Assembly: GCF_900188235.1 (NCBI RefSeq)
Contig: NZ_FZNT01000001.1
Span: forward strand, 248,001-312,000
Length of the DNA: 64,000 nucleotides
DNA from: Lutibacter agarilyticus
Lineage (GTDB): Bacteria > Bacteroidota > Bacteroidia > Flavobacteriales > Flavobacteriaceae
Direction of reading: 5' to 3'
Made by a program: the position numbers and the translations under genes
Notes under the pieces: generated by a model
Databases searched by the model: none
Told to the model about the DNA's origin: nothing
Seen by the model: the letters and a program-made list of their open reading frames with translations, nothing else
Part shown: positions 1 through 64,000 of the stretch, one piece after another
Layout: every line of letters starts with the position of its first letter
How positions within the stretch are numbered: the stretch's first letter is position 1

Positions 1-114
1 TTTATGTTTATTATTCTTTGGATTATGTAACTAAAATATTGTTTAAGGTAGTTTATCGTTATTTTAAAAGTTTAATTTGGATTGCGTTATTCTTTCTAAA
101 CACAGAAAATATAG

Positions 115-122
115 TATATTTG
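115..122 (+). promoter_or_regulatory. Predicted -7 box (TATATTTG)
   Basis: TATATTTG matches the Bacteroidota -7 consensus TAnnTTTG. It lies 33 bases before the ATG of the first gene. No convincing -33 TTTG is seen at normal spacing, so this is a motif match only. Confidence 0.5.
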
Positions 123-155
123 AACCGCTCTTTTGAGCAATTTTTATGATTATTT

Positions 156-626
156 ATGAAATACAGACAACTTACTAAAGAACAGTTTTTAGAATTACAC
201 AAAGAATTTGCTGAATTTTTAGCGACACAACAAATTGATGTGAAGGAATGGGAAACCATTAAAACAGAGAAACCAAAAATGGCTGATGATGAGTTGAATA
301 TATTTAGTGATATTGTTTGGGAAGATGTGTTAAATAAAACCGAATATATTGAGCATATTTCAGCAAATCATATCAACTTGTTTAAATGCAATTCTAAAGA
401 AATTATTCGGATTTATATTCGATTAAATGATGTTTCAAAGAGTTTTTTAAATGAAGAAGATTTTAATTGGTTTATGCAAAATCCGTTAAGTGACTCAATT
501 GAATACTTTAAAGCTGTTAAAAAATATCAAAAAGAAAGAAATACGGAGCTTTTTGTATTGATTGAAATGGGTGGTCAAATTACAAAAGGAAGTTTGTTTA
601 TTTCAACAAGTCAATTAATTCAGTAA
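156..626 (+). CDS. Conserved hypothetical protein (DUF6495-like)
   Basis: A 156-residue soluble protein without signal peptide or membrane segment. It is acidic and helix-rich, with an N-terminal half rich in Glu and Lys and a short beta-rich end. From memory it resembles the short family conserved in Flavobacteriaceae called DUF6495; that assignment is tentative. Its 3' end overlaps the 3' end of the converging sirtuin gene by 29 bases. No catalytic motif is recognisable and no function is proposed. Confidence 0.75.
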   Translation: MKYRQLTKEQFLELHKEFAEFLATQQIDVKEWETIKTEKPKMADDELNIFSDIVWEDVLNKTEYIEHISANHINLFKCNSKEIIRIYIRLNDVSKSFLNEEDFNWFMQNPLSDSIEYFKAVKKYQKERNTELFVLIEMGGQITKGSLFISTSQLIQ

Positions 627-1290
627 CCACTTTTGGCACACCTGTTGAAGCAACTTCATTAATAATTGTTAAGTTATTAAAGCTGTTTTTAGCAATAGAC
701 GGTTTAGGATCTATAAAATAGATGGGCGTATTTTGCTGAATATAATTTACTAAATTGGCTGCAGGGTACACTTGCATTGATGTTCCTACAATAAGTAATA
801 CATCGGCTTCAGATACAATTTCAATTGCAGTATCTAACATTGGTACTTCTTCTCCAAACCATACAATATGCGGTCTTAATTGAAAATTTTCAGCACAAAC
901 GTCGCCAATATTTAAGTCTTTTTTCCAAGGGTAAATTAAATTCTTATTTTTGGTGCTTCTTACTTTTAATAATTCTCCGTGTAAATGGGTAATGTTTGCA
1001 TTTCCTGCACGTTCATGTAAATCATCAACATTTTGGGTAACAATATTTACTTCAAAGTGTTTTTCTAATTCAGCTAAGGCTAAATGACCTAAGTTAGGCT
1101 GCACATTAAATAATTGTGCACGTCTTTTATTGTAAAAGTCGAGTACTAAATTTTGGTCATTTTCCCATCCAATAGGTGAGGCTACTTCCATAACGTCATG
1201 ACCTTCCCATAAACCATTGGCATCTCTAAATGTTTTAATGCCGCTTTCAGCACTAATACCAGCTCCAGTAAGAACAACAATTTTCTTCAT
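598..1290 (-). CDS. cobB: Sirtuin-type NAD-dependent protein deacylase (class III, CobB/SIRT5-like)
   Basis: Sirtuins remove acyl groups from protein lysines using NAD+. The 230-residue protein has the NAD-binding GAGISAESGI motif (residues 9-18), the TQNVDDLHERAG motif (85-96) and the catalytic His in HLHG (His104). Tyr53-x-x-Arg56 matches the pair that lets CobB and SIRT5 bind succinyl and malonyl lysine, so desuccinylase or demalonylase activity is inferred. The zinc-binding cysteines normally found after HGELLKVR are missing: only one Cys lies in that stretch. The start is fixed by a -7 box only 4 bases upstream. It is divergent from trmH and converges with the preceding gene. Confidence 0.93.
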   Translation of the reverse strand: MKKIVVLTGAGISAESGIKTFRDANGLWEGHDVMEVASPIGWENDQNLVLDFYNKRRAQLFNVQPNLGHLALAELEKHFEVNIVTQNVDDLHERAGNANITHLHGELLKVRSTKNKNLIYPWKKDLNIGDVCAENFQLRPHIVWFGEEVPMLDTAIEIVSEADVLLIVGTSMQVYPAANLVNYIQQNTPIYFIDPKPSIAKNSFNNLTIINEVASTGVPKVVTELIDLLK

Positions 1291-1294
1291 AATT

Positions 1295-1302
1295 CAAAAG
1301 TA
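1295..1302 (-). promoter_or_regulatory. Predicted -7 box for the sirtuin gene (TACTTTTG)
   Basis: On the minus strand this reads TACTTTTG, a full match to TAnnTTTG. Only 4 bases separate it from the sirtuin ATG, so the transcript is expected to start at or next to the start codon. Confidence 0.6.
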
Positions 1303-1308
1303 AAATTT

Positions 1309-1316
1309 TATCTTTG
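1309..1316 (+). promoter_or_regulatory. Predicted -7 box for trmH (TATCTTTG)
   Basis: TATCTTTG matches TAnnTTTG and lies 18 bases before the trmH ATG. It is nearly back to back with the sirtuin promoter, so both genes share one 44-base divergent spacer. Confidence 0.6.
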
Positions 1317-1334
1317 AAAAAATAATATATTTTA

Positions 1335-2018
1335 ATGGTAGATCATAAATTTATTGAATATTTAGAAGATTTTGTAACAGATAAAAGAAAAAACTTATTT
1401 AAAAAAGTGTTAAATGATAGAACTCGTCATTTCACGGTAGCTATTGAAGATATTTTTCAGCCTCATAATTCTAGTGCAATTGTTAGAAGTTGTGATATAT
1501 TTGGAATACAAGATTTGCATGTAATTGAAAGTAAGTATGAGTTTTACGCTTCAAACCAAGTAGCAAAAGGTGCCCAAAAATGGATTGATTTTTCGTTATA
1601 CAATAAGCAAGATGCCAATAATACATTAGCGTGTATTGATGATTTAAAGAGCAAAGGCTACCAAATTATTGCAACTACACCACATAATGAATCGTGTTAT
1701 TTACAAGATTTTGATATCAGTAAAAAGTCGGCTTTCTTTTTTGGGGTTGAAAAACAAGGCTTATCTGAACACGTAATGAACAATGCCGACGGGTTTTTAA
1801 AAATACCAATGGTTGGTTTTACTGAAAGCTTGAATATATCGGTAGCAGTAGCTATTATTCTTCAAAGTTTAAACGATCGCTTAAAAAAATCGGATATTGA
1901 TTGGCAATTATCAGATTTAGAGAAAAGTGAAATTTATTTAAAGTGGTTGAAGAAAACTATTAAAAGCATCAAAAAAATTGAAGCACATTATCACGAGAAA
2001 ATTGCTATTCAACAGTAA
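1335..2018 (+). CDS. trmH: SpoU/TrmH-family tRNA 2'-O-ribose methyltransferase
   Basis: Predicted cytoplasmic RNA methyltransferase that uses S-adenosylmethionine to methylate a ribose 2'-OH, most likely Gm18 of tRNA. The 227 residues carry the three SPOUT motifs: N-x-S-A-I-x-R-S-C near residue 45, FFGVEKQGLS near 137, and IPMVGFTESLNISVAVA near 156, which form the knotted SAM-binding fold. The C-terminal KWLKKTIKSIKK is a basic extension typical of tRNA-binding TrmH. RNA target is inferred from family. The 3' end overlaps the converging DUF4258-like gene by 14 bases. Confidence 0.88.
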   Translation: MVDHKFIEYLEDFVTDKRKNLFKKVLNDRTRHFTVAIEDIFQPHNSSAIVRSCDIFGIQDLHVIESKYEFYASNQVAKGAQKWIDFSLYNKQDANNTLACIDDLKSKGYQIIATTPHNESCYLQDFDISKKSAFFFGVEKQGLSEHVMNNADGFLKIPMVGFTESLNISVAVAIILQSLNDRLKKSDIDWQLSDLEKSEIYLKWLKKTIKSIKKIEAHYHEKIAIQQ

Positions 2019-2376
2019 TTTTATCTATAATAGCAGTAGAGTCACAATTTTTAACAATAAGCTCTATATTTTTTAGTTCTTTAGAACCTTTAATACTGTA
2101 TTGATACATACAACTATCTAGCTTTATTTTATTTCCTAAATCCACATTTCCGCTGTTTAATATTTTTGAAACAGTAGTAGTGTCAAGTTGGTAATAATGC
2201 ATTGTAGCTATGGCTTCTTTAGAGAAAACACGTTCTTTTGTTCTAAGTGTTTTTAGTACACGAGCATTTGGACCATAATCAAAAGTGGTATTTTTTTTAC
2301 CAAAAATAAAAATAACGATAATAATTCCGATAGTTAACCCTCCTAAAAAAAAAGGTAAGCGTTGTTTAAAAGTCAT
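2005..2376 (-). CDS. Membrane-anchored small protein, DUF4258-like
   Basis: A 123-residue protein with one hydrophobic segment (residues 8-26, LPFFLGGLTIGIIIVIFIFG) followed by a soluble domain of about 95 residues outside the membrane. The soluble part resembles DUF4258 proteins of flavobacteria, which have a conserved leader and a short alpha/beta domain; this is recalled, not searched. It lies 3 bases downstream of the ald stop codon on the same strand and is probably cotranscribed with tsaE and ald. Function unknown. Confidence 0.75.
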   Translation of the reverse strand: MTFKQRLPFFLGGLTIGIIIVIFIFGKKNTTFDYGPNARVLKTLRTKERVFSKEAIATMHYYQLDTTTVSKILNSGNVDLGNKIKLDSCMYQYSIKGSKELKNIELIVKNCDSTAIIDKITVE

Positions 2377-2379
2377 AGT

Positions 2380-3582
2380 TTACAAAAACAATAAATTAAT
2401 ATCCCGGTATGGTAAGTTAAACCAATCTGCTACGGTTTTATTTGTTAAAATACCGTGGTAAAAATACATTCCTTTTTGCAAACTTCTATCATAACGTGCC
2501 GCATTTTCAAAACCGCCTTCTTCAGCAATACTTAAAAGGTAAGGTGTGAAAATGTTACTTATTGATACTGAAGCTGTTCTAGAGTACCTTGAAGGTATAT
2601 TTGGTACGCAATAATGAATAACACCGTGTTTGGTAATGGTTGGGTTTGCGTGTGTTGTAACTTCAGAAGTTTCAAAACAACCACCCCTGTCTATACTAAC
2701 ATCAACAATTACGGCGCCATCTTTCATTTTTTCAATCATACTTTCAGTAGCAATAATTGGAGATCTTGATACACCTCTAATAGCTCCAATGGCAATATCA
2801 CAGCGCATTAAAGCTTTTTGTAAGGTTTTTGGCTGAATAGTTGAAGTATAAATTGGATGTCCTAAGCGTTGTTGTAACGTGCGTAATTTGGTTAAAGAAT
2901 TGTCGAAAACTTTTACACGAGCACCCAAACCTATGGCAGATCTAGCTGCAAATTCACCAACAGTTCCTGCGCCTAAAATAACTACTGAAGTAGGAGGTAC
3001 GCCATTAATGTTTCCCATTAACAACCCATTTCCACCGTTTACAGTACTCATTAATTCAGCGGCAATTAAAATAGATGCTGTTCCTGCAATTTCACTTAAC
3101 GATTTTACAACAGAATAAACACCGTGTTCATCTCTAATATAATCAAAAGCAATGGCAGTAATTCGTTTGCTAGCCAATGCTTCAAAATATTTTTTGGTTT
3201 GTGTTTTTAATTGTAGCGCAGAGAATAACGTACTTTGTGGATGAATCATTTCAATTTCATCCAACGAAGGTGGTTCTACTTTTAAAATAATTTCACAACC
3301 AAATGCTTCTTTAACATCGTAAGAAATTTTTGCTCCAGCTTCAGAATATTGTGAGTCTGAATAATTTGCGCCATCACCAGCACCCGTTTCAATCACAAAT
3401 TTATGTCCTTGCGCTGTTAATGCCGCAACGGCATCAGGTGTTAAGCAAACACGTTTTTCTTGATAATGGGTTTCTTTAGGTATGCCTATAACCAATTCAC
3501 CTTTTTGCCGAATAATTTCAAGGGTTTCTTCTTGTGGTATTAGTTCTTGATGACTAAATGGTGAAGTAATTTTTTTACTCAT
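2380..3582 (-). CDS. ald: Alanine dehydrogenase
   Basis: Converts L-alanine to pyruvate and ammonia with NAD+. The 400-residue protein has the N-terminal GIPKET signature (residues 33-38) with the substrate-contacting EKRV, and a Rossmann fold GAGTVGEFAA near residue 205. Length is slightly above the usual 370 because of an N-terminal extension of about 28 residues, as seen in Bacteroidota members. It overlaps the tsaE 3' end by 8 bases, so the two are translationally coupled. The related pntAA gene at 48999-50099 shares the fold, but this copy lacks the neighbouring membrane subunits, supporting Ald. Confidence 0.9.
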   Translation of the reverse strand: MSKKITSPFSHQELIPQEETLEIIRQKGELVIGIPKETHYQEKRVCLTPDAVAALTAQGHKFVIETGAGDGANYSDSQYSEAGAKISYDVKEAFGCEIILKVEPPSLDEIEMIHPQSTLFSALQLKTQTKKYFEALASKRITAIAFDYIRDEHGVYSVVKSLSEIAGTASILIAAELMSTVNGGNGLLMGNINGVPPTSVVILGAGTVGEFAARSAIGLGARVKVFDNSLTKLRTLQQRLGHPIYTSTIQPKTLQKALMRCDIAIGAIRGVSRSPIIATESMIEKMKDGAVIVDVSIDRGGCFETSEVTTHANPTITKHGVIHYCVPNIPSRYSRTASVSISNIFTPYLLSIAEEGGFENAARYDRSLQKGMYFYHGILTNKTVADWFNLPYRDINLLFL

Positions 3583-3991
3583 TATTACTAAGTTCTATGG
3601 TTCGTAGTTGATTTTCGTTCGCTGTAATGGTAATTGTTACAGCATTTAAAGGTAGTAAATTTTCAACTTTATTTGGCCATTCAACTAAACACCAACTATT
3701 ACTGTAAAAATATTCTTCTACTCCCATATCTAAAGCTTCTTCTTCATCATTAATTCTGTAAAAATCAAAATGAAATACTTTTTCATTATTTTTAGTATGA
3801 TATTCGTTTACTAATGAAAAAGTTGGAGAACTTACGTTATCAGCAACACCCAACTGTTTTACAATTTCTTTTATTAAAGTTGTTTTACCAACCCCCATAC
3901 TTCCATAAAAAAGCAATACGTTGTTTTTTGCATTTTTAATTACTTCGGAAGCTATTTTAGGTAATTCGTCTAAAGTATAGTTTTTAGTCAT
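3575..3991 (-). CDS. tsaE: tRNA threonylcarbamoyladenosine biosynthesis ATPase TsaE
   Basis: TsaE is the P-loop ATPase that drives the TsaB-TsaD complex to form t6A37 on tRNAs reading ANN codons. The 138 residues include the Walker A GSMGVGKTTL (residues 30-39), the SSPTFSLVNEY switch (54-64) and FHFDFYR near 74. Length is normal for the family. It begins the tsaE-ald-DUF4258 run and follows the porX gene on the same strand. No clear -7 box is seen upstream. Confidence 0.93.
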   Translation of the reverse strand: MTKNYTLDELPKIASEVIKNAKNNVLLFYGSMGVGKTTLIKEIVKQLGVADNVSSPTFSLVNEYHTKNNEKVFHFDFYRINDEEEALDMGVEEYFYSNSWCLVEWPNKVENLLPLNAVTITITANENQLRTIELSNNE

Positions 3992-4080
3992 ACTTAATGC
4001 TCTTATTTTTTAGTTAACCAATATTCTTGTCAAAATATATTTTAGTTATTTTTAACAATAATACAAATAAACAATATAAG

Positions 4081-5631
4081 TTACTTAGGAACAAATATAG
4101 CGCACGGAATAATCATTTCTTCCAATGAAATTCCTCCATGTTGGTAGGTGTTTTTATAATATTTTACAAAATGATTGTAATTATTTGGGTAAGCGAAAAA
4201 ATAATCTTCCTTAGCAAAAATAAACGAACTACTCATATGTATAGAAGGTAGTTTAATGTCTTTAGGATCTTTAACCGCAAATACTTCTTTTTGTTCGTAG
4301 GTTAAACTTCGGCCTGTTTTATAGCGTAAATTAGAACTGATATTTTTGTCACCAATAACTTTTGAAGGCACTTTTGAGTTTATAGTACCGTGGTCTGTAG
4401 TTATAATTAATTTCATACCTAATTTTTGCGCCTTTTGAATCATTTCTAACAAAGGAGAGTTTACAAACCAACTGTTAGTTAACGACCTATAAGCTTTATC
4501 ATCGCTAGCCAATTCTTTAATAACTTCCATTTCAGTTTTGGCGTGTGAAAGCATATCTACAAAATTATACACAACAACCGTTAAATCATTTTCTTTTTCA
4601 TTGTTGAAATTATCGGCTAATTGTTTTCCGTTTTTAAGTGTTGTTATTTTATGGTAGCTAAATTTTAGATCTTTTCTTAGGCGTTGTAATTGCGCTTGTA
4701 AAAATTCTTCTTCATGTAAATTTTTACCTCCTTCATCCGTATCATCTTTCCAAAGCGTTGGATGTTTTTGAGCCATTTCTAAAGGCATTAAACCAGAGAA
4801 AATTGAATTTCGAGCATATTGAGTTGCAGTAGGTAAAATACTAAAATAAGGAATTTCTTCTTGTTTTTTATAGAATTTATTAATGGTTTTTTCAATAATA
4901 TTAAACTGGTCGTAACGTAAATTATCAATTACTACAACTAAGGTTCCGTTAGATTTTGATATTTCTGGTAGAATTAATTTTTTGAATAAATTATTGGAAA
5001 GGATAGGAGCGTTATCTTCATCATTCACCCAATCTATGTAGTTTTTTTTAATGAATTTAAAAAACAAAGAATTGGCTTCTTGCTTTTGACTTTCCAAAAT
5101 TTCAACCATTCCAGTATCGCTAATATTTTCGAGTTCTAATTCCCAATACACTAATTTTTTATACACATCAATCCATTCTTCATAAGAATTTACCATTGCT
5201 AAATCCATCGCAATTTTTCTAAATTCTTGTTGATAATTGGAAGTTGTTTTTTCTGAAACCAACCTAGAGTGATCTAAATTCTTTTTTAAACTTAATAATA
5301 TTTGATTCGGATTTACAGGTTTTATTAAGTAATCTGCAATTTTATTACCAATAGCATCTTCCATAATATATTCCTCTTCACTCTTGGTAATCATTACAAT
5401 AGGTAAATTAGGAAGTTTACTTTTTATTTCAGTCAATGTTTCTAAACCACTCAACCCTGGCATATTTTCATCTAGAAAAACGATGTCGTAATTATGTTCG
5501 TCACACATATCAATAGCATCAGCACCGTTGGTACATTTTGATACAGAATACCCCTTTTTTTCTAAAAAAAGAATGTGTGGTTTTAATAAATCTATCTCAT
5601 CATCAACCCATAAAATGTTTATCTCACTCAT
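4081..5631 (-). CDS. porX: PorX: response regulator with PglZ domain, regulator of type IX secretion
   Basis: The first 125 residues form a receiver domain with acidic pocket Asp10-Asp11 and phosphoacceptor Asp54 (FLDENMPG); the remaining 390 form an alkaline-phosphatase-like PglZ domain with VVVIDNLRYDQ near 231 and ITTDHGT near 412. In Porphyromonas and Flavobacterium, PorX responds to PorY and controls T9SS genes and gliding, and the PglZ part is a zinc phosphodiesterase; that is family knowledge. There is no DNA-binding domain. PorY is not in this window, but two T9SS cargo proteins are. It lies upstream of tsaE-ald, a common order in the family. Confidence 0.93.
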   Translation of the reverse strand: MSEINILWVDDEIDLLKPHILFLEKKGYSVSKCTNGADAIDMCDEHNYDIVFLDENMPGLSGLETLTEIKSKLPNLPIVMITKSEEEYIMEDAIGNKIADYLIKPVNPNQILLSLKKNLDHSRLVSEKTTSNYQQEFRKIAMDLAMVNSYEEWIDVYKKLVYWELELENISDTGMVEILESQKQEANSLFFKFIKKNYIDWVNDEDNAPILSNNLFKKLILPEISKSNGTLVVVIDNLRYDQFNIIEKTINKFYKKQEEIPYFSILPTATQYARNSIFSGLMPLEMAQKHPTLWKDDTDEGGKNLHEEEFLQAQLQRLRKDLKFSYHKITTLKNGKQLADNFNNEKENDLTVVVYNFVDMLSHAKTEMEVIKELASDDKAYRSLTNSWFVNSPLLEMIQKAQKLGMKLIITTDHGTINSKVPSKVIGDKNISSNLRYKTGRSLTYEQKEVFAVKDPKDIKLPSIHMSSSFIFAKEDYFFAYPNNYNHFVKYYKNTYQHGGISLEEMIIPCAIFVPK

Positions 5632-5636
5632 ATTGT

Positions 5637-5644
5637 TATCTTTG
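5637..5644 (+). promoter_or_regulatory. Predicted -7 box (TATCTTTG) for the HD hydrolase
   Basis: TATCTTTG is a full match to TAnnTTTG, 24 bases before the TTG start of the HD-domain gene. It falls in the divergent spacer with porX. Confidence 0.55.
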
Positions 5645-5668
5645 TAGTACTTTTAAAATAAAATAGTT

Positions 5669-6898
5669 TTGACCGAAAAAAAAACGAACAAACTCAAAAT
5701 ATTAAACGACCCAATTTACGGTTTTATTACGATTCCTAATGCTTTAATTTACGATTTGATAGAACATCCTTATTTTCAACGTTTAAGGAGGGTGTCACAA
5801 ATGGGATTATCACATTTAGTGTATCCAGGAGCGCATCATACCCGCTTTCATCATGCTATTGGATGTATGCATTTAATGCAAAAAGCGGTCCAAATATTAC
5901 AATTTAAAGGTGTAGAAATTTCCGAAGATGAAGCAAACGCAGTTTATATTGCAATTTTATTACACGATATTGGTCACGGACCTTTTTCACATGCCTTAGA
6001 ACAAAGTATTGTTACAGGCATTCATCACGAAGCTATTTCATTAAAATTCATGGAAGCTTTAAACGTTGAATTTGATGGACAATTAACATTGGCTATTCAA
6101 ATTTTTAAGGGTAATTACCATCGTAAGTTTTTATATCAATTAATAGCTAGTCAGTTAGATATGGATCGACTAGATTATTTAAAACGTGATAGTTTTTATA
6201 CAGGTGTTGCTGAAGGAAATATCAACTCTGAACGTTTAATTGTGATGCTAAATGTAAAAGACGATAAATTAGTTGTTGAAGAAAAAGGAATTTATTCTGT
6301 AGAGAAATTTATTGTAGCGCGCAGATTAATGTATTGGCAGGTTTATTTACATAAAACAGGTTTGGTTGCCGAAAAATTATTGGTAAAAGTATTAAAACGT
6401 GCTAAAGAATTGGTTTCTAAAGGTGTTAAACTGCCAGCAAGTAAAGCATTTACATATTTTCTAGAACACCAAATTAACAATGATAACTTTACGTTTAAAA
6501 CCTTAAAAACATTTTCAAGATTAGATGATTATGATGTGTTATCTGCAATTAAAGAGTGGATTGCTAATGAAGATATGGTGCTTTCTAAACTTTGCGAAAC
6601 TTTAATAAACAGACAGTTGCCTAAAGTTATTATTCAAAACACACCTTTTTCTGAATTAGAAATTAATGAGGTAAATAATAATGTGAAGGAGGCTTTTAAT
6701 CTTTCAACTGAAGAATTAGATTATTTTGTGTACTATGGAGAAATAAGCAATCAAGCATATGATTCAACCCAAAATAATATTCAAATTTTGTTTAAAAATG
6801 GTGATATAAAAGACATTACAGCAGCTTCTGACCACCTTAATATAAAGGCTTTATCAAAACCTGTGTATAAGTACTACATGTGTTACCCAAAGAAATAG
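5669..6898 (+). CDS. HD-domain phosphohydrolase (dGTPase-like)
   Basis: A 409-residue soluble metal-dependent phosphohydrolase of the HD superfamily, related to SAMHD1-type proteins that cleave nucleotides. Metal ligands are visible as the first His in HHTRFHHAIG (about 56-65), HDIGHG near 100 and Asp in QLDMDRLDYLKRD near 165. The substrate is not known for this bacterial group. The start is TTG; no ATG lies nearby in frame before the conserved LNDPIYG sequence, and the -7 box upstream fits. Divergent from porX. Confidence 0.87.
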   Translation: MTEKKTNKLKILNDPIYGFITIPNALIYDLIEHPYFQRLRRVSQMGLSHLVYPGAHHTRFHHAIGCMHLMQKAVQILQFKGVEISEDEANAVYIAILLHDIGHGPFSHALEQSIVTGIHHEAISLKFMEALNVEFDGQLTLAIQIFKGNYHRKFLYQLIASQLDMDRLDYLKRDSFYTGVAEGNINSERLIVMLNVKDDKLVVEEKGIYSVEKFIVARRLMYWQVYLHKTGLVAEKLLVKVLKRAKELVSKGVKLPASKAFTYFLEHQINNDNFTFKTLKTFSRLDDYDVLSAIKEWIANEDMVLSKLCETLINRQLPKVIIQNTPFSELEINEVNNNVKEAFNLSTEELDYFVYYGEISNQAYDSTQNNIQILFKNGDIKDITAASDHLNIKALSKPVYKYYMCYPKK

Positions 6899-6918
6899 GT
6901 AGAATTGAAGTTTTTTTT

Positions 6919-6926
6919 TACTTTTG
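6919..6926 (+). promoter_or_regulatory. Predicted -7 box for the lpxD operon (TACTTTTG)
   Basis: TACTTTTG matches TAnnTTTG and ends 6 bases before the lpxD ATG, predicting a nearly leaderless message for the whole lipid A gene run. Confidence 0.6.
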
Positions 6927-6932
6927 TAGACA

Positions 6933-7973
6933 ATGAAATTTAAAGCAAGTCAAATAGCAGAAATTTTAGAAGGAGAGGTTATTGGAGATGAAAATGCAGA
7001 AGTAAACCAGCTTTCTAAAATTGAAGAAGGGGAAAATGGATCATTAACTTTTCTATCAAATCCAAAATACACTGAATATATTTATACAACTAAGGCTACT
7101 ATAGCTATTGTAAATAAAGATTTTACACCTGAAAAAGAAATTATAGCAACACTTATTAAAGTTCCAGATGCTTATAAAGCATTTTCAAAATTACTAGAGT
7201 TTTACAACCAAGTAAAAATGAACAAATCTGGAATAGAGTCTCCCTCGTATATTAGTGATTCTTCAACAATTGGAGAGAATTTATATTTAGGTGCTTTTGC
7301 ATACATTAGCAATAATGTTATTATTGGAAATAATGTAAAAATTTATCCAAACGCTTATATTGAGGATAATGTGAAAATTGGTGATAATACTATTATTTTT
7401 GCAGGAGCTAAAATTATGTCTGATACCGTAATTGGAAATAACTGTGTTATTAATTCAGGTGCAATTATAGGAGCAGATGGTTTTGGTTTTGCGCCTAATG
7501 AAAAAGGAGAATACAGCAAAGTTCCTCAAATTGGAAATGTAGTTATTGAAGATAATGTTGATATTGGTGCTGCAACTACTATTGATAGAGCAACTTTAGG
7601 CTCAACAATTATTAGAAAAGGAGTAAAGCTCGACAATCAAATACAGATAGCGCATAATGTTGAAATTGGGAAAAACACAGTAATTGCCTCACAAACAGGA
7701 ATTGCAGGTTCTTCAAAAATAGGAGAAAATTGTATGTTAGGAGGGCAAGTGGGTATTGCAGGGCATTTAACTGTAGGTAACAATGTGCGTATTCAAGCGC
7801 AATCTGGAATAGGAAGAAATATAAAAGATAATGAGGTAATACAAGGGTCTCCAGCATTTGGGTATTCAGACTGGAACAGATCTTATGTGTACTTTAAAAA
7901 TTTACCAAAATTGGTAAATAAAATAAATCAACTAGAGAAGGAACTAAAAGCTATTAAAAATCAAGATGAGTAA
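6933..7973 (+). CDS. lpxD: UDP-3-O-(3-hydroxyacyl)glucosamine N-acyltransferase
   Basis: Third enzyme of lipid A synthesis: transfers a 3-hydroxyacyl chain from ACP to the 2-amino group of UDP-3-O-acylglucosamine. The 346 residues consist of an N-terminal uridine-binding domain (1-100), many hexapeptide repeats forming a left-handed beta helix (105-315), and a C-terminal helix. The catalytic His is in [11 protein letters not shown] near residue 238. Length is as in E. coli LpxD. It overlaps lpxC-fabZ by 8 bases and heads an operon lpxD-lpxC/fabZ-lpxA. A second LpxD-like gene lies at 10758-11684. Confidence 0.95.
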
Positions 7974-9363
7974 CAATCAAAAAACAATTAAAAATGAAGT
8001 AACGCTTTCTGGCGTTGGTTTACACACAGGTAATAAAGTCACAATGACTTTTAAACCTGCTCCTGTAAATAATGGATATGTATTTAAAAGAATTGATTTA
8101 GAGGGAGAGCCTATTATTGAAGCAAGTGCAGAATACGTTATCAATACACAACGAGGAACGAATCTTGAAAAAAGAGGAGTTGTTATAAATACTTCAGAAC
8201 ACGTATTAGCAGCTGTTGTAGCTTTAGACATCGATAATATTATTATTGAAGTTAATGCTCCAGAACCACCAATTATGGATGGTTCATCAAAACATTTTGT
8301 AGAGGCGCTTGAAGAAGCAGGAATTGAAGAGCAAAATGCAAAAAGAGAAGAATACGTTGTTAAAGAAATTATTTCATTTAAAGACGAAGAAACTGGAAGT
8401 GAAATTATTTTAATGCCTTCTGATGAGTACCAAATAACAACAATGGTTGATTTTGGGACGAAAGTTTTAGGTACTCAAAATGCTACATTAAATTCACTAT
8501 CAGAGTTTAAAACAGAGATTTCAGACGCAAGAACATTTAGTTTTTTACATGAATTAGAAATGTTACTTGATCATAATTTAATTAAAGGAGGCGATTTAAA
8601 TAATGCTATTGTATATGTAGATAAAGAAATATCTGAAGCTACAATGGTAAAATTAAAAGAAGCTTTTAATAAAGAAAACCTTACCGTCAAACCTAACGGA
8701 ATTTTAGATAATTTAACATTGCGTTGGGCAAATGAAGCTGCTCGTCATAAATTGTTAGATGTTATTGGTGATTTAGCCTTGGTTGGTACTAGAATAAAAG
8801 GTAAAGTTATAGCAAACAAGCCAGGTCATTTAGTAAATACATTGTTTGCAAAAAAATTACAAAAAATTATTAAATTAGAAAAAAGGAATTATGTTCCTAA
8901 ATTCGATTTAAATCAACCACCTTTAATGGATATTCATCAAATTATGAATATTCTTCCACACAGACCACCTTTCTTACTAATAGACAGAATTATTGAATTA
9001 TCTGATACCCATGTGGTTGGAATGAAAAATGTGACAATGAATGAAGAATTTTTTGTTGGACATTTTCCAGGAGCACCAGTAATGCCAGGTGTTTTACAAG
9101 TTGAAGCAATGGCACAATGTGGTGGTGTTTTAGTATTAAGTACAGTACCAGATCCAGAAAATTATTTAACGTATTTCATGAAAATGGATAATGTTAAATT
9201 TAAGCAGAAAGTATTACCTGGTGATACTTTAATATTTAAAGCTGAATTAATAACTCCAATTAGACGTGGAATTTGTCATATGCAATCGTATGGTTATGCG
9301 AACGGAAAATTAGTTGTTGAAGCTGAATTAATGGCGCAAATTGCCAAAAAACCAAAAGAATAA
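7966..9363 (+). CDS. lpxC/fabZ: LpxC-FabZ fusion: UDP-3-O-acyl-GlcNAc deacetylase / 3-hydroxyacyl-ACP dehydratase
   Basis: Two enzymes in one 465-residue chain. Residues 1-305 are LpxC, the zinc deacetylase committing to lipid A, with SEHVLAAV (first zinc His), [10 protein letters not shown] (His and Asp zinc ligands) and the KPGH catalytic His. Residues 315-465 are FabZ, the hot-dog fold dehydratase of fatty acid synthesis, with [19 protein letters not shown] carrying catalytic His and Glu. The fusion is normal for Bacteroidota. It may channel 3-hydroxyacyl-ACP between lipid A and phospholipid synthesis, an inference. Its stop overlaps the lpxA start as TAATG. Confidence 0.96.
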
Positions 9364-10145
9364 TGAATCAACCATTAGCTTACATACATCCAGGTGCAAA
9401 AATTGCTACAAACGTAGTTGTTGAACCTTTTACTACAATTCATAATAATGTTCAAATTGGTTCAGGTACTTGGATTGGTTCTAATGTTACCATTATGGAA
9501 GGTGCTCGAATTGGAAAGAATTGTAGAATTTTTCCAGGAGCAGTTATTTCAGCAATTCCACAAGATTTAAAATTTGACGGAGAAGATTCCCTAGTAATTA
9601 TAGGAGATAATACAACAATTAGAGAATGTGTTACTGTTAACAGAGGTACCAAAGCGTTAGGTAAAACTCAAATAGGAGATAACTGTTTAATTATGGCAAC
9701 ATCACATATTGCACACGATTGTGTAATTGGTGATAATTGTATTTTAGCCAATGGTTCTGTAATTGCAGGGCATGTTACTGTAGGAGATTTTGCAATTTTA
9801 AGTGGTTTAGTTGCGGTACATCAATTTATTCATATTGGTCAACACGCGTTAGTTTCAGGAGGGTCATTAGTTAGAAAAGACGTTCCACCATTTACAAAAG
9901 CAGGTAAAGAGCCTTTATCTTATGTTGGTATAAATTCAATAGGATTAAGAAGAAGAGGTTTTGATACTGAAAAGATTAGAGAAATTCAGGATATTTACAG
10001 AATTTTATATCAAAAAAACTACAACAATTCTCAGGCTTTAGGTAAAATTGAAGCTGAAATGGAAGCAACAAAAGAAAGAGATCAAATTATTCTATTTATA
10101 AAAAATTCTCAAAGAGGAATTATGAAAGGATATACAGGTAGCTAA
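9363..10145 (+). CDS. lpxA: UDP-N-acetylglucosamine O-acyltransferase
   Basis: First enzyme of lipid A synthesis, adding a 3-hydroxyacyl group to the 3-OH of UDP-GlcNAc. The 260 residues hold a left-handed beta helix of hexapeptide repeats (5-185) and a C-terminal helical domain. The catalytic His is in the MATSHIAHDC segment (about 120-129), and the acyl-length ruler region HQFIHIGQHALVSGGS follows. Length matches the family. Its ATG shares one base with the stop of lpxC-fabZ, indicating translational coupling. Confidence 0.96.
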   Translation: MNQPLAYIHPGAKIATNVVVEPFTTIHNNVQIGSGTWIGSNVTIMEGARIGKNCRIFPGAVISAIPQDLKFDGEDSLVIIGDNTTIRECVTVNRGTKALGKTQIGDNCLIMATSHIAHDCVIGDNCILANGSVIAGHVTVGDFAILSGLVAVHQFIHIGQHALVSGGSLVRKDVPPFTKAGKEPLSYVGINSIGLRRRGFDTEKIREIQDIYRILYQKNYNNSQALGKIEAEMEATKERDQIILFIKNSQRGIMKGYTGS

Positions 10146-10182
10146 TAATTAGCTATTTTAATTAATTATTTATACAAAATAA

Positions 10183-10749
10183 ATGGCAACAACATCAGAT
10201 ATTAGAAATGGTTTATGTATTAGACATAATAATGATATTTTTAAAGTAGTAGAATTTTTACACGTAAAGCCAGGAAAAGGACCTGCTTTTGTAAGAACCA
10301 AATTAAAAAGTTTATCTACAGGTAAAGTATTAGATAATACATTCCCTGCAGGAAGAAAAATTGAAGATATTAGAGTTGAAACTCAAAAATTTCAGTATTT
10401 ATATCCTGAAGGAGATGATTTTCATTTTATGAATACTCAAGATTATAATCAAATTACCTTACAAAAAAATGTTTTAGATGCTCCAGAGCTTTTAAAAGAG
10501 GGAGAGGTTGTTACAATTATTGTAAATACGGAAGATGATATGCCACTTTCAGTAGATATGCCTTTAAGTGTTATTTTGGAAATTACACATACTGAACCTG
10601 GTGTAAAAGGAAATACAGCTACAAATGCTACTAAACCAGCAACAGTTGAAACTGGTGCTACTATAAATGTTCCATTATTTATTAATGAAGGTGATAAAGT
10701 AAAAATTGATACAGCTAAAAGTGCTTATTTAGAGAGAGTTAAAGAATAG
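10183..10749 (+). CDS. efp: Translation elongation factor P
   Basis: EF-P rescues ribosomes stalled at polyproline stretches. The 188 residues show the KOW-like N-terminal domain with the loop VKPGKGPAF, whose Lys32 is the position modified in other bacteria, and two OB domains ending in VPLFINEGDKVKIDT, the family signature. No modifying enzyme (EpmA or EarP) is found in the window. It sits between lpxA and the second lpxD on the same strand, 37 bases and 8 bases away, and is probably cotranscribed. Confidence 0.96.
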   Translation: MATTSDIRNGLCIRHNNDIFKVVEFLHVKPGKGPAFVRTKLKSLSTGKVLDNTFPAGRKIEDIRVETQKFQYLYPEGDDFHFMNTQDYNQITLQKNVLDAPELLKEGEVVTIIVNTEDDMPLSVDMPLSVILEITHTEPGVKGNTATNATKPATVETGATINVPLFINEGDKVKIDTAKSAYLERVKE

Positions 10750-10757
10750 ATTTATTT

Positions 10758-11684
10758 ATGAAGTTTCCTCGTGTTTATACTTTAAAAGAAATAGCAGAGC
10801 TTACCGGAGCAAAAGCTGTAGGACCTGAAAGTTACCCCATTTCTGGATGCAATGAAATTCATGTAGTTGAGCCAGGGGATATTGTTTTTGTTGATCATCC
10901 TAAATATTATGATAAAGCACTGCAATCTAAAGCTTCAGTAGTTTTAATTAATAAAAAGGTAAAATGTCCTGAAGGAAAGGCTTTATTAGTTTCTAAGGAC
11001 CCATTTTCTTGTTTTAATAAACTAACAACTTTTTTTAGTGCTTTTCAACCAGCCATTAAAAGTATTGCTGATACTGCTAAAATAGGAGTCAACACAATTA
11101 TTCAACCAAATGTATTTATTGGAAACAATGTAGCTATTGGAGATAATTGTGTAATACATCCAAATGTAATTATTTACGATAATTGCCAAATTGGTAATAA
11201 TGTAACAATTCATGCAGGTACAAGTATTGGTGCCGATGCTTTTTATTATAAAAATAGACCTACTGGATACGATAAATTATTATCTAGTGGAAGTGTTGTA
11301 ATTGAGGATAATGTAGATATAGGTTCACTTTGTACTATTGATAAAGGTGTTTCAGCAAATACAACAATAAAAAAAGGAACTAAAATTGATAATCAGGTAC
11401 AGGTTGGACATGATACAATTATTGGCGAAAATTGTTTAATAGCCTCTTTAGTAGGTGTTGCAGGTTGTTGTATTATTGAAGATAACGTAATCCTATGGGG
11501 ACAAGTAGGAACTAATAGTGGTGTTACTATTGGTAAAGGAGCTGTAATACTTGGTCAGAGTGGTGTTGCAAAATCTTTAAAAGGAGGAAAAACGTATTTT
11601 GGAACTCCTGCAGGTGAAGCCCGAAAAAAGCTGAAAGATATTGCGGAAATCAATCAGTTTCTTAGAGATCAAAAAAAAACATAA
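10758..11684 (+). CDS. Second LpxD-like hexapeptide acyltransferase
   Basis: A 308-residue paralog of LpxD. The N-terminal LpxD domain (1-95) and about 30 hexapeptide turns are present, and a His corresponding to the catalytic one is kept in QVQVGHDTIIG near residue 216, so it is probably active. It is 38 residues shorter than the copy at 6933-7973 and the two differ widely. Bacteroidota often have this second copy beside efp; whether it makes a different acyl pattern or acts on another sugar is not known. It ends about 75 bases before sucD, which has its own promoter. Confidence 0.85.
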   Translation: MKFPRVYTLKEIAELTGAKAVGPESYPISGCNEIHVVEPGDIVFVDHPKYYDKALQSKASVVLINKKVKCPEGKALLVSKDPFSCFNKLTTFFSAFQPAIKSIADTAKIGVNTIIQPNVFIGNNVAIGDNCVIHPNVIIYDNCQIGNNVTIHAGTSIGADAFYYKNRPTGYDKLLSSGSVVIEDNVDIGSLCTIDKGVSANTTIKKGTKIDNQVQVGHDTIIGENCLIASLVGVAGCCIIEDNVILWGQVGTNSGVTIGKGAVILGQSGVAKSLKGGKTYFGTPAGEARKKLKDIAEINQFLRDQKKT

Positions 11685-11713
11685 TTTTTTTTAATCAAAA
11701 CATTTAAAAAAAT

Positions 11714-11721
11714 TACATTTG
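11714..11721 (+). promoter_or_regulatory. Predicted -7 box for sucD (TACATTTG)
   Basis: TACATTTG matches TAnnTTTG and lies 36 bases before the sucD ATG, separating sucD from the lipid A run. Confidence 0.6.
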
Positions 11722-11757
11722 TAATAAAGCATAAACTAACTAAATAAATATTTTTAA

Positions 11758-12630
11758 ATGAGCGTTTTAGTCAATAAAAATTCAAATATAATTGTACAAG
11801 GTTTTACAGGTGGTGAAGGAACTTTTCATGCATCTCAAATGATAGCGTATGGAACAAATGTAGTTGGAGGGGTTACACCAGGTAAAGGTGGTCAAACTCA
11901 CTTAGATAAGCCTGTATTTAACACAGTACAAGAAGCCGTTGATAAAGTTGCTGCTGATACATCAATCATATTTGTACCGCCAGCTTTTGCTGCTGATGCT
12001 ATTATGGAAGCTGCTGCTGCCGGAATTAAAGTAATTATTTGTATTACTGAAGGAATTCCTGTAGGAGATATGGTAAAAGTAAAAGCTTATATTGAGAATA
12101 AAGATTGTAGACTTGTTGGTCCTAACTGTCCAGGAGTTATTACTCCAGGTGAAGCAAAAGTTGGTATTATGCCAGGTTTTATTTTCAAAAAAGGAAATGT
12201 AGGTATTGTTTCAAAATCTGGAACATTAACGTATGAAGCTGCTGATCAAGTTGTAAAACAAGGTTACGGAATTACAACAGCTATTGGTATTGGTGGTGAT
12301 CCAATTATTGGAACAACTACAAAAGAAGCTGTTGAATTATTGATGAATGATGACGAAACAGAATGTATTGTTATGATTGGTGAAATTGGTGGCCAGTTAG
12401 AAGCTGAAGCTGCGCGTTGGGTAAAAGCCAATGGTAATAAAAAACCAGTAGTTGGTTTTATTGCTGGACAAACAGCACCTAAAGGTAGAACAATGGGACA
12501 TGCAGGTGCTATTGTTGGTGGAGCTGATGATACGGCGCAAGCTAAAATGAAAATATTAAGTGAAAATGGAATTCATGTTGTTGATTCTCCAGCTAAAATT
12601 GGAGCTAAAGTAGCTGAAATCTTAAAATAA
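11758..12630 (+). CDS. sucD: Succinyl-CoA synthetase alpha subunit (ADP-forming)
   Basis: TCA-cycle enzyme subunit that makes ATP or GTP from succinyl-CoA. The 290 residues have the CoA-binding [11 protein letters not shown] (residues 14-24), the [10 protein letters not shown] motif near 122, and the phospho-histidine loop [10 protein letters not shown] near 244-253. Length is standard. The beta subunit sucC is not adjacent, which is common in Flavobacteriaceae. It has its own promoter and a terminator downstream. Confidence 0.96.
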
Positions 12631-12650
12631 TAAAACAAGCAATCATATGA

Positions 12651-12679
12651 AAAGCTTCCTAGTTTGGAGGCTTTTTTTA
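12651..12679 (+). terminator. Rho-independent terminator after sucD
   Basis: Arms AAAGCTTCC and GGAGGCTTT with a 6-base loop (one G-T pair) followed by a run of T. It lies 20 bases after the sucD stop. Confidence 0.8.
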
Positions 12680-12689
12680 TACAATTGTG

Positions 12690-12697
12690 TATCTTTG
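12690..12697 (+). promoter_or_regulatory. Predicted -7 box for fabG (TATCTTTG)
   Basis: TATCTTTG matches TAnnTTTG, directly after the sucD terminator and 38 bases before the fabG ATG. Confidence 0.6.
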
Positions 12698-12735
12698 ATT
12701 TATTGTAAAATAAAATATAAAATAACATAGAATAT

Positions 12736-13482
12736 ATGAAACTTTTAGAAAACAAAACTGCTTTAATTACGGGAGCAACAAGAGGAATAGGACGAGGAAT
12801 TGCAATTACATTTGCAAAACAAGGAGCTAATGTTGCATTTACGTTTAATTCATCTGTTGAAGCCGCTCAAGAGTTAGAAAAAGAGTTAGAATCGCATGGT
12901 GTAAAAGCAAAAGGTTACCAATCAAATGCAGCAAAATTTGATGCAGCTCAAGAATTAGCTGCTAATGTTTTAAAAGAATTTGGAACTATTGATGTATTAA
13001 TTAACAATGCAGGTATTACTAAAGATAATTTGTTAATGCGTATTTCTGAGGCAGATTTTGATCAAGTAATTGAAGTGAATTTAAAATCGGTTTTCAACTT
13101 AACAAAAGCTGTTATTAGACCAATGATGAAACAACGTGCTGGCTCAATTATAAATATGAGTTCAGTTGTTGGATTGAAAGGAAATGCTGGTCAAGCTAAT
13201 TATGCAGCTTCAAAATCTGGTATTTTAGGCTTCACCAAATCTGTAGCTTTAGAATTAGGTTCAAGAAATATTCGTTGTAATACGATTGCTCCAGGTTTTA
13301 TTGAAACTGAAATGACAGGGAAGTTAAACGAAGAAGTAGTGCAAGGTTGGAGAGATTCAATTCCTTTAAAAAGAGGAGGGACGCCTGAAGATATTGCCAA
13401 TGCGTGTGTATTTTTAGCATCAGATATGAGTTCTTACATTACTGGTCAAACGTTGAGTGTTGATGGTGGAATGTTAACTTAA
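12736..13482 (+). CDS. fabG: 3-oxoacyl-ACP reductase
   Basis: NADPH-dependent reductase of type II fatty acid synthesis, classical short-chain dehydrogenase. The 248 residues show the cofactor loop TGATRGIGRGIA (14-25), the NNAG motif near 90, catalytic Ser in INMSSVVG, and YAASK (Tyr and Lys of the active site, about 155-159). The C-terminal TGQTLSVDGGM is the FabG signature. It is followed 11 bases later by the VWA-like membrane protein gene, likely the same transcript. Confidence 0.95.
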   Translation: MKLLENKTALITGATRGIGRGIAITFAKQGANVAFTFNSSVEAAQELEKELESHGVKAKGYQSNAAKFDAAQELAANVLKEFGTIDVLINNAGITKDNLLMRISEADFDQVIEVNLKSVFNLTKAVIRPMMKQRAGSIINMSSVVGLKGNAGQANYAASKSGILGFTKSVALELGSRNIRCNTIAPGFIETEMTGKLNEEVVQGWRDSIPLKRGGTPEDIANACVFLASDMSSYITGQTLSVDGGMLT

Positions 13483-13493
13483 AATCATATAAA

Positions 13494-15521
13494 TTGGAAA
13501 CAGCTACTTTGTTATACCTAATTTTAGCGACTATTGCCGCTTTATTACTAGCTGCGTTCCAATATTTATACAAATCAAAAGAGAAAAGCCAATTGAATTA
13601 TTGGCTTTCTTTTTTACGTTTTTTAACTTTTTTTTCAATATTTATACTACTTATAAACCCTTCAATAAAAAAAAGAGTAGTAGAAATTGTAAAACCAAAT
13701 TTACTTGTTGCTGTTGATAATTCAGCATCTATCAACTACAACAAACAAACTACTACAGTAACTAAAGTTTTAGATGTATTTAAATCTAATTCAGCATTAA
13801 ATTCAAAATATGAAGTTGCTTATTATTCCTTCGGAAAAGAAGTGCAATTAGCAGATTCTTTAGCTTTTAATGAAACTGAAACAAACATTTCAAAACTACT
13901 ACAAAACTTTTCAAAAATATATAAAGAAGGCATTAATCCTGTTGTTTTAATTACTGACGGAAATTCAACTTCAGGAAATAGTATAGAATTTTCAACTTAT
14001 AAAAGTCCTGTATATCCACTTGTGATTGGAGATACCTCGGTGATAGAAGATATTTATATTAGTCAATTAAACGCAAATAAGTATAGTTTTATAAACAATC
14101 AATTTCCTGTAGAATTGTTTGTAAACTATACAGGAAAAAAAGCTGTAAGTAAAAAACTATCCATAATTCATAAAGGAAAAATAATTCATAAGGAAGTCTT
14201 AAATTTTTCAGAAACAGAAAATAGCCAAATTTCAAATTTTTATTTAACAGCCAATAATGGAGGTGTTCAATATTACACGGCAGCCATTGAAAATTTAAAA
14301 AATGAGCAAAATACCATTAATAATTCTAAAACGTTTAGTGTTGATATTATTGAAGAAAAATCTGAAATAGCAATTGTAACTTCTGTGATTCACCCAGATT
14401 TGGGGATGTTTAAAAAATCGATAGAAAGCAATAAACAGCGAACAGTTAATATTTATAATATCAATGATTCTGAATTAGAGTTGTCAGATTATCAGTTAGT
14501 TATTTTATATCAACCAACTAAAAAATTTAAAAACCTATTTACTGAAGTAAAAGACAAGGAAATAAATTATTTTATTGTTTCGGGAACAAGTACAGATTGG
14601 GGATTTTTAAATACTGCTCAACCTTTTTTCAAAAAAGAAAGTAGTAACGTAACAGAGCATTATTTACCTGAATTTAATCCGAATTATGCCTCTTTTATAA
14701 ATACAGATATTGGTTTTGAATCCTTTTCGCCTTTAAATAATGAGTTTGGAGAGCTGGTTTTTTCTATACCTTATCAAACATTATTGTATAAAAAAATAGG
14801 CGCAATTACTACTGAGCAACCTTTATTGGTGACTTTTGAAAATGACGCTCAAAAAATAGGACTTTTTGTTGGAGAATATAGTTGGAGATGGCGAATGAGT
14901 AGTTTTACAGCAACAAAATCGTTTGAGGCTTTTGATGGTTTTATTTCAAATTTAATGCAATATTTAACGTCTAATTTAAAAAACAAACGTTTAAATTCAA
15001 GTGTGAAATCGTTATTTTATGCTAATGAAACCATACAGGTAACAGCCAATTATTTTGATAAAAATTTAAATTTAGATACAAGAGCAAAGCTTTGGTTGAC
15101 AATTATTAACGAAGAAAATAACTATATTCATAAAATTCCGTTTGCAATTACAAACAATCGTTTTGTAGCTGAATTATCAAATATTCCACCAGAAGAGTAT
15201 AGTTATACTGTAACTGTTGAAAATCAATCGGAACGTGTTTCGGGAAATTTTAAAGTACTTCCTTTTGATGTTGAACAGCAATTTAGCCAATCTAATGATC
15301 GTGGTTTAAAAATTCTTTCTGAAAAAACTTCAGGAAAAACATTTTACTCAGATGAAACAGCAGATTTAATACAAACACTTGTTAATGCAGAAGCTTCAAA
15401 AAGTATACAGAAAGCAACTATTATAAAAACACCTTTAATAGACTGGAAATGGCTATTAGGATTCATTTTATTTTTATTAAGTTTTGAGTGGTTTACACGT
15501 AAATACTTTGGTAAAATATAA
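13494..15521 (+). CDS. VWA-like membrane protein of unknown function
   Basis: A 675-residue protein with two N-terminal membrane helices (about 4-24 and 38-58), a large external region and a C-terminal helix (about 651-668). After the second helix, VAVDNSASIN resembles the MIDAS start of von Willebrand A domains, and LITDGNSTSG near 158 fits the second part. This layout recalls BatA/BatB-type and gatase-like membrane proteins of Bacteroidota. Start codon is TTG, 11 bases after the fabG stop; no nearer ATG precedes the first helix. Role unknown. Confidence 0.8.
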   Translation: METATLLYLILATIAALLLAAFQYLYKSKEKSQLNYWLSFLRFLTFFSIFILLINPSIKKRVVEIVKPNLLVAVDNSASINYNKQTTTVTKVLDVFKSNSALNSKYEVAYYSFGKEVQLADSLAFNETETNISKLLQNFSKIYKEGINPVVLITDGNSTSGNSIEFSTYKSPVYPLVIGDTSVIEDIYISQLNANKYSFINNQFPVELFVNYTGKKAVSKKLSIIHKGKIIHKEVLNFSETENSQISNFYLTANNGGVQYYTAAIENLKNEQNTINNSKTFSVDIIEEKSEIAIVTSVIHPDLGMFKKSIESNKQRTVNIYNINDSELELSDYQLVILYQPTKKFKNLFTEVKDKEINYFIVSGTSTDWGFLNTAQPFFKKESSNVTEHYLPEFNPNYASFINTDIGFESFSPLNNEFGELVFSIPYQTLLYKKIGAITTEQPLLVTFENDAQKIGLFVGEYSWRWRMSSFTATKSFEAFDGFISNLMQYLTSNLKNKRLNSSVKSLFYANETIQVTANYFDKNLNLDTRAKLWLTIINEENNYIHKIPFAITNNRFVAELSNIPPEEYSYTVTVENQSERVSGNFKVLPFDVEQQFSQSNDRGLKILSEKTSGKTFYSDETADLIQTLVNAEASKSIQKATIIKTPLIDWKWLLGFILFLLSFEWFTRKYFGKI

Positions 15522-15649
15522 AATAAATAAACGTTAAATCACTAATCGTAAGTTTTTTGTGCTTGATTATCAAGTAAATTGATACTGCTATTAATAAAAG
15601 TTATTTTTTAGTATTAAATTAATATTCCTTAATTTGTATTATTGTATTG

Positions 15650-16033
15650 ATGAATAAAATTGCGGCATTCATATTATCGTTTATTATATTATTTCAAAGC
15701 TTAAGTTTTGATATACAAGATGTTGTTAAAATCCCAACACTAATAAATCATATATCTTGTCATTTGAATGGTGGAGATAATTTAGCCGATTTTATTGAAA
15801 AGCATTATGGGAATCAATCAGAAACTCATAAAAGCGAACACCATGAACACAAAGAACTTCCTTTTAAACATCAGCATTTAGATTCTCATTTTCAAGTAGC
15901 TTTCGTAGTTTATTTTCAACAATATCCTTTTCAAATGATAGAATTTATTCCTGAAAACAATAATTTTAATTACGCTGAGCCCCTAACTTCTTTAGTAGTA
16001 AATAACTTTTTTCAACCTCCAAAATTAGCATAA
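15650..16033 (+). CDS. His-rich secreted protein upstream of a metal efflux pump
   Basis: A 127-residue protein with a signal-like hydrophobic start and a dense His cluster in the middle (HKSEHHEHKE, then HQHLDSH, roughly residues 62-85). His clusters bind divalent metals, so a role in periplasmic metal binding or sensing is inferred. I place the start at the ATG at 15650 rather than the TTG one codon earlier. It lies 79 bases before the RND pump gene on the same strand. No named family is recognised, but similar genes are common before flavobacterial CusA-type pumps. Confidence 0.65.
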   Translation: MNKIAAFILSFIILFQSLSFDIQDVVKIPTLINHISCHLNGGDNLADFIEKHYGNQSETHKSEHHEHKELPFKHQHLDSHFQVAFVVYFQQYPFQMIEFIPENNNFNYAEPLTSLVVNNFFQPPKLA

Positions 16034-16112
16034 TTCTTCTGTTTTTAATTAATTATAATGAATTTCAATTGTATTGAGATTTATCATATTACATTACTAA
16101 TTCAAAAAAATT

Positions 16113-19100
16113 ATGTTACAAAAAATTATAAAATTAAGTATACAAAACAAGTTAATTGTTTTGTTATTTACAGCGGCCTTTTTTGGGTTTGGATTATTTG
16201 CCTTAACGCAAATTCCAATTGGAGCTGTTCCAGATATTACCAACAACCAAGTACAGGTAATTACCACTTCAAGAAATTTAGCAACTCAAGATGTTGAACA
16301 GTTTATTACGTATCCAATTGAACTTGAAATGGCAAATTTACCGGGTGTTGAAGAAATTCGTTCTACATCAAAATTCGGGCTTTCAGTAGTAACTATTGTA
16401 TTTAACGATGCTATGGGAACTTATTTGCCACGACAATTAATTGCTGAAAAAATAAAAACGGCTAGTGAGAAAATTCCAGAAGGATTTGGTACACCTGAAA
16501 TGGGGCCAATTACAACTGGTTTGGGTGAAATTTATCAATATATTTTAGATACAAAACCGGGTTTCAAAAATAAATATTCAGCAATGGAGCTGAGAACCAT
16601 TCAAGATTGGGTGGTTAAACGACAATTGTCAGGAATACCAGGTGTTGTTGAAGTAAATACTTGGGGCGGGTTTTTAAAGCAATATGAAGTTGCCATAAAT
16701 CCAGAGAAATTAAAATCGATGCATATTTCTTCGGCTCAAATTTTAGATGCATTAGCGCAAAATAATAGTGTTGCAGGTGGTGCTTATATTGAAAAAATAA
16801 ACGAAAGTTACTTTGTTCGTGGTGAAGGTTTAATCAAATCTATAAACGATATTGAAAACATTGTTATTAAAAATGTTGAAGGCGTTCCTGTATTGATAAA
16901 AGATGTTGCCCAAGTTAATTATGGTTCGGCTAATAGATTTGGTGCTATTACAGGAAATGGCGAAGGAGAGAAAGTTTTAGGACAAGTAATGATGTTAAAG
17001 GATGGCGATTCAAATAAAGTGATTGAAGCTGTAAAACAACGGGTTGCTGAAATTCAAAAAACATTGCCAGAAGGTGTGTATATAAATGGCTTTTTAGAGC
17101 GAAGTGAATTGATAGGTAAAACTACGTTTACCATTGCTGAAAACTTGATTTTAGGTGTTATCATCGTAATTTTTGTTGTGATTTTATTATTAGGAAGTTT
17201 TAGATCTGGTTTGGTTGTCGCTTCGGTAATTCCGCTATCATTACTCTTTACTTTATCTATGATGTACTTGTTTGGTATTGATGCCAATTTAATGAGTTTA
17301 GGCGCTATTGATTTTGGAATTATTATTGATGGTGCAGTTATTATTGTGGAGTTTATAGCTTTTAAAATTACAGCCAATCAAAAGGAGCTAAGCTTACTTT
17401 CAAAAGATGAACGACAAGATAGTATAGATGAAATTACCTATACAAGTAGTTCTAAAATGATGACTTCTGCAGTATTTGGACAGCTGATAATTTTAATTGT
17501 TTTTATTCCAATATTATCATTAAGTGGTGTTGAAGGGAAAATGTTTAAGCCAATGGCAATGGCATTTAGCTTTGCGTTATTGGGAGCTATGTTTTTGTGT
17601 TTTACCTATGTTCCTGTAGTTTCATCAATTTTTTTAAAGCCAGAAAAAGAATCAAAAAATAACATTTCAAAACGACTAATGAACTTCTTTTACAGTTTGT
17701 ACGAGCCAGTTATTAAGTGGGCATTGTATCATAAAAAGTTGGTGATTGGTTTTTCGGCGGTTTTATTAGTTGTTTCAGGTTTTATATTTAATAATATGGG
17801 AGGTGAATTTATACCAACACTTGATGAAGGTGATTTTGTAATTCAACCAGTTTTAAAAACGGGAACTTCATTAACGAAGACGGCTAATATTACTACACAA
17901 ATTGAACAAATCTTATTAGATAATTTTCCTGAAGTTAATCAGGTGGTATCTAGAATTGGTGCTGCAGAAGTGCCTACAGATCCAATGTCTATGGAAGAAA
18001 GTGATATAATTATCAAATTAAAACCAAAAGGCGAGTGGGTTTCAGCAAATTCAAAAGATGAGTTGGCCGATAAATTCAAAGAAAAATTATCCATAATTCC
18101 TGGGATAGATTATGAATTTACACAACCTATTGAAATGCGTTTTAATGAATTAATTACAGGGGTTAGAGCAGATGTTGCTATTAAAATTTATGGTGAAGAT
18201 TTAAGTGTTTTGACAAATAAAGCAGATGAGATTAAATCGAAGATTTCTAATGTTGAAGGTGCTTCAGATATTATTGTTGAAAAAATTGATGGTTTGCCGC
18301 AAATGACAGTGACTTACAATCGTAAAAAAGTAGCACGTTACGGCTTAAATATTCAGAATTTAAACAGTGTAGTTTCAATGGCTTTTGCAGGCACAACCGT
18401 TGGGAATGTTTTTGAAGGCGAACGCAGATTCGATTTGGTAGTGCGTTTAGACGCACGTTATCGAAAAAACATAGATCATTTAAGAAATTTATATGTTGAT
18501 ACACCTTCGGGAAATAAAATTCCGTTGAATGAAGTGGCAAGTATTGAATATACAAAAGGGCCCGCAAAAATATCTAGAGATGATACAAAGCGCCGTATTG
18601 TAATTGGTGTAAATGTTAGAAACCGTGATATGGAATCAGTTGTTCAAGATGTTCAAAAGATTATTGAAACCGAAGTAAAACTCCCTGTTGGTTATACAAT
18701 TTCTTACGGTGGTCAGTTTGAAAATTTAAATAGTGCTAAAGCTAGGTTAAAAGTAGCAGTTCCAATTGCGTTGTTGCTGATTTTTATTTTATTGCATTTT
18801 GCCTTTAACTCTATAAAAGATGCATTGATGATTTTTTCAGCAATTCCTTTATCTGCTGTTGGTGGTGTGCTGTTTTTGTGGTTAAGAGGATTACCTTTTA
18901 GTATTTCAGCAGGTGTTGGTTTTATTGCTTTATTTGGTATTGCAGTACTCAACGGAATTGTATTGATAGAGCATTTAAAATCCTTGAAAGAAAAAGGAAT
19001 GGATAATGTGTACGAACGAATATTAGTAGGAACAAAAGAACGTTTAAGACCTGTAATTTTAACTGCGGCAGCCGCTGCATTAGGTTTTTTACCAATGGCA

Positions 19101-20441
19101 ATTTCAACAAATGCAGGTGCTGAAGTTCAGCGTCCGTTAGCTACCGTAGTAATTGGTGGTTTATTTACAGCAACTATTTTAACATTGGTGGTATTACCTG
19201 TTTTATATGCTATTTTCGACACTAAAAAAATAACGATAAAACCAAAGAACAAATTAAAAAACCTTTCTGTTTTGGTATTGTTTTTATTCCCTTTAGCCAG
19301 TTTTTCACAAGAAAGAGTAATTTCTTTAGAAGAAGCTATTGAAATTGGTTTTGAAAATAATAAACAATTAAATATTCAAAAGTTAACTGTTGATAGAAGT
19401 GATAAGTTAGAAAACAGTGCTTTTAATATCAATAAAACCAGCGTTTATTATACAAAAGACAGAACTAATTTAGGAATTGATGGCAAGCCATTTGAAACTT
19501 TTGGGGTTTCTCAAACTGTTGAGTTTCCATCTATTTATTTTGCTCGAAAGAAAATGAATAAAATTCAAACTAAAATGGCCGAATTGTCTTTTGAATTATC
19601 TAAAAACGATTTAATAAAGGATATTTCTGAAGCATATTACGAGGTTGTTTATTTGAATGAAAAATTAGTATATGTAACTTATATCGATAGTTTATACCAA
19701 AATTTTTCGAAAGCAGCAAAGCGAAAATACGAGTTGGGAGCTACAAATTATTTAGAAATGATTACAGCACAATCTAAATATAAAGAGTACACAACGCAAA
19801 TAAAACAGTTAAATAATGATATTGAAATTGCATACACTAATTTAAATAGTTTGTTGCAATTAGATGAACAGTTTAAAATAGCATTGGTAAAGTTACCAAA
19901 GATAAATGTAAAAGAAATTGAAGTCAGTGCCCATTTAATTCAACAATATTATATAGAAAATAGCAGCTATTTTAAAGCTAAAAAAAGTATTGAAACACAA
20001 CAATTATTGCCAGATTTACAATTTAATTATTTCAATAGTAAAGATTTGGCGTTGAATAGCTCAGTAAATAGTTTTCAGGCAGGAATAGCGATTCCTTTGT
20101 TTTTCTTCGGAAATTCAGCAAAAATTTCTGTAGCAAAAATTGAGGAAGATTTGTCTAATGAAGTTGCTTTTGATGCGGAATTAAAGTTGAAATATATGTA
20201 TCAAAATTTACTTCATAAATTAAAAAGGAGTGAAGCAGAGCTTACTTATTATATGGAAAGTGGGCAACAACTTGCAAATGAAATTTTAAAAACAGCCACT
20301 AAAAGCTATAAAAATGGTGAAATTGACTTTTTTCAATATATACAAAGTATTGAGACTTCCAATCAAATCAATATTAATTATTTACAAAATTTAAATGCAT
20401 ACAATAAAATAGTGTTAGAAATAAACTATTTAAACTTATAA
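16113..20441 (+). CDS. Heavy-metal efflux RND pump (CusA/CzcA type) fused to a TolC-like outer membrane domain
   Basis: Proton-driven export of metal ions from cytoplasm or periplasm to the outside. Residues 1-1040 are a full HME-type RND protein with 12 membrane helices. Asp400, Asp406 and Glu413 in DFGIIIDGAVIIVE match the proton relay of CusA. Residues 1051-1065 are hydrophobic and end in ASFSQ, like a signal peptide. Residues 1067-1442 are a TolC/CusC-type helical outer membrane factor. Pump plus channel in one chain is seen in other flavobacteria. The adaptor gene follows 4 bases later. The metal is not decided; nearby His clusters favour Zn, Co, Cd, Ni or Cu. Confidence 0.93.
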   Translation: MLQKIIKLSIQNKLIVLLFTAAFFGFGLFALTQIPIGAVPDITNNQVQVITTSRNLATQDVEQFITYPIELEMANLPGVEEIRSTSKFGLSVVTIVFNDAMGTYLPRQLIAEKIKTASEKIPEGFGTPEMGPITTGLGEIYQYILDTKPGFKNKYSAMELRTIQDWVVKRQLSGIPGVVEVNTWGGFLKQYEVAINPEKLKSMHISSAQILDALAQNNSVAGGAYIEKINESYFVRGEGLIKSINDIENIVIKNVEGVPVLIKDVAQVNYGSANRFGAITGNGEGEKVLGQVMMLKDGDSNKVIEAVKQRVAEIQKTLPEGVYINGFLERSELIGKTTFTIAENLILGVIIVIFVVILLLGSFRSGLVVASVIPLSLLFTLSMMYLFGIDANLMSLGAIDFGIIIDGAVIIVEFIAFKITANQKELSLLSKDERQDSIDEITYTSSSKMMTSAVFGQLIILIVFIPILSLSGVEGKMFKPMAMAFSFALLGAMFLCFTYVPVVSSIFLKPEKESKNNISKRLMNFFYSLYEPVIKWALYHKKLVIGFSAVLLVVSGFIFNNMGGEFIPTLDEGDFVIQPVLKTGTSLTKTANITTQIEQILLDNFPEVNQVVSRIGAAEVPTDPMSMEESDIIIKLKPKGEWVSANSKDELADKFKEKLSIIPGIDYEFTQPIEMRFNELITGVRADVAIKIYGEDLSVLTNKADEIKSKISNVEGASDIIVEKIDGLPQMTVTYNRKKVARYGLNIQNLNSVVSMAFAGTTVGNVFEGERRFDLVVRLDARYRKNIDHLRNLYVDTPSGNKIPLNEVASIEYTKGPAKISRDDTKRRIVIGVNVRNRDMESVVQDVQKIIETEVKLPVGYTISYGGQFENLNSAKARLKVAVPIALLLIFILLHFAFNSIKDALMIFSAIPLSAVGGVLFLWLRGLPFSISAGVGFIALFGIAVLNGIVLIEHLKSLKEKGMDNVYERILVGTKERLRPVILTAAAAALGFLPMAISTNAGAEVQRPLATVVIGGLFTATILTLVVLPVLYAIFDTKKITIKPKNKLKNLSVLVLFLFPLASFSQERVISLEEAIEIGFENNKQLNIQKLTVDRSDKLENSAFNINKTSVYYTKDRTNLGIDGKPFETFGVSQTVEFPSIYFARKKMNKIQTKMAELSFELSKNDLIKDISEAYYEVVYLNEKLVYVTYIDSLYQNFSKAAKRKYELGATNYLEMITAQSKYKEYTTQIKQLNNDIEIAYTNLNSLLQLDEQFKIALVKLPKINVKEIEVSAHLIQQYYIENSSYFKAKKSIETQQLLPDLQFNYFNSKDLALNSSVNSFQAGIAIPLFFFGNSAKISVAKIEEDLSNEVAFDAELKLKYMYQNLLHKLKRSEAELTYYMESGQQLANEILKTATKSYKNGEIDFFQYIQSIETSNQININYLQNLNAYNKIVLEINYLNL

Positions 20442-20445
20442 CATT

Positions 20446-21609
20446 ATGAAAAAATATATTTTAAAATCCGTTTGTATCGTTTCAGCAATGCTCATTATAT
20501 CTTGTACTTCAACCAAAAAGAGTGATGAAACAATTGAAACGGTAACACATGATAATGATAATTTAGTTGAAATTACTGTAGAGCAATTTCAAAATTCAAA
20601 AATGAAAATTGGAAAACTTTCTATGGAAACATTTAATAAGGGAGTGGTTACCAACGGTCATATTGATGTTCCACCAGCAAACCGCGCTCAAGTAAGTGCA
20701 ATAATGGGAGGTTATGTTAAAACATCTCCTTTATTGGTAGGAAATTGGGTGGAAAAAGGACAACGATTGTTAACGCTAGAAAACCCTGATTATATTGAAA
20801 TTCAACAAAAATATTTAGAAACGTTTGAGCAATTAAACTATTTAAAATCTGAGTATGAACGTCAGAAAACCTTATTTGATGAAAAAATAACTTCGCAAAA
20901 AAACTATTTAAAAGCTGAAAGTACTTATAAAAGTACCATTGCTTTATTTAATGGCTTAGAACAAAAGTTGCTATTAATGAATATCAATCCTTCAAATGTA
21001 AAAGAAGGAAAAATTACTTCAATTATACCAATTTATGCACCTATATCAGGAAGTGTTGCTGAAGTTTATACAAGTGTTGGTAAATTTATGGATGCTTCAG
21101 AAGTATTAATTTCTATTATTGATAGCAAACATAAACATTTAGAGTTGATTGTTTTTGAAAAGGATGTAATGTCTATCAAAGAAGGTCAACTAATTGAATT
21201 TCAAACTCCAGAAAATTCAGAAAGAATTTATAAGGCAGAAGTTCATTTAATAGGAACGTCTATTGATCAAGAAAATAGAACAGTACGTGTTCACGGACAT
21301 TTAGAGGATAAAAAAGAACCTTTTTTAGTTGGTATGTATGTTGAGGCCAAAATAATAACTTATACCGCTGAGAAATTAGCATTACCACTTGAAGCTGTTT
21401 TAGAAGAAGATGACAAGTATTATATTTTAATTTTAAATGAACATACAAATCATGGATATACGTTTGAAAAAGAAATGGTACATATAGGATTAAAAAATGA
21501 AACGTCTATTGAAATTATTGATATAAATAATACATTGAAAGATAAACAAATTTTAGTTGAAGGTGCTTTTATTCCATTGGATGAAGAGGCTGGAGGGCAT
21601 AGTCATTAA
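20446..21609 (+). CDS. RND efflux periplasmic adaptor lipoprotein (CusB/CzcB type)
   Basis: Membrane fusion protein linking the inner membrane pump to the outer channel. The 387 residues start with a lipoprotein signal (LIISC, lipid Cys20), then a barrel-sandwich lipoyl-like half (APISGSVAEV near 200), a coiled-coil hairpin (about 120-175), and a beta-barrel domain. The C-terminus ends in GGHSH, a possible metal-binding tail. It starts 4 bases after the fused pump-channel gene. Together they form a two-gene tripartite efflux system. Confidence 0.92.
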   Translation: MKKYILKSVCIVSAMLIISCTSTKKSDETIETVTHDNDNLVEITVEQFQNSKMKIGKLSMETFNKGVVTNGHIDVPPANRAQVSAIMGGYVKTSPLLVGNWVEKGQRLLTLENPDYIEIQQKYLETFEQLNYLKSEYERQKTLFDEKITSQKNYLKAESTYKSTIALFNGLEQKLLLMNINPSNVKEGKITSIIPIYAPISGSVAEVYTSVGKFMDASEVLISIIDSKHKHLELIVFEKDVMSIKEGQLIEFQTPENSERIYKAEVHLIGTSIDQENRTVRVHGHLEDKKEPFLVGMYVEAKIITYTAEKLALPLEAVLEEDDKYYILILNEHTNHGYTFEKEMVHIGLKNETSIEIIDINNTLKDKQILVEGAFIPLDEEAGGHSH

Positions 21610-21647
21610 ATTATGCTAAAAACAGATTTTTTATGAATTCTGTTTCG

Positions 21648-21655
21648 TATTTTTG
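21648..21655 (+). promoter_or_regulatory. Predicted -7 box for the SPFH gene (TATTTTTG)
   Basis: TATTTTTG matches TAnnTTTG, 27 bases before the ATG of the SPFH protein gene. Confidence 0.55.
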
Positions 21656-21682
21656 AATAAAAATAAACTTAAAATATAAATT

Positions 21683-22513
21683 ATGGCGAATAACGCACAA
21701 TTGCAATTACCAAAAACATTAATGCCGATTATTTTAATAGGTATTGTTGCTATTATATTTTTATCAAAATCTACTGTAACTATTGATGCCGGTGAAGCGG
21801 GTGTTTTATGGAAACGTTTTGATGGAGGTGTAGTAACTGATCAACCACCATTAGGAGAAGGATTTCATATTGTAGCTCCTTGGAACAACGTCATCGTTTA
21901 CGAAGTTCGTCAACAAGAGCTATATGAAACTATGAAAGTTCTTTCATCAAACGGATTAGATATTTTATTAGAAACGTCAACTTGGTATTTACCAAAAGCG
22001 GATGAATTAGGCTATTTACATCAAAAAATTGGTGAAAATTATTTAGAACGTATTATTAAACCAGCATTGCGCTCAGCAGCACGTAGTGTTGTTGGTCGTT
22101 ATACTCCAGAACAATTGTATTCTAGTAAAAGGGATGTAATTCAGAATGAAATTTTTGAAGAAACAAGAACAATTTTAGATGATGAACATATACAATTGAA
22201 TGAAGTATTGGTAAGAGATGTAACATTACCACCAACAATTAAAGACGCTATTGAACGTAAATTAAAACAAGAGCAAGAATCTTTAGAATATGAGTTTAGA
22301 TTAGTCACAGCTGCTAAAGAAGCCGAAAAAGTAATTATTGAAGCTGAAGGTAAAGCAGAGTCTAACCGTATTTTAAGTGCATCATTAAATGATCAAATTT
22401 TAAGAGATAAAGGTATTGAAGCTACTTTAGAGTTAGCTAACTCACCAAACAGTAAAGTAATTGTTATAGGAAGTGGAAAAAATGGAATGCCAATTATTTT
22501 AGGAAACCAATAA
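21683..22513 (+). CDS. Prohibitin-like SPFH/Band 7 protein
   Basis: A 276-residue inner membrane protein with one N-terminal helix (about 13-29) and an SPFH domain (32-190) followed by a coiled-coil rich in Ala and Glu (about 195-235). Prohibitin-type proteins form large membrane rings that stabilise other membrane proteins or FtsH protease. The PPLGEGFHIVAPW segment is typical. No NfeD partner is adjacent. A strong hairpin terminator follows 38 bases after the stop. Confidence 0.88.
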   Translation: MANNAQLQLPKTLMPIILIGIVAIIFLSKSTVTIDAGEAGVLWKRFDGGVVTDQPPLGEGFHIVAPWNNVIVYEVRQQELYETMKVLSSNGLDILLETSTWYLPKADELGYLHQKIGENYLERIIKPALRSAARSVVGRYTPEQLYSSKRDVIQNEIFEETRTILDDEHIQLNEVLVRDVTLPPTIKDAIERKLKQEQESLEYEFRLVTAAKEAEKVIIEAEGKAESNRILSASLNDQILRDKGIEATLELANSPNSKVIVIGSGKNGMPIILGNQ

Positions 22514-22551
22514 TTTTCAGCCGCTATCTCGTAAAGTATTTAAACTTATTT

Positions 22552-22583
22552 ATAGGGTTCAATTTGATAAAATTGAACCCTAT
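22552..22583. terminator. Perfect 14-bp hairpin, likely bidirectional terminator
   Basis: ATAGGGTTCAATTT and AAATTGAACCCTAT form a perfect 14-base stem with a GATA loop, followed by TTTTC. It serves the SPFH gene on the plus strand and marks the edge of the decayed transposase region. Confidence 0.8.
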
Positions 22584-22584
22584 T

Positions 22585-23226
22585 TTCAAACATAATCATA
22601 CATTGGTTTAAAATGATTACCCAGTAATGGAATGGCTTTGTCCATCTTTTAGTGACTTCGACAAGAGAGCCAAATACGCTGATTTTTTCACAGCTTCATC
22701 CGTTGGAAAGAGAGCTTATTTTTTAGTGTATTTTCTTATTTTTCCATTAATGTTTTCAATAAGATTTGTTGTCTAAATAATGCGTCTTATTTCCACAGGA
22801 AAATCTAAAAAAGTTGTAAGTTCATTCCAACTTTTTCAACCAAGAATCTACAGCATAGGCTTAATTATTATTCCATTTTAATTTAAAGTCTTCCAAGGCA
22901 GCTCTTACCGCTTGTTGGTTTGGGCAGTATAGATATACTTCAAGTCTTTGGTAAACTTTTTGATCTTTTCAAACTACATGTCTAGCAGCGTTTCTGATTT
23001 GAGATACCAGACAGATTTGTTTGGTTGAATGAGGGAAAACCGGCTTAATTGTATTGATAAATCCGTTCAAATTATCAGTAGCTATAATTAAGATATCTTG
23101 AACACCTTTTGCATAAGGTGATACAGTCAGAATTTCAATACCTTCTGAGAAAATACTTCTTTTGAGTACTATTTGAGGTTCAAATTCAGCATTAAGTTCT
23201 GTTGTAACCACTATATCAAATTCACA
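22585..23226 (-). pseudogene. Decayed, internally deleted IS256-family transposase
   Basis: On the minus strand an open stretch (22969-23211) reads EFEPQIV near its start, then AKGVQDILIIATDNLNGF and VFPHSTKQICLVSQIRNAARHVV, which match the conserved middle of IS256/Mutator transposases. The N-terminal EFEPQIV piece joins the middle piece directly, so about half of the usual 400 residues is deleted. Downstream, three frames in turn give the family C-terminus (DFKLKWNNN, DSWLKKL, then TKRWTKPFHYW), with stops and frameshifts. No terminal inverted repeat or target duplication is convincing. This also accounts for the 811-base gap between neighbouring genes. Confidence 0.85.
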
Positions 23227-23324
23227 TTGTGCTGTTATGATTGTTTTTTAGCTTAACCATTACATTTTTATACATACTTGACAGGACATCACCTTTAAAT
23301 AGCTAAAAAATACCATGAAAGAAA

Positions 23325-23804
23325 TTACTTTTTTAATACTTGTTGAAGTGCTAAATTATAATCGTATTGTAAATCTTCATGCACTAAAAGGATCTTTTTT
23401 TGAATGCTTATAATTTCACGATCAAAAATATTTTGAAGCACGGTATTTCTTGAAATAGATGGTTTAAATTCTTTTAATTTTTGGCAAAAATAGAGGAGGA
23501 GTTCTATTTCAGTTTCCTTATTTTTTGAATACCGAATGTATTTTTTAATCAATCGTAAAATTTTACGGATACTTTTTTTTATGAAATAATAGGTGTTGGT
23601 ATTTACAAGTTCAAATTGTTCATCTATTTCTAATTTTACAGTTTCAATATAACCTTCTTCAAAAGAAGCTTCAAAAAGTAGGTAGGTTAATAATTCTTTA
23701 TTTTCCTTCTTAAACTTTGATAAACGTAAGCAAAGCTCAATCAACTCACTTTGAGTTTTATACTTTAATTCTTTTTTTAATACGGTTACCGTAACTGCTT
23801 TCAT
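23325..23804 (-). CDS. Conserved hypothetical helical protein
   Basis: A 159-residue, all-helical, Lys- and Glu-rich cytoplasmic protein with no signal peptide. I do not recognise a named family, though the sequence looks like short proteins conserved in Flavobacteriaceae. It begins 10 bases after the stop of the nuclease gene upstream and is the last gene of the repressor-nuclease operon. A basic helix pair (KSIRKILRLIKKYIR) could bind nucleic acid, which is inference. Confidence 0.72.
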   Translation of the reverse strand: MKAVTVTVLKKELKYKTQSELIELCLRLSKFKKENKELLTYLLFEASFEEGYIETVKLEIDEQFELVNTNTYYFIKKSIRKILRLIKKYIRYSKNKETEIELLLYFCQKLKEFKPSISRNTVLQNIFDREIISIQKKILLVHEDLQYDYNLALQQVLKK

Positions 23805-23814
23805 AGTTTAATTT

Positions 23815-25215
23815 TTATGATGCAAATAAATCAAAAGAATTCATTTCAATCACCACATTGTCTAAAATAGTTGTAGATGCTGTATTTTTCTTTAAGTACG
23901 AATTTAAAATTCGTTTTACATCAGTGGTATCTTTTTGTATTGAAATAATGTTTGTATAGTCACTTACCGAAGATAAAACACTTGATTTTGGTGCGTAACC
24001 AAAGCCTTTATAAATACCATTTACAATTAATACATATGCATTCTCATTAGGTATTCTTCCTTGTTCTTGTATTACAAAATGTTCGGCTTTAAACTTTACA
24101 GATTCAATAGCTTGTTCAACTCTTGAATTATAGGTGTTTATAGGTTCTTCATCTTTACAAACTCCATTACATTGCTTTAATTGATAATGAAAACAGTTTG
24201 ATACGTTTGATTGTAAATGGCAATACTTAGGACATAAGGTAAATTCTTTACATAATTTTTCAAGGAAATTTCTACATTCTGAACTACTGTAAAACTTCAT
24301 TAAAGGATTGGTAATTAGTTTCAGCCTATTGAATGCAAGATGGATAATTCCATTTCTATCTTCATAACTAAAAATGCCATAACTTTCTGAAGTTCTTCGT
24401 TGTGCTCTGTTATATTTTGGAAACCATTTTTTTATTTCCGAAGATTCTAACAATAAGGCTAATAGTTCGCTACCTGTTTCTACAAAAGTAACAGCAGCAA
24501 TTTCTAAACACATAGTGAGTTCTTTTTTAGACTTATCGTAAAAATGACTTAAAACGCGTTGTTTTATATTATTTGCTTTGCCTACATAAATAATGTCTTG
24601 ATTACTATCTTTAAAATAATATACGCCAGTTTTTTCAGAAAGTTCATCAATGGTTTTTTTTGAAATTAAAGGAGGTAATGTGGCTTGGCGTGATCGTGGA
24701 TTTAAAAATGAAGTAAATACTTCTTCATTTTTATCTAAATTCAATAATTTTTCAAATAAAATAGTAGTTGCCTCAGCATCTCCTTTTGCTCTATGCCTGT
24801 CTTGAATATGAATATTTTGTGTAGTACATAAAGCACCTAAACTATACGATTTTAGACCTGGAATTAATTTTCTAGACAAACGAACCGTACATAATTTTTT
24901 ACGCTTAAAATCAAAACCAAGATCTTTAAACTCTTTTTGAATAATATTGTAATCAAAATTAACATTGTGCGCCACAAAAATAGTGTCTTTAGTAATTTCG
25001 GCTACCTGTTTTGCAATTTCATAAAACTTTGGAGCGCCACCAACCATTGCATTTGTAATACCCGTTAAATTGGTGATAAAAGGAGGGATAACACACTCCG
25101 GATTTACAAGGGTTGTAAACTCGTCAATTATCTTTTTTCCATCAAAAACAAAAATTGAAATTTCAGTAATTTTTGAACTGTGACCAGTTGTTTCTATATC
25201 TACAATTGAATACAT
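23815..25215 (-). CDS. DnaQ-type exonuclease fused to GIY-YIG nuclease (UvrC/Cho-like)
   Basis: A 466-residue two-domain nuclease. Residues 1-165 are a DEDDh 3'-5' exonuclease (VDIETTG with Asp and Glu; HNVNFDYN; HRAKGDAEAT with His and Asp). Residues 195-275 are a GIY-YIG endonuclease (TGVYYF, then IIYVGKANNIKQRV). A Cys cluster with spacing C-x7-C-x3-C near residues 345-360 resembles the four-Cys region of UvrC. Similar fusions and E. coli Cho act in nucleotide excision repair, so DNA repair is the likely role. It overlaps the LexA-like gene by one base (TAATG). Confidence 0.88.
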   Translation of the reverse strand: MYSIVDIETTGHSSKITEISIFVFDGKKIIDEFTTLVNPECVIPPFITNLTGITNAMVGGAPKFYEIAKQVAEITKDTIFVAHNVNFDYNIIQKEFKDLGFDFKRKKLCTVRLSRKLIPGLKSYSLGALCTTQNIHIQDRHRAKGDAEATTILFEKLLNLDKNEEVFTSFLNPRSRQATLPPLISKKTIDELSEKTGVYYFKDSNQDIIYVGKANNIKQRVLSHFYDKSKKELTMCLEIAAVTFVETGSELLALLLESSEIKKWFPKYNRAQRRTSESYGIFSYEDRNGIIHLAFNRLKLITNPLMKFYSSSECRNFLEKLCKEFTLCPKYCHLQSNVSNCFHYQLKQCNGVCKDEEPINTYNSRVEQAIESVKFKAEHFVIQEQGRIPNENAYVLIVNGIYKGFGYAPKSSVLSSVSDYTNIISIQKDTTDVKRILNSYLKKNTASTTILDNVVIEMNSFDLFAS

Positions 25216-25988
25216 TAATTAACCGTTTTTTGTAATTCTTTTAATTCAACTCCTAATTGAGTTAACATTGAGGCAATACTGCTAATTTTTAATTCTTGTT
25301 CGCTGTATTCTTGGGTATTTATACTACATGTAAATTCCCATAATTCAATAATTTCTTCAACAGGAACATAATACGGATCGTATTTTTTATTGTCTGAAGC
25401 TAGTAATAACATATTGTGTTCTTCAATTTTATCATATACTCTTTTGTACACAATCCCATCGTTTAACGTTAATACAATATAAGTATGACCATCCTTTAAA
25501 TCTCTAATATCATCAACAAAACGTGCAACAATATAAGAACCACTTTTTACAGGTAACATAGAATCTCCTTTTATAGGAAACGCTCTATGCGTCCCAGTTG
25601 GTAAAAAAGGCAATTTAATTTTGTTTAGGTGTTCTATATATTCTGGATCAGAATAGCCACGTAAATAACCTGCGGAAGCTTCAACGGGCACCATTTCAAT
25701 AAACTCTTCATCATTAGTATCTATGGTAATAGGAAACAGTGTTCTTTTGTTTCCTACATTTATAAACGAGGCTTCTGATGCTGATGTCAAGTCATTTTTT
25801 ATAAGTGCATCAATGGGTAAATTAATGAAATTTGATAAATCTATTAAAAAATCAACAGGAGGAATGGCTCTATCCTCTTCGTAAGAGCTAATTCTTGAGC
25901 GAGATACCTTTAAAATAGATGAGAATTGTTCTTGGGTTAATCCTTTTAAGGTGCGTAGATGTTTGATGTTTTTTGCTAGGTAATTCAT
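25215..25988 (-). CDS. LexA-like repressor: XRE helix-turn-helix plus S24 self-cleavage domain
   Basis: DNA-binding repressor expected to cleave itself when RecA is activated. The 257 residues start with an XRE-type HTH (about 5-62, LTQEQFSSILKVSRSRISSYE) and end in an S24 peptidase domain. The Ser-Lys pair is Ser143 (KGDSM) and Lys182 (VYKRV), and Ala106-Gly107 is a cleavage site candidate; spacing of 37 and 39 residues is like LexA. The HTH is CI/XRE type rather than the winged helix of classical LexA. It leads an operon with a DnaQ/UvrC nuclease, arguing for control of DNA repair. Confidence 0.88.
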   Translation of the reverse strand: MNYLAKNIKHLRTLKGLTQEQFSSILKVSRSRISSYEEDRAIPPVDFLIDLSNFINLPIDALIKNDLTSASEASFINVGNKRTLFPITIDTNDEEFIEMVPVEASAGYLRGYSDPEYIEHLNKIKLPFLPTGTHRAFPIKGDSMLPVKSGSYIVARFVDDIRDLKDGHTYIVLTLNDGIVYKRVYDKIEEHNMLLLASDNKKYDPYYVPVEEIIELWEFTCSINTQEYSEQELKISSIASMLTQLGVELKELQKTVN

Positions 25989-26013
25989 AAAGCTTATTAA
26001 ATGAGCGTGTATT

Positions 26014-26034
26014 GCTAATATTTTAAGCTAATAT
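26014..26034. promoter_or_regulatory. Direct repeat upstream of the LexA-like gene, candidate operator
   Basis: Two copies of GCTAATAT (26014-26021 and 26027-26034), 13 bases apart start to start, lie 26 bases upstream of the repressor ATG. The position suits self-regulation by the XRE-S24 protein. There is no experimental support. Confidence 0.4.
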
Positions 26035-26090
26035 ACTGAAAATTTATAAACGACCTAATTTATTTAAAAAAAGGCATTAAAATAAATTAA

Positions 26091-26252
26091 TTATGAATCT
26101 GTAGTTGGAGTTTCTTGACTTTTTTTGATTATAGCTTTTAAACGTTCTTGATGCACAATTTTTTTAGTAGTTAATTTATTTTTTTTTTGCGCCATAAGTT
26201 TGCTGTGTTTTGCTTTGTTAACTGTGTTTTTTGCACGTCCTTTTTTAGCCAT
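26091..26252 (-). CDS. Small basic protein of 53 residues
   Basis: Frame starts MAKKGRAKNTVNKAKHSK and ends in PTTDS. It is strongly basic with 16 Lys, no Cys and no hydrophobic stretch, so a nucleic-acid or ribosome-associated role is possible. It resembles short Lys-rich proteins found in other flavobacteria, recalled only. ATG at 26250-26252, stop at 26091-26093. It fills the gap between the lipoprotein gene and the LexA-like gene. A coding call rests on the clean frame and its composition. Confidence 0.6.
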   Translation of the reverse strand: MAKKGRAKNTVNKAKHSKLMAQKKNKLTTKKIVHQERLKAIIKKSQETPTTDS

Positions 26253-26275
26253 ATTTGTATTTTATGAAGAGAAAA

Positions 26276-26305
26276 GACACTTCATCTTATATAAAATGAA
26301 GTGTC
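26276..26305 (-). terminator. Hairpin terminator after the NTF2-like lipoprotein
   Basis: GACACTTCAT and ATGAAGTGTC form a 10-base stem, followed on the minus strand by TTTTC. It lies 20 bases past the stop of the lipoprotein gene at 26326. Confidence 0.75.
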
Positions 26306-26325
26306 CTTTATTTTATTAATTTATA

Positions 26326-26838
26326 TTATTCAATTAACTCTGAACTCATATCACCATCAATAGCAATTTCGTCAATAGCTTCAACTAACTTACTGGTATC
26401 CCAAAATCCATATTCTTCAACCACTTTGCCATCTTTGTAATTTATTGACAAATGTACTGGAATTTTTAATGTAGTATTATTTGCTTTAAGCGTTCCTTGC
26501 CAAACAGCCCAAAAATTCACCCATTTTTTACCATTATCATCAATAATCATTTCAAAAAATATAGGTTCGTCAAGGTATTCATACGATGACAATCTTGAAA
26601 TAATTAATTTATGTCCGTTTAAAGCTTCTGTACTAGTTCTTGCAACATCCCAATTATTATGGTATATTTTTGAATCATCCGTGTATTGTTTTTTCCAAGT
26701 TTCCCAATCTCCATCTTCATAAGATTGTATGTGCTCTTTTGCAATATCAATCTCAGGTGAAGAAGTTGTGTAACGTTGTTCTTTTTGACATCCTAAAAAC
26801 ATCAAAAAGGCTACTAGTAATAATGCTGATTTTTTCAT
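26326..26838 (-). CDS. NTF2/SnoaL-like lipoprotein
   Basis: A 170-residue exported lipoprotein: signal ending FLGC with lipid Cys16, then one NTF2-like cone domain (about 30-160). The tail has AVWQGT and KIPVHLSINYKDGKV, the typical central strands of the fold, and these recall the double-domain protein at 58853-59791. Many such proteins bind small ligands and lack enzymatic activity; none is assigned here. No strong -7 box is seen upstream. Confidence 0.78.
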   Translation of the reverse strand: MKKSALLLVAFLMFLGCQKEQRYTTSSPEIDIAKEHIQSYEDGDWETWKKQYTDDSKIYHNNWDVARTSTEALNGHKLIISRLSSYEYLDEPIFFEMIIDDNGKKWVNFWAVWQGTLKANNTTLKIPVHLSINYKDGKVVEEYGFWDTSKLVEAIDEIAIDGDMSSELIE

Positions 26839-26958
26839 AATAGTTTATGTTATTTAAGGCTTTCTCTAAGTTACAAAAAAAATATAAGTTTTTGAAATAA
26901 AGTAAATTAAACTATTTTAGTAAGCAATACAAGTTATAAATAATAGTTTTTTTAATGT

Positions 26959-29271
26959 TTATCTATTTAAAACCAGACCAATGTTAAAAAATACACGTAC
27001 TTTATTTATATCGTTTACCCAAGAAGCATCAAACGTAATTGGTCCTAAAAAAGAATGGTAAGATGCAGTTGCACCAGCAGACATTATAGTACTTGTTTCA
27101 AAACCAGTGCTCCAGTCTCCTTTAGGTGAAAAAGCTTCTTTTATATATTCATCAAAATTATTAAAACCTACAGAAGCAATGTTAAAATGAGGTGTTAGGT
27201 AAACTTTATTTAATGGATTAAACTGAATACCTAAATTTAATTTTAGTATCTGATTTACATTTAATTCATCTTCATGCAAGCCAGGAAACATAAAACTACC
27301 ATTTCTTGGGTTTAGCATATTTCCACCTAAAAAATATTTAGCAGCATAGCCAAAATCAGTAAAAGAGACTTGATTTTCTAATAAATCATCTTCAAAAATA
27401 AAACCTGCAGTAGCTCCAATAATTCCAGTAATTTTTTTATTGAAATTAATTCTTTCTTCAAAATCGAAGCTTAATTTTGTAAACCCATTTGTATTACCTT
27501 TTTGATCTTCAATAGATTCTTTGGTAAATTTCACATCAGTATCATGAAGTAAAGAACGGCTTAGCATTGCATTAAAATAAGTACCATTTGTAGCGTAAAA
27601 AACTTGATTCATATTATTGAACAAATATTGCGCATATACCTGTATATTATTGAACCTGTAATTATATAAATCTAAAATATTGTCGTTGTATTTTGGGTCA
27701 TTTTCAGGTTTTACATTGGTGTAATTATAATTAATTCCTAAACCTACATACCTATTTAATGAATTGATATTTTTGTTTAACTGATTATCAAATTGCATAA
27801 AACGATATTTCATTTTATCGGCAGAATTACCATCAATAAAAATTTTTTGTTTTAAGTTTTCTGAGAAAAATTCAGATCTCCACCACCAAGATTTTAAATG
27901 TCCAAAATTTTTCTGGTATTGTAGTCGAAGTCTTGGCTGTTCTGCTATATCAACACTTAGTAATAATCTTGAAGAGTTTCCTAGCAAATTTCTAGCTGTA
28001 CTATTTAAAACTAAACCAACACCTCTATAAGTATCATAATGTAAAGAACCTTTAATTTGAAATTTAGCTTTTTCATATCCCGTTATTTCTATCGATTTTT
28101 TATCTTCAAGACCAAGAGAATGAAACGTAATTTGTTTAAAAATTTGAGTTCCCATTGCTTTATCAATACCTTTAATAAGATCATTAGTTGTATATTTTGT
28201 ATTGATTTTTATATTGGCTCTAGCTTTTACCAAATCAATATTTGCCTTGCTTATTCCCGAGTATTTTATTGAATCAAGTATAAATTCTTTAGCTATCTTA
28301 GGAAGACCTTGTGGAGTTGAATTAAATCTTTTTAGTTGTTCAGACAAATCAACAAGCGCTTTCATATTTATATTTGTACCTATTTTTCCTTGTTCATAAA
28401 TTTCTTTACTATTAGTAAAGTCACCAGTAGAATAAGTTAAATATTCAGTATGGTCTATTAAAACATCACATAGTTTTCTATTTTCAGGATTTTTTAAATT
28501 ACTGTTTATCATTCCTGTTTGAAAAAGTAATGTAGCAATATTGTCTAATTCTTCAATAGGAGCCATTCCTCCACCAACATCACTTCCAATAATAATATCA
28601 GCACCCATTTCCTTTGCAACATCAGTTGCAAAGTTGTTAAGCACACCACCATCAACAAGTAAGGTTTCTTTATAGGTAACAGGTTCAAAAACTGTAGGAA
28701 TAGACATACTGGCTCTCATAGCTACCAATAAAGAGCCTTTATCCATAATTATTTCTTTACCATTTACAATGTCTGTAGCCATAGCTCTGTATGGTATTGG
28801 AAGTTTATCAAAATCAACGATATTATAAACAGGGTAGGTTAAAACAGCTAAAAATTCACGAAGGTTTTGATCACTTATAAGTCCAGTACTAACTTTTGGT
28901 TTTCCTTTATCAAGGTCAAAATCAACTACATATTTATTAAATTCACTTTTTTCTTCAACACTAACATCTTTAAGAGAAATACCTCCACCTAACAAATAAT
29001 TCCAGTCAGCATTATTTGCAATGTTAGCAATGCTATCACCTGAATAGCCTGCGGAATATAAACCACCTACAATACTTCCCATACTTGTTCCAATAATTAA
29101 ATCGGGTACAATATTTAAGGAATCTAAAGCTTGAAGTAACGGTATATGCGCTACTCCTTTTGCACCTCCACCACTCAAAACTACGACTACTTTTGGTTTT
29201 TTTTCTTGAGAAAAAGTTAGTTGAGGAATTGTGATAAAAATGATTAAGATGAAAATTTTCAATAGTTTCAT
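26959..29271 (-). CDS. Patatin-like phospholipase with POTRA and outer membrane barrel (PlpD type)
   Basis: Type Vd autotransporter-like protein of 770 residues: signal peptide (1-21), patatin domain (26-290), a POTRA-like linker (about 315-390) and a 16-strand BamA-type barrel (to 770). The patatin domain has the oxyanion loop SGGGAKG (33-39), nucleophile Ser63 in GTSMG, and Asp207 in VDGG. The lipase is expected to act on phospholipids at the cell surface or on membranes. The C-terminus ends in ...VFFNIGLVLNR, close to a beta-signal. It has its own promoter. Family assignment is by motif and domain order. Confidence 0.9.
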   Translation of the reverse strand: MKLLKIFILIIFITIPQLTFSQEKKPKVVVVLSGGGAKGVAHIPLLQALDSLNIVPDLIIGTSMGSIVGGLYSAGYSGDSIANIANNADWNYLLGGGISLKDVSVEEKSEFNKYVVDFDLDKGKPKVSTGLISDQNLREFLAVLTYPVYNIVDFDKLPIPYRAMATDIVNGKEIIMDKGSLLVAMRASMSIPTVFEPVTYKETLLVDGGVLNNFATDVAKEMGADIIIGSDVGGGMAPIEELDNIATLLFQTGMINSNLKNPENRKLCDVLIDHTEYLTYSTGDFTNSKEIYEQGKIGTNINMKALVDLSEQLKRFNSTPQGLPKIAKEFILDSIKYSGISKANIDLVKARANIKINTKYTTNDLIKGIDKAMGTQIFKQITFHSLGLEDKKSIEITGYEKAKFQIKGSLHYDTYRGVGLVLNSTARNLLGNSSRLLLSVDIAEQPRLRLQYQKNFGHLKSWWWRSEFFSENLKQKIFIDGNSADKMKYRFMQFDNQLNKNINSLNRYVGLGINYNYTNVKPENDPKYNDNILDLYNYRFNNIQVYAQYLFNNMNQVFYATNGTYFNAMLSRSLLHDTDVKFTKESIEDQKGNTNGFTKLSFDFEERINFNKKITGIIGATAGFIFEDDLLENQVSFTDFGYAAKYFLGGNMLNPRNGSFMFPGLHEDELNVNQILKLNLGIQFNPLNKVYLTPHFNIASVGFNNFDEYIKEAFSPKGDWSTGFETSTIMSAGATASYHSFLGPITFDASWVNDINKVRVFFNIGLVLNR

Positions 29272-29323
29272 ATAGCTTAATTTTACAGATTTGTTTGAGT
29301 TTAAAGTCCTAAATTTAGTTATT

Positions 29324-29331
29324 CAAATATA
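29324..29331 (-). promoter_or_regulatory. Predicted -7 box for the patatin gene (TATATTTG)
   Basis: Minus-strand TATATTTG matches TAnnTTTG and lies 52 bases before the patatin gene ATG. It sits just 7 bases past the stop of the hydrolase gene. Confidence 0.5.
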
Positions 29332-29337
29332 GTTTTA

Positions 29338-30294
29338 TTAATTATTATAGGAGAAAAAATCAATAAGAATCTGCGTTAGTTCTTCTGGTTGATCTTCTTG
29401 TATAAAATGATTTGCATTTAAATTATAATGTGTTTGATTTTTTGCTCCTGGAATATTTTGTTGCAAAATACTGTCTTTACCTTTCCACATTAAATCGTTA
29501 TGATTTCCCCAAATAGTAATAAATGGTTTGTTGAAATTTTTAAGCTTTACATTTAATTCTTGATTTATAATAGCTTCTTTTTCATCCTTATTGGTAGGTA
29601 TCAATGAAGGAAATTTACGGACAGCATTAAAATCACTTTTCGACTTAAAAGGGGTATCGTATTGTAGTTTTATAGAGTCTGGTAATTTTATATTTGAACC
29701 CCAATCCATAATATTTCCTGCGGAAAATGTAGGCTCGTTTTGTGCATAATTTACAAAACCCATAAAACTGTCAGGTATGGTTTCACTTCCTTCAAATAAA
29801 TAACTATATGAAACAGCTACTTTCTGAAATAATTCTGGTTGATTTGCAACAATTCTTAGGGAAATCATTCCACCCCAATCGTGAGCAAATAAATGAATAT
29901 CAGTTAGTTTAAGTTGCTTAATAAAATTAGTAAGCCATTTTGTATGGTTTAAATAAGTAATTATGTTTGAATTTGTTGGTTTATCAGAATATCCAAACCC
30001 AATAAGGTCAGGAATAATTACTCTAAAATGTTGTTTTACTAATTTTGGAGCAATATTTCTATACAAAAATGAACTATTTGGTTCTCCATGCATCAATAAA
30101 ATTATTGGATCTTTACGATTTCCAATATCTAAATAAGCCATTTTCAGAGAATCACCAATAGTTTCGTAGTTGTATTGTTTGTTTGAAAAAAAATCTATTT
30201 TTTCAATTGTATGTTTATTTTTTTTACAACCTATAAAAAAGAAACAGCTAAAAACAGCTATTAAAGTTAAATTCATTAAATAATTTACATTCAT
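29338..30294 (-). CDS. Haloalkane-dehalogenase-like alpha/beta hydrolase, lipoprotein
   Basis: A 318-residue alpha/beta hydrolase with a lipoprotein signal (IGC, lipid Cys23). HGEPNSSFLYR (70-80) and nucleophile Asp139 in HDWGG resemble haloalkane dehalogenases, where Trp next to the nucleophile helps bind halide, and the catalytic His is in NHFIQED near the end. Epoxide hydrolases of this fold also use Asp, so dehalogenase activity is inference. An anchored hydrolase outside the cytoplasm is unusual for this family. An in-frame ATG six codons later is an alternative start. It has its own -7 box. Confidence 0.83.
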   Translation of the reverse strand: MNVNYLMNLTLIAVFSCFFFIGCKKNKHTIEKIDFFSNKQYNYETIGDSLKMAYLDIGNRKDPIILLMHGEPNSSFLYRNIAPKLVKQHFRVIIPDLIGFGYSDKPTNSNIITYLNHTKWLTNFIKQLKLTDIHLFAHDWGGMISLRIVANQPELFQKVAVSYSYLFEGSETIPDSFMGFVNYAQNEPTFSAGNIMDWGSNIKLPDSIKLQYDTPFKSKSDFNAVRKFPSLIPTNKDEKEAIINQELNVKLKNFNKPFITIWGNHNDLMWKGKDSILQQNIPGAKNQTHYNLNANHFIQEDQPEELTQILIDFFSYNN

Positions 30295-30346
30295 AATGAA
30301 AAATAGGTTTCTTTATATTTTTAGATGTTGTGTTATGTCTTAAAGA

Positions 30347-30354
30347 CAAAGATA
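30347..30354 (-). promoter_or_regulatory. Predicted -7 box for the hydrolase gene (TATCTTTG)
   Basis: Minus-strand TATCTTTG matches TAnnTTTG, 52 bases before the hydrolase ATG. Confidence 0.5.
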
Positions 30355-30369
30355 CTTATTCATTAATAT

Positions 30370-30600
30370 TTATGATGTGAAATTGTAGGGTAATTTCCAC
30401 TCAAACATAAAATTTGAACCTGTTCCACCGGCAACATCTATTTCAGCTATCATAAATTCTGTTGATTCCATTGGGGTTAAAAAAATGGCTCTTTTAAATA
30501 TTTTCTGACAGATGCTCCGTGCGTATCGAAATAATCGGCTTTTAAAATATAAATGGTGTCTAATTCACTCATGTTTATAAAACTAACCATTGTGTTTAAA
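30370..30600 (-). pseudogene. Frameshifted remnant of a DUF3124 protein
   Basis: The minus strand reads VSFINMSELDTIYILKADYF, then DTHGASVRKYLKEPF, followed by a stop; the next frame continues TPMESTEFMIAEIDVAGG, then TGSNFMFEWKLPYN to a stop at 30370. The two halves join at a run of seven A residues (30479-30485); one more base would restore the frame. The parts match the C-terminus of DUF3124 proteins (Tyr-Asp-Thr-His-Gly, Gly-Gly-Thr-Gly-x-Asn-Phe). A further stop precedes the conserved part, and the signal peptide is missing. This accounts for the 526-base gap; the rest (30601-30820) shows nothing. Confidence 0.75.
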
Positions 30601-30820
30601 TTGTGTGTTTTATGTTATGAAATAATTTGATTTTTAGAATAAATTGATAAGTGAAATTTTCCAAATTTAAGTGAAAATTCAGCTTTAATGTTTGCAATTC
30701 GTTTAGTTAAGTTTTGGGTATTTATAGTGCTAATTTATTTTTTTGTATAATTTATAAGTAGGGTTGAAATATATAAATGATTATTTTTCAAAGGGTTTAA
30801 CCTTGCTAACCATAGTTTAA

Positions 30821-31861
30821 CTAATTAAGTTTGTTTTCTATTTTATTCATTTGTATTTCTATAGCACTTGGAGATTTAAATCGTATGCCCAAAAAAAGGT
30901 GATAAAAAACTTTTGTTTCAAAATTAATAGCAGTTGTGTTTTCTTGTTTATATTTTGTTCCTGAAATGTTTGCGTACAACCCTGTATAAAAACCATCACC
31001 ATTATAGCCTATGCCAGTTTTTCCATCCCATCTTAAAATAAAATTGTCTTGGTTTGTTTTAATATTTCTAGTTGGTTGTCTTGTTGTTAATTTAGTATTT
31101 AAATAACCTAAACTACCTTGAAAATTTAAGGAAACATAAAATTTTTCTTTTGCAACAAAAGTATAAGCATAACCTGGTCCAACACTTGTTTCAAAGTTAT
31201 TAGATTTTTGCGTGTTAAAACTAGATGATGTATCATCAATTGTATAGTAACGAAAATTAAATACGGGTATAAAACTTCCAGCACTTTTTAATTGGCGCTC
31301 AGTTTGTGATGTTAAACTTCTAAGTGAAAACTTGGTATTACTATAGTAACCTAAAGTAAAGGAAAACCCTTTATATTTTAAATCAGGAAACTGTATATAT
31401 GGATCTCCTTTAGTCCTTGTTGTAAAATCGTTTGAATTTTTAAGATAATAACCTTTAACTTTTGAATACGAAAGATTTGAAAACCAGTGTTTAAAAACTA
31501 ATGAAGTGCCTAACCTAAATGATTTTGTATTACCTTTTGCATCTTCATCACCATTACCGGGTATGAATTTTGGAGCAACCTCTAAACCAAATGATATGAA
31601 TTTGTAATTTAATTTTAAACGTAAATTTGTAGGAGTGTTAGGGTATAGTATAAATTTTTCTGTAACAGTTTTAACTTCAAATATTTCGTAGGAATTATTT
31701 AATGAAATATCTACAGCAATTTTATCTCCCATTTTTTCTATCCAGCCATCTTCAATTTTCACACCTAGACTATCTGTTGTTTGTGCCCTAATAGAAATTA
31801 ATACACACAGTGAAAACGTTACTGTTAGGATAACATGTCTTAATATGGCTTGTCTATTCAT
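30821..31861 (-). CDS. DUF4421 outer membrane protein
   Basis: A 346-residue exported protein with a signal peptide (residues about 8-26, ending RAQ) and a run of alternating hydrophobic strands ending in FLGIRFKSP, consistent with an outer membrane beta barrel. The DUF4421 family is common in Bacteroidota and has no assigned function. It is the only gene in a stretch of decayed elements. No clear -7 box upstream. Confidence 0.8.
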   Translation of the reverse strand: MNRQAILRHVILTVTFSLCVLISIRAQTTDSLGVKIEDGWIEKMGDKIAVDISLNNSYEIFEVKTVTEKFILYPNTPTNLRLKLNYKFISFGLEVAPKFIPGNGDEDAKGNTKSFRLGTSLVFKHWFSNLSYSKVKGYYLKNSNDFTTRTKGDPYIQFPDLKYKGFSFTLGYYSNTKFSLRSLTSQTERQLKSAGSFIPVFNFRYYTIDDTSSSFNTQKSNNFETSVGPGYAYTFVAKEKFYVSLNFQGSLGYLNTKLTTRQPTRNIKTNQDNFILRWDGKTGIGYNGDGFYTGLYANISGTKYKQENTTAINFETKVFYHLFLGIRFKSPSAIEIQMNKIENKLN

Positions 31862-32093
31862 TTTTCTGTGATTTAATCAAACCTTCTATAAATTATTGCC
31901 AACGGGCTCCTTTATTTTGCACTATAAAATTAGACTTATTAACCTTTACTAAGAAACAAGATGAGAACTAAAACGGGTTTTAGAATTAAGTTCTATTATT
32001 AGTATTAGTTCTCTTTTCTCTCTTAGGTTGCTTACGACCATTTGGAGACCCCATTAAAAGTAATGTAATAATTTTTAATTTAATTATAAAATT

Positions 32094-32216
32094 ATGAAAA
32101 ATTATGTAGATTTAATCGGAATTGATGTGTCAAAATTAACAATAGATACTCATATGCACAAAACAGACCTTCATCGTTTTTTTTTAAACAATATAAAGGG
32201 TTTTAAGAACTCTTAA
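32094..32216 (+). mobile_element. IS110-family transposase N-terminal fragment
   Basis: A 40-codon open stretch begins with ATG and contains VDLIGIDVSKLTIDTHMH, the first DEDD-type (RuvC-like) motif of IS110 transposases. It ends at a stop after KGFKNS; shifting one frame gives WANTH, so the gene is broken there. Full members have about 330 residues. The flanking AT-rich DNA 32217-32394 shows no rest of the gene. This fragment occupies the 533-base gap between the DUF4421 gene and the serine hydrolase remnant. Confidence 0.75.
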
Positions 32217-32394
32217 TTTGGGCAAATACACACTTAGGATTGATTTGAAGAGCCAACATTCGCGTATATAAAAAGTAGCGATTAAAAATCACCAATTTTT
32301 CGGTTAAAACAATTTTACAAAAAAAAGTGCATACCTTCTAGACTTGTACTTACTTCTTTATTTTTGATATAAGTTGTTGTAATGCGTTTTTAAT

Positions 32395-33132
32395 TTAATG
32401 CTTCGCTGCCAATTCTGCTATTTCTCTAGTAATTTTTGTTGGTGAATTACAATCACAATTTTTCAGTCTAACAACATAAATATCATAATTAGGAAGATAT
32501 ACACCCGTAGATTTAAATCCAAAAAAGAGTCCACCATGTTCTCTGGTAGGAACTCCATTTATTTCTTTAATATGCCATCCATAACTATAGTTAATATGCT
32601 CCCCGTTATTCAATGTATAATTTGTATATGCTTTTTCAGTTGTTTCTTTGCTAATTAAAAGGTTATTTTTTATGGTTTCTTGCCAAGTAAACATATCATT
32701 GACGTTAGATATCAATGCACTGGTAGAATAAGCAAAAGAATAACTAACTTGTCTACGATTAACATAACCATTCTTATTATGGTAATCTGAAGCTCTGTTT
32801 TTAAGAATTTCTCTATGACTTCTATATTTTAGGCTATCATTCCTAGTTTTATAAAAATTTGTTCTTTAACAAAATCACCATATGGCAGTCCACTTAATTT
32901 TTCAATGATATGGCCCAATATTACATATCCCGAATTATTATATTTAAATTTTTCCCCTTGAACAAAATCAATAGGTTCGTTTTCAAAAAAAATCAATTAG
33001 CTCCAGAGGAGTCAAGTCTTGTTTTGAAATTCTATTTAGTCCTTTAACTCTAGTAAAATCTTTAATCCCCGATGTGTGTGTTAACAAACGGTGTATGGTA
33101 ATGACAAAATTACTTACTAGATTGTACGCCAT
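32395..33132 (-). pseudogene. Broken beta-lactamase-family serine hydrolase
   Basis: Three frames in turn give ITIHRLLTHTSGIKDF near 33080-33130, then GEKFKYNNSGYVILGHIIEK near 32900-32960, then HNKNGYVNRRQVSYSFAYS through to the stop at 32395. YNNSGY is the Tyr-x-Asn motif and REHGGLFFGFKS the final His-x-Gly motif of the class C/PBP family. At least two frameshifts break the gene (near 32870 and 32995), and the start with the active-site Ser-x-x-Lys is missing. The open piece 32395-32715 (106 codons) is only the C-terminal part. Confidence 0.82.
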
Positions 33133-33183
33133 ATTATAATTTTTAAATCAAACTTTTTATATATTTTAACGGGTTTGGAATAA

Positions 33184-34260
33184 TTACTTTAAAGGAATAA
33201 AAAGAGAATATGAATTGCCATCCTTTTCTAGCACTGCAACCGTTAAAACAGTTGCAACACCATCTTCAACAAAGATAAAAGGGCGCTCTAATCTGCCTGC
33301 TAATATTTCTGTACCATCAGCTTTTTTTATTGCTTTATCTAACACCTTATAATGCTTTGCTTTTTTCCAGTTAACTCCATCAACAGATGTAATCATGCCC
33401 ATATATCCAAATGCATGATAAATACCATAATAACGATCTCTTGTCGCATCATACCAAATAGCTGGATCTTCAGAATTTAAATTCCCCACAGCTAGTTTAG
33501 GTTGAATTTTCCAGGGGCCTATCGGTGTGTTTGACAAAGCAATTGCTTGACTTCTTATGAGTTCATTTTGAGTTGGCCATTTGCCATTTGAGTATTTAAC
33601 ATTTGGCTTATCACCTCTAACAATCATGATATAACCACCATCAGGTCGTTTTGAAACAGCCGGATTACATGTAATTTGAGCAATAGGACCTTCAGGTTCT
33701 ACTATGGGGTTGTCAAATCTTTTCCAGGGTCCATTCACACTTTCGGAAACAGCAACTCCAATTCGTTGATTTTGTCTTACCAGTGCTCGAAATTCATTAG
33801 AGATGCCACCATGCCGTGCCTCTTCCCATTCTATTTTAGATAGTATTCTTCCACCTACATTAGTTGACATATAATACAAGTAGTATTTACCATCAAAGAA
33901 CTTGATTCTGGGGTTATGTGCAGTGTAAGCATCCCAATAATCAGGTCCGCGACCTTCTAATACAACTTCTTTATGAACATAGGGTCCTGCAACCGAATCA
34001 GCCACTGCATGAGATACAATACCGTCGGTAAGCCATGAACTAAAGCCAATTGCTTGTGACATCTGAGCATAAAAGAGGTGATATTTTCCATCTTCTCCTT
34101 TTACTATTGAAGAACCCCAATTGTGATAATCAGAATCTCTTAAAATATTTTTCTCATTAACTTCTAAAATCTTGTTTGCTAAATCCAGATTATCTGTATT
34201 TTCTTGTGCTACCAAACTTAAAGGTAAACACAATAAAACGGTATAAATTATCATTTTCAT
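33184..34260 (-). CDS. Secreted five-bladed propeller glycosidase-like protein (GH43/GH117-like)
   Basis: A 358-residue exported protein with signal peptide MKMIIYTVLLCLPLSLVAQ. Repeated blades with DGKYHLFYAQ, FDGKYYLYYMS, PDGGYIMIVR and RDRYYGIYHA fit a five-bladed beta-propeller as in GH43 and related families; likely acidic residues are Asp in the first blade and Glu in EPEGP near 220. Substrate unknown; a plant or algal polysaccharide is likely. The open frame extends to 34401, but the extra 47 residues run through a structured element and contain no signal, so I place the start at 34260. Confidence 0.75.
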   Translation of the reverse strand: MKMIIYTVLLCLPLSLVAQENTDNLDLANKILEVNEKNILRDSDYHNWGSSIVKGEDGKYHLFYAQMSQAIGFSSWLTDGIVSHAVADSVAGPYVHKEVVLEGRGPDYWDAYTAHNPRIKFFDGKYYLYYMSTNVGGRILSKIEWEEARHGGISNEFRALVRQNQRIGVAVSESVNGPWKRFDNPIVEPEGPIAQITCNPAVSKRPDGGYIMIVRGDKPNVKYSNGKWPTQNELIRSQAIALSNTPIGPWKIQPKLAVGNLNSEDPAIWYDATRDRYYGIYHAFGYMGMITSVDGVNWKKAKHYKVLDKAIKKADGTEILAGRLERPFIFVEDGVATVLTVAVLEKDGNSYSLFIPLK

Positions 34261-34326
34261 AATATGTATATATTTTATTTTCATCAAATTTATTAATGTT
34301 ACGTCAGTACATGTTTTCAGCTTGTA

Positions 34327-34460
34327 GCTAACGATCTTGGCTTTGATTTCGTTAGCGAGTGGTACGCGAGTATCATTCCACTGTAACCATAAATTTATCA
34401 AAAAGGCTTGAAAATCCGATTAGGAATTTCAAGCCGTAATGAACTATAGCCGTTGTTGGC
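34327..34460. repeat. Structured intergenic element with two hairpins, possible cassette boundary
   Basis: Inverted repeat GCTAACGA/TCGTTAGC (34327-34356) and inverted repeat GGCTTGAAAATCC/GGAATTTCAAGCC with one mismatch (34405-34435), followed by CTATAGCCGTTGTTGGC. The combination of two stems and this tail is reminiscent of repeats that bound accessory genes in Bacteroidota. I cannot show other copies in this window. It occupies the gap between the propeller gene and the small lipoprotein. Confidence 0.5.
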
Positions 34461-34488
34461 ATTTTGTTTTTGTTATAGGGAAAAATTA

Positions 34489-34887
34489 TTAATCAGGTAA
34501 AGTTCTACCCGAAATTTCCACTTTTCCATTATTAATAGTTGAATCGGGAGTATTATTCCCAAGTGTATCAGTTTCTGATTGTGAATCTCCGCCTTCTGGT
34601 ACCCAAACAGCAGTAATACTTAATGAGCCTTGATAAGGAATGTCTCCGTATGCTACTGCTTCCAATCCAAGACCTGCTCTAACATTAAGGTTGATGGTCC
34701 AAGGTGAATTAACATTGGTTAATTCGATAAGTTTGCCTTGACTATCTCTATATTCTACCTTGTTAATGGTTGCACCATTAGTAGCAGTAACTGTGTATGT
34801 AATATTATACATAGTTCTATCTGGTTCGTCATCTTTTGAACAAGAAAATAGTAAAGTAATAATAGAAATAAAGAGTAATTTTCTCAT
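34489..34887 (-). CDS. Small lipoprotein with MmpS-like fold
   Basis: A 132-residue exported lipoprotein (signal ending LLFSC, lipid Cys16). After it comes a beta-sandwich of about 75 residues with ITYTVTATNGATINKVEYRD and SPWTINLNV, which resembles MmpS and related domains, then a Ser/Thr-rich tail. Function unknown; the resemblance is from pattern only. The DNA upstream (34888-34938) is near-identical in layout to the spacer after the next gene. Confidence 0.65.
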   Translation of the reverse strand: MRKLLFISIITLLFSCSKDDEPDRTMYNITYTVTATNGATINKVEYRDSQGKLIELTNVNSPWTINLNVRAGLGLEAVAYGDIPYQGSLSITAVWVPEGGDSQSETDTLGNNTPDSTINNGKVEISGRTLPD

Positions 34888-34938
34888 ACTGTGTAATTTA
34901 AATGTTAATTATATTAATTTTTAAGTTGAATTGGTTTA

Positions 34939-35937
34939 TCAATTTTTTATTATTTTTTTTGAAATTGTTCCCTCATCAGAGGTTACTTTAATAAAATAAA
35001 TTCCAGTGGATAAATTACTAGTATTTATCGTATTTATTTTTCTTAATACATGATTAAATTGTTGTTTTCCTTGAACATTTATCACTTCAAGTTTAGCATT
35101 ATTTAAACCTTTTACATCTATAAATAATTCGTTTTGAATAGGATTAGGATAAAAAGAAATTTCATTTTGAAGAAGTACATTTTCAACACTCAATGTACCG
35201 TTAATAGTGTTAAAGTCTTTCCAAACATCTGCAGTTTGATACGCGCTTAAACTACTAGAAAGAACAATTAGATTACATGCACTAAGATTTCTATTACTAA
35301 AAACATTAGCATTTATAGTTAAAGGTGATGGTATTGCACAACTAACAGAAGTTAAAGTCGAATTTAATGCTTGTACACCAAAAGCAAATACGTCTATGGA
35401 AGTTACTGAATTTCCTATAGAAATAGATGCTAACACATCACTGCCATAAAATGCATAACTTCCAATTGTTTCTACCGAATTAGGAATTGCTAAAGATAAC
35501 AATCCATTATATTCAAATGCCCTATCACCTATTGTTTTTAAAGAATTAGGTAAATCTATAGTTGTTAAACTTGCGCATGATTGAAAAGCATCGTTTCCAA
35601 TTGAAGTAACTGAGTCTCCAATATCTAAGGAAGTCATAAAAAGACAACCTTTAAATGCATTTGCACCAATTGAAGTTACGGAGTTTGGTATAACAGCAGA
35701 AGACAAATCTATCTTATCTTCAAAAGCATTATCATCAATCATAGTTACAGTATAGTCTATAGAACTATTGTTTACCGTTTCAGGTATAACCATATCGGTA
35801 ACTGGAGATGCTAATCCTGTAACCTTTACATTGGTGGTTGAGGGAATAACCTCATAATTAATATTATCAATTGTAAAAGTTTGAGCTTGAATAAAACTGA
35901 AACTTATTAAAGTAACAAAGAGTAGTAATTTTTTCAT
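34939..35937 (-). CDS. Leucine-rich repeat (BspA-type) protein with T9SS sorting domain
   Basis: Secreted protein of 332 residues with a signal peptide ending IQAQ. Residues about 60-210 form BspA-type LRR repeats (NSVTSIGANAFKGC, NSVETIGSYAFYGS and others, period about 23). The C-terminal 75 residues are a type IX sorting domain (SFYPNPIQNELFIDV near 262, then LSTGIYFIKVTS and KKIIKN). It is exported by T9SS and attached to the surface. Start chosen at the ATG at 35937, since the earlier one lacks a signal. PorX is present at 4081-5631. Confidence 0.9.
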   Translation of the reverse strand: MKKLLLFVTLISFSFIQAQTFTIDNINYEVIPSTTNVKVTGLASPVTDMVIPETVNNSSIDYTVTMIDDNAFEDKIDLSSAVIPNSVTSIGANAFKGCLFMTSLDIGDSVTSIGNDAFQSCASLTTIDLPNSLKTIGDRAFEYNGLLSLAIPNSVETIGSYAFYGSDVLASISIGNSVTSIDVFAFGVQALNSTLTSVSCAIPSPLTINANVFSNRNLSACNLIVLSSSLSAYQTADVWKDFNTINGTLSVENVLLQNEISFYPNPIQNELFIDVKGLNNAKLEVINVQGKQQFNHVLRKINTINTSNLSTGIYFIKVTSDEGTISKKIIKN

Positions 35938-35987
35938 AATGTTCAATTTAAATATTAATTATATAATTTTTTAGTTGAATTGGTTTG

Positions 35988-38447
35988 TCAATTCTTTATT
36001 ATTTTTTTTGAAGCGTATCCGTATTCGGTATATATTTTTAGAATATAAACCCCTGCTTTTAGTTTTGAAACATTAATCTGATTATTAGAGTAAGGGAGAA
36101 TTACTCTTTTACCAAGAAGGGTATAAACTTCAATATTAATTATCTTTTCCCCTGAAATATTTACTGTTTCAATTGCAGGATTTGGATAAATATCAAAATT
36201 GTTTTTATCAATATCTAAAACAGATAATGAGGTATTAACCTCACTAATTATACTTCTTAAAGTAGTATTACCTGTAGATTGTGTAAAATGAAAAGGAAAA
36301 GTAACTTGGTCATTACTAGGGCTAATTTTCACAATACTTCCATAACCATTTTGACCACCTTCATCTAAAGTACCATATAAATCCCCATCTGAAGCGAGAA
36401 ACAATTTAGCACCTCTATAATATCCATCGGTTGAATTTAAATTGTGAATTAAAGAATATGTATTGTTTAGTAAATCATATTTAAAAACACCTCCAAAAGA
36501 ATTGACTTCACCTCTTGAAGTAATACCATATAAAAAATTCCCAGACAAACCAATATTAATAGGATTACCAGTTGATGCTGTAAAGTTTTCTAAAACAGAA
36601 AAAGTAGTACTTGAAATTTCAAACTTAAACACCGTACCTGTTCCATTGGCGCCAGCGTTAGAATTAATACCATAAATAATTCCACCATTAATTTCTGCAT
36701 TTATAGTAAAATTTCCATCTACACTTTCATTAAAAGTGTGAGGGTAAGACAAAGTACTTGTTACAAGATCATATTCAAATATTTTTGAAGTTGTAAAACC
36801 ATATAGTTTATTACCTTCTATTAATAAACTACCTTGAGTGATGGAGTTAGGTAATGCAACTCCAATACCACTAGGGTCTATAGCAGCAACTGAATTAATA
36901 GTATTTGTATTTGGGTCGTAAGAATAAAGAACACTAAAGCTTTCTATTGAATTTGGATTAAAAGCGAGACCAACACCATAATATAAGTCATTGTAATGAA
37001 CTAAATTAGTTTCAAATTTTTCAATAATATTATTATTGATATTTTCATACACACTAGTTGTTGTGGATAAATCTGTTGTGAAAATTGATCCGTAGCCTTT
37101 TTCAGCTCCTCTGGTATTTAAACCAATATAATCTCCATTTCCAGTTAGTATAATTTGACCTATTGGAGCTCTACCAATAGTACTACCCATATCCTTAATT
37201 TTACTATAAGTACCAGTTACAAGGTCATATTTATAAAATACTCCAGAGCCATAAGTACCTCCTTCTTCTGCAAAACCATACAATGTATTATTTGCTAAAA
37301 CAGGTATACCTTGTATTCTGAACCCATCTGTGGTTGGGTTTGGAAAACTAAATATTGGTACTTCAAAATTAGTAGAAGTAAATTGAAAAATAGAACCATT
37401 TATATTTGAGCTGTTTTCTAAGGTAACACCTAATTGACTACCATTTCCTAAATCTATTAACTCTTGTTGAGGATAGATTCCATTTGCTCCAAAAGAATGG
37501 ACGTTAACTAAATGGGGTGAATTGCTGTTTAATTGTAAGATTGCCCCTGTGCTGTTAGATCCACCACCTGTAGCGGTCACATAAAATCCTCCTGTATTAG
37601 AAGCGAAGTTTAAACCTTGATAACTATAGCCTAAAATATCATCAACACCTACACTAGTATGTATAGTTGTGATATTGTTTAATGAAAAGTTATAATAACC
37701 TATTAAATCTTGACTACAATAATATAAAAGTCCTGATTTAAAAATAACATCATTTATTTCTTCAAGTATACCCCATCCTGTATTGTCATGTAGCAGGTTA
37801 TAATTGTTATTGCTTGGGTCAAATTCATATAAAGCAAAACCATTACCATCAGTAGATGTTGTTGTTCCACCATAAAATTTATTGTTTTCTAAAACCAAAG
37901 GTGAAGAAGGTATAGAGCCGTCAGTTGATTCTAAAAATTCGTGTGCAATATGATAACTATCATCAGATAAATCAATATAGTAAATTAATCCGTCATCATT
38001 TGAGCCCCCAGTTTTACAAACACCATAAAGTTTTCCATCATATTCTGTTAATCCATTGGAAGGGTGACTACCTTGGTTATAGTTTAACTCACTAAAACTT
38101 CTAATTACAGAAAATTCATTATTTGTTAAATTATATTTTATTATTTGTCCGTTTGACTCTGCATCATAAGCATGAGTTCCACCAGCAGCAAAAGTAAAAT
38201 AGATGCTATTATTTGAACTTACATATACACCTCTGCTTTCTCGACTGGATGCACCTGCATTTAAATGGTCAGATTTCTCAATCTCGTGATTAAAAAACAA
38301 TGCTTCATGATTTCCGTTGGAATAGTCATATTGAAAAATGGCCCCTTGATCTTTATCTCCACCATTTGTAAAAGGAAAAACTAGTGTTTGAGAAGTTAAT
38401 GTGTGGGAGACAAAAAACACCATTATTAAAATAAGTAAATTTTTCAT
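35988..38447 (-). CDS. Repeat-rich secreted T9SS cargo with GloVer-type propeller repeats
   Basis: A 819-residue protein with signal peptide (HTLTSQ) and many repeats of the form G-x-L-Y-G-...-G-G-...-G-x-I-F-K-Y-D, such as KFYGGTT, LYGITSRGEVNSFG and LYGTLDEGG, which match GloVer or choice-of-anchor repeats that build a beta propeller. The C-terminal 75 residues are a T9SS domain (FDIYPNPAIETVNIS, then KAGVYILKIYTEYG and KKIIKN). Surface protein, function unknown. The 5' neighbour is a decayed integrase. Confidence 0.86.
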   Translation of the reverse strand: MKNLLILIMVFFVSHTLTSQTLVFPFTNGGDKDQGAIFQYDYSNGNHEALFFNHEIEKSDHLNAGASSRESRGVYVSSNNSIYFTFAAGGTHAYDAESNGQIIKYNLTNNEFSVIRSFSELNYNQGSHPSNGLTEYDGKLYGVCKTGGSNDDGLIYYIDLSDDSYHIAHEFLESTDGSIPSSPLVLENNKFYGGTTTSTDGNGFALYEFDPSNNNYNLLHDNTGWGILEEINDVIFKSGLLYYCSQDLIGYYNFSLNNITTIHTSVGVDDILGYSYQGLNFASNTGGFYVTATGGGSNSTGAILQLNSNSPHLVNVHSFGANGIYPQQELIDLGNGSQLGVTLENSSNINGSIFQFTSTNFEVPIFSFPNPTTDGFRIQGIPVLANNTLYGFAEEGGTYGSGVFYKYDLVTGTYSKIKDMGSTIGRAPIGQIILTGNGDYIGLNTRGAEKGYGSIFTTDLSTTTSVYENINNNIIEKFETNLVHYNDLYYGVGLAFNPNSIESFSVLYSYDPNTNTINSVAAIDPSGIGVALPNSITQGSLLIEGNKLYGFTTSKIFEYDLVTSTLSYPHTFNESVDGNFTINAEINGGIIYGINSNAGANGTGTVFKFEISSTTFSVLENFTASTGNPINIGLSGNFLYGITSRGEVNSFGGVFKYDLLNNTYSLIHNLNSTDGYYRGAKLFLASDGDLYGTLDEGGQNGYGSIVKISPSNDQVTFPFHFTQSTGNTTLRSIISEVNTSLSVLDIDKNNFDIYPNPAIETVNISGEKIINIEVYTLLGKRVILPYSNNQINVSKLKAGVYILKIYTEYGYASKKIIKN

Positions 38448-38568
38448 TGAGTTTTGATTAAAAATTAATTAGAAATTAAAAAAATAATAAACAACTTGCA
38501 AAATAATTAATGTGATTTTTTATTAAAAATTATTATCAGCACTATGAGAAAATCTATCTCTTTTAGGG

Positions 38569-38769
38569 AAAGATTACAATTACACTTCTGAGGGGTTGGA
38601 AGGTGCTTTATAAAAATTGGTACACACTTATAATAACGAAAGATACCACGAATCTTTATAAAAACTAACTCATGCATTTGTATATTATGGTAAAGGTGAA
38701 CAAATACTTTACGAAATAAAAAAACGAGCTATTATTCAGTGTAGAAATGAGTATATGTATTTTAAATAA
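38569..38769 (+). pseudogene. C-terminal remnant of an IS3-type integrase (rve domain)
   Basis: Plus strand, with two TAA codons in the frame, reads THTYNNERYHESL, KLTHAFVYYGKGEQI, LYEIKKRAIIQCRNEYMYFK. This is the end of the IS3/IS481-type integrase core (Tyr-Asn-x-x-Arg-x-His-x-x-Leu, then Thr-x-x-x-Val-Tyr-Tyr-Gly). Full-length proteins have about 270 residues; only about 65 remain. It fills much of the 358-base gap between the T9SS gene and the helicase; the rest (38448-38568) shows nothing further. Confidence 0.75.
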
Positions 38770-38770
38770 T

Positions 38771-38802
38771 AAAAAAAAGCAGCCAATTGGCTGCTTTTTT
38801 TT
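38771..38802. terminator. Perfect palindromic terminator after the helicase gene
   Basis: AAAAAAAAGCAGCCAA and its complement TTGGCTGCTTTTTTTT form a 32-base perfect palindrome 3 bases after the helicase stop on its downstream side; it works in either direction. Confidence 0.85.
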
Positions 38803-38805
38803 GTA

Positions 38806-40641
38806 TTATCCTTTTCTTCTTCTTGAAGGTTTTGAGCCTCCAAAGTCACTTTTACTGTCTGATCTTTTTCTTCCAAACCCAGCACTAAAGTCTCCTCCAG
38901 ATTTACGGTCTTTGCTTCTTGATCTTCCACCACCGCTTCTTGAATTTCTATCTCCACCGCCATCTTTACGGTCTCCACGATCTCTTCTTCCGCCGCCACC
39001 GCCGCGTCCTGAGCGTTTTTTCTCTGTTTTTTCAACGTTTACGTTTCTTCCTTCAAAATCTACATCACCTTTTTGAAATGCGCTGATAGTTTCTTCAGTA
39101 TAATTTTTATCTAATTCAAAAAATGAAAAAGTATCTAAAATTTCAATTTGACCAATTTCAATATTTTTAGCAATATCTTGATCGTTGATTAAACCAATTA
39201 AACGAGCTGGGTTTAATTTATCTTTTCTTCCAATGTTGATAAAGAAACGAGACATGTTTTCATCATCTCTACTTTTTCCACGGCTATCTCTATCTGAAGA
39301 CCTTCTCATTTGATCGCTGTCGTTCAAATCAGGAGCATTTTCATAGTAAGATAAGAATGTGTTAAACTCTAAAGAAACAAATCTTTTAATTAATTCTTCA
39401 CGATCTAATCCTTCTAACTTTTCATAAATTGAAGGTAAAAAATCATTAATCTCAGTTTCATTAATTTCAATGTCATGAACTTTGTCAATTAATTTTAATA
39501 ATTGATTTTGACAAATTTCTTTTCCTGTTGGTACAGGTGTACTTACAAATTGTTTTCCAATAATTCTTTCAATTGGGCGTAATTTTCCTTTTTCTCTTGC
39601 AGTTACAATTGCAATTGAGATACCTTCTTTACCAGCACGACCAGTTCTACCACTACGATGTGTGTAAGACTCTATTTGGTCTGGTAATTTATGATTTATT
39701 ACGTGTGTTAAGTCTGTTACATCCAATCCTCTAGCTGCAACATCGGTAGCAACTAAAATTTGTAAATGTTTTTTACGGAATTTACCCATTACACTGTCAC
39801 GTTGAGCTTGAGATAAATCTCCGTGAAGTGCATCAGCATTGTAACCATCTTTAATTAATTTATCAGCAACTTCTTGTGTTTCTCTACGAGTTCTACAAAA
39901 AATAATACTATAAATATCAGGGTTTACATCCGCAATACGTTTAAGTGCATTGTACCTGTTTCTTTCAGAAACCACATAATATTGATGTGATACCTGATCA
40001 GAACCTTTATTTTTTTGACCTGAAGTAATTTCTACTGGTTTGGTCATATAATTTTTAGCAATACTTTCTACTTCTCTAGGGAAAGTTGCTGAAAATAATA
40101 AAGTTTGTTTTGTATTTGGAGTAACTTCAAGAATTTTATCTAATTCATCTTTGAAACCCATATTTAACATTTCATCAGCTTCATCTAATACAAGCCATTC
40201 AATGTTAGCTAATTTTAATTGTCTTCTGTTAATTAAATCAACAGTTCTTCCTGGTGTACCTACTACAATATGTGCACCTTTTTTCAATTTTCTTATTTGC
40301 TCTTCAATATTGGCACCACCATAAACAGCAGCTACTCTAAATCCTTTAAAATGTTTTGCAAAATCTTCAATGTTTTTAGCAATTTGTAATGCTAATTCAC
40401 GTGTTGGAGATAAAATAATAGCTTGTGTATTGTTACTATTAATGTCAATTTGTTCTAAAATTGGTAAACTAAAAGCAGCAGTTTTACCTGTTCCTGTTTG
40501 TGCAAAAGCTTTTAAATCTTCTTTTGAAGCTATAACTTGTGGAATTGCTTTTTCTTGAATTTCTGTAGGGTTTTCATACCCCAAATCGGTAAGAGCCTTA
40601 ATGATGTTTTCATTAAGTCCTAGGTCTTTAAATGTTGTCAT
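38806..40641 (-). CDS. DEAD-box RNA helicase with RGG-rich tail
   Basis: ATP-dependent RNA helicase of the DeaD/CsdA type for ribosome assembly or mRNA decay. The 611 residues have the Q motif, Walker A AQTGTGKT (46-53), DEAD at 153-156, SAT near 187 and HRSGRTGR near 330. Residues about 475-535 form a DbpA-like RNA-binding domain, and the last 75 residues are Gly, Arg, Ser and Asp rich (RGG-like). Promoter TACCTTTG with a TTTG box 22 bases further up starts transcription about 60 bases upstream. Confidence 0.93.
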   Translation of the reverse strand: MTTFKDLGLNENIIKALTDLGYENPTEIQEKAIPQVIASKEDLKAFAQTGTGKTAAFSLPILEQIDINSNNTQAIILSPTRELALQIAKNIEDFAKHFKGFRVAAVYGGANIEEQIRKLKKGAHIVVGTPGRTVDLINRRQLKLANIEWLVLDEADEMLNMGFKDELDKILEVTPNTKQTLLFSATFPREVESIAKNYMTKPVEITSGQKNKGSDQVSHQYYVVSERNRYNALKRIADVNPDIYSIIFCRTRRETQEVADKLIKDGYNADALHGDLSQAQRDSVMGKFRKKHLQILVATDVAARGLDVTDLTHVINHKLPDQIESYTHRSGRTGRAGKEGISIAIVTAREKGKLRPIERIIGKQFVSTPVPTGKEICQNQLLKLIDKVHDIEINETEINDFLPSIYEKLEGLDREELIKRFVSLEFNTFLSYYENAPDLNDSDQMRRSSDRDSRGKSRDDENMSRFFINIGRKDKLNPARLIGLINDQDIAKNIEIGQIEILDTFSFFELDKNYTEETISAFQKGDVDFEGRNVNVEKTEKKRSGRGGGGGRRDRGDRKDGGGDRNSRSGGGRSRSKDRKSGGDFSAGFGRKRSDSKSDFGGSKPSRRRKG

Positions 40642-40696
40642 TCTGTATAAATTATTGATTTACAGATGCCCATCTATAAACCGGTTAAAAAACGTG

Positions 40697-40704
40697 CAAA
40701 GGTA
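40697..40704 (-). promoter_or_regulatory. Predicted promoter of the helicase gene (TACCTTTG, -33 TTTG)
   Basis: Minus-strand TACCTTTG matches TAnnTTTG. TTTG (plus positions 40727-40730) lies 22 bases upstream, close to the -33 spacing reported for Bacteroidota. Expected leader is about 50 bases. Confidence 0.65.
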
Positions 40705-40733
40705 CGTTTATAATTAACATAAAATACAAAAAT

Positions 40734-42125
40734 CTATTTTTTTTGTATTTTATTTAACTCTTGCCCTAGTTTTTTAGAGTCTAAATAAGTAAAACCATTC
40801 ATTACAAGTTTTTTATCATCAATAATAATAATTCTTGGGTAATGACTTGTTAAAAAATTATTTGCATAACTATTTGAAGTTAATTTGTATTGCTTGCTGC
40901 TATTTAAATTTTTTAATTTTGGTTCATTATGAATATTTAAATAAGCGGGTTGCATTTGAATTCCTATAAACTGAATTTTAGGGTATTTTTTTTCTAAAAA
41001 ACGAACTCTAGATACCAGATAATCAGTTGACATAAATTCGGTGGACCAAAAATAAATCACCGATTTTTTGTTTTTAATGATTGTATGAATATCTGTTCCA
41101 ATATTATCATAATTAACAATATTAAAATTTGGTAATTGCTGATGGTTTTCAACGTATTTACTATCGTTTACTAAATTTTTTACTTGGTTTACAAATTCTT
41201 TATTGGTACAATGTTTTAAAAAGATAGCGAGTTTTTCGTTATTTATGGTACACGTGTTTTCACTCTTTAAAAAATCATTAATTATAATTCTTTTTAAAAG
41301 CGTATTTTTAATTTCTTCAGATTCAATGTTTTTAATAATTACATTTAAAACATTGATAGTTAAATCATCTTTATTAGTATTACTTTCTTTTAATTGATTT
41401 GCAATATTATACAGGTAGCTAACAACATAATTCTGGTAAGGATAGAAAGATAAAAACTGTTCTTCATTTAAACTGATTTCAGCTCTAAATGAATAAAAAT
41501 CATTAGAAATAGAAGGTAAGTTAGTTAATTGGTGTGCTTTTTTGTAATAATAAGGATATACTTCTTTTAGCCTGTATAAAGGGTAATATATAGCGATGTC
41601 AATCAAATCTATAAACTCTTCAGAAACCAGCAATTCATTGGATGTGAATGAATTGTAAATTGAAATTCTTTTATTAGCTAAAGAGTCTAGTTTTGCTTCA
41701 AATTTAGGTTCGTCTAAATTAAAATAGGAATACATTGCTTTTTCTTCTTTTTCATTTTGTAAAAAAAGATTGATTAGGAAATCATTTTTACTAGCTCCTT
41801 TACCGCTGTATACAAGTGACTCATCAAAATCCCAAGAGTTTAATCTTACTAAAACGCTATCTGCAGGTTCTAAGTAAACATATTGAAATTCCAAGCCATG
41901 TTTAAAAGTATATAAACCTTCTTTAAAGTTTTCATACTTTTTTAGAAATCGATTTTCAGTGTTTAAAAATAGCGTGTCAATAACTTTGTCATCTTTTAAG
42001 AATAAAACAAATTTAGATCTAGGGTTTACAATTTCTCCACCAAAATATGTTGAACCACTTTTTGTTTCAGCTGTATTGCAACTAAAAAATAGAATAGTAA
42101 TAAAAAAACTTACAAGATATTTCAT
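40734..42125 (-). CDS. Lipoprotein with thioredoxin-like fold lacking the CxxC motif
   Basis: A 463-residue exported lipoprotein: signal ending ILFFSC, then a DUF4369-like beta domain (residues about 25-120), a long helical part (120-310) and a TlpA-type thioredoxin fold (about 330-463; SVIYFWSTEFMSTDY and YPRIIIIDDKKL). The fold normally carries Cys-x-x-Cys after YFWS; here it reads WSTEFMS, so redox activity is doubtful. Start placed at the ATG at 42125, directly before the signal. Confidence 0.78.
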   Translation of the reverse strand: MKYLVSFFITILFFSCNTAETKSGSTYFGGEIVNPRSKFVLFLKDDKVIDTLFLNTENRFLKKYENFKEGLYTFKHGLEFQYVYLEPADSVLVRLNSWDFDESLVYSGKGASKNDFLINLFLQNEKEEKAMYSYFNLDEPKFEAKLDSLANKRISIYNSFTSNELLVSEEFIDLIDIAIYYPLYRLKEVYPYYYKKAHQLTNLPSISNDFYSFRAEISLNEEQFLSFYPYQNYVVSYLYNIANQLKESNTNKDDLTINVLNVIIKNIESEEIKNTLLKRIIINDFLKSENTCTINNEKLAIFLKHCTNKEFVNQVKNLVNDSKYVENHQQLPNFNIVNYDNIGTDIHTIIKNKKSVIYFWSTEFMSTDYLVSRVRFLEKKYPKIQFIGIQMQPAYLNIHNEPKLKNLNSSKQYKLTSNSYANNFLTSHYPRIIIIDDKKLVMNGFTYLDSKKLGQELNKIQKK

Positions 42126-42141
42126 GAAATTTCGGTTAAAA

Positions 42142-42149
42142 CAAATGTA
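42142..42149 (-). promoter_or_regulatory. Predicted -7 box for the thioredoxin-fold lipoprotein (TACATTTG)
   Basis: Minus-strand TACATTTG matches TAnnTTTG, 16 bases before the ATG chosen at 42125; it supports that start over the earlier one at 42152. Confidence 0.55.
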
Positions 42150-42259
42150 CATTTAACAATACGCTTTGCTTGTTAATGAGATGTTAAATATGTTGAAGGG
42201 TTGCTTAATGGAAATAAAATTAACTTGATTTTAACGTGCTGAAAATGAATTGAATTTAC

Positions 42260-42267
42260 TACTTTTG
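42260..42267 (+). promoter_or_regulatory. Predicted -7 box for the ABC-F gene (TACTTTTG)
   Basis: TACTTTTG matches TAnnTTTG and lies 27 bases before the ATG of the ABC-F gene. Confidence 0.6.
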
Positions 42268-42288
42268 CAAAAATTTAAAAAACATTAA

Positions 42289-43920
<1,632 letters not shown>

Positions 43921-43940
43921 TATTTTTAAAAAAATATAAA

Positions 43941-43972
43941 AAAAAACCATCAAATTTATTTGATGGTTTTTT
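43941..43972. terminator. Bidirectional terminator between ABC-F and the Spy-like gene
   Basis: AAAAAACCATCAAA and TTTGATGGTTTTTT form a 14-base stem with TTTA loop, between two converging genes, A-rich on one side and T-rich on the other. Confidence 0.85.
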
Positions 43973-43975
43973 ATT

Positions 43976-44434
43976 TTATTCTCTGCCTTGCATACGTTTT
44001 CTTCTACCGTATTCTTGTAAAATTTGTCTATTAAAATCTCGTTCAGCTTTTTGGAGTTTTATAATCTTTTTTGCAGATAGCACTTTTGAAAGATTTTCTA
44101 GTAGCGCAACTTTATTGGTGTATATTTCTTTTTCACTAGCTATAGATTTATCCATAAATTCTTGAGCTTGTTCTTCCGAAATATTATTGATACCACCAGC
44201 ATTTTTAACTTGTCTGTGAAAATTTGACTCTAAAGAAAATTTAGCTTTTACAATTTTATCGGTGTATAGATTGTAAACTGGCCAAAATTTTTCAGCTTCT
44301 TTAGGTGTTAAATCTAGTGCATCAGTAATATATGAAGTTTTTAAGAGCTTCATTTTTTCTTTATTCATTTGCTGCGCTTGTAATGTAGCTGTAAAAAGAA
44401 AAATAAAGAAAATATGTAATAGTGTTTTTTTCAT
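43976..44434 (-). CDS. Spy/CpxP-like secreted protein, sensor partner of an ECF sigma factor
   Basis: A 152-residue exported protein with signal ending LQAQ. The helical remainder has LTPKEAEKFWPVYNLY (LTxxQ-like motif of Spy/CpxP proteins) and is rich in Lys and Arg near the end. It is the third gene of the ECF sigma-anti-sigma operon, 10 bases after the anti-sigma gene, so it probably senses or relieves envelope stress. Assignment is by pattern and context. Confidence 0.75.
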   Translation of the reverse strand: MKKTLLHIFFIFLFTATLQAQQMNKEKMKLLKTSYITDALDLTPKEAEKFWPVYNLYTDKIVKAKFSLESNFHRQVKNAGGINNISEEQAQEFMDKSIASEKEIYTNKVALLENLSKVLSAKKIIKLQKAERDFNRQILQEYGRRKRMQGRE

Positions 44435-44444
44435 AGTAAAAGTA

Positions 44445-45059
44445 TTAATTTGTGTAGATAAAAGTTTCTAAATCCTCGTCTGTTAAATAATTTAAAACCT
44501 CACTATCTGTAAGAAATAAATCAAATTCTTCAGTTTTAATTTCAATGTCTGAAAATGTACTAGCCAATGTTTGTGTGTCAATATCAACCATACCGTAATC
44601 AATAAATAGTTCAAGATCGGTAGTGGCTAAGGATTCAAATGTAACCGTTTTTTTATTGGTGTTTAAAGTGAAAATTAATAGGAGCGAAGCTGCAATAGCA
44701 ATTGGAACTAGATATTTTGAAACAGTTTTTAGAGAAATTACTCTTTTTGGTGTTTTTAATTTTGAAATAACAGTATCTTCAAGAGTATCAAAATAATTGT
44801 CTGAAACCTTGGTATTTTCTTTATTATGAAAACTTTTAGCCTTCAGTTTAGCAATCACAATATCTTCAATCGTATCAAAATAAGCATCTGGAGTTCTAAA
44901 AGAATTTTTATCTATTTCAGAATTTAATTCTTCAGTTTTAATTTTTGAAAGTATATCAATTTCAAGAGTTTCAAAATACTCATTAGGTGTATTAAATCCA
45001 GATTTCTTTGAAATTGAATTTAATATTGGTGCAACCTTATGTAGTTTTTGTTTTTTCAT
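44445..45059 (-). CDS. Putative anti-sigma factor, single-pass membrane protein
   Basis: A 204-residue protein with a cytoplasmic N-terminal region (about 1-105), one membrane helix (about 112-130, YLVPIAIAASLLLIFTL) and a short outer part of about 70 residues. The cytoplasmic part has three related repeats of the form N-E-Y-F-x-x-L-E near 22, 58 and 87, which may bind the sigma factor. It sits 33 bases downstream of the sigma gene, so an anti-sigma role is inferred. I do not recognise the classical zinc motif. Confidence 0.7.
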   Translation of the reverse strand: MKKQKLHKVAPILNSISKKSGFNTPNEYFETLEIDILSKIKTEELNSEIDKNSFRTPDAYFDTIEDIVIAKLKAKSFHNKENTKVSDNYFDTLEDTVISKLKTPKRVISLKTVSKYLVPIAIAASLLLIFTLNTNKKTVTFESLATTDLELFIDYGMVDIDTQTLASTFSDIEIKTEEFDLFLTDSEVLNYLTDEDLETFIYTN

Positions 45060-45092
45060 CTTTATACTTAGACTCTATTGTAAATCAAAGGT

Positions 45093-45635
45093 TTAATTTG
45101 ATTTAAGATGTTGCTCAATTTTTTTAACGGCATGAAAATAAGATGCTTTTAAGGCACCCACAGATGTTTCTAAAATTTCAGACATGTCGCTGTATTTCAT
45201 ATCATCAAAATATTTCATATTAAATACTAGTTGTTGTTTTCTTGGCAATGTAATGATGGCTTTTTGTAATTTTTGTTGAATTTCATCACCTGAAAAATAG
45301 CTGTCATTTGAAAGTTCATCAGCTAGTTGGTATTGAAGGTCGTTGATATTAACTTGTTGTTTTTTTGCCTTGTTATTTATAAACGTAATAGATTCATTGG
45401 TTGCAATTCGATACATCCAAGAATATAATTGACTGTCTTCATTAAATTTATGAATGTTTTTAAAAACCTTTATAAAAGTATTTTGAAGTACATCATCAGC
45501 ATCTTCATGTGAAATTACAATTTTTCGGATATGCCAATACAATCGTTTTTTATATAATGACATTAAATTTCTAAATGCAAGTTCTTGTGTTTTTACATTT
45601 TTAAGTTGTGCAACTAATAATTTATCGTCGATCAC
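45093..45635 (-). CDS. ECF-type RNA polymerase sigma factor
   Basis: A 180-residue sigma-70 family factor with region 2 (HEDADDVLQNTFIKVFKNI near residues 38-58, and SWMYRIATNESITF) and region 4 (LPRKQQLVFNMKYFDDMKYSDMSEIL near 130-155 with the helix-turn-helix). It heads an operon with an anti-sigma and a Spy-like gene, as in envelope stress modules. Own target promoters are not known. The gene upstream is separated by 61 bases. Confidence 0.9.
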   Translation of the reverse strand: MIDDKLLVAQLKNVKTQELAFRNLMSLYKKRLYWHIRKIVISHEDADDVLQNTFIKVFKNIHKFNEDSQLYSWMYRIATNESITFINNKAKKQQVNINDLQYQLADELSNDSYFSGDEIQQKLQKAIITLPRKQQLVFNMKYFDDMKYSDMSEILETSVGALKASYFHAVKKIEQHLKSN

Positions 45636-45696
45636 TCATTTAGAATTTCTAGTTAGACAACTAAATGTAGCAAAGGTTTAAATGATAACCAAATAA

Positions 45697-47160
45697 TTAT
45701 CTTTTAAATGTTTTTTTTGCAAATTTTCTTCGTGAATAACCAAATAAACGTTCTTCTTTAATAATATCGGAAATACCTTTAGGCAGCATTTCTTCCCAAC
45801 CTTCAGTTCCGTTAGAAATCATATCTAAAATAGTTTTTGAAAACACATCTAATATTTCAGGGTCGTAATCTTTAATATCAATCACTTTTCCATTGTATTT
45901 AAAGAATTTGTATAGCTCTTTCATACGTGGATGTACTTTTAGGTTTTCGCTTGTTACAAGTTCTTTTGTTTTAGAATTTTTAAATGGATATAAATAAACT
46001 TTTAAATCTTTAAAGAATAATTTTCCAAAAGCTTCTAAAATACCACCACTTAAATTACGGTAATATTTTTCGTCAAAAATTTGAATAAAACTGGCCACAC
46101 CCATAGCTAAGCCAATACGTGCTTTTGTAAATTCTGAAAAATATTCAACCAACTTGTAATATTCTTGGTAGTTCGAAATCATTACATTTTGACCGAGAGA
46201 ACATAGTAATTCAGCTCTGTCTAAGAAATCTCGCTCATCAATTCGGCCTTCTGAACTTAAATTAGCAAGTGTTATTTCAAAAATAATTTTTGTATTTTCT
46301 TTTTTAACTTTATTTTCTTTCAAAAATAATTCTTCAGCCAATTTATACATATCCATATTTACCTTAGTTACAGGTCTAAAGCTTCCGCGTAGTGCTAAAA
46401 TATTGGCTTTATATAATTGTTGTGCAGGTAATAGGTTATTTCCGTCAGGACCAAACATAACAGCGTTTGTCATACCGTTTTTTACCAATAATAAACTCAT
46501 TAATCGGTTGTCAACATAAGAAAATCTTGGACCCGAGAAGTTGATCATATCAATTTCTAATTGAATAGGGTGTAAGTTGTCTAAAAGAGATTTTAGAAGT
46601 TCTTTAGGTTTGTCGTTTAAATAATAAGCTCCATAAATTAAATTAACACCTAAGATACCTAAAGTTTCTTGTTGTAATTTAGCATCGGTTTCTTTAAAAC
46701 GAACGTGTAAAATAATCTCGTTATAATCTTCTAAAGAATCTAATTGAAATTTGATTCCTACCCATCCATGACCTTTAAATTTTTTAGCAAAATCAATAGT
46801 AGTTACTGTGTTTGCATAAGAAAAAAACATTTTATCAGGATGTTTACGTCTAGTCAATCTATCTTCAGTAAGTTCAATTTCGTAAGTAAGCATTCTTTGC
46901 AAACGTTCTTCTGTTACATAACGTCCATCATCTTCAATACCATAAACCGCATCAGAAAATTCCTTATCGTAGGCGCTCATTGCTTTTGCAATTGTACCAG
47001 AAGCACCACCAGCTCTAAAAAAGTGTCTAACAGTTTCTTGTCCGGCTCCAATTTCGGCAAAAGTACCGTAAATGTGTTTGTTTAAATTAATTTTTAAAGC
47101 TTTAGCTTTGCTAGGAAGTACATCGCTAATTTCAGAATCACCTTTTAATTTAAGAGCCAT
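45697..47160 (-). CDS. Widely conserved protein of unknown function (about 487 residues)
   Basis: A soluble cytoplasmic protein of 487 residues without signal peptide or barrel strands. Strongly conserved segments include FAEIGAGQETVRHFFRAGG near residue 35, GWVGIKFQ near 133, GPRFSYVDNRLMSLLLV near 210, and NILALRGSFRPVTKVNMD near 257. Databases often label such proteins TonB-dependent receptor or nucleotidyltransferase without reason; neither fits. Homologues occur well outside the Bacteroidota as I recall. Promoter TAATTTTG lies 20 bases upstream. Confidence 0.82.
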   Translation of the reverse strand: MALKLKGDSEISDVLPSKAKALKINLNKHIYGTFAEIGAGQETVRHFFRAGGASGTIAKAMSAYDKEFSDAVYGIEDDGRYVTEERLQRMLTYEIELTEDRLTRRKHPDKMFFSYANTVTTIDFAKKFKGHGWVGIKFQLDSLEDYNEIILHVRFKETDAKLQQETLGILGVNLIYGAYYLNDKPKELLKSLLDNLHPIQLEIDMINFSGPRFSYVDNRLMSLLLVKNGMTNAVMFGPDGNNLLPAQQLYKANILALRGSFRPVTKVNMDMYKLAEELFLKENKVKKENTKIIFEITLANLSSEGRIDERDFLDRAELLCSLGQNVMISNYQEYYKLVEYFSEFTKARIGLAMGVASFIQIFDEKYYRNLSGGILEAFGKLFFKDLKVYLYPFKNSKTKELVTSENLKVHPRMKELYKFFKYNGKVIDIKDYDPEILDVFSKTILDMISNGTEGWEEMLPKGISDIIKEERLFGYSRRKFAKKTFKR

Positions 47161-47180
47161 TTTAGTTTTTTTAGTTTTAA

Positions 47181-47188
47181 CAAAATTA
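47181..47188 (-). promoter_or_regulatory. Predicted -7 box (TAATTTTG)
   Basis: Minus-strand TAATTTTG matches TAnnTTTG and lies 20 bases before the gene at 45697-47160. Confidence 0.5.
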
Positions 47189-47224
47189 CTAAAAAATGAT
47201 ATGAATTTTAGCTATAAAAAAAGA

Positions 47225-47257
47225 AAGAGCGTAAATAATTAGTATTTACGCTCTTTT
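47225..47257 (-). terminator. Terminator after pntB
   Basis: AAAGAGCGTAAATA and TATTTACGCTCTTT form a perfect 14-base stem with a 5-base loop, 21 bases past the pntB stop; ends in a T run on the other side as well. Confidence 0.85.
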
Positions 47258-47278
47258 TATGAAATTCATAAATATGTG

Positions 47279-48679
47279 CTACATATTTTTAAGTTCTGCT
47301 ACTAATTTGGTCAATGCATCTTTGGCATCACCAAATAACATGTTTGTTTTTTGGTTAAAGAATAATTCATTTTCTATTCCCGCATAACCAACATTCATAC
47401 TTCGTTTATTTACAATAATATGTTTTGCATTTTCTACATCTAAAATAGGCATACCATAAATTGGACTAGAAGGATCATTATGTGCAGCTGGATTTACAAC
47501 ATCATTAGCACCAACAACTAAAACAACATCAGTATTTGGAAATTGAGGGTTGATATCATCCATTTCAACTAGCTTATCGTAATCAACATTACTTTCAGCC
47601 AATAAAACATTCATATGTCCTGGCATACGACCAGCCACTGGGTGAATTGCATATTTTACACTAACACCTTTTTTGGTTAATAATTCTTCTAATTCGTGAA
47701 TTACATGCTGTGCTTGCGCTACAGCTAAACCATATCCAGGAACAATAACTACATTAGTTGAATAATTTAATAATACAGCAGCATCACTTGCTGTTGTTTT
47801 TTTAATTGTTCCTCCAGATTTTCCTGTACTTGTACCAACAGCCTCAGCACCACCAAATGCTCCAAAAATAACACTTGCCAATGAACGATTCATAGCTTTA
47901 CACATTGCAAAAGTTAAAATTAAACCAGCAGATCCTACTAAAATACCACCAACTAGCATTACCATATTTCCATATAAAATACCTGTAATTGCTGCGGCTA
48001 TACCTGTTAATGAGTTTAATAATGAAATAACCACAGGCATGTCTGCACCTCCAATTGGAGCTACAAATAAATAACCGTAAACTAAAGAAGCAACTAATAG
48101 TACATAAATTAAAAGTGAGCTATCTGAGCCTATTAAAACAATATAAACAGCGAATGCTAACAATATTAAAAACAAGATGTTATTGATAAGATTGTATTTT
48201 GGCAATCTAAGATCTTTCATTGATCCATTTAATTTTGCCCAAGCAACTAAACTTCCTGTAAAAGTGATACTACCAATAATTATTGCTGAAATAATTGTTG
48301 AGATAATTGCTGCAGAAGCCTTATCTGCTTCAGCTACACCAATATTTTTATTAAATTCAACTAAACCAATAAGTAGTGCACTTGCCCCTCCAAAACCATT
48401 AAATAATGATACTAGTTCAGGCATTTTAGTCATTTCCACTTTCATGGCAATAACCCAACCTATAATTCCACCAACAACAATTGCACCGATAATAAGTCCG
48501 TAAATTATAGGTGAAATTTCATTTTCAGTAAGAACAATAGTTCCTACAATTGCAAGTCCCATTCCAAGCGCTGAAATTAAATTTCCTTTTTTTGCTGTTG
48601 CAGGGTGACCTAAATTTTTTAAACCAACAATAAAAGTTACTGTGGCTATTAAATATATGATACTTAAATAAATACTCAT
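47279..48679 (-). CDS. pntB: NAD(P) transhydrogenase beta subunit
   Basis: Membrane and NADP(H)-binding subunit of the proton-translocating transhydrogenase, which makes NADPH from NADH using the proton gradient. The 466 residues have about nine membrane helices (1-265) and the dIII NADP domain with VPGYGLAVAQAQH near 310, AIHPVAGRMPGHMNVLLAE and GANDVVNPAA. Length is right. Its start overlaps the previous gene stop by one base (TAATG). Confidence 0.95.
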   Translation of the reverse strand: MSIYLSIIYLIATVTFIVGLKNLGHPATAKKGNLISALGMGLAIVGTIVLTENEISPIIYGLIIGAIVVGGIIGWVIAMKVEMTKMPELVSLFNGFGGASALLIGLVEFNKNIGVAEADKASAAIISTIISAIIIGSITFTGSLVAWAKLNGSMKDLRLPKYNLINNILFLILLAFAVYIVLIGSDSSLLIYVLLVASLVYGYLFVAPIGGADMPVVISLLNSLTGIAAAITGILYGNMVMLVGGILVGSAGLILTFAMCKAMNRSLASVIFGAFGGAEAVGTSTGKSGGTIKKTTASDAAVLLNYSTNVVIVPGYGLAVAQAQHVIHELEELLTKKGVSVKYAIHPVAGRMPGHMNVLLAESNVDYDKLVEMDDINPQFPNTDVVLVVGANDVVNPAAHNDPSSPIYGMPILDVENAKHIIVNKRSMNVGYAGIENELFFNQKTNMLFGDAKDALTKLVAELKNM

Positions 48680-48987
48680 TATTTTTTCTTTTTAAACATT
48701 TGTAACATTCTGTCGGTAACGGCAAATCCACCAACAACATTTATAATTCCTAATACAACCGCAACAAAACCTAAGCCAAGAGCTAAGTAATTTTCAGGAT
48801 CTGATTGTAACATTACTATAATTGCACCTACAATTACAACACCACTCAATGCATTTGCACCAGACATTAAAGGCGTATGTAAAACTGTTGGAACGTTTTT
48901 AATAAGCTCAACACCAATAAATATTGCTAAGATTAGAATATAAATTAGTTCGAGGTTTTGACTTATAAATTCTATAAATTGATTCAT
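48679..48987 (-). CDS. pntAB: NAD(P) transhydrogenase alpha subunit, membrane part (PntAB)
   Basis: A 102-residue protein with four membrane helices, PLMSGANALSGVVIVGAI in the middle being the family signature. In E. coli this part is fused to the NAD domain as PntA; here, as in many bacteria, it is separate. It lies 11 bases after pntAA and overlaps pntB by one base. Confidence 0.92.
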   Translation of the reverse strand: MNQFIEFISQNLELIYILILAIFIGVELIKNVPTVLHTPLMSGANALSGVVIVGAIIVMLQSDPENYLALGLGFVAVVLGIINVVGGFAVTDRMLQMFKKKK

Positions 48988-48998
48988 ATATTAAGTAT

Positions 48999-50099
48999 TT
49001 AATTTTTTCTAATTTTTCCTTCTTGTACAATTAAAGTACCATCAGTAATTTCTTCCTCTAAGTCCCATTTAAATTCATTGTTTTCAGTAAGATGTACAAT
49101 GAAATTCAACATGTTTTTGGCGTATAAATCACTTGCATTGGTTGAAACACTTTCAGGAGAAATAGTTGTACCAATAATTTTCACACCATTATGTATTACT
49201 GTTTCATTCATTTTGCTAAGTTCACAGTTTCCTCCTTGTGCAGCAGCTAAATCAATAATTACAGCACCATTTTTCATGTTGCTTACCTGTTCTGCAGTAA
49301 TAAGTACAGGTGATTTTCTTCCAGGAACCATTGCAGTTGTTATAACTAAATCGGCTTTAAACAATGATTCGTTTACCGCTTCTTTTTGTCTGCGAGCATA
49401 ATCTTCAGAAGCTTCTTTAGCATAACCTCCTTCTGATTCTTCACCCTTATTGTCAACACTAATAAATTTAGCCCCCAATGATTCGGCTTGCTCTTTAGTT
49501 TCTGTTCTAATATCGGTAGCTTCAACAACAGCTCCCAAACGTTTTGCCGTAGCAATAGCTTGTAAACCAGCAACACCAACACCATAAATTAAAACTCTTG
49601 AAGGAGTAATGGTTCCAGCAGCGGTCATCATTAATGGGAAAATTTTAGTCATTTCATAAGCTCCTCTAATAACAGCTTTGTAACCCGCTAAGTTATTTTG
49701 AGAACTTAAAACATCCATATCTTGTGCTCTAGTTATTCTAGGCATAGCATCCATAGAAAAAGCAGTAGCACCTTTTGCAGCAATTGCTTCAATTAATTCA
49801 GTGTTTGATTTATGGTATAATTGGCTCATTAATATTTGACCTTTATCTACCAGTTTTAAATCTTCTTCATCAAAAGGGTTAATTTTAATAAGAACATCAG
49901 ATTCTTTAAATACAACGCCTCTTTTTTCAACACTTGCACCTATTTTAGAATATTCTGAATCTTTAAATGAAGAAGATGTTCCTGCATTTTCTTCAACAAT
50001 TAATTCAAATCCTTTTTCTACAAGTTGTTTGGCAATATTTGGCGAAATCGATACTCGTTTTTCACCTTTTTTTGTTTCTTTTAATACGCCTATTTTCAT
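48999..50099 (-). CDS. pntAA: NAD(P) transhydrogenase alpha subunit, NAD(H)-binding part (PntAA)
   Basis: Soluble dI domain of transhydrogenase, 366 residues, related in fold to alanine dehydrogenase. Motifs: VLKETKKGEKRV (4-15), the Rossmann GVGVAGLQAIATAKRLGA near 173-190, and the mobile-loop region around AKEASEDYARRQ near 225, which is unique to transhydrogenase and separates it from Ald. It heads the operon pntAA-pntAB-pntB. Its promoter TATCTTTG lies about 150 bases upstream. Confidence 0.94.
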   Translation of the reverse strand: MKIGVLKETKKGEKRVSISPNIAKQLVEKGFELIVEENAGTSSSFKDSEYSKIGASVEKRGVVFKESDVLIKINPFDEEDLKLVDKGQILMSQLYHKSNTELIEAIAAKGATAFSMDAMPRITRAQDMDVLSSQNNLAGYKAVIRGAYEMTKIFPLMMTAAGTITPSRVLIYGVGVAGLQAIATAKRLGAVVEATDIRTETKEQAESLGAKFISVDNKGEESEGGYAKEASEDYARRQKEAVNESLFKADLVITTAMVPGRKSPVLITAEQVSNMKNGAVIIDLAAAQGGNCELSKMNETVIHNGVKIIGTTISPESVSTNASDLYAKNMLNFIVHLTENNEFKWDLEEEITDGTLIVQEGKIRKN

Positions 50100-50247
50100 A
50101 ATAAGTTAATTATTTAGCTAAAATTTATAAATTAGAGTTGTTTTTTGTTGAAAAGTTAAGAGAGATTTTTTAAGTTTTTGTGTACCATTTTTTTGATTTA
50201 TAGCGCTTTAAAAATGAACTTTTCATCATGTGTTTAGGTTTAGACGC

Positions 50248-50255
50248 CAAAGATA
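50248..50255 (-). promoter_or_regulatory. Predicted -7 box for the pnt operon (TATCTTTG)
   Basis: Minus-strand TATCTTTG matches TAnnTTTG and gives a leader of about 145 bases to pntAA, long compared with other genes here. Confidence 0.5.
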
Positions 50256-50424
50256 AAGTTAATTGTTTTATATACTATAAAAGTTGATAAAAATCACATT
50301 TTATTAAATATTATAAAAAGTGGAGTTTTTTATATGAATTAACTAATTATAGTCACTTTTTTTTGTAAAAACTGGGTTTTTTGTAAATTTATATATAGAT
50401 GAATTTAACGCGTATTTTATGTAA

Positions 50425-50432
50425 TATATTTG
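50425..50432 (+). promoter_or_regulatory. Predicted -7 box for the PhnP-like gene (TATATTTG)
   Basis: TATATTTG matches TAnnTTTG, 33 bases before the ATG. Confidence 0.5.
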
Positions 50433-50465
50433 TAAACTCGAAAATAGTATTGTAAAATTGAGTTT

Positions 50466-51227
50466 ATGAAAATTACATTTTTAGGAACAGGAACATCTCA
50501 GGGTATTCCCATGATTGGAAGTACACATCCTGTATGTTTGTCAAAAGATAAACGTGATAAACGTTTACGCGTATCTATTTTAATTGAATGGGAAGAATTT
50601 ACGTATGTAATTGATTGTGGTCCTGATTTTAGATATCAAATGTTACGAGCAAATGTGCAAAAATTAAATGGTATTTTATTTACGCATGAACATTCAGACC
50701 ATGTAGCGGGATTAGATGATATACGTCCGTTTAGCTTTCAATTAGGAGCAGTACCAATTTTTGCGCAAAAAAGAGTGTTGCAAAATTTAAAATATAGGTT
50801 CGATTATATTTTTAACAATGTCAACAAATATCCTGGAGCACCAAGTGTTGAACAGCATGAAATTGAAGAGGAGGATTTTATGTTACATAATTTAAACGTA
50901 ACACCTATTAAAGTAATGCATGGTACATTGCAAATTTTAGGATATAAATTTAATAATGTAGCTTATTTAACTGATGTTAAGACAATTAGCAGTGAAGAAA
51001 AAGAAAAGCTGCAAAATTTAGATATTATAATAATTAATGCCATTCGTTTTAAAGCACACCATTCTCATTTAAATTTAGAAGAAGCCCTGGTATTGATAAA
51101 TGAATTGAAACCTAAAAAAACATATTTAACACATATAAGTCATCATTTAGGTTTTCACGCTGAAGTTGAAAAAAGTTTACCTGAAAATGTGTTTGTAGCT
51201 TATGATGAATTGGTTTTAGAAGTTTAA
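50466..51227 (+). CDS. Metallo-beta-lactamase-fold phosphodiesterase (PhnP-like)
   Basis: A 253-residue metal-dependent hydrolase. The zinc site is HEHSDHVAGLDD (about residues 77-88), a second His near 160 (MHGTLQ), Asp in LTDVKTI and His in SHHLGFHAEVE near the end. It most resembles PhnP and related cyclic phosphodiesterases (TGTSQGIPMIG start). The exact substrate is unknown; no phosphonate genes are nearby. It converges with the carbonic anhydrase gene, 5 bases apart. Confidence 0.88.
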   Translation: MKITFLGTGTSQGIPMIGSTHPVCLSKDKRDKRLRVSILIEWEEFTYVIDCGPDFRYQMLRANVQKLNGILFTHEHSDHVAGLDDIRPFSFQLGAVPIFAQKRVLQNLKYRFDYIFNNVNKYPGAPSVEQHEIEEEDFMLHNLNVTPIKVMHGTLQILGYKFNNVAYLTDVKTISSEEKEKLQNLDIIIINAIRFKAHHSHLNLEEALVLINELKPKKTYLTHISHHLGFHAEVEKSLPENVFVAYDELVLEV

Positions 51228-51232
51228 ATACA

Positions 51233-51862
51233 CTAGTTATCTAAATGATATATTTGCTTAATTTCTTCTAAAATTTCACCAAAGTTTATTTTTAAATCCA
51301 CTAGTTTTCCATTGTGAATATCAAAAACCCATCCGTGTACTTTAAAATCTCGGTTATTGATAGCTAATTGAACATCAGATGTTTTTAAAACATTTATACA
51401 TTGCTCACGTACATTTAATTCAACCAAACGTTTGTACTTTTCTTCTTGGCAAGTTATAGCATTAAGTTCTTCACTATGCATTCTATAAACATCTCTAATG
51501 TTACGTAACCAAGGATTTAAAATACCTAAATCGTTCGATTCCATAGCTGCTTTTACGCCACCACATTCATAATGTCCGCAAACAATAACGTGTTTTACTT
51601 TTAATTCAGAAACAGCATATTTAATAATCGACATAGCACTAACATCAAGACTAGAAACCATATTTGCAATATTTCTCATTACAAAAACATCACCAGGTTG
51701 TGCTCCCATTAATTCTTCAGAAGAAACACGGCTGTCTGAACAACCAATGTATAAAATTTCGGGTTTATGATCTTCAGATAATTCTGTGAAATAATTTGGG
51801 TTTTCATTTAATTTATGAACAACCCATTGCTTATTATTTTTAAATATTTGATTAATATTCAT
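51233..51862 (-). CDS. can: Beta-class carbonic anhydrase
   Basis: Interconverts carbon dioxide and bicarbonate. The 209 residues have the zinc ligands in CSDSRV (Cys with its Asp-Arg pair, about 41-46), HYECGG (His and Cys, about 97-102), and the usual CSDSR and GHYECG spacing. Length fits the beta class. The divergent spacer before the MscS gene is 195 bases and holds a near-consensus -7 box for that gene (TATATTCG, 51996-52003). Confidence 0.94.
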   Translation of the reverse strand: MNINQIFKNNKQWVVHKLNENPNYFTELSEDHKPEILYIGCSDSRVSSEELMGAQPGDVFVMRNIANMVSSLDVSAMSIIKYAVSELKVKHVIVCGHYECGGVKAAMESNDLGILNPWLRNIRDVYRMHSEELNAITCQEEKYKRLVELNVREQCINVLKTSDVQLAINNRDFKVHGWVFDIHNGKLVDLKINFGEILEEIKQIYHLDN

Positions 51863-52057
51863 ACTTATTTATTATTGTCCTATATGAATGCAATACTATA
51901 AAATTAATATCAGAGTTTAATTTTTTCAAACAACTTATTTTATAAAAATCCTATAGTGAGTTTTTTATATTTTAGTATATTTAGTTATAAGATAGTATAT
52001 TCGTAAATAAAAAAAGTTTAAGCTATATTTTAATTATTTTTTTAAAAATATTTACTT

Positions 52058-54475
52058 ATGATAATTAGTTTTAAGAGATTTCAAATGTGTTTTTTGTTGT
52101 GCATTTTTTTACATATTAATTTAGGAATTGCGCAAAGTAAAATAGAAGGAGTTGAAGAGCAAACTAAAGAAAAGGCTACTGTAGAAAACGTACCTAAAAT
52201 TTCTGAAATAATTCCTTTGGAGAGCGAATTAGAAAATCAATTTTTAGAAATTAAAAACAGTGTAGGAGAATTAGTTGATGTTGAATATATTAATAAAGAA
52301 TACAAAAAGGTTGAGAATTATTTAAAAAATTTTAATACACAATTTAACGAGCTTAAGAAAGAAGAAAGTGTAGGGTCAAACGAGTTAAAATACCTAAAAG
52401 ATGAATTAATTCAGGAGAAACAAATTTTTAATGATATTAATAGACCTTTAACAGATGCCATACAAGAACTTGAAAAATCACGATTAATTTGGATTGCTGA
52501 AAAACAGAAATGGGGAAGTTGGAAAGCTTTTTTATTAAAAGAAGATATGCCTAGTCAGGCCAAAATAAGTTTTAATAATGCTGAAAAAACTATAGAAAAT
52601 GCTTTAACATTAATTTCATCACAATTAAACACACTGTTAAAACTTCAAGGAGATGGTTATAAAAATCAATCAGTAATAAACGATTACACTTCTAAAATTT
52701 CAAAATTGCACCAAAAGAAAATAGTGAATTCATTCGAAAAAGCATCTATTCCAATGTATTCAATAAGTTTTTTTGAACAATTTACAACTAAAATGATTGC
52801 TAGTATAGGTAGAGGTTTTAAAACAATTGTACTACCAAATTCAGGATTTTTTCAAAAATATTGGTGGTCAATTGTAATGCAATTATTAATTACATTTTCT
52901 GTAATATTTTTAATTAGAAGAAATAGAAAATATTTAGCAAATCATAAAGACTATAAAATTTTAGCCAACAGAGCTATATCTTCAGGGGTTTTCTTTGGAG
53001 TAATTTTTGTATTTATGATATATTTAGATGATAACAGTTTACAAAGTTGGAATTTATTTTTGGCAACAATTGGAGGCGTTTCTTTTGGAAGGCTCTATAC
53101 TAATTTTGAAGGACAAGTATGGAAAAAACACTTTTTATATGCCATAGTATCATTACTTATAATAACAGGATTGTTTGATTTAATTAGTTTACCAATTCCA
53201 ATATTTAGAGTATTTATATTGCTTTTATCAACTGTTGGAATTTATAAAATTTATACTTGGAAAAAAATAAATAAAGCTACTGATAAAAGCGTAAAATATG
53301 ACCGATTCTTTAATATTGCAGCCATTTATTTAATTATTGTATTGTTTTCCGAAATTATAGGTAAGGAGGTTTTAGCAATTTTTATGTATGAATCTCTATT
53401 AAAAACAATAATTGTTGTTATTTTTATGATTGTATTTTTGAAAATGATTCATGCTGGAATTGAGCTTGGCTTTAGTAGATTATCAAAAAAAGTTTTAAGT
53501 GGTTCACCTAAACTTATTTCAAATACTGTGAAAAGATTTTCAACCATTATAAATGTATTGATAATTATATTTGCGTTTTTGCCTAGATTGTTAGTTATAT
53601 GGGGAGTTTATGAATCTATTCCAAATGCAGTAGATTCTATTGTAAAGTCAGGTTTTAATTTAGGACAAGTTAATATAAGTATTGGCCTTTTAATAACTTC
53701 AATAAGTGTATTGTATGGTTCTTATGTTTTATCTACGATTATTGAAATGTTTTTAATGAGTGACACATTTGAAAAGGATAAACTAGATCAAGGAACAAGA
53801 TTATCAATAGCACAACTAATTAGATACTTCTTATTGTTTTTTGGATTTTTATTAGCCATTGCAACACTAGGTTTTAATTTAACTAATTTTACAATTGTAT
53901 TAAGTGCATTGGGTGTTGGTATTGGTTTTGGGCTACAAGGTATTGTAAATAACTTTGTTAGTGGATTAATTTTACTTTTTGAAAGGCCTGTAAGGGAAGG
54001 TGATACTATTGAAATGCAAGGTGAATGGTCTGAAATTAAAAAAATTGGCTTGCGTGCAACTCGTGTAATGACATTTGATCAGTCAGATGTTATTATTCCG
54101 AATCAAGATTTAGTGTATAATCAAGTTACAAACTGGACATTAAGCAATAGAAAAAGAAGACTTAAAATTGCTGTTGGTGTAGCTTATGGGTCAAATGTTG
54201 AGCTGGTAATGAATTTGTTAGTTGCTGTTGCAAAAGCCAACAATAATTTATTGAAAAGTTATGACCCAATAGTATTGTTTAGAAACTTTGGAGATAGCAC
54301 GTTAAATTTTGAATTAAGAGTATTGGCAAAAGATGCTTTAAATTCTATTCAAGTTGAAAGTGATTTATTAGCTGAAATAGATAAGGTTTTTCGAGAAAAT
54401 AATGTTGAAATCGCCTTTCCTCAGCTTGATTTACACTTACGAAGTGTAGATAAATCAATTGCAATTAACAAGTGA
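52058..54475 (+). CDS. Large mechanosensitive channel of the MscS family (MscK-like)
   Basis: A 805-residue inner membrane protein. A signal peptide (about 1-27) and a periplasmic coiled region (27-265) precede about eleven helices; the final MscS core has the pore helix LGVGIGFGLQGIVNNFVSGLILLFE (about 625-650) and the cytoplasmic beta domain with RVMTFDQSDVIIPNQDL. It opens on hypo-osmotic shock. Its length and periplasmic domain recall MscK/MscM. A two-gene unit with HdeD-like gene follows (27 bases). Confidence 0.92.
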   Translation: MIISFKRFQMCFLLCIFLHINLGIAQSKIEGVEEQTKEKATVENVPKISEIIPLESELENQFLEIKNSVGELVDVEYINKEYKKVENYLKNFNTQFNELKKEESVGSNELKYLKDELIQEKQIFNDINRPLTDAIQELEKSRLIWIAEKQKWGSWKAFLLKEDMPSQAKISFNNAEKTIENALTLISSQLNTLLKLQGDGYKNQSVINDYTSKISKLHQKKIVNSFEKASIPMYSISFFEQFTTKMIASIGRGFKTIVLPNSGFFQKYWWSIVMQLLITFSVIFLIRRNRKYLANHKDYKILANRAISSGVFFGVIFVFMIYLDDNSLQSWNLFLATIGGVSFGRLYTNFEGQVWKKHFLYAIVSLLIITGLFDLISLPIPIFRVFILLLSTVGIYKIYTWKKINKATDKSVKYDRFFNIAAIYLIIVLFSEIIGKEVLAIFMYESLLKTIIVVIFMIVFLKMIHAGIELGFSRLSKKVLSGSPKLISNTVKRFSTIINVLIIIFAFLPRLLVIWGVYESIPNAVDSIVKSGFNLGQVNISIGLLITSISVLYGSYVLSTIIEMFLMSDTFEKDKLDQGTRLSIAQLIRYFLLFFGFLLAIATLGFNLTNFTIVLSALGVGIGFGLQGIVNNFVSGLILLFERPVREGDTIEMQGEWSEIKKIGLRATRVMTFDQSDVIIPNQDLVYNQVTNWTLSNRKRRLKIAVGVAYGSNVELVMNLLVAVAKANNNLLKSYDPIVLFRNFGDSTLNFELRVLAKDALNSIQVESDLLAEIDKVFRENNVEIAFPQLDLHLRSVDKSIAINK

Positions 54476-54502
54476 AATAGTTAAATAATAAAAAAATATA
54501 AT

Positions 54503-55069
54503 ATGGAAAATCAAGAATCAAATTTAGGAACAGCATTAGTTAAATTCATACAATTTAAAGGCATTATTTTAATATTAACAGGGCTTGTATTGTTGATTTT
54601 TCCAACTGCAACTTTAACAACTTTAATTTTTATTTTAGGGATTTATTGGCTTATAGATGGGATTTCAACCATCATAGCTTCCTTCCAAAGGAGACAAACA
54701 CAAAGCTCTTGGGGCTGGAGTTTGTTTACGGGCATTATTGGAACTTTAGCAGCTTTAGTGGTGCTTTCAAAACCAATGTTAAGTGCAGTATTAACAACAT
54801 CATTCTTAATGTGGTTTTTAGGAATTTCAGCTACTATATATGGTATTAGTGGTTTAATATCGGGTTTTCAATTGCCAAAAAGTACTAGCCGAACTTCAAT
54901 GATTTGGGGGGGTGTTTTTTCGATAATATTTGGTGTTATCTTAATTTCTTCGCCATATCTATCAGTTTTAACAATCATGTTTGTAATTGGTACAATAGCA
55001 ATAATTGGAGGAATTGCTATTTTATACGTAGGTTCAAAAATGAAAGATAAATTAAATAATCCTTATTAA
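54503..55069 (+). CDS. HdeD-like (DUF308) membrane protein
   Basis: A 188-residue protein with six predicted membrane helices and the DUF308 repeats (LVLLIFPTATLTTLIFILGIYWLIDG, then FSIIFGVILISSPYLSVLTIM). HdeD proteins are linked to acid resistance in E. coli; here the function is open. It starts 27 bases after the MscS gene, so the two are probably cotranscribed and may both deal with envelope stress. Confidence 0.85.
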   Translation: MENQESNLGTALVKFIQFKGIILILTGLVLLIFPTATLTTLIFILGIYWLIDGISTIIASFQRRQTQSSWGWSLFTGIIGTLAALVVLSKPMLSAVLTTSFLMWFLGISATIYGISGLISGFQLPKSTSRTSMIWGGVFSIIFGVILISSPYLSVLTIMFVIGTIAIIGGIAILYVGSKMKDKLNNPY

Positions 55070-55123
55070 ATATTCATTAAAAGTATCTACAACATAAGAT
55101 ACAATTCCGTATATTTAAACCTT

Positions 55124-55162
55124 AAAACTAGAGATAATTCTGTTTAATTATTCTCTAGTTTT
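55124..55162 (+). terminator. Terminator after the MscS-HdeD genes
   Basis: AAAACTAGAGA and TCTCTAGTTTT form an 11-base stem, extended by a further 5 pairs with one bulge, followed by ATTTG. It lies 54 bases past the stop. Confidence 0.8.
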
Positions 55163-55201
55163 ATTTGTATTTAAATTATTGATTTTTAGTAAAATAGAAG
55201 A

Positions 55202-57442
55202 ATGTTGATTCAAAAAATTAAATGTATTATTTATTGTTTATTTGTGTTGTTTTTATCACAATCATGCGATACCAAAGAAAAGAAAGAATATACGGATGTT
55301 CATGAAGGTGTAAAAGGTGATTTTTCAGAAGCTTCTTTTGTTGGTTCTGAAAGTTGCAAATCTTGTCACGAAACAGAGTATGCGCTTTGGGAAAAATCAC
55401 ATCACGATTTGGCAATGAAATTGGCAGATTCTGTTTCTGTTTTAGGAAATTTTAATAACTCAGAATTTATTCACAAAGGAGTTTCTCATAAATTTTTTAT
55501 TAAGGACGGAGATTATTATATGAATACTGCCGATAAAAATGGGGAGTATCAAGATTATAAAATTATATATACGTTCGGATTTTTTCCATTACAACAATAT
55601 GTTGTTGAGTTTCCAAATGGTGAATATCAATGTTCAATTGCAGCATGGGATTCTCAAGATAATAAGTGGTTTCATTTGCAGCCAAATTATGATTTAGCAC
55701 ATGATGAATGGTTAAATTGGACAGGTAGAGCAATGAGTTGGAATACCATGTGTGTTGATTGCCATTCAACAAATCTTAAAAAAAATTACGACCATACAAC
55801 AGATACATTTAATACAACATTTAGTGAAATTAATGTAAGTTGTGAAGCTTGCCATGGTCCTATGAGCGATCATAATGCTTTTTATGAAGAGCATAAAGAT
55901 AATTATGATGGGTTAACACCGCCAGAAATGTACATGCCAGCTGGTTTACCATCAAAAGAACTGGTAGATAAATGTGCTCGCTGCCACTCAAGAAGATCAC
56001 AAACAACCAATTATTTTGATTATAAAGGCGAATTTTCTGATCATTACAGAGTAAGTTTACCTGAAGACCCTCTGTATTATGTAGATGGTCAAATTTTGGA
56101 TGAAGATTATGTATATGGTTCTTTTGTACAAAGTAAAATGTACCAGAATGGAGTTTCTTGTAGAGATTGCCACGATATGCATTCATTAAAATTAAAAAAA
56201 CAAGGAAATGATTTATGTATGACTTGCCACGTTCCAAGTTACAATACTGAAGAGCATCATTTTCATGAAGTAGGTACCGATGGTGCAAGTTGTATAAATT
56301 GTCATATGCCAGGTAGAATTTATATGGGGAACGATTTTAGAAGAGATCATAGCTTTAGAATTCCAAGACCTGATCAATCTGTAAAATATGATGTGCCTAA
56401 TGCTTGTAATACCTGTCATACCGATAAAAGTAAAGAGTGGGCAAGCGATTTTGTAATTGAAAAATACGGACCTGAAAGAGCTGATCATTTTTCAGATCAT
56501 ATGTTGCAAGGTTTTTTTGAAGATCACAATCAATTTAAAGTAGCACTTGAAAATCAAGCATATCCAGAAATTATTAGAGCTTCGGCATTAAATCAATATT
56601 CAAATGGACCATTAACAGCACAAGAATTAGATGCGCTAAGTATTTATTTAAATGATCCTTCTGTATTGATAAGAAACCAAGCGGTTATGGCATTCGAAAA
56701 AACAAGTAATTCTAATATAAAAAACAAAATAGCCCCTTTATTAAAAGATTCGGTAAGATTGGTTCGAATTTCTGCAGCAAGCTATTTTAATAAAAGTTTT
56801 GTTGATGAAACAAACGTTCCAAATTTTAAATCGGCAAATAAAGAATATTTAAACTATATGGATATAAATGCGGATTTTGCTTCAGGGCAACATTCAAGAG
56901 GTATTTATTTTCAGGAAAAAGGAAATATTGAAGCTGCTATTGATGCTTATAAAAAAGCCATTAAAATTGACAATAGGTTTAATAGATCTAGAATTAACTT
57001 GGCGTTAATTTATTATCAGCAAGGCTTAACAAAAGAAAGTGAAGCGTTATACTTAAAAGTAATTGAGCAAGAACCCGAATTTAGTTACACCTTTTATATG
57101 TTAGGTTTATTGTATAACGAATTGGGTGATACTAATAAATCAATGGAATATTTAAAGTTGGCTTGCGAAAAGGTTCCTTTTAATGCCAATGCATTTTACA
57201 ATTATATTGTGATGCTTCAACAAAAAGGAGATAATATTGAAGCTATTAAAATAGCTGATAAGGGATTAAAATTGAGTCCTAATAATGAACGTATTTTATA
57301 TGTAAAACTGGTTGGATTGTTAAATACAAATAACATACAAGAAGCTTACATAATTTGTTCTCAATTAATTCAAATAAACCCTAATAATGAAAATTATAAG
57401 CAAATAATGAATTCTATTACACAAGGAAGAACTCCTAATTAA
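55202..57442 (+). CDS. Eight-heme cytochrome c lipoprotein with TPR domain
   Basis: A 746-residue exported lipoprotein (signal ending SQSC, lipid Cys22). Eight CxxCH heme sites are visible: CKSCH, CVDCH, CEACH, CARCH, CRDCH, CMTCH, CINCH and CNTCH, spread over residues about 50-405. Residues 560-740 form five TPR repeats for protein contact. The heme region resembles cytochrome c554/octaheme families, which act in electron transfer and in nitrogen or sulfur redox chemistry. No partner enzyme is adjacent, so the reaction is unknown. It is unusual in carrying both hemes and TPRs. Confidence 0.9.
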   Translation: MLIQKIKCIIYCLFVLFLSQSCDTKEKKEYTDVHEGVKGDFSEASFVGSESCKSCHETEYALWEKSHHDLAMKLADSVSVLGNFNNSEFIHKGVSHKFFIKDGDYYMNTADKNGEYQDYKIIYTFGFFPLQQYVVEFPNGEYQCSIAAWDSQDNKWFHLQPNYDLAHDEWLNWTGRAMSWNTMCVDCHSTNLKKNYDHTTDTFNTTFSEINVSCEACHGPMSDHNAFYEEHKDNYDGLTPPEMYMPAGLPSKELVDKCARCHSRRSQTTNYFDYKGEFSDHYRVSLPEDPLYYVDGQILDEDYVYGSFVQSKMYQNGVSCRDCHDMHSLKLKKQGNDLCMTCHVPSYNTEEHHFHEVGTDGASCINCHMPGRIYMGNDFRRDHSFRIPRPDQSVKYDVPNACNTCHTDKSKEWASDFVIEKYGPERADHFSDHMLQGFFEDHNQFKVALENQAYPEIIRASALNQYSNGPLTAQELDALSIYLNDPSVLIRNQAVMAFEKTSNSNIKNKIAPLLKDSVRLVRISAASYFNKSFVDETNVPNFKSANKEYLNYMDINADFASGQHSRGIYFQEKGNIEAAIDAYKKAIKIDNRFNRSRINLALIYYQQGLTKESEALYLKVIEQEPEFSYTFYMLGLLYNELGDTNKSMEYLKLACEKVPFNANAFYNYIVMLQQKGDNIEAIKIADKGLKLSPNNERILYVKLVGLLNTNNIQEAYIICSQLIQINPNNENYKQIMNSITQGRTPN

Positions 57443-57480
57443 AACGAGAGTTTACTATTGATATTAAGTGTAAAATTTAA

Positions 57481-57511
57481 AAAACGGTGTTAATTATTTT
57501 AACACCGTTTT
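57481..57511. terminator. Terminator overlapping the end of nth
   Basis: AAAACGGTGTTAA and TTAACACCGTTTT form a perfect 13-base stem with TTATT loop. The downstream arm and loop include the last codons and stop of nth, so the terminator serves both converging genes. Confidence 0.85.
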
Positions 57512-58129
57512 GCGTCCTATTGTTTTTGTAATAATATCATTCTCAATATTCCAACCTCTGGCCGGAGAATATTCTCTACCGTAATAAATAATTTGTAAGT
57601 GTAATTTATTCCATAATTCTTCAGGGAAAAGTCGTTTTGCGTCTTTTTCGGTTTGAACAACATTTTTTCCGTTGGTTAAATTCCATCGATACATTAAACG
57701 GTGAATATGTGTATCCACTGGAAAAGCAGGAACTCCAAAAGCCTGACTCATAACAACACTAGCAGTTTTATGACCAACAGCAGGTAATTCTTCTAAAGCA
57801 GCAAAATCTTGAGGTACTTTACCATGGTGTTTGTCAATTAAAATATGTGAAAGACCATATATTCCCTTTGATTTCATTGGAGATAATCCTACAGGTCTTA
57901 TAATTGCTTTAATTTCTCCAACCGATAATTTTACCATATCATACGGATTGTCAGCTTTAGCAAATAGGAGAGGAGTTATCGTATTTACACGAGCATCTGT
58001 GCTTTGAGCAGAAAGTAAAACAGCAATTAATAAAGTATAAGGATCTTTATGATCTAAGGGTATTGGCGTTTCAGGATATAATTGTTCAAGCGTATCAATT
58101 ACAAATTGAACTTTTTCTTTTTTGGTCAT
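57494..58129 (-). CDS. nth: Endonuclease III without FeS cluster cysteines
   Basis: DNA glycosylase and AP lyase that removes oxidised pyrimidines. The 211 residues contain the helix-hairpin-helix LPAVGHKTASVVM with catalytic Lys (about 120) and the catalytic Asp in FPVDTHIHRL (about 138). The C-terminus lacks the C-x6-C-x2-C-x5-C loop that holds the 4Fe-4S cluster; the corresponding stretch reads YSPARGWNIENDI, with no Cys. FeS-less homologues are known in some lineages. Divergent from bcp, 35 bases between starts. Confidence 0.9.
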   Translation of the reverse strand: MTKKEKVQFVIDTLEQLYPETPIPLDHKDPYTLLIAVLLSAQSTDARVNTITPLLFAKADNPYDMVKLSVGEIKAIIRPVGLSPMKSKGIYGLSHILIDKHHGKVPQDFAALEELPAVGHKTASVVMSQAFGVPAFPVDTHIHRLMYRWNLTNGKNVVQTEKDAKRLFPEELWNKLHLQIIYYGREYSPARGWNIENDIITKTIGRKTVLK

Positions 58130-58164
58130 TTTATGTATATTTACAAAAAGCTAAAATACAAATT

Positions 58165-58620
58165 ATGACAACATTAAAAGTAGGAGATAAAGCACCAAAT
58201 TTTGAAGCATTAGATCAACAAGGAAATACAATTAAATTAGCCGATTATATAGGTAAAAAACTAGTATTATTTTTCTATCCAAAAGCAAGCACACCAGGTT
58301 GTACAGCTGAGGCTTGTAATTTACGCGACAATTATCATACTTTTTTAGCAAAAGGATATGAAGTTTTAGGAGTAAGTGCTGATTCAGCCAAACGTCAACA
58401 AAATTTTATAACTAAAAACGAATTACCTTTTCCTTTGTTAGCTGATGAAGATAAAACGGTAATAAATGCCTATGGAGTTTGGGGACCAAAGAAATTTATG
58501 GGTAAAGAATATGAGGGAATTCATAGGGCAACTTTTATTATTGATGAAAAAGGTGTTTTAGAAGAAGTAATAACAAAAGTAAAAACCAAAGTACATACTG
58601 AGCAGATTTTAGGAGAATAG
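58165..58620 (+). CDS. bcp: Thiol peroxidase (peroxiredoxin Bcp)
   Basis: Peroxidase reducing hydrogen and organic peroxides using thioredoxin. The 151 residues have the peroxidatic Cys46 in STPGCTAEAC and resolving Cys51, the 1-5 arrangement of BCP/PrxQ. The longer frame to 58063 has no support: its first 34 codons run through the nth gene. Strong hairpin terminator follows. Next to nth, both handle oxidative damage. Confidence 0.94.
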   Translation: MTTLKVGDKAPNFEALDQQGNTIKLADYIGKKLVLFFYPKASTPGCTAEACNLRDNYHTFLAKGYEVLGVSADSAKRQQNFITKNELPFPLLADEDKTVINAYGVWGPKKFMGKEYEGIHRATFIIDEKGVLEEVITKVKTKVHTEQILGE

Positions 58621-58642
58621 TAAATAGTGCTACATAAAAATT

Positions 58643-58680
58643 AAAAAAAGAGATTTGATGCTTATCAAATCTCTTTTTTT
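58643..58680 (+). terminator. Terminator after bcp
   Basis: AAAAAAAGAGATTTGAT and ATCAAATCTCTTTTTTT form a perfect 17-base stem with GCTT loop, 22 bases past the stop. Confidence 0.9.
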
Positions 58681-58687
58681 GTTTAAC

Positions 58688-58707
58688 AACTACATGAATA
58701 TGTAGTT
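58688..58707. promoter_or_regulatory. Operator copy 1: AACTACAT-GAAT-ATGTAGTT
   Basis: Perfect 8-base inverted repeat with a 4-base spacer. A -7-like box TACATTAG lies at 58729-58736, 21 bases after the palindrome, and a half-site ATGTAG at 58753-58758. It precedes the NTF2-like gene by 145 bases. Candidate site for the LuxR-type regulator at 62251-62892. Confidence 0.65.
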
Positions 58708-58852
58708 CAATAGCTTTTTTCTTTTAGATACATTAGTGAAAAATAGTTACGAATGTAGATTAGCTCTCATACCAGTAAAGTATTTAATATGATTGTAAAG
58801 CTTTTTTCATTTTTAATTATAAAACTAATCACTAACTAAAACCTATTGAAAA

Positions 58853-59791
58853 ATGAAAGAAAAAGTAATGATTCTGTTTATGATTTTCACAATCATTGGA
58901 ACAGCTCAAAAGAAAAAAAATGGAACAATTTATATTGAACATCCGGCAATAAAAGTTGTTGAAGAAATGGAAAAGGCTTTTGCAGCAGGAAATAAAGATA
59001 AGGTGGCTTCGTATGTTTCTGAAGATTTTAAATCTTACAATGGCTCTGATACCAATAAAGATGCAAAAGGAAAAACAAAAGAAAATTTATTAAATAATGT
59101 CACCTTTTGGAAAGAAAATATTAGTTATTTAAAAATTGAGCGTTCAGCAGGTGCATATCCTGATGCATTGGAGTATAAAGATACTACGAATGACGATGTA
59201 GTTTGGGTGCAAACTTGGACTCACTTAACAGGTGTTCACAATAAAACAGGGGTAAAATTAGATATGCCTTTTCATAGGTTATATGTTGTAAATAAAGACA
59301 ATAAGATTCAAACAATGATTAATTATTTTGATGAATCTGTTTATGATGAAATTGGCGCTAGCTTTACTGAACGAAAAAATGGAACAATCTATAATCATCA
59401 TGAAAATATAAATAAAGTTAGAAGAATGATTCATGCTTTTGAAAACGATGATTTGGAAATTGCTTATAAATTTTATGATGAAAAATGTAAATTTAAAAAC
59501 ATTCATATGCCTTTAAATGAAACCTACACATTAGAAGAATCTATAGAAGGAGATTTAAAATTTAAAGAAAAATTTGAAATAAATAGTATTGATATTCAAG
59601 GGTATCCAGATTATTTAAATTACGGAATTAGAGATTCTAAAGTAGTGCAATCCTGGTGGATTGTTAGGCTCACAAGAAAATCTGATCAGAAAAAAATTAA
59701 TGTTCCAATTATGTTTCTTCATGATTTTAATGATGATGGTATGATTACCATGGAGAGTGCTTATTATAGTGCAAAACTATTAGAAGATTAA
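58853..59791 (+). CDS. Secreted protein with two NTF2-like domains
   Basis: A 312-residue protein with a signal peptide (ending GTAQ) and two SnoaL/NTF2-like domains (about 25-165 and 180-310). Each starts after the same KNGTIY sequence (about 21-26 and about 175-180), suggesting internal duplication. The first domain holds WVQTWTHLTGVHNKTGVKLDMPFHRLYVV, typical of the fold and like the lipoprotein at 26326-26838. No catalytic residues are assigned. An operator copy lies 145 bases upstream, so it is the best candidate target of the two-component system nearby. Confidence 0.8.
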   Translation: MKEKVMILFMIFTIIGTAQKKKNGTIYIEHPAIKVVEEMEKAFAAGNKDKVASYVSEDFKSYNGSDTNKDAKGKTKENLLNNVTFWKENISYLKIERSAGAYPDALEYKDTTNDDVVWVQTWTHLTGVHNKTGVKLDMPFHRLYVVNKDNKIQTMINYFDESVYDEIGASFTERKNGTIYNHHENINKVRRMIHAFENDDLEIAYKFYDEKCKFKNIHMPLNETYTLEESIEGDLKFKEKFEINSIDIQGYPDYLNYGIRDSKVVQSWWIVRLTRKSDQKKINVPIMFLHDFNDDGMITMESAYYSAKLLED

Positions 59792-59807
59792 TGTTTGAGT
59801 TAATTAG

Positions 59808-59841
59808 AAAAATAGAGGGGCTAATTGTTCTCTCTATTTTT
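59808..59841 (+). terminator. Terminator after the tandem NTF2 gene
   Basis: AAAAATAGAG and CTCTATTTTT form a 10-base stem with a 14-base loop followed by T, 17 bases past the stop. Confidence 0.75.
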
Positions 59842-59996
59842 TTTATTATATAATAAGATATAATTTTAAAATGAATGAGGCAATATTAAAAGTTATAAAA
59901 TCCATCATTCTGAATAACTTATCCAATGTTATAAAATAAAATTTAACATAGAACCGTTTCAAAATAAAACAGAAAAATAGATAGTATAAATCATAA

Positions 59997-60030
59997 AAAA
60001 AGCTCAAACTTTTAAAAGTTTGAGCTTTTT
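59997..60030 (-). terminator. Perfect palindromic terminator downstream of the small secreted protein genes
   Basis: AAAAAGCTCAAACTTTT and AAAAGTTTGAGCTTTTT are a 34-base perfect palindrome, 24 bases past the stop of the gene at 60054. Confidence 0.85.
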
Positions 60031-60053
60031 AGGTATTAACTAAAAACTGTAAT

Positions 60054-60350
60054 TTATTCTTTACCAATAATGCTAGGTGCAATGTTATTATAGTTTCTTA
60101 TGGCTTGTGCAAGTTTTAATTTCTTCTGCTGTTTCAAATAGTTTAAACTAGCCACAGTTGTTTCAACTTCTAGGTAAGAAATAATTATTTCTTTCTTTAA
60201 ATTTTCATTTTCTATTGAAGTCGTTTTATTTTCAGTAGTATTATTTTGCGAAGGAGGAGGAGGTAACAAATAATTGTCACTGCAAACGGAAGCTACTAAA
60301 TTTGTTGTTCCCAAAACGAAGGCTATTGCCAAAATGGTTGTTTTTTTCAT
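60054..60350 (-). CDS. Small secreted protein
   Basis: A 98-residue protein with signal peptide (ending VASVC), then a Pro and Asn-rich linker and a helical tail rich in Lys and Glu. No family is recognised. It lies downstream of another small secreted gene on the same strand with a terminator between them, so each may be separately transcribed. The divergent kinase gene upstream suggests shared control. Confidence 0.6.
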   Translation of the reverse strand: MKKTTILAIAFVLGTTNLVASVCSDNYLLPPPPSQNNTTENKTTSIENENLKKEIIISYLEVETTVASLNYLKQQKKLKLAQAIRNYNNIAPSIIGKE

Positions 60351-60408
60351 AATAATAGTAATTTTAATTAGTAGAAATATATTGGGGTAACAACGTCTAA
60401 ATTCTTTT

Positions 60409-60442
60409 AAAATCTTAAACCAAGAACCTAGTTTAAGATTTT
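60409..60442 (-). terminator. Terminator after the gene at 60456
   Basis: AAAATCTTAAAC and GTTTAAGATTTT form a 12-base stem with a 10-base loop, 13 bases past the stop. Confidence 0.8.
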
Positions 60443-60455
60443 TTGGTATTAATCA

Positions 60456-60785
60456 TTATTTTTTAGTAATGCGCAATGGCAGTATAAATTCTCTGTTTGG
60501 TTCTCCAGGAGTAGCGATCATTTTATGATTTATATGATCTCTTATATATTGTATTACATCAGGATTTGTAGAGTCAACTTTTAGCACAATAATATCACCT
60601 TCAGAACTAAAAGTAAATACAACGTTTACAACAAATTCTTCAGCTATTTTAAATTCTGGATCAGAAAGTAGATCTACTACTTGATTTCTAATATCTTTTA
60701 CGGGAATATCTGGAACAATTTCTGCGGCAAATAAACTTGATGTTGAAATAATTAATGCGATTGCGATGACTTTTAAATTTTTCAT
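60456..60785 (-). CDS. Small secreted protein, TonB C-terminal-like
   Basis: A 109-residue exported protein (signal ending LFAAE). The body has VVNVVFTFSSEGDIIVLKVDSTNPDVIQYIRDHI, a strand-helix pattern with GDI like the C-terminus of TonB-type proteins, but no membrane anchor or Pro-rich linker. It is divergent from the kinase gene; the 240-base spacer between them holds operator copy 2, so it may be controlled by the same regulator. Function unknown. Confidence 0.65.
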   Translation of the reverse strand: MKNLKVIAIALIISTSSLFAAEIVPDIPVKDIRNQVVDLLSDPEFKIAEEFVVNVVFTFSSEGDIIVLKVDSTNPDVIQYIRDHINHKMIATPGEPNREFILPLRITKK

Positions 60786-60901
60786 AATAAATAGATTTAA
60801 ATTATACTTTTCCTTTTTTAATTAGATTTTGCAATTTTACTATAGCTATATAAGTTGGTTTTCTAATTAATGTAAATGTAGTTACAGAATTGAGTGATTG
60901 C

Positions 60902-60921
60902 AACTACATTATTATGTAGTA
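60902..60921. promoter_or_regulatory. Operator copy 2: AACTACAT-TATT-ATGTAGTA
   Basis: Inverted repeat ACTACAT and ATGTAGT, 7 bases each with spacer TATT, plus a half-site ATGTAG (60876-60881) 20 bases before it. It lies 104 bases before the kinase ATG and 116 bases before the start of the divergent small protein gene. No clear -7 box follows at 20 bases; TATTTTTT at 60947-60954 is 25 bases away. Confidence 0.55.
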
Positions 60922-61025
60922 TTTGTTTAAAATGAGTAGGTTAGCTTATTTTTTTTAAAAGAAATTGTAAAAAAAACTTATCTTACATTGATAAATAATT
61001 GAATTTATAGTTTAAAAAATATTGA

Positions 61026-62174
61026 ATGTTTATTAAAAAAATTGATTACTTATTATATGTATTATTTTTTATAAGTGTTTTTAGTTTAAAAGCACAGGAA
61101 AATAGTGTGGTTGAAAATGCAACAAGAAACACAAGTTTTGATTTAGGTATTACCAAGGTTAGCTGGTACAATTCAAAGAAAGATTCAACGTATAATTTGA
61201 CGATAAAAAATAAGAATCTAAATAGCATTGAATTGCCTTATAACAATGCTTTTGTAGGTTTTGAATTTTCATTGCCTAATCATTTTAAACTAGAAAAAAA
61301 TTCATTTACATATAAATTTAAAGGACTTCATAATGATTGGAGAGTTTTAAGTGAAACAAAGATATTAACATTTACCAATTTACCACCAGGTAACTATACG
61401 TTAGAAGTGCAGGCCACAAACAATAAAGGGGAAGTAAATGAAAATCGAATTTCAATACCAATAATAGTTCATCAAATATATTATAAGCAATGGTGGTTTA
61501 TATGTATATTGATGTTTTTAGTACTGTTGTTAGCTGTTTTGATCAGAAAATATGAAATTTATCATATTAAAAAACTAGAAAAATTAAGATTAAGAATAGC
61601 TAGAGATTTACATGATGAATTAGGAAGTGTACTTACAGGAATTGCGATTCGTTCAGAATTAATTAATGAAAATATTGATGAACATAAAAGGAAGGAATTT
61701 TTAAATGATATGATGATTCAGAGTAGGGGAGCAGTTGATACTTTAAGCGATTTGGTTTGGGCTATTGATGCGCGAAATAACAGCCTTCAAAATTTAACGG
61801 ATAGAATGCATAATGTTTTGTATCAGCTGCTAAGTCCTCAAAACATTAAATTTACGTTTAAATGCTTTGATTCCAATAAAATGGAGTTAAACCAAGAGCA
61901 TAGACAACATATTTTTTTAATTTATAAAGAAGCCATCACAAATATTATAAAACATTCAAATGCAACACTTGTAAATATTTCAATAACCAAACAGAAATAC
62001 AATTTAAAATTAACAGTTAAAGATAATGGTACCAAATTTATTGAAGATATTAATAATTTAAATGGTAATGGCCTTCAAAATATGAAAGCTAGAACTGAAA
62101 AGATAAAAGGTGAAATTAAATTTACACATGATAATGGTTTTAAGGTTGAACTATTATTTGATTACTTGTATTAA
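61026..62174 (+). CDS. Sensor histidine kinase with Y_Y_Y domain (HisKA_3 type)
   Basis: Senses a signal outside and phosphorylates a response regulator. The 382 residues have a signal peptide (about 1-24), a Y_Y_Y beta domain (about 80-148), one membrane helix (155-173), a HisKA_3 dimerisation domain with His196 in RDLHDELGS, and an HATPase domain (about 285-380; IYKEAITNIIKHSNATLVNIS and NGNGLQNMKARTEK). The propeller repeats that usually precede Y_Y_Y are absent. The regulator gene follows 76 bases later. Confidence 0.9.
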   Translation: MFIKKIDYLLYVLFFISVFSLKAQENSVVENATRNTSFDLGITKVSWYNSKKDSTYNLTIKNKNLNSIELPYNNAFVGFEFSLPNHFKLEKNSFTYKFKGLHNDWRVLSETKILTFTNLPPGNYTLEVQATNNKGEVNENRISIPIIVHQIYYKQWWFICILMFLVLLLAVLIRKYEIYHIKKLEKLRLRIARDLHDELGSVLTGIAIRSELINENIDEHKRKEFLNDMMIQSRGAVDTLSDLVWAIDARNNSLQNLTDRMHNVLYQLLSPQNIKFTFKCFDSNKMELNQEHRQHIFLIYKEAITNIIKHSNATLVNISITKQKYNLKLTVKDNGTKFIEDINNLNGNGLQNMKARTEKIKGEIKFTHDNGFKVELLFDYLY

Positions 62175-62177
62175 TAA

Positions 62178-62197
62178 ATCCACATGAACATGTAGTT
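62178..62197. promoter_or_regulatory. Operator copy 3: ATCCACAT-GAAC-ATGTAGTT
   Basis: The right arm ATGTAGTT is the same as in copy 1; the left arm differs at two of eight positions and the spacer is GAAC. It ends 20 bases before TAATTTTG (62218-62225). This places it at about -30 to -50, the usual site for LuxR/NarL-type activators, so the regulator gene may be self-regulated. Confidence 0.6.
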
Positions 62198-62217
62198 TTT
62201 AAAAAAGGCATTTAGTT

Positions 62218-62225
62218 TAATTTTG
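62218..62225 (+). promoter_or_regulatory. Predicted -7 box for the response regulator (TAATTTTG)
   Basis: TAATTTTG matches TAnnTTTG, 25 bases before the ATG. It supports a promoter for the regulator separate from the kinase gene. Confidence 0.55.
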
Positions 62226-62250
62226 TTAAATTGCTAAAAAAGAAAAGAAA

Positions 62251-62892
62251 ATGAAGAAGACAAATATTGCTGTTGTTGAAGACAATAAGGTTATAAGAGA
62301 GGGAATAGAAATGTATTTTACAAACGATCCCGAATTTACATGTGATATTACTGCGGATTCGGTGGAGTCTTTTTTAAAAAATGTGAGTCATTATCCAGAT
62401 ATTGAAGTGTTATTGTTAGATATAAATCTACCTGGTATGTCTGGAATTGAGGGGATTCATCATATCAAACATCAATATCCAAAACTTTCTATAATAATGC
62501 TCACAATTTACAAAGACGAGAAACATGTTTTTGATGCCCTAAAGGCAGGTTCAGATGGGTATTTGTTAAAAAACACACCGTTAAAATCTATAAAAAAAGG
62601 CATTCAACAAATTATGGTTGAAGGGGCTCCAATATCACCAGTTATTGCTAAAAAAGTAATCAGCTATTTTAATCCACAAAAACAACGGAAAAAAAATGGT
62701 TTTGAAGAACTGTCAAACCGTGAAATTGAAGTTCTACAAGCATTGTCAGAAGGATTACCATTTAAAAATATTGCAGACAAACTTTTTATAAGTATAGATA
62801 CGGTAAGATATCATACCAAGAATATTTATAAAAAATTACACGTAAACAGTAAGCTTGGAGCAGTAAATAAATATTTAAATCGAATATATTAA
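62251..62892 (+). CDS. LuxR/NarL-type response regulator
   Basis: A 213-residue DNA-binding regulator. The receiver (1-125) has acidic residues Glu10-Asp11, phosphoacceptor Asp57 (LLLDINLPG) and Lys108-like position in YLLKNT. The HTH (about 150-205) reads LSNREIEVLQALSEGLPFKNIADKLFISIDTVRYHTKNIYKK, the LuxR pattern. It is paired with the kinase at 61026-62174. The palindromes listed above fit binding by a dimer of this family. It ends 4 bases into the converging TonB receptor gene. Confidence 0.93.
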   Translation: MKKTNIAVVEDNKVIREGIEMYFTNDPEFTCDITADSVESFLKNVSHYPDIEVLLLDINLPGMSGIEGIHHIKHQYPKLSIIMLTIYKDEKHVFDALKAGSDGYLLKNTPLKSIKKGIQQIMVEGAPISPVIAKKVISYFNPQKQRKKNGFEELSNREIEVLQALSEGLPFKNIADKLFISIDTVRYHTKNIYKKLHVNSKLGAVNKYLNRIY

Positions 62893-64000
62893 AATTTCAT
62901 TTGCATTTTTACATTAAAAACGCGTGGCGTCATATAATTTGGGATGGCATAATATTGTTTGGAATAAGCATCTCTAACCCAGGTATTTGTAATGGAGTTT
63001 TGTACATCAAATAAATTATAAATTTCAGCACCTATAGATAATTCTTTAAAGTTTTTAAGCCAACCACTATTTTTTTGATTTTTGGCATCTGTAAAAACAT
63101 ACGAAACACCAATGTCAGCTCTTTTATAATCGTTTAGCCTATTTTGATAGTCGTACGGATTTGTATATGATGGAGCTCCACCAGGAACACCTGTATTATA
63201 AACTAAATTTAAATACATGCGCACATTTGGAATGTTAGGCATATAATCTTGAAAAAGCATCCCAAATTTAAATCGTTGATCTGTAGGTCTTGCAATATAA
63301 CCTTGGTTGTTATAGTTTTCCTCCGTTTTCAAAAAACCAATACTTATCCAACTTTCTGTACCGGGAACAAATTCACCATTTAAACGCAAGTCTAATCCTG
63401 TAGCATAGGCTGTTGCATTGTTGTTTGCGATGTACCTAATTCTTACATTATCTACCGTATAAATATTTACATCACTTAAACTTTTATAATAAAGCTCTGT
63501 AACCAACTTAAATGGACGACTCCATAAATTAAAACTGTAATCATTTCCTAAAACGACTTGCAATGATTTTTGTGCATCAACCGTTGGAACAACATTTCCT
63601 TCAAAATTCCTTAACTCCTTATAAAAAGGAGGTTGGTGGTACATTCCTCCTGAAATTCTAAAAAGCATATCTTTTTCCCAATCGGGTTTAATGGCAAATT
63701 GACCTCTTAAACTATAGGTAATTTGATTTGCAGTAGTAATATCTTCGCCATTTACATTCCAATTATGAGAACGCAATCCAACATTGTACCATATTTTATG
63801 ATTGTTGATGAAAGCATTTTTACTATATTGTGCAAACCATACCAAGCGATCAATTTTTACGTTATTTTGAGCTTGCACATTTTGATAAGGTTCGATAGGA
63901 CTTGTGTAGGGCTCGTAAGGTTGGTTGTTTGAACTATGATGCGGCGGACGCACACTAAACCCAACAGAATCTATAACTTCCCATTCTTTAATACGATCTC
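62889..64000 (-). CDS. TonB-dependent receptor, C-terminal part (continues past the right edge)
   Basis: The last 370 or so residues of an outer membrane receptor, open to the window end; the visible frame has no start, since the codon at 63953 is an internal GTG. Beta strands alternate through the piece and it ends in RVFNVKMQMKF, the C-terminal aromatic beta-signal. GAEIYNLFDVQNSITN near the end is typical of TonB-dependent receptors. The plug domain and ligand are out of view. Its 3' end overlaps the regulator gene by 4 bases. Confidence 0.9.
   Translation of the reverse strand, partial: DRIKEWEVIDSVGFSVRPPHHSSNNQPYEPYTSPIEPYQNVQAQNNVKIDRLVWFAQYSKNAFINNHKIWYNVGLRSHNWNVNGEDITTANQITYSLRGQFAIKPDWEKDMLFRISGGMYHQPPFYKELRNFEGNVVPTVDAQKSLQVVLGNDYSFNLWSRPFKLVTELYYKSLSDVNIYTVDNVRIRYIANNNATAYATGLDLRLNGEFVPGTESWISIGFLKTEENYNNQGYIARPTDQRFKFGMLFQDYMPNIPNVRMYLNLVYNTGVPGGAPSYTNPYDYQNRLNDYKRADIGVSYVFTDAKNQKNSGWLKNFKELSIGAEIYNLFDVQNSITNTWVRDAYSKQYYAIPNYMTPRVFNVKMQMKF

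What the first reader, a model, noticed from the sequence alone, without database searches (positions are those of the whole stretch)
58688..62197. Three copies of a palindromic operator link a two-component system to its neighbours
AACTACAT-GAAT-ATGTAGTT (58688-58707), AACTACAT-TATT-ATGTAGTA (60902-60921) and ATCCACAT-GAAC-ATGTAGTT (62178-62197) occur upstream of the NTF2-like gene, the kinase gene and the LuxR-type regulator gene. Copies 1 and 3 end 21 and 20 bases before a -7-like box. Copies 1 and 2 have an extra ATGTAG half-site nearby. Position and symmetry fit a LuxR/NarL dimer, so a self-regulated local regulon is inferred. I did not see a fourth copy, though my scan was by eye.
Basis: partly seen in the sequence, partly recalled or inferred. 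Interest (0 to 1): 0.75.

Follow-up and report, generated by a model that had tools for sequence, protein, structure and literature searches.

The report
Self-regulating sensor switch for exported proteins
A 20-letter mirror-image DNA sign sits three times where an activator would dock at a promoter, and related bacteria keep the same layout, so a two-protein sensor system probably uses it to switch on its own regulator and a few exported proteins whose role is unknown.

Summary
In the 4.10 Mb genome (a Lutibacter relative) the palindrome has 10 places with up to two mismatches: the three in the window, six inside ORFs and one intergenic. Only the window's three have a Bacteroidetes-type -7 box 20-21 nt downstream. 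The layout is conserved. In 8 of 8 Lutibacter-level orthologous loci a copy precedes the regulator gene, one of them weak (4 mismatches). In 12 of 13 more distant family loci a related palindrome (CACAT-N4-ATGTG) lies between the kinase and the divergent gene, with the box at offset 21 facing away from the kinase in 12 of 12. Best reading: operator of the NarL-type regulator, acting as a class II activator of its own gene and of exported proteins.

The link to the NTF2-like gene (copy 1) has outside support: SnoaL/NTF2-like genes lie in operator-bearing divergent clusters of other genera. Binding, activation and signal are untested. The kind of system is known; nine literature searches showed nothing on this operator or regulon.

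The parts
58688..58707 (+). Operator copy 1, AACTACATGAATATGTAGTT, upstream of the NTF2/SnoaL-like gene
   Evidence: held-out profile of relatives' promoters ranks it 2nd in the own genome, E 4.2e-4
58729..58736 (+). Proposed -7 box TACATTAG of the NTF2-like gene, 21 nt after copy 1 (5 of 6 to TAnnTTTG)
   Evidence: -7 consensus from passages of PMC7366714
58853..59791 (+). Exported NTF2/SnoaL-like protein, 312 aa (SnoaL_2, residues 189-299; signal peptide by eye)
   Evidence: relatives of 49-51% identity in divergent clusters L097, L177, L183
60054..60350 (-). Small secreted protein sm1, 98 aa; no operator of its own at <=3 mismatches
60456..60785 (-). Small secreted protein sm2, 109 aa, proposed target of copy 2; TonB-CTD-like fold is a weak hint
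   Evidence: no Pfam match up to E 1; model pLDDT 79; best Foldseek hit a TonB CTD at E 0.036, none at E <= 0.001
60873..60880 (-).
60902..60921 (-). Operator copy 2, between sm2 and the kinase; on the minus strand TACTACATAATAATGTAGTT
   Evidence: ranked 1st by the held-out profile in the own genome, minus direction, E 1.4e-4, match covering model positions 2-35, i.e. without the -7 box
61026..62174 (+). Sensor histidine kinase, 382 aa: Y_Y_Y, HisKA_3, HATPase_c; no propeller
62178..62197 (+). Operator copy 3, ATCCACATGAACATGTAGTT, between kinase and regulator genes
   Evidence: a copy in the same gap in 8 of 8 Lutibacter-level loci, 7 with <=2 mismatches and 1 with 4; only 12th by the held-out profile, E 0.81
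62218..62225 (+). Proposed -7 box TAATTTTG of the regulator gene, 20 nt after copy 3 (6 of 6)
62251..62892 (+). NarL-type response regulator, 213 aa: Response_reg plus GerE; proposed binder of the operator
   Evidence: recognition helix VRYHTK

Best explanation
The palindrome is the operator of the NarL-type response regulator encoded at 62251-62892. When the kinase (61026-62174) phosphorylates the regulator, a dimer binds the two half-sites, whose centre lies 30-31 nt upstream of the -7 box, and recruits RNA polymerase as a class II activator. It turns on three transcripts: its own gene (copy 3, positive autoregulation), the divergent small secreted protein gene sm2 (copy 2) and the exported NTF2/SnoaL-like gene (copy 1). 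Shown: the copies, their positions, the fixed promoter geometry, its conservation in genus and family, and the lack of another convincing copy in the genome. Inferred: that this regulator is the binder, that binding activates rather than represses, and that phosphorylation is the trigger. Unknown: the signal and what the exported proteins do; my best guess is an envelope-facing response.
For: Own genome: 3 of 10 places with <=2 mismatches are in this locus, and only these have a -7 box at 20-21 nt. Genus: exact core CTACATNNNNATGTAG 30 times in 38 genomes, 19 of them in this locus or its counterparts by my count, 11 elsewhere, reversed control 11. A copy before the regulator in 8 of 8 Lutibacter-level loci. 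Box at offset 21 toward 15 of 16 small genes. A profile built without the window ranks copies 2 and 1 first and second in the own genome. Family: exact ACAT-N4-ATGT core upstream of 12 of 14 related regulators, shuffles 1.07%; divergent site with box at 21 facing away from the kinase in 12 of 12 such sites, background 118 of 2208, from 13 loci examined. A strict promoter pattern hits 13 of 14 regulator-bearing genomes and 2 of 383 others. Operator outer bases and recognition helix differ together: CTACAT with [VI]R[YF]H[TAS]K, CACAT with VR[STD]HIK.
Against: No binding or expression data. No enrichment at 3 mismatches. Copy 3 scores only E 0.81. 10 NTF2 orthologues in other Lutibacter genomes have no operator within 500 nt upstream, best 5-6 mismatches, including two genomes that have the regulator (G308, G326). 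Of ten regulators or regulator loci first looked at, only L083, L095 and L097 have the core before the regulator (3 of the 6 regulator upstreams read; in four others the kinase-regulator gap is under 40 nt and none of their kinase upstreams has it). The strict pattern was written from 12 of the loci it then found, so one search is partly circular. Many sites are related by descent and not independent. Toward the kinase, boxes at offsets 8 and 18 are above background in distant loci.
Confidence: 0.86

Rival explanations
1. The regulator binds the palindrome but represses: the dimer covers the -33 region, and the signal releases it.
For: The palindrome ends where a -33 element would be; TTG directly at the operator end in 12 of 12 distant divergent promoters.
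Against: The palindrome-to-box distance is fixed at 20-21 nt on many promoters, which a repressor would not need; a palindrome centre about 30 nt from the core element is like class II activation (29 bp for CRP, passage in PMC9314961).
Confidence: 0.08
2. Another DNA-binding protein, not this regulator, reads the palindrome.
For: No binding data; several response regulators exist in the genome (19 matches to the regulator at E <= 0.001).
Against: The palindromes track this regulator gene in genus and family, and their outer bases differ together with its recognition helix.
Confidence: 0.05
3. The palindrome acts as an RNA hairpin or is a remnant of a repeat element.
For: An 8-bp stem with a 4-nt loop could form.
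Against: In 22 promoters 0 of 8 pairs show a change on both sides, and 89.2% of 176 cells are paired, less than in all 500 shuffles. The sites lie upstream of the proposed -7 boxes. Likeness between the window copies stops at about 20 nt.
Confidence: 0.01

Closest known systems
NarL/FixJ (LuxR-type) response regulators, e.g. VraR and NarL
   Same: REC plus GerE domains over full length; palindromic site; partner kinase of the HisKA_3 type
   Different: Operator ACAT-N4-ATGT with 4-nt spacer; E. coli NarL uses heptamers in a 7-2-7 arrangement (heptamer recalled; 7-2-7 named in PMC9314961)
Reg_prop/Y_Y_Y sensor kinases of Bacteroidetes, including hybrid two-component systems (HTCS)
   Same: Y_Y_Y domain; relatives' kinases have Reg_prop propellers
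   Different: Separate response regulator with a GerE, not an AraC-type, DNA-binding domain (HTCS make-up recalled); the window kinase has no propeller
Class II activator-dependent promoters
   Same: Activator site directly upstream of the core promoter at fixed spacing
   Different: Bacteroidetes core promoter (TAnnTTTG at -7); activation not measured
CpxA/CpxR with CpxP (recalled, by analogy only)
   Same: A small exported protein gene lies divergent from the kinase/regulator genes and seems controlled by the regulator
   Different: CpxR is an OmpR-type regulator and CpxP an unrelated family (recalled); feedback on the kinase is not shown here

Membership tests
NarL/FixJ-type response regulator | Receiver domain plus C-terminal GerE helix-turn-helix | tested here: met
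   PF00072 E 7.2e-21 and PF00196 E 2.1e-17; VraR and NarL best PDB sequence hits
NarL/FixJ-type response regulator | Binds inverted repeats as a dimer | not testable with these tools
   Only conservation and helix/operator differences are seen
HisKA_3 (NarX/DesK-like) sensor kinase | HisKA_3 plus HATPase_c domains, membrane-anchored | tested here: met
   PF07730 E 5.6e-9, PF02518 E 9.3e-7; membrane segment seen by eye only
Propeller (Reg_prop) sensor | Reg_prop repeats before Y_Y_Y | tested here: not met
   Absent in the window kinase, present in 3 relatives scanned (L024, L026, L027)
Hybrid two-component system (HTCS) | Sensor, receiver and AraC-type domain in one chain | tested here: not met
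   Kinase and REC-GerE regulator are separate genes
Class II activated promoter | Activator site abutting the core promoter at fixed spacing | tested here: met
   Offset 21 in 15 of 16 small-gene promoters and 12 of 12 distant divergent promoters
Class II activated promoter | Transcription rises on activator binding | not testable with these tools
   No expression data
TonB C-terminal domain (for sm2) | Sequence or fold match to TonB_C | tested here: inconclusive
   No Pfam match for the window protein; 9 of the first 11 Foldseek hits are TonB/HasB/FusB/TolA C-terminal domains but the best E is 0.036

The most novel reading that the evidence does not exclude
A Flavobacteriaceae-wide signalling module in which one promoter architecture (palindrome, 20-21 nt, -7 box) is kept while the exported effector behind it is exchanged (SnoaL/NTF2-like, RidA-like, TonB-CTD-like sm2, and an unrelated 174-aa secreted family in Lutibacter litoralis) and the operator's outer bases change with the recognition helix. 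In the window species and in L. litoralis the kinase has lost its propeller, apparently twice, so the small exported proteins may themselves be ligand or feedback input of the shortened sensor.
Probability: 0.2. Interest if true: 0.65.

Novelty: new member of a known kind. Interest (0 to 1): 0.5.

Why it matters
From sequence alone it gives a two-component system of an under-studied phylum a defined operator, defined promoters and a short target list. Signal and function of exported SnoaL/NTF2-like and sm2-type proteins become testable with three reporter constructs. The CTACAT and CACAT operators with their matching recognition helices are a natural series for studying how NarL-type regulators change specificity.

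Tried and rejected
RNA hairpin: disfavoured by lack of covariation. Sigma-70 consensus scan: 28 promoter-like sites against 33.1 in shuffles, uninformative for this phylum. Families for sm2: no Pfam match for the window protein (weak matches only in other members), none in NCBIfam. PDB sequence search with the sm2 alignment: 4 matches at E 0.17-0.68, unrelated proteins. Structure of the L. litoralis 174-aa protein: mean pLDDT 34.7, discarded. Lineage-specific capture of NTF2 by the operator: my idea after seeing orthologues without sites; weakened when NTF2/SnoaL-like genes turned up in divergent clusters of distant loci. sm2 paralogues elsewhere in the own genome (L152, L153): no site at <=3 mismatches upstream; one two-mismatch match lies inside the L153 gene.

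Literature: nine searches. In their listings I saw no paper on this operator or regulon. I saw passages of PMC7366714 and PMC9314961; all others only as search listings.

Errors of mine: searches (NTF2 upstreams; distant regulator upstreams) read the wrong side of minus-strand loci; both were redone, and only one search is used for these. One search is still used for gene maps and for the G312 gap. The site list was picked by hand and leaves out the 4-mismatch site of G312.
Full report
What is there. The three palindromes are at the stated positions with 0, 1 and 2 mismatches. To the left lie a HhH-GPD (nth-like) and an AhpC/TSA (bcp-like) gene; then an exported SnoaL/NTF2-like gene (58853-59791 +), two small secreted-protein genes (60054-60350 and 60456-60785, both minus), a Y_Y_Y-HisKA_3-HATPase kinase (61026-62174 +) and a REC-GerE regulator (62251-62892 +) (signal peptides by eye). 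Of the five closest named matches to the regulator (75-80% identity) four are labelled Lutibacter, a genus of Flavobacteriaceae.

More than chance. In the 4.10 Mb genome there are 10 places with up to two mismatches. Seven lie outside the locus: 6 inside ORFs and 1 intergenic, none scoring above 3 of 5 for a -7 box at offset 20-21. The three window copies are intergenic and score 4, 5 and 5 of 5. At 3 mismatches there is no enrichment (72 places against 118 for the reversed control).

Conservation in the genus. The exact core CTACATNNNNATGTAG occurs 30 times in 15 of 38 genomes of the genus; by my count 19 are in this locus or its counterparts and 11 elsewhere, the reversed control giving 11 in all. 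The regulator is found at E <= 1e-40 in 9 of 38 genomes; one (G306, 38% identity) is more distant. In the other 8 a palindrome precedes the regulator: 7 with at most 2 mismatches and G312 with 4; in G312 TATATTTA follows at offset 20 (read). G306 has AAACACATTGTTATGTGATT there. Between kinase and divergent gene a site was found in 8 of 8 loci where that stretch is held, 1 of them (G308) at 2 mismatches and the rest at 0-1; one of the eight (G324) breaks off inside what I take by eye for the kinase gene, so its regulator was not seen. Relatives with several sm2 paralogues have further copies: four small-gene copies in G324, three in G326. In L. litoralis the divergent gene is an unrelated 174-aa secreted protein, yet the site and a TATATTTG box at offset 21 are kept.

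Promoter geometry. [quoted passage not shown] I listed 28 sites by hand, giving 36 site-gene directions. Toward small secreted genes 15 of 16 have a box (>=5 of 6) at offset 21, and no other offset from 0 to 39 exceeds 3 of 16. Toward the regulator 4 of 10 are at 20 and 4 of 10 at 21. Toward the kinase 0 of 8 are at 20 or 21. Copy 2 is therefore assigned to sm2. The palindrome centre is 30-31 nt upstream of the -7 box; CRP in its class II arrangement is 29 bp from the -10 element (passage in PMC9314961). Class II activation is inference from this likeness.

Held-out test. A sequence profile was built from 22 promoters of relatives, none from the window. In the own genome it ranks copy 2 (minus direction) first, E 1.4e-4, and copy 1 (plus direction) second, E 4.2e-4; the next hit is E 0.107. 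The copy 2 match covers model positions 2-35, so not the -7 box. Copy 3 is 12th, E 0.81. In 38 genomes at E <= 0.02 there are 36 hits in 14 genomes, of which 25 are in loci that supplied the profile and 2 are the window's. The other nine are four in G312 (C157, two at C160, C161) and one each in G319, G303, G301, G316 and G322. G319's lies inside an ORF; I did not look at the last four. The G312 hits lie upstream of an unlinked sm2 paralogue, a SnoaL_2 gene and a DUF6090 gene. At C160 the -7 box is not well placed, and at C157 a hairpin lies between site and gene (read), so these are suggestive only.

Conservation in the family. First, negatives. From I read the regions before six regulators of about 36-47% identity; 3 had an ACAT-N4-ATGT core (L083, L095, L097) and 3 had none (L029, L091, L093). 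In L092, L094, L096 and L098 the kinase-regulator gap is under 40 nt and their kinase upstreams have no such core. So the operator is not general to all related regulators. Then, with the regulator of G209 (L097) as query, 14 of 397 family genomes match at E <= 1e-60 (the query itself and G076 included). Within 320 nt upstream 12 of 14 have an exact core, one has one core mismatch and one (G195) none; shuffled upstreams have it in 1.07%. The 13 with a site have a -7 box (>=4 of 5) at the best of offsets 19-22, which was 20, 21 or 22 in each. Of 13 loci read in full (without G195), 12 have a second site between kinase and divergent gene, with the box at offset 21 facing away from the kinase in 12 of 12 (background 118 of 2208); toward the regulator 8 of 12 are at 21 and 3 of 12 at 20. 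Toward the kinase 2 of 12 are at 20 and 1 of 12 at 21, but 7 of 12 at offset 8 and 5 of 12 at offset 18, which I cannot explain; the kinase may have a promoter of its own beside the site. TTG stands directly at the operator's end in 12 of 12 divergent promoters, where a -33 element would be. A search for CACATN4ATGTGRTTGN20TANNTT in 397 family genomes hits 15: 13 of the 14 regulator-bearing genomes and 2 of the 383 others; the reversed control is 0 in the rows shown. Of the two, G129's match begins about 56 nt before a related regulator (41% to the window's) and G146's lies inside an ORF on the other strand. The pattern was written from 12 of these loci, so the count is partly circular; Fisher p = 1.8e-21 must be read with that in mind.

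Targets. Genes running away from the kinase in the distant loci include SnoaL_2/DUF4440 proteins (L097, L177, L178, L185, L186), relatives of the window's NTF2-like protein (49-51% over 311-313 aa in L097, L177, L183; a 313-aa one in L186 judged by eye from its start), RidA-like proteins (L097, L179, L182), dehydrogenase- or epimerase-like proteins (L097, L177, L183, L185) and an esterase (L180). In several loci these are second or later genes. L181 and L187 gave no family above its cut-off, and the long divergent ORF of L184 was not scanned. The link of this operator to SnoaL/NTF2-like exported proteins thus does not rest on the window alone. Against it: 10 NTF2 orthologues in other Lutibacter genomes have no site within 500 nt upstream, two of them in genomes that have the regulator.

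Regulator and operator differ together. The eight Lutibacter-level regulators read [VI]R[YF]H[TAS]K in the recognition helix and go with CTACAT (the weak G312 site and copy 3 have one deviating half). The CACAT-type ones read VRSHIK or VRTHIK, and G076 VRDHIK. This favours the local regulator as the binder but is not proof.

Kinase. Three relatives scanned have Reg_prop propellers (996-999 aa), while the window (382 aa) and L. litoralis (402 aa) kinases have none. The two short forms do not group in a ten-locus tree (supports 70 and 89 for the groupings that separate them), and forcing them together is rejected (p-AU 0.019). Two losses are likely.

sm2. The model has mean pLDDT 79 and order helix-strand-strand-helix-strand. 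Of the first 11 Foldseek hits 9 are TonB, HasB, FusB or TolA C-terminal domains, but the best E is 0.036. A hint only.

Verdict. It is a well-delimited new member of a known kind of system.

Noticed in passing
61026-62174; L025:4711-5919: The window kinase and that of Lutibacter litoralis lack the propeller that three scanned relatives have; the tree and AU test (p 0.019) suggest two independent losses.
   Followed up: partly
L025:3248-3751 and 3949-4473: In L. litoralis the place of sm2 is taken by two related 167- and 174-aa secreted proteins with no convincing family match, behind the same operator and -7 box.
   Followed up: partly
60054-60350; L024:1882-2205; L026:1403-1747; L082:1925-2936: sm1-type small secreted proteins vary in their middle but share a C-terminal tail ending in a KE-like motif in most of the 8 aligned.
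   Followed up: no
L152:5789-7357; L153:5992-6324: Three sm2 paralogues lie elsewhere in the own genome without the operator; the sm2 family occurs in 23 of 38 genomes of the genus, often in tandem.
   Followed up: partly
L156:5647-5800: In G312 an operator copy is followed, before an sm2 paralogue, by a hairpin with a T run that looks like a terminator; a short transcript may lie between.
   Followed up: no
L199, L207, L210 (G069): G069 has three further copies of the distant-type promoter, before a 215-aa, a 348-aa and a 402-aa protein gene; the 348-aa gene is followed by an MBOAT-like one (by eye). Its regulon may include surface acylation.
   Followed up: partly
distant loci L097, L177-L187, kinase side of the divergent site: Boxes toward the kinase are above background at offsets 8 (7 of 12) and 18 (5 of 12); unexplained.
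   Followed up: no
L088, L089, L090: A CTACATNNNNATGTAG copy lies near the end of a conserved long ORF in G313, G319 and G303 (three mismatches to the full 20-mer); taken as a coding coincidence.
   Followed up: no
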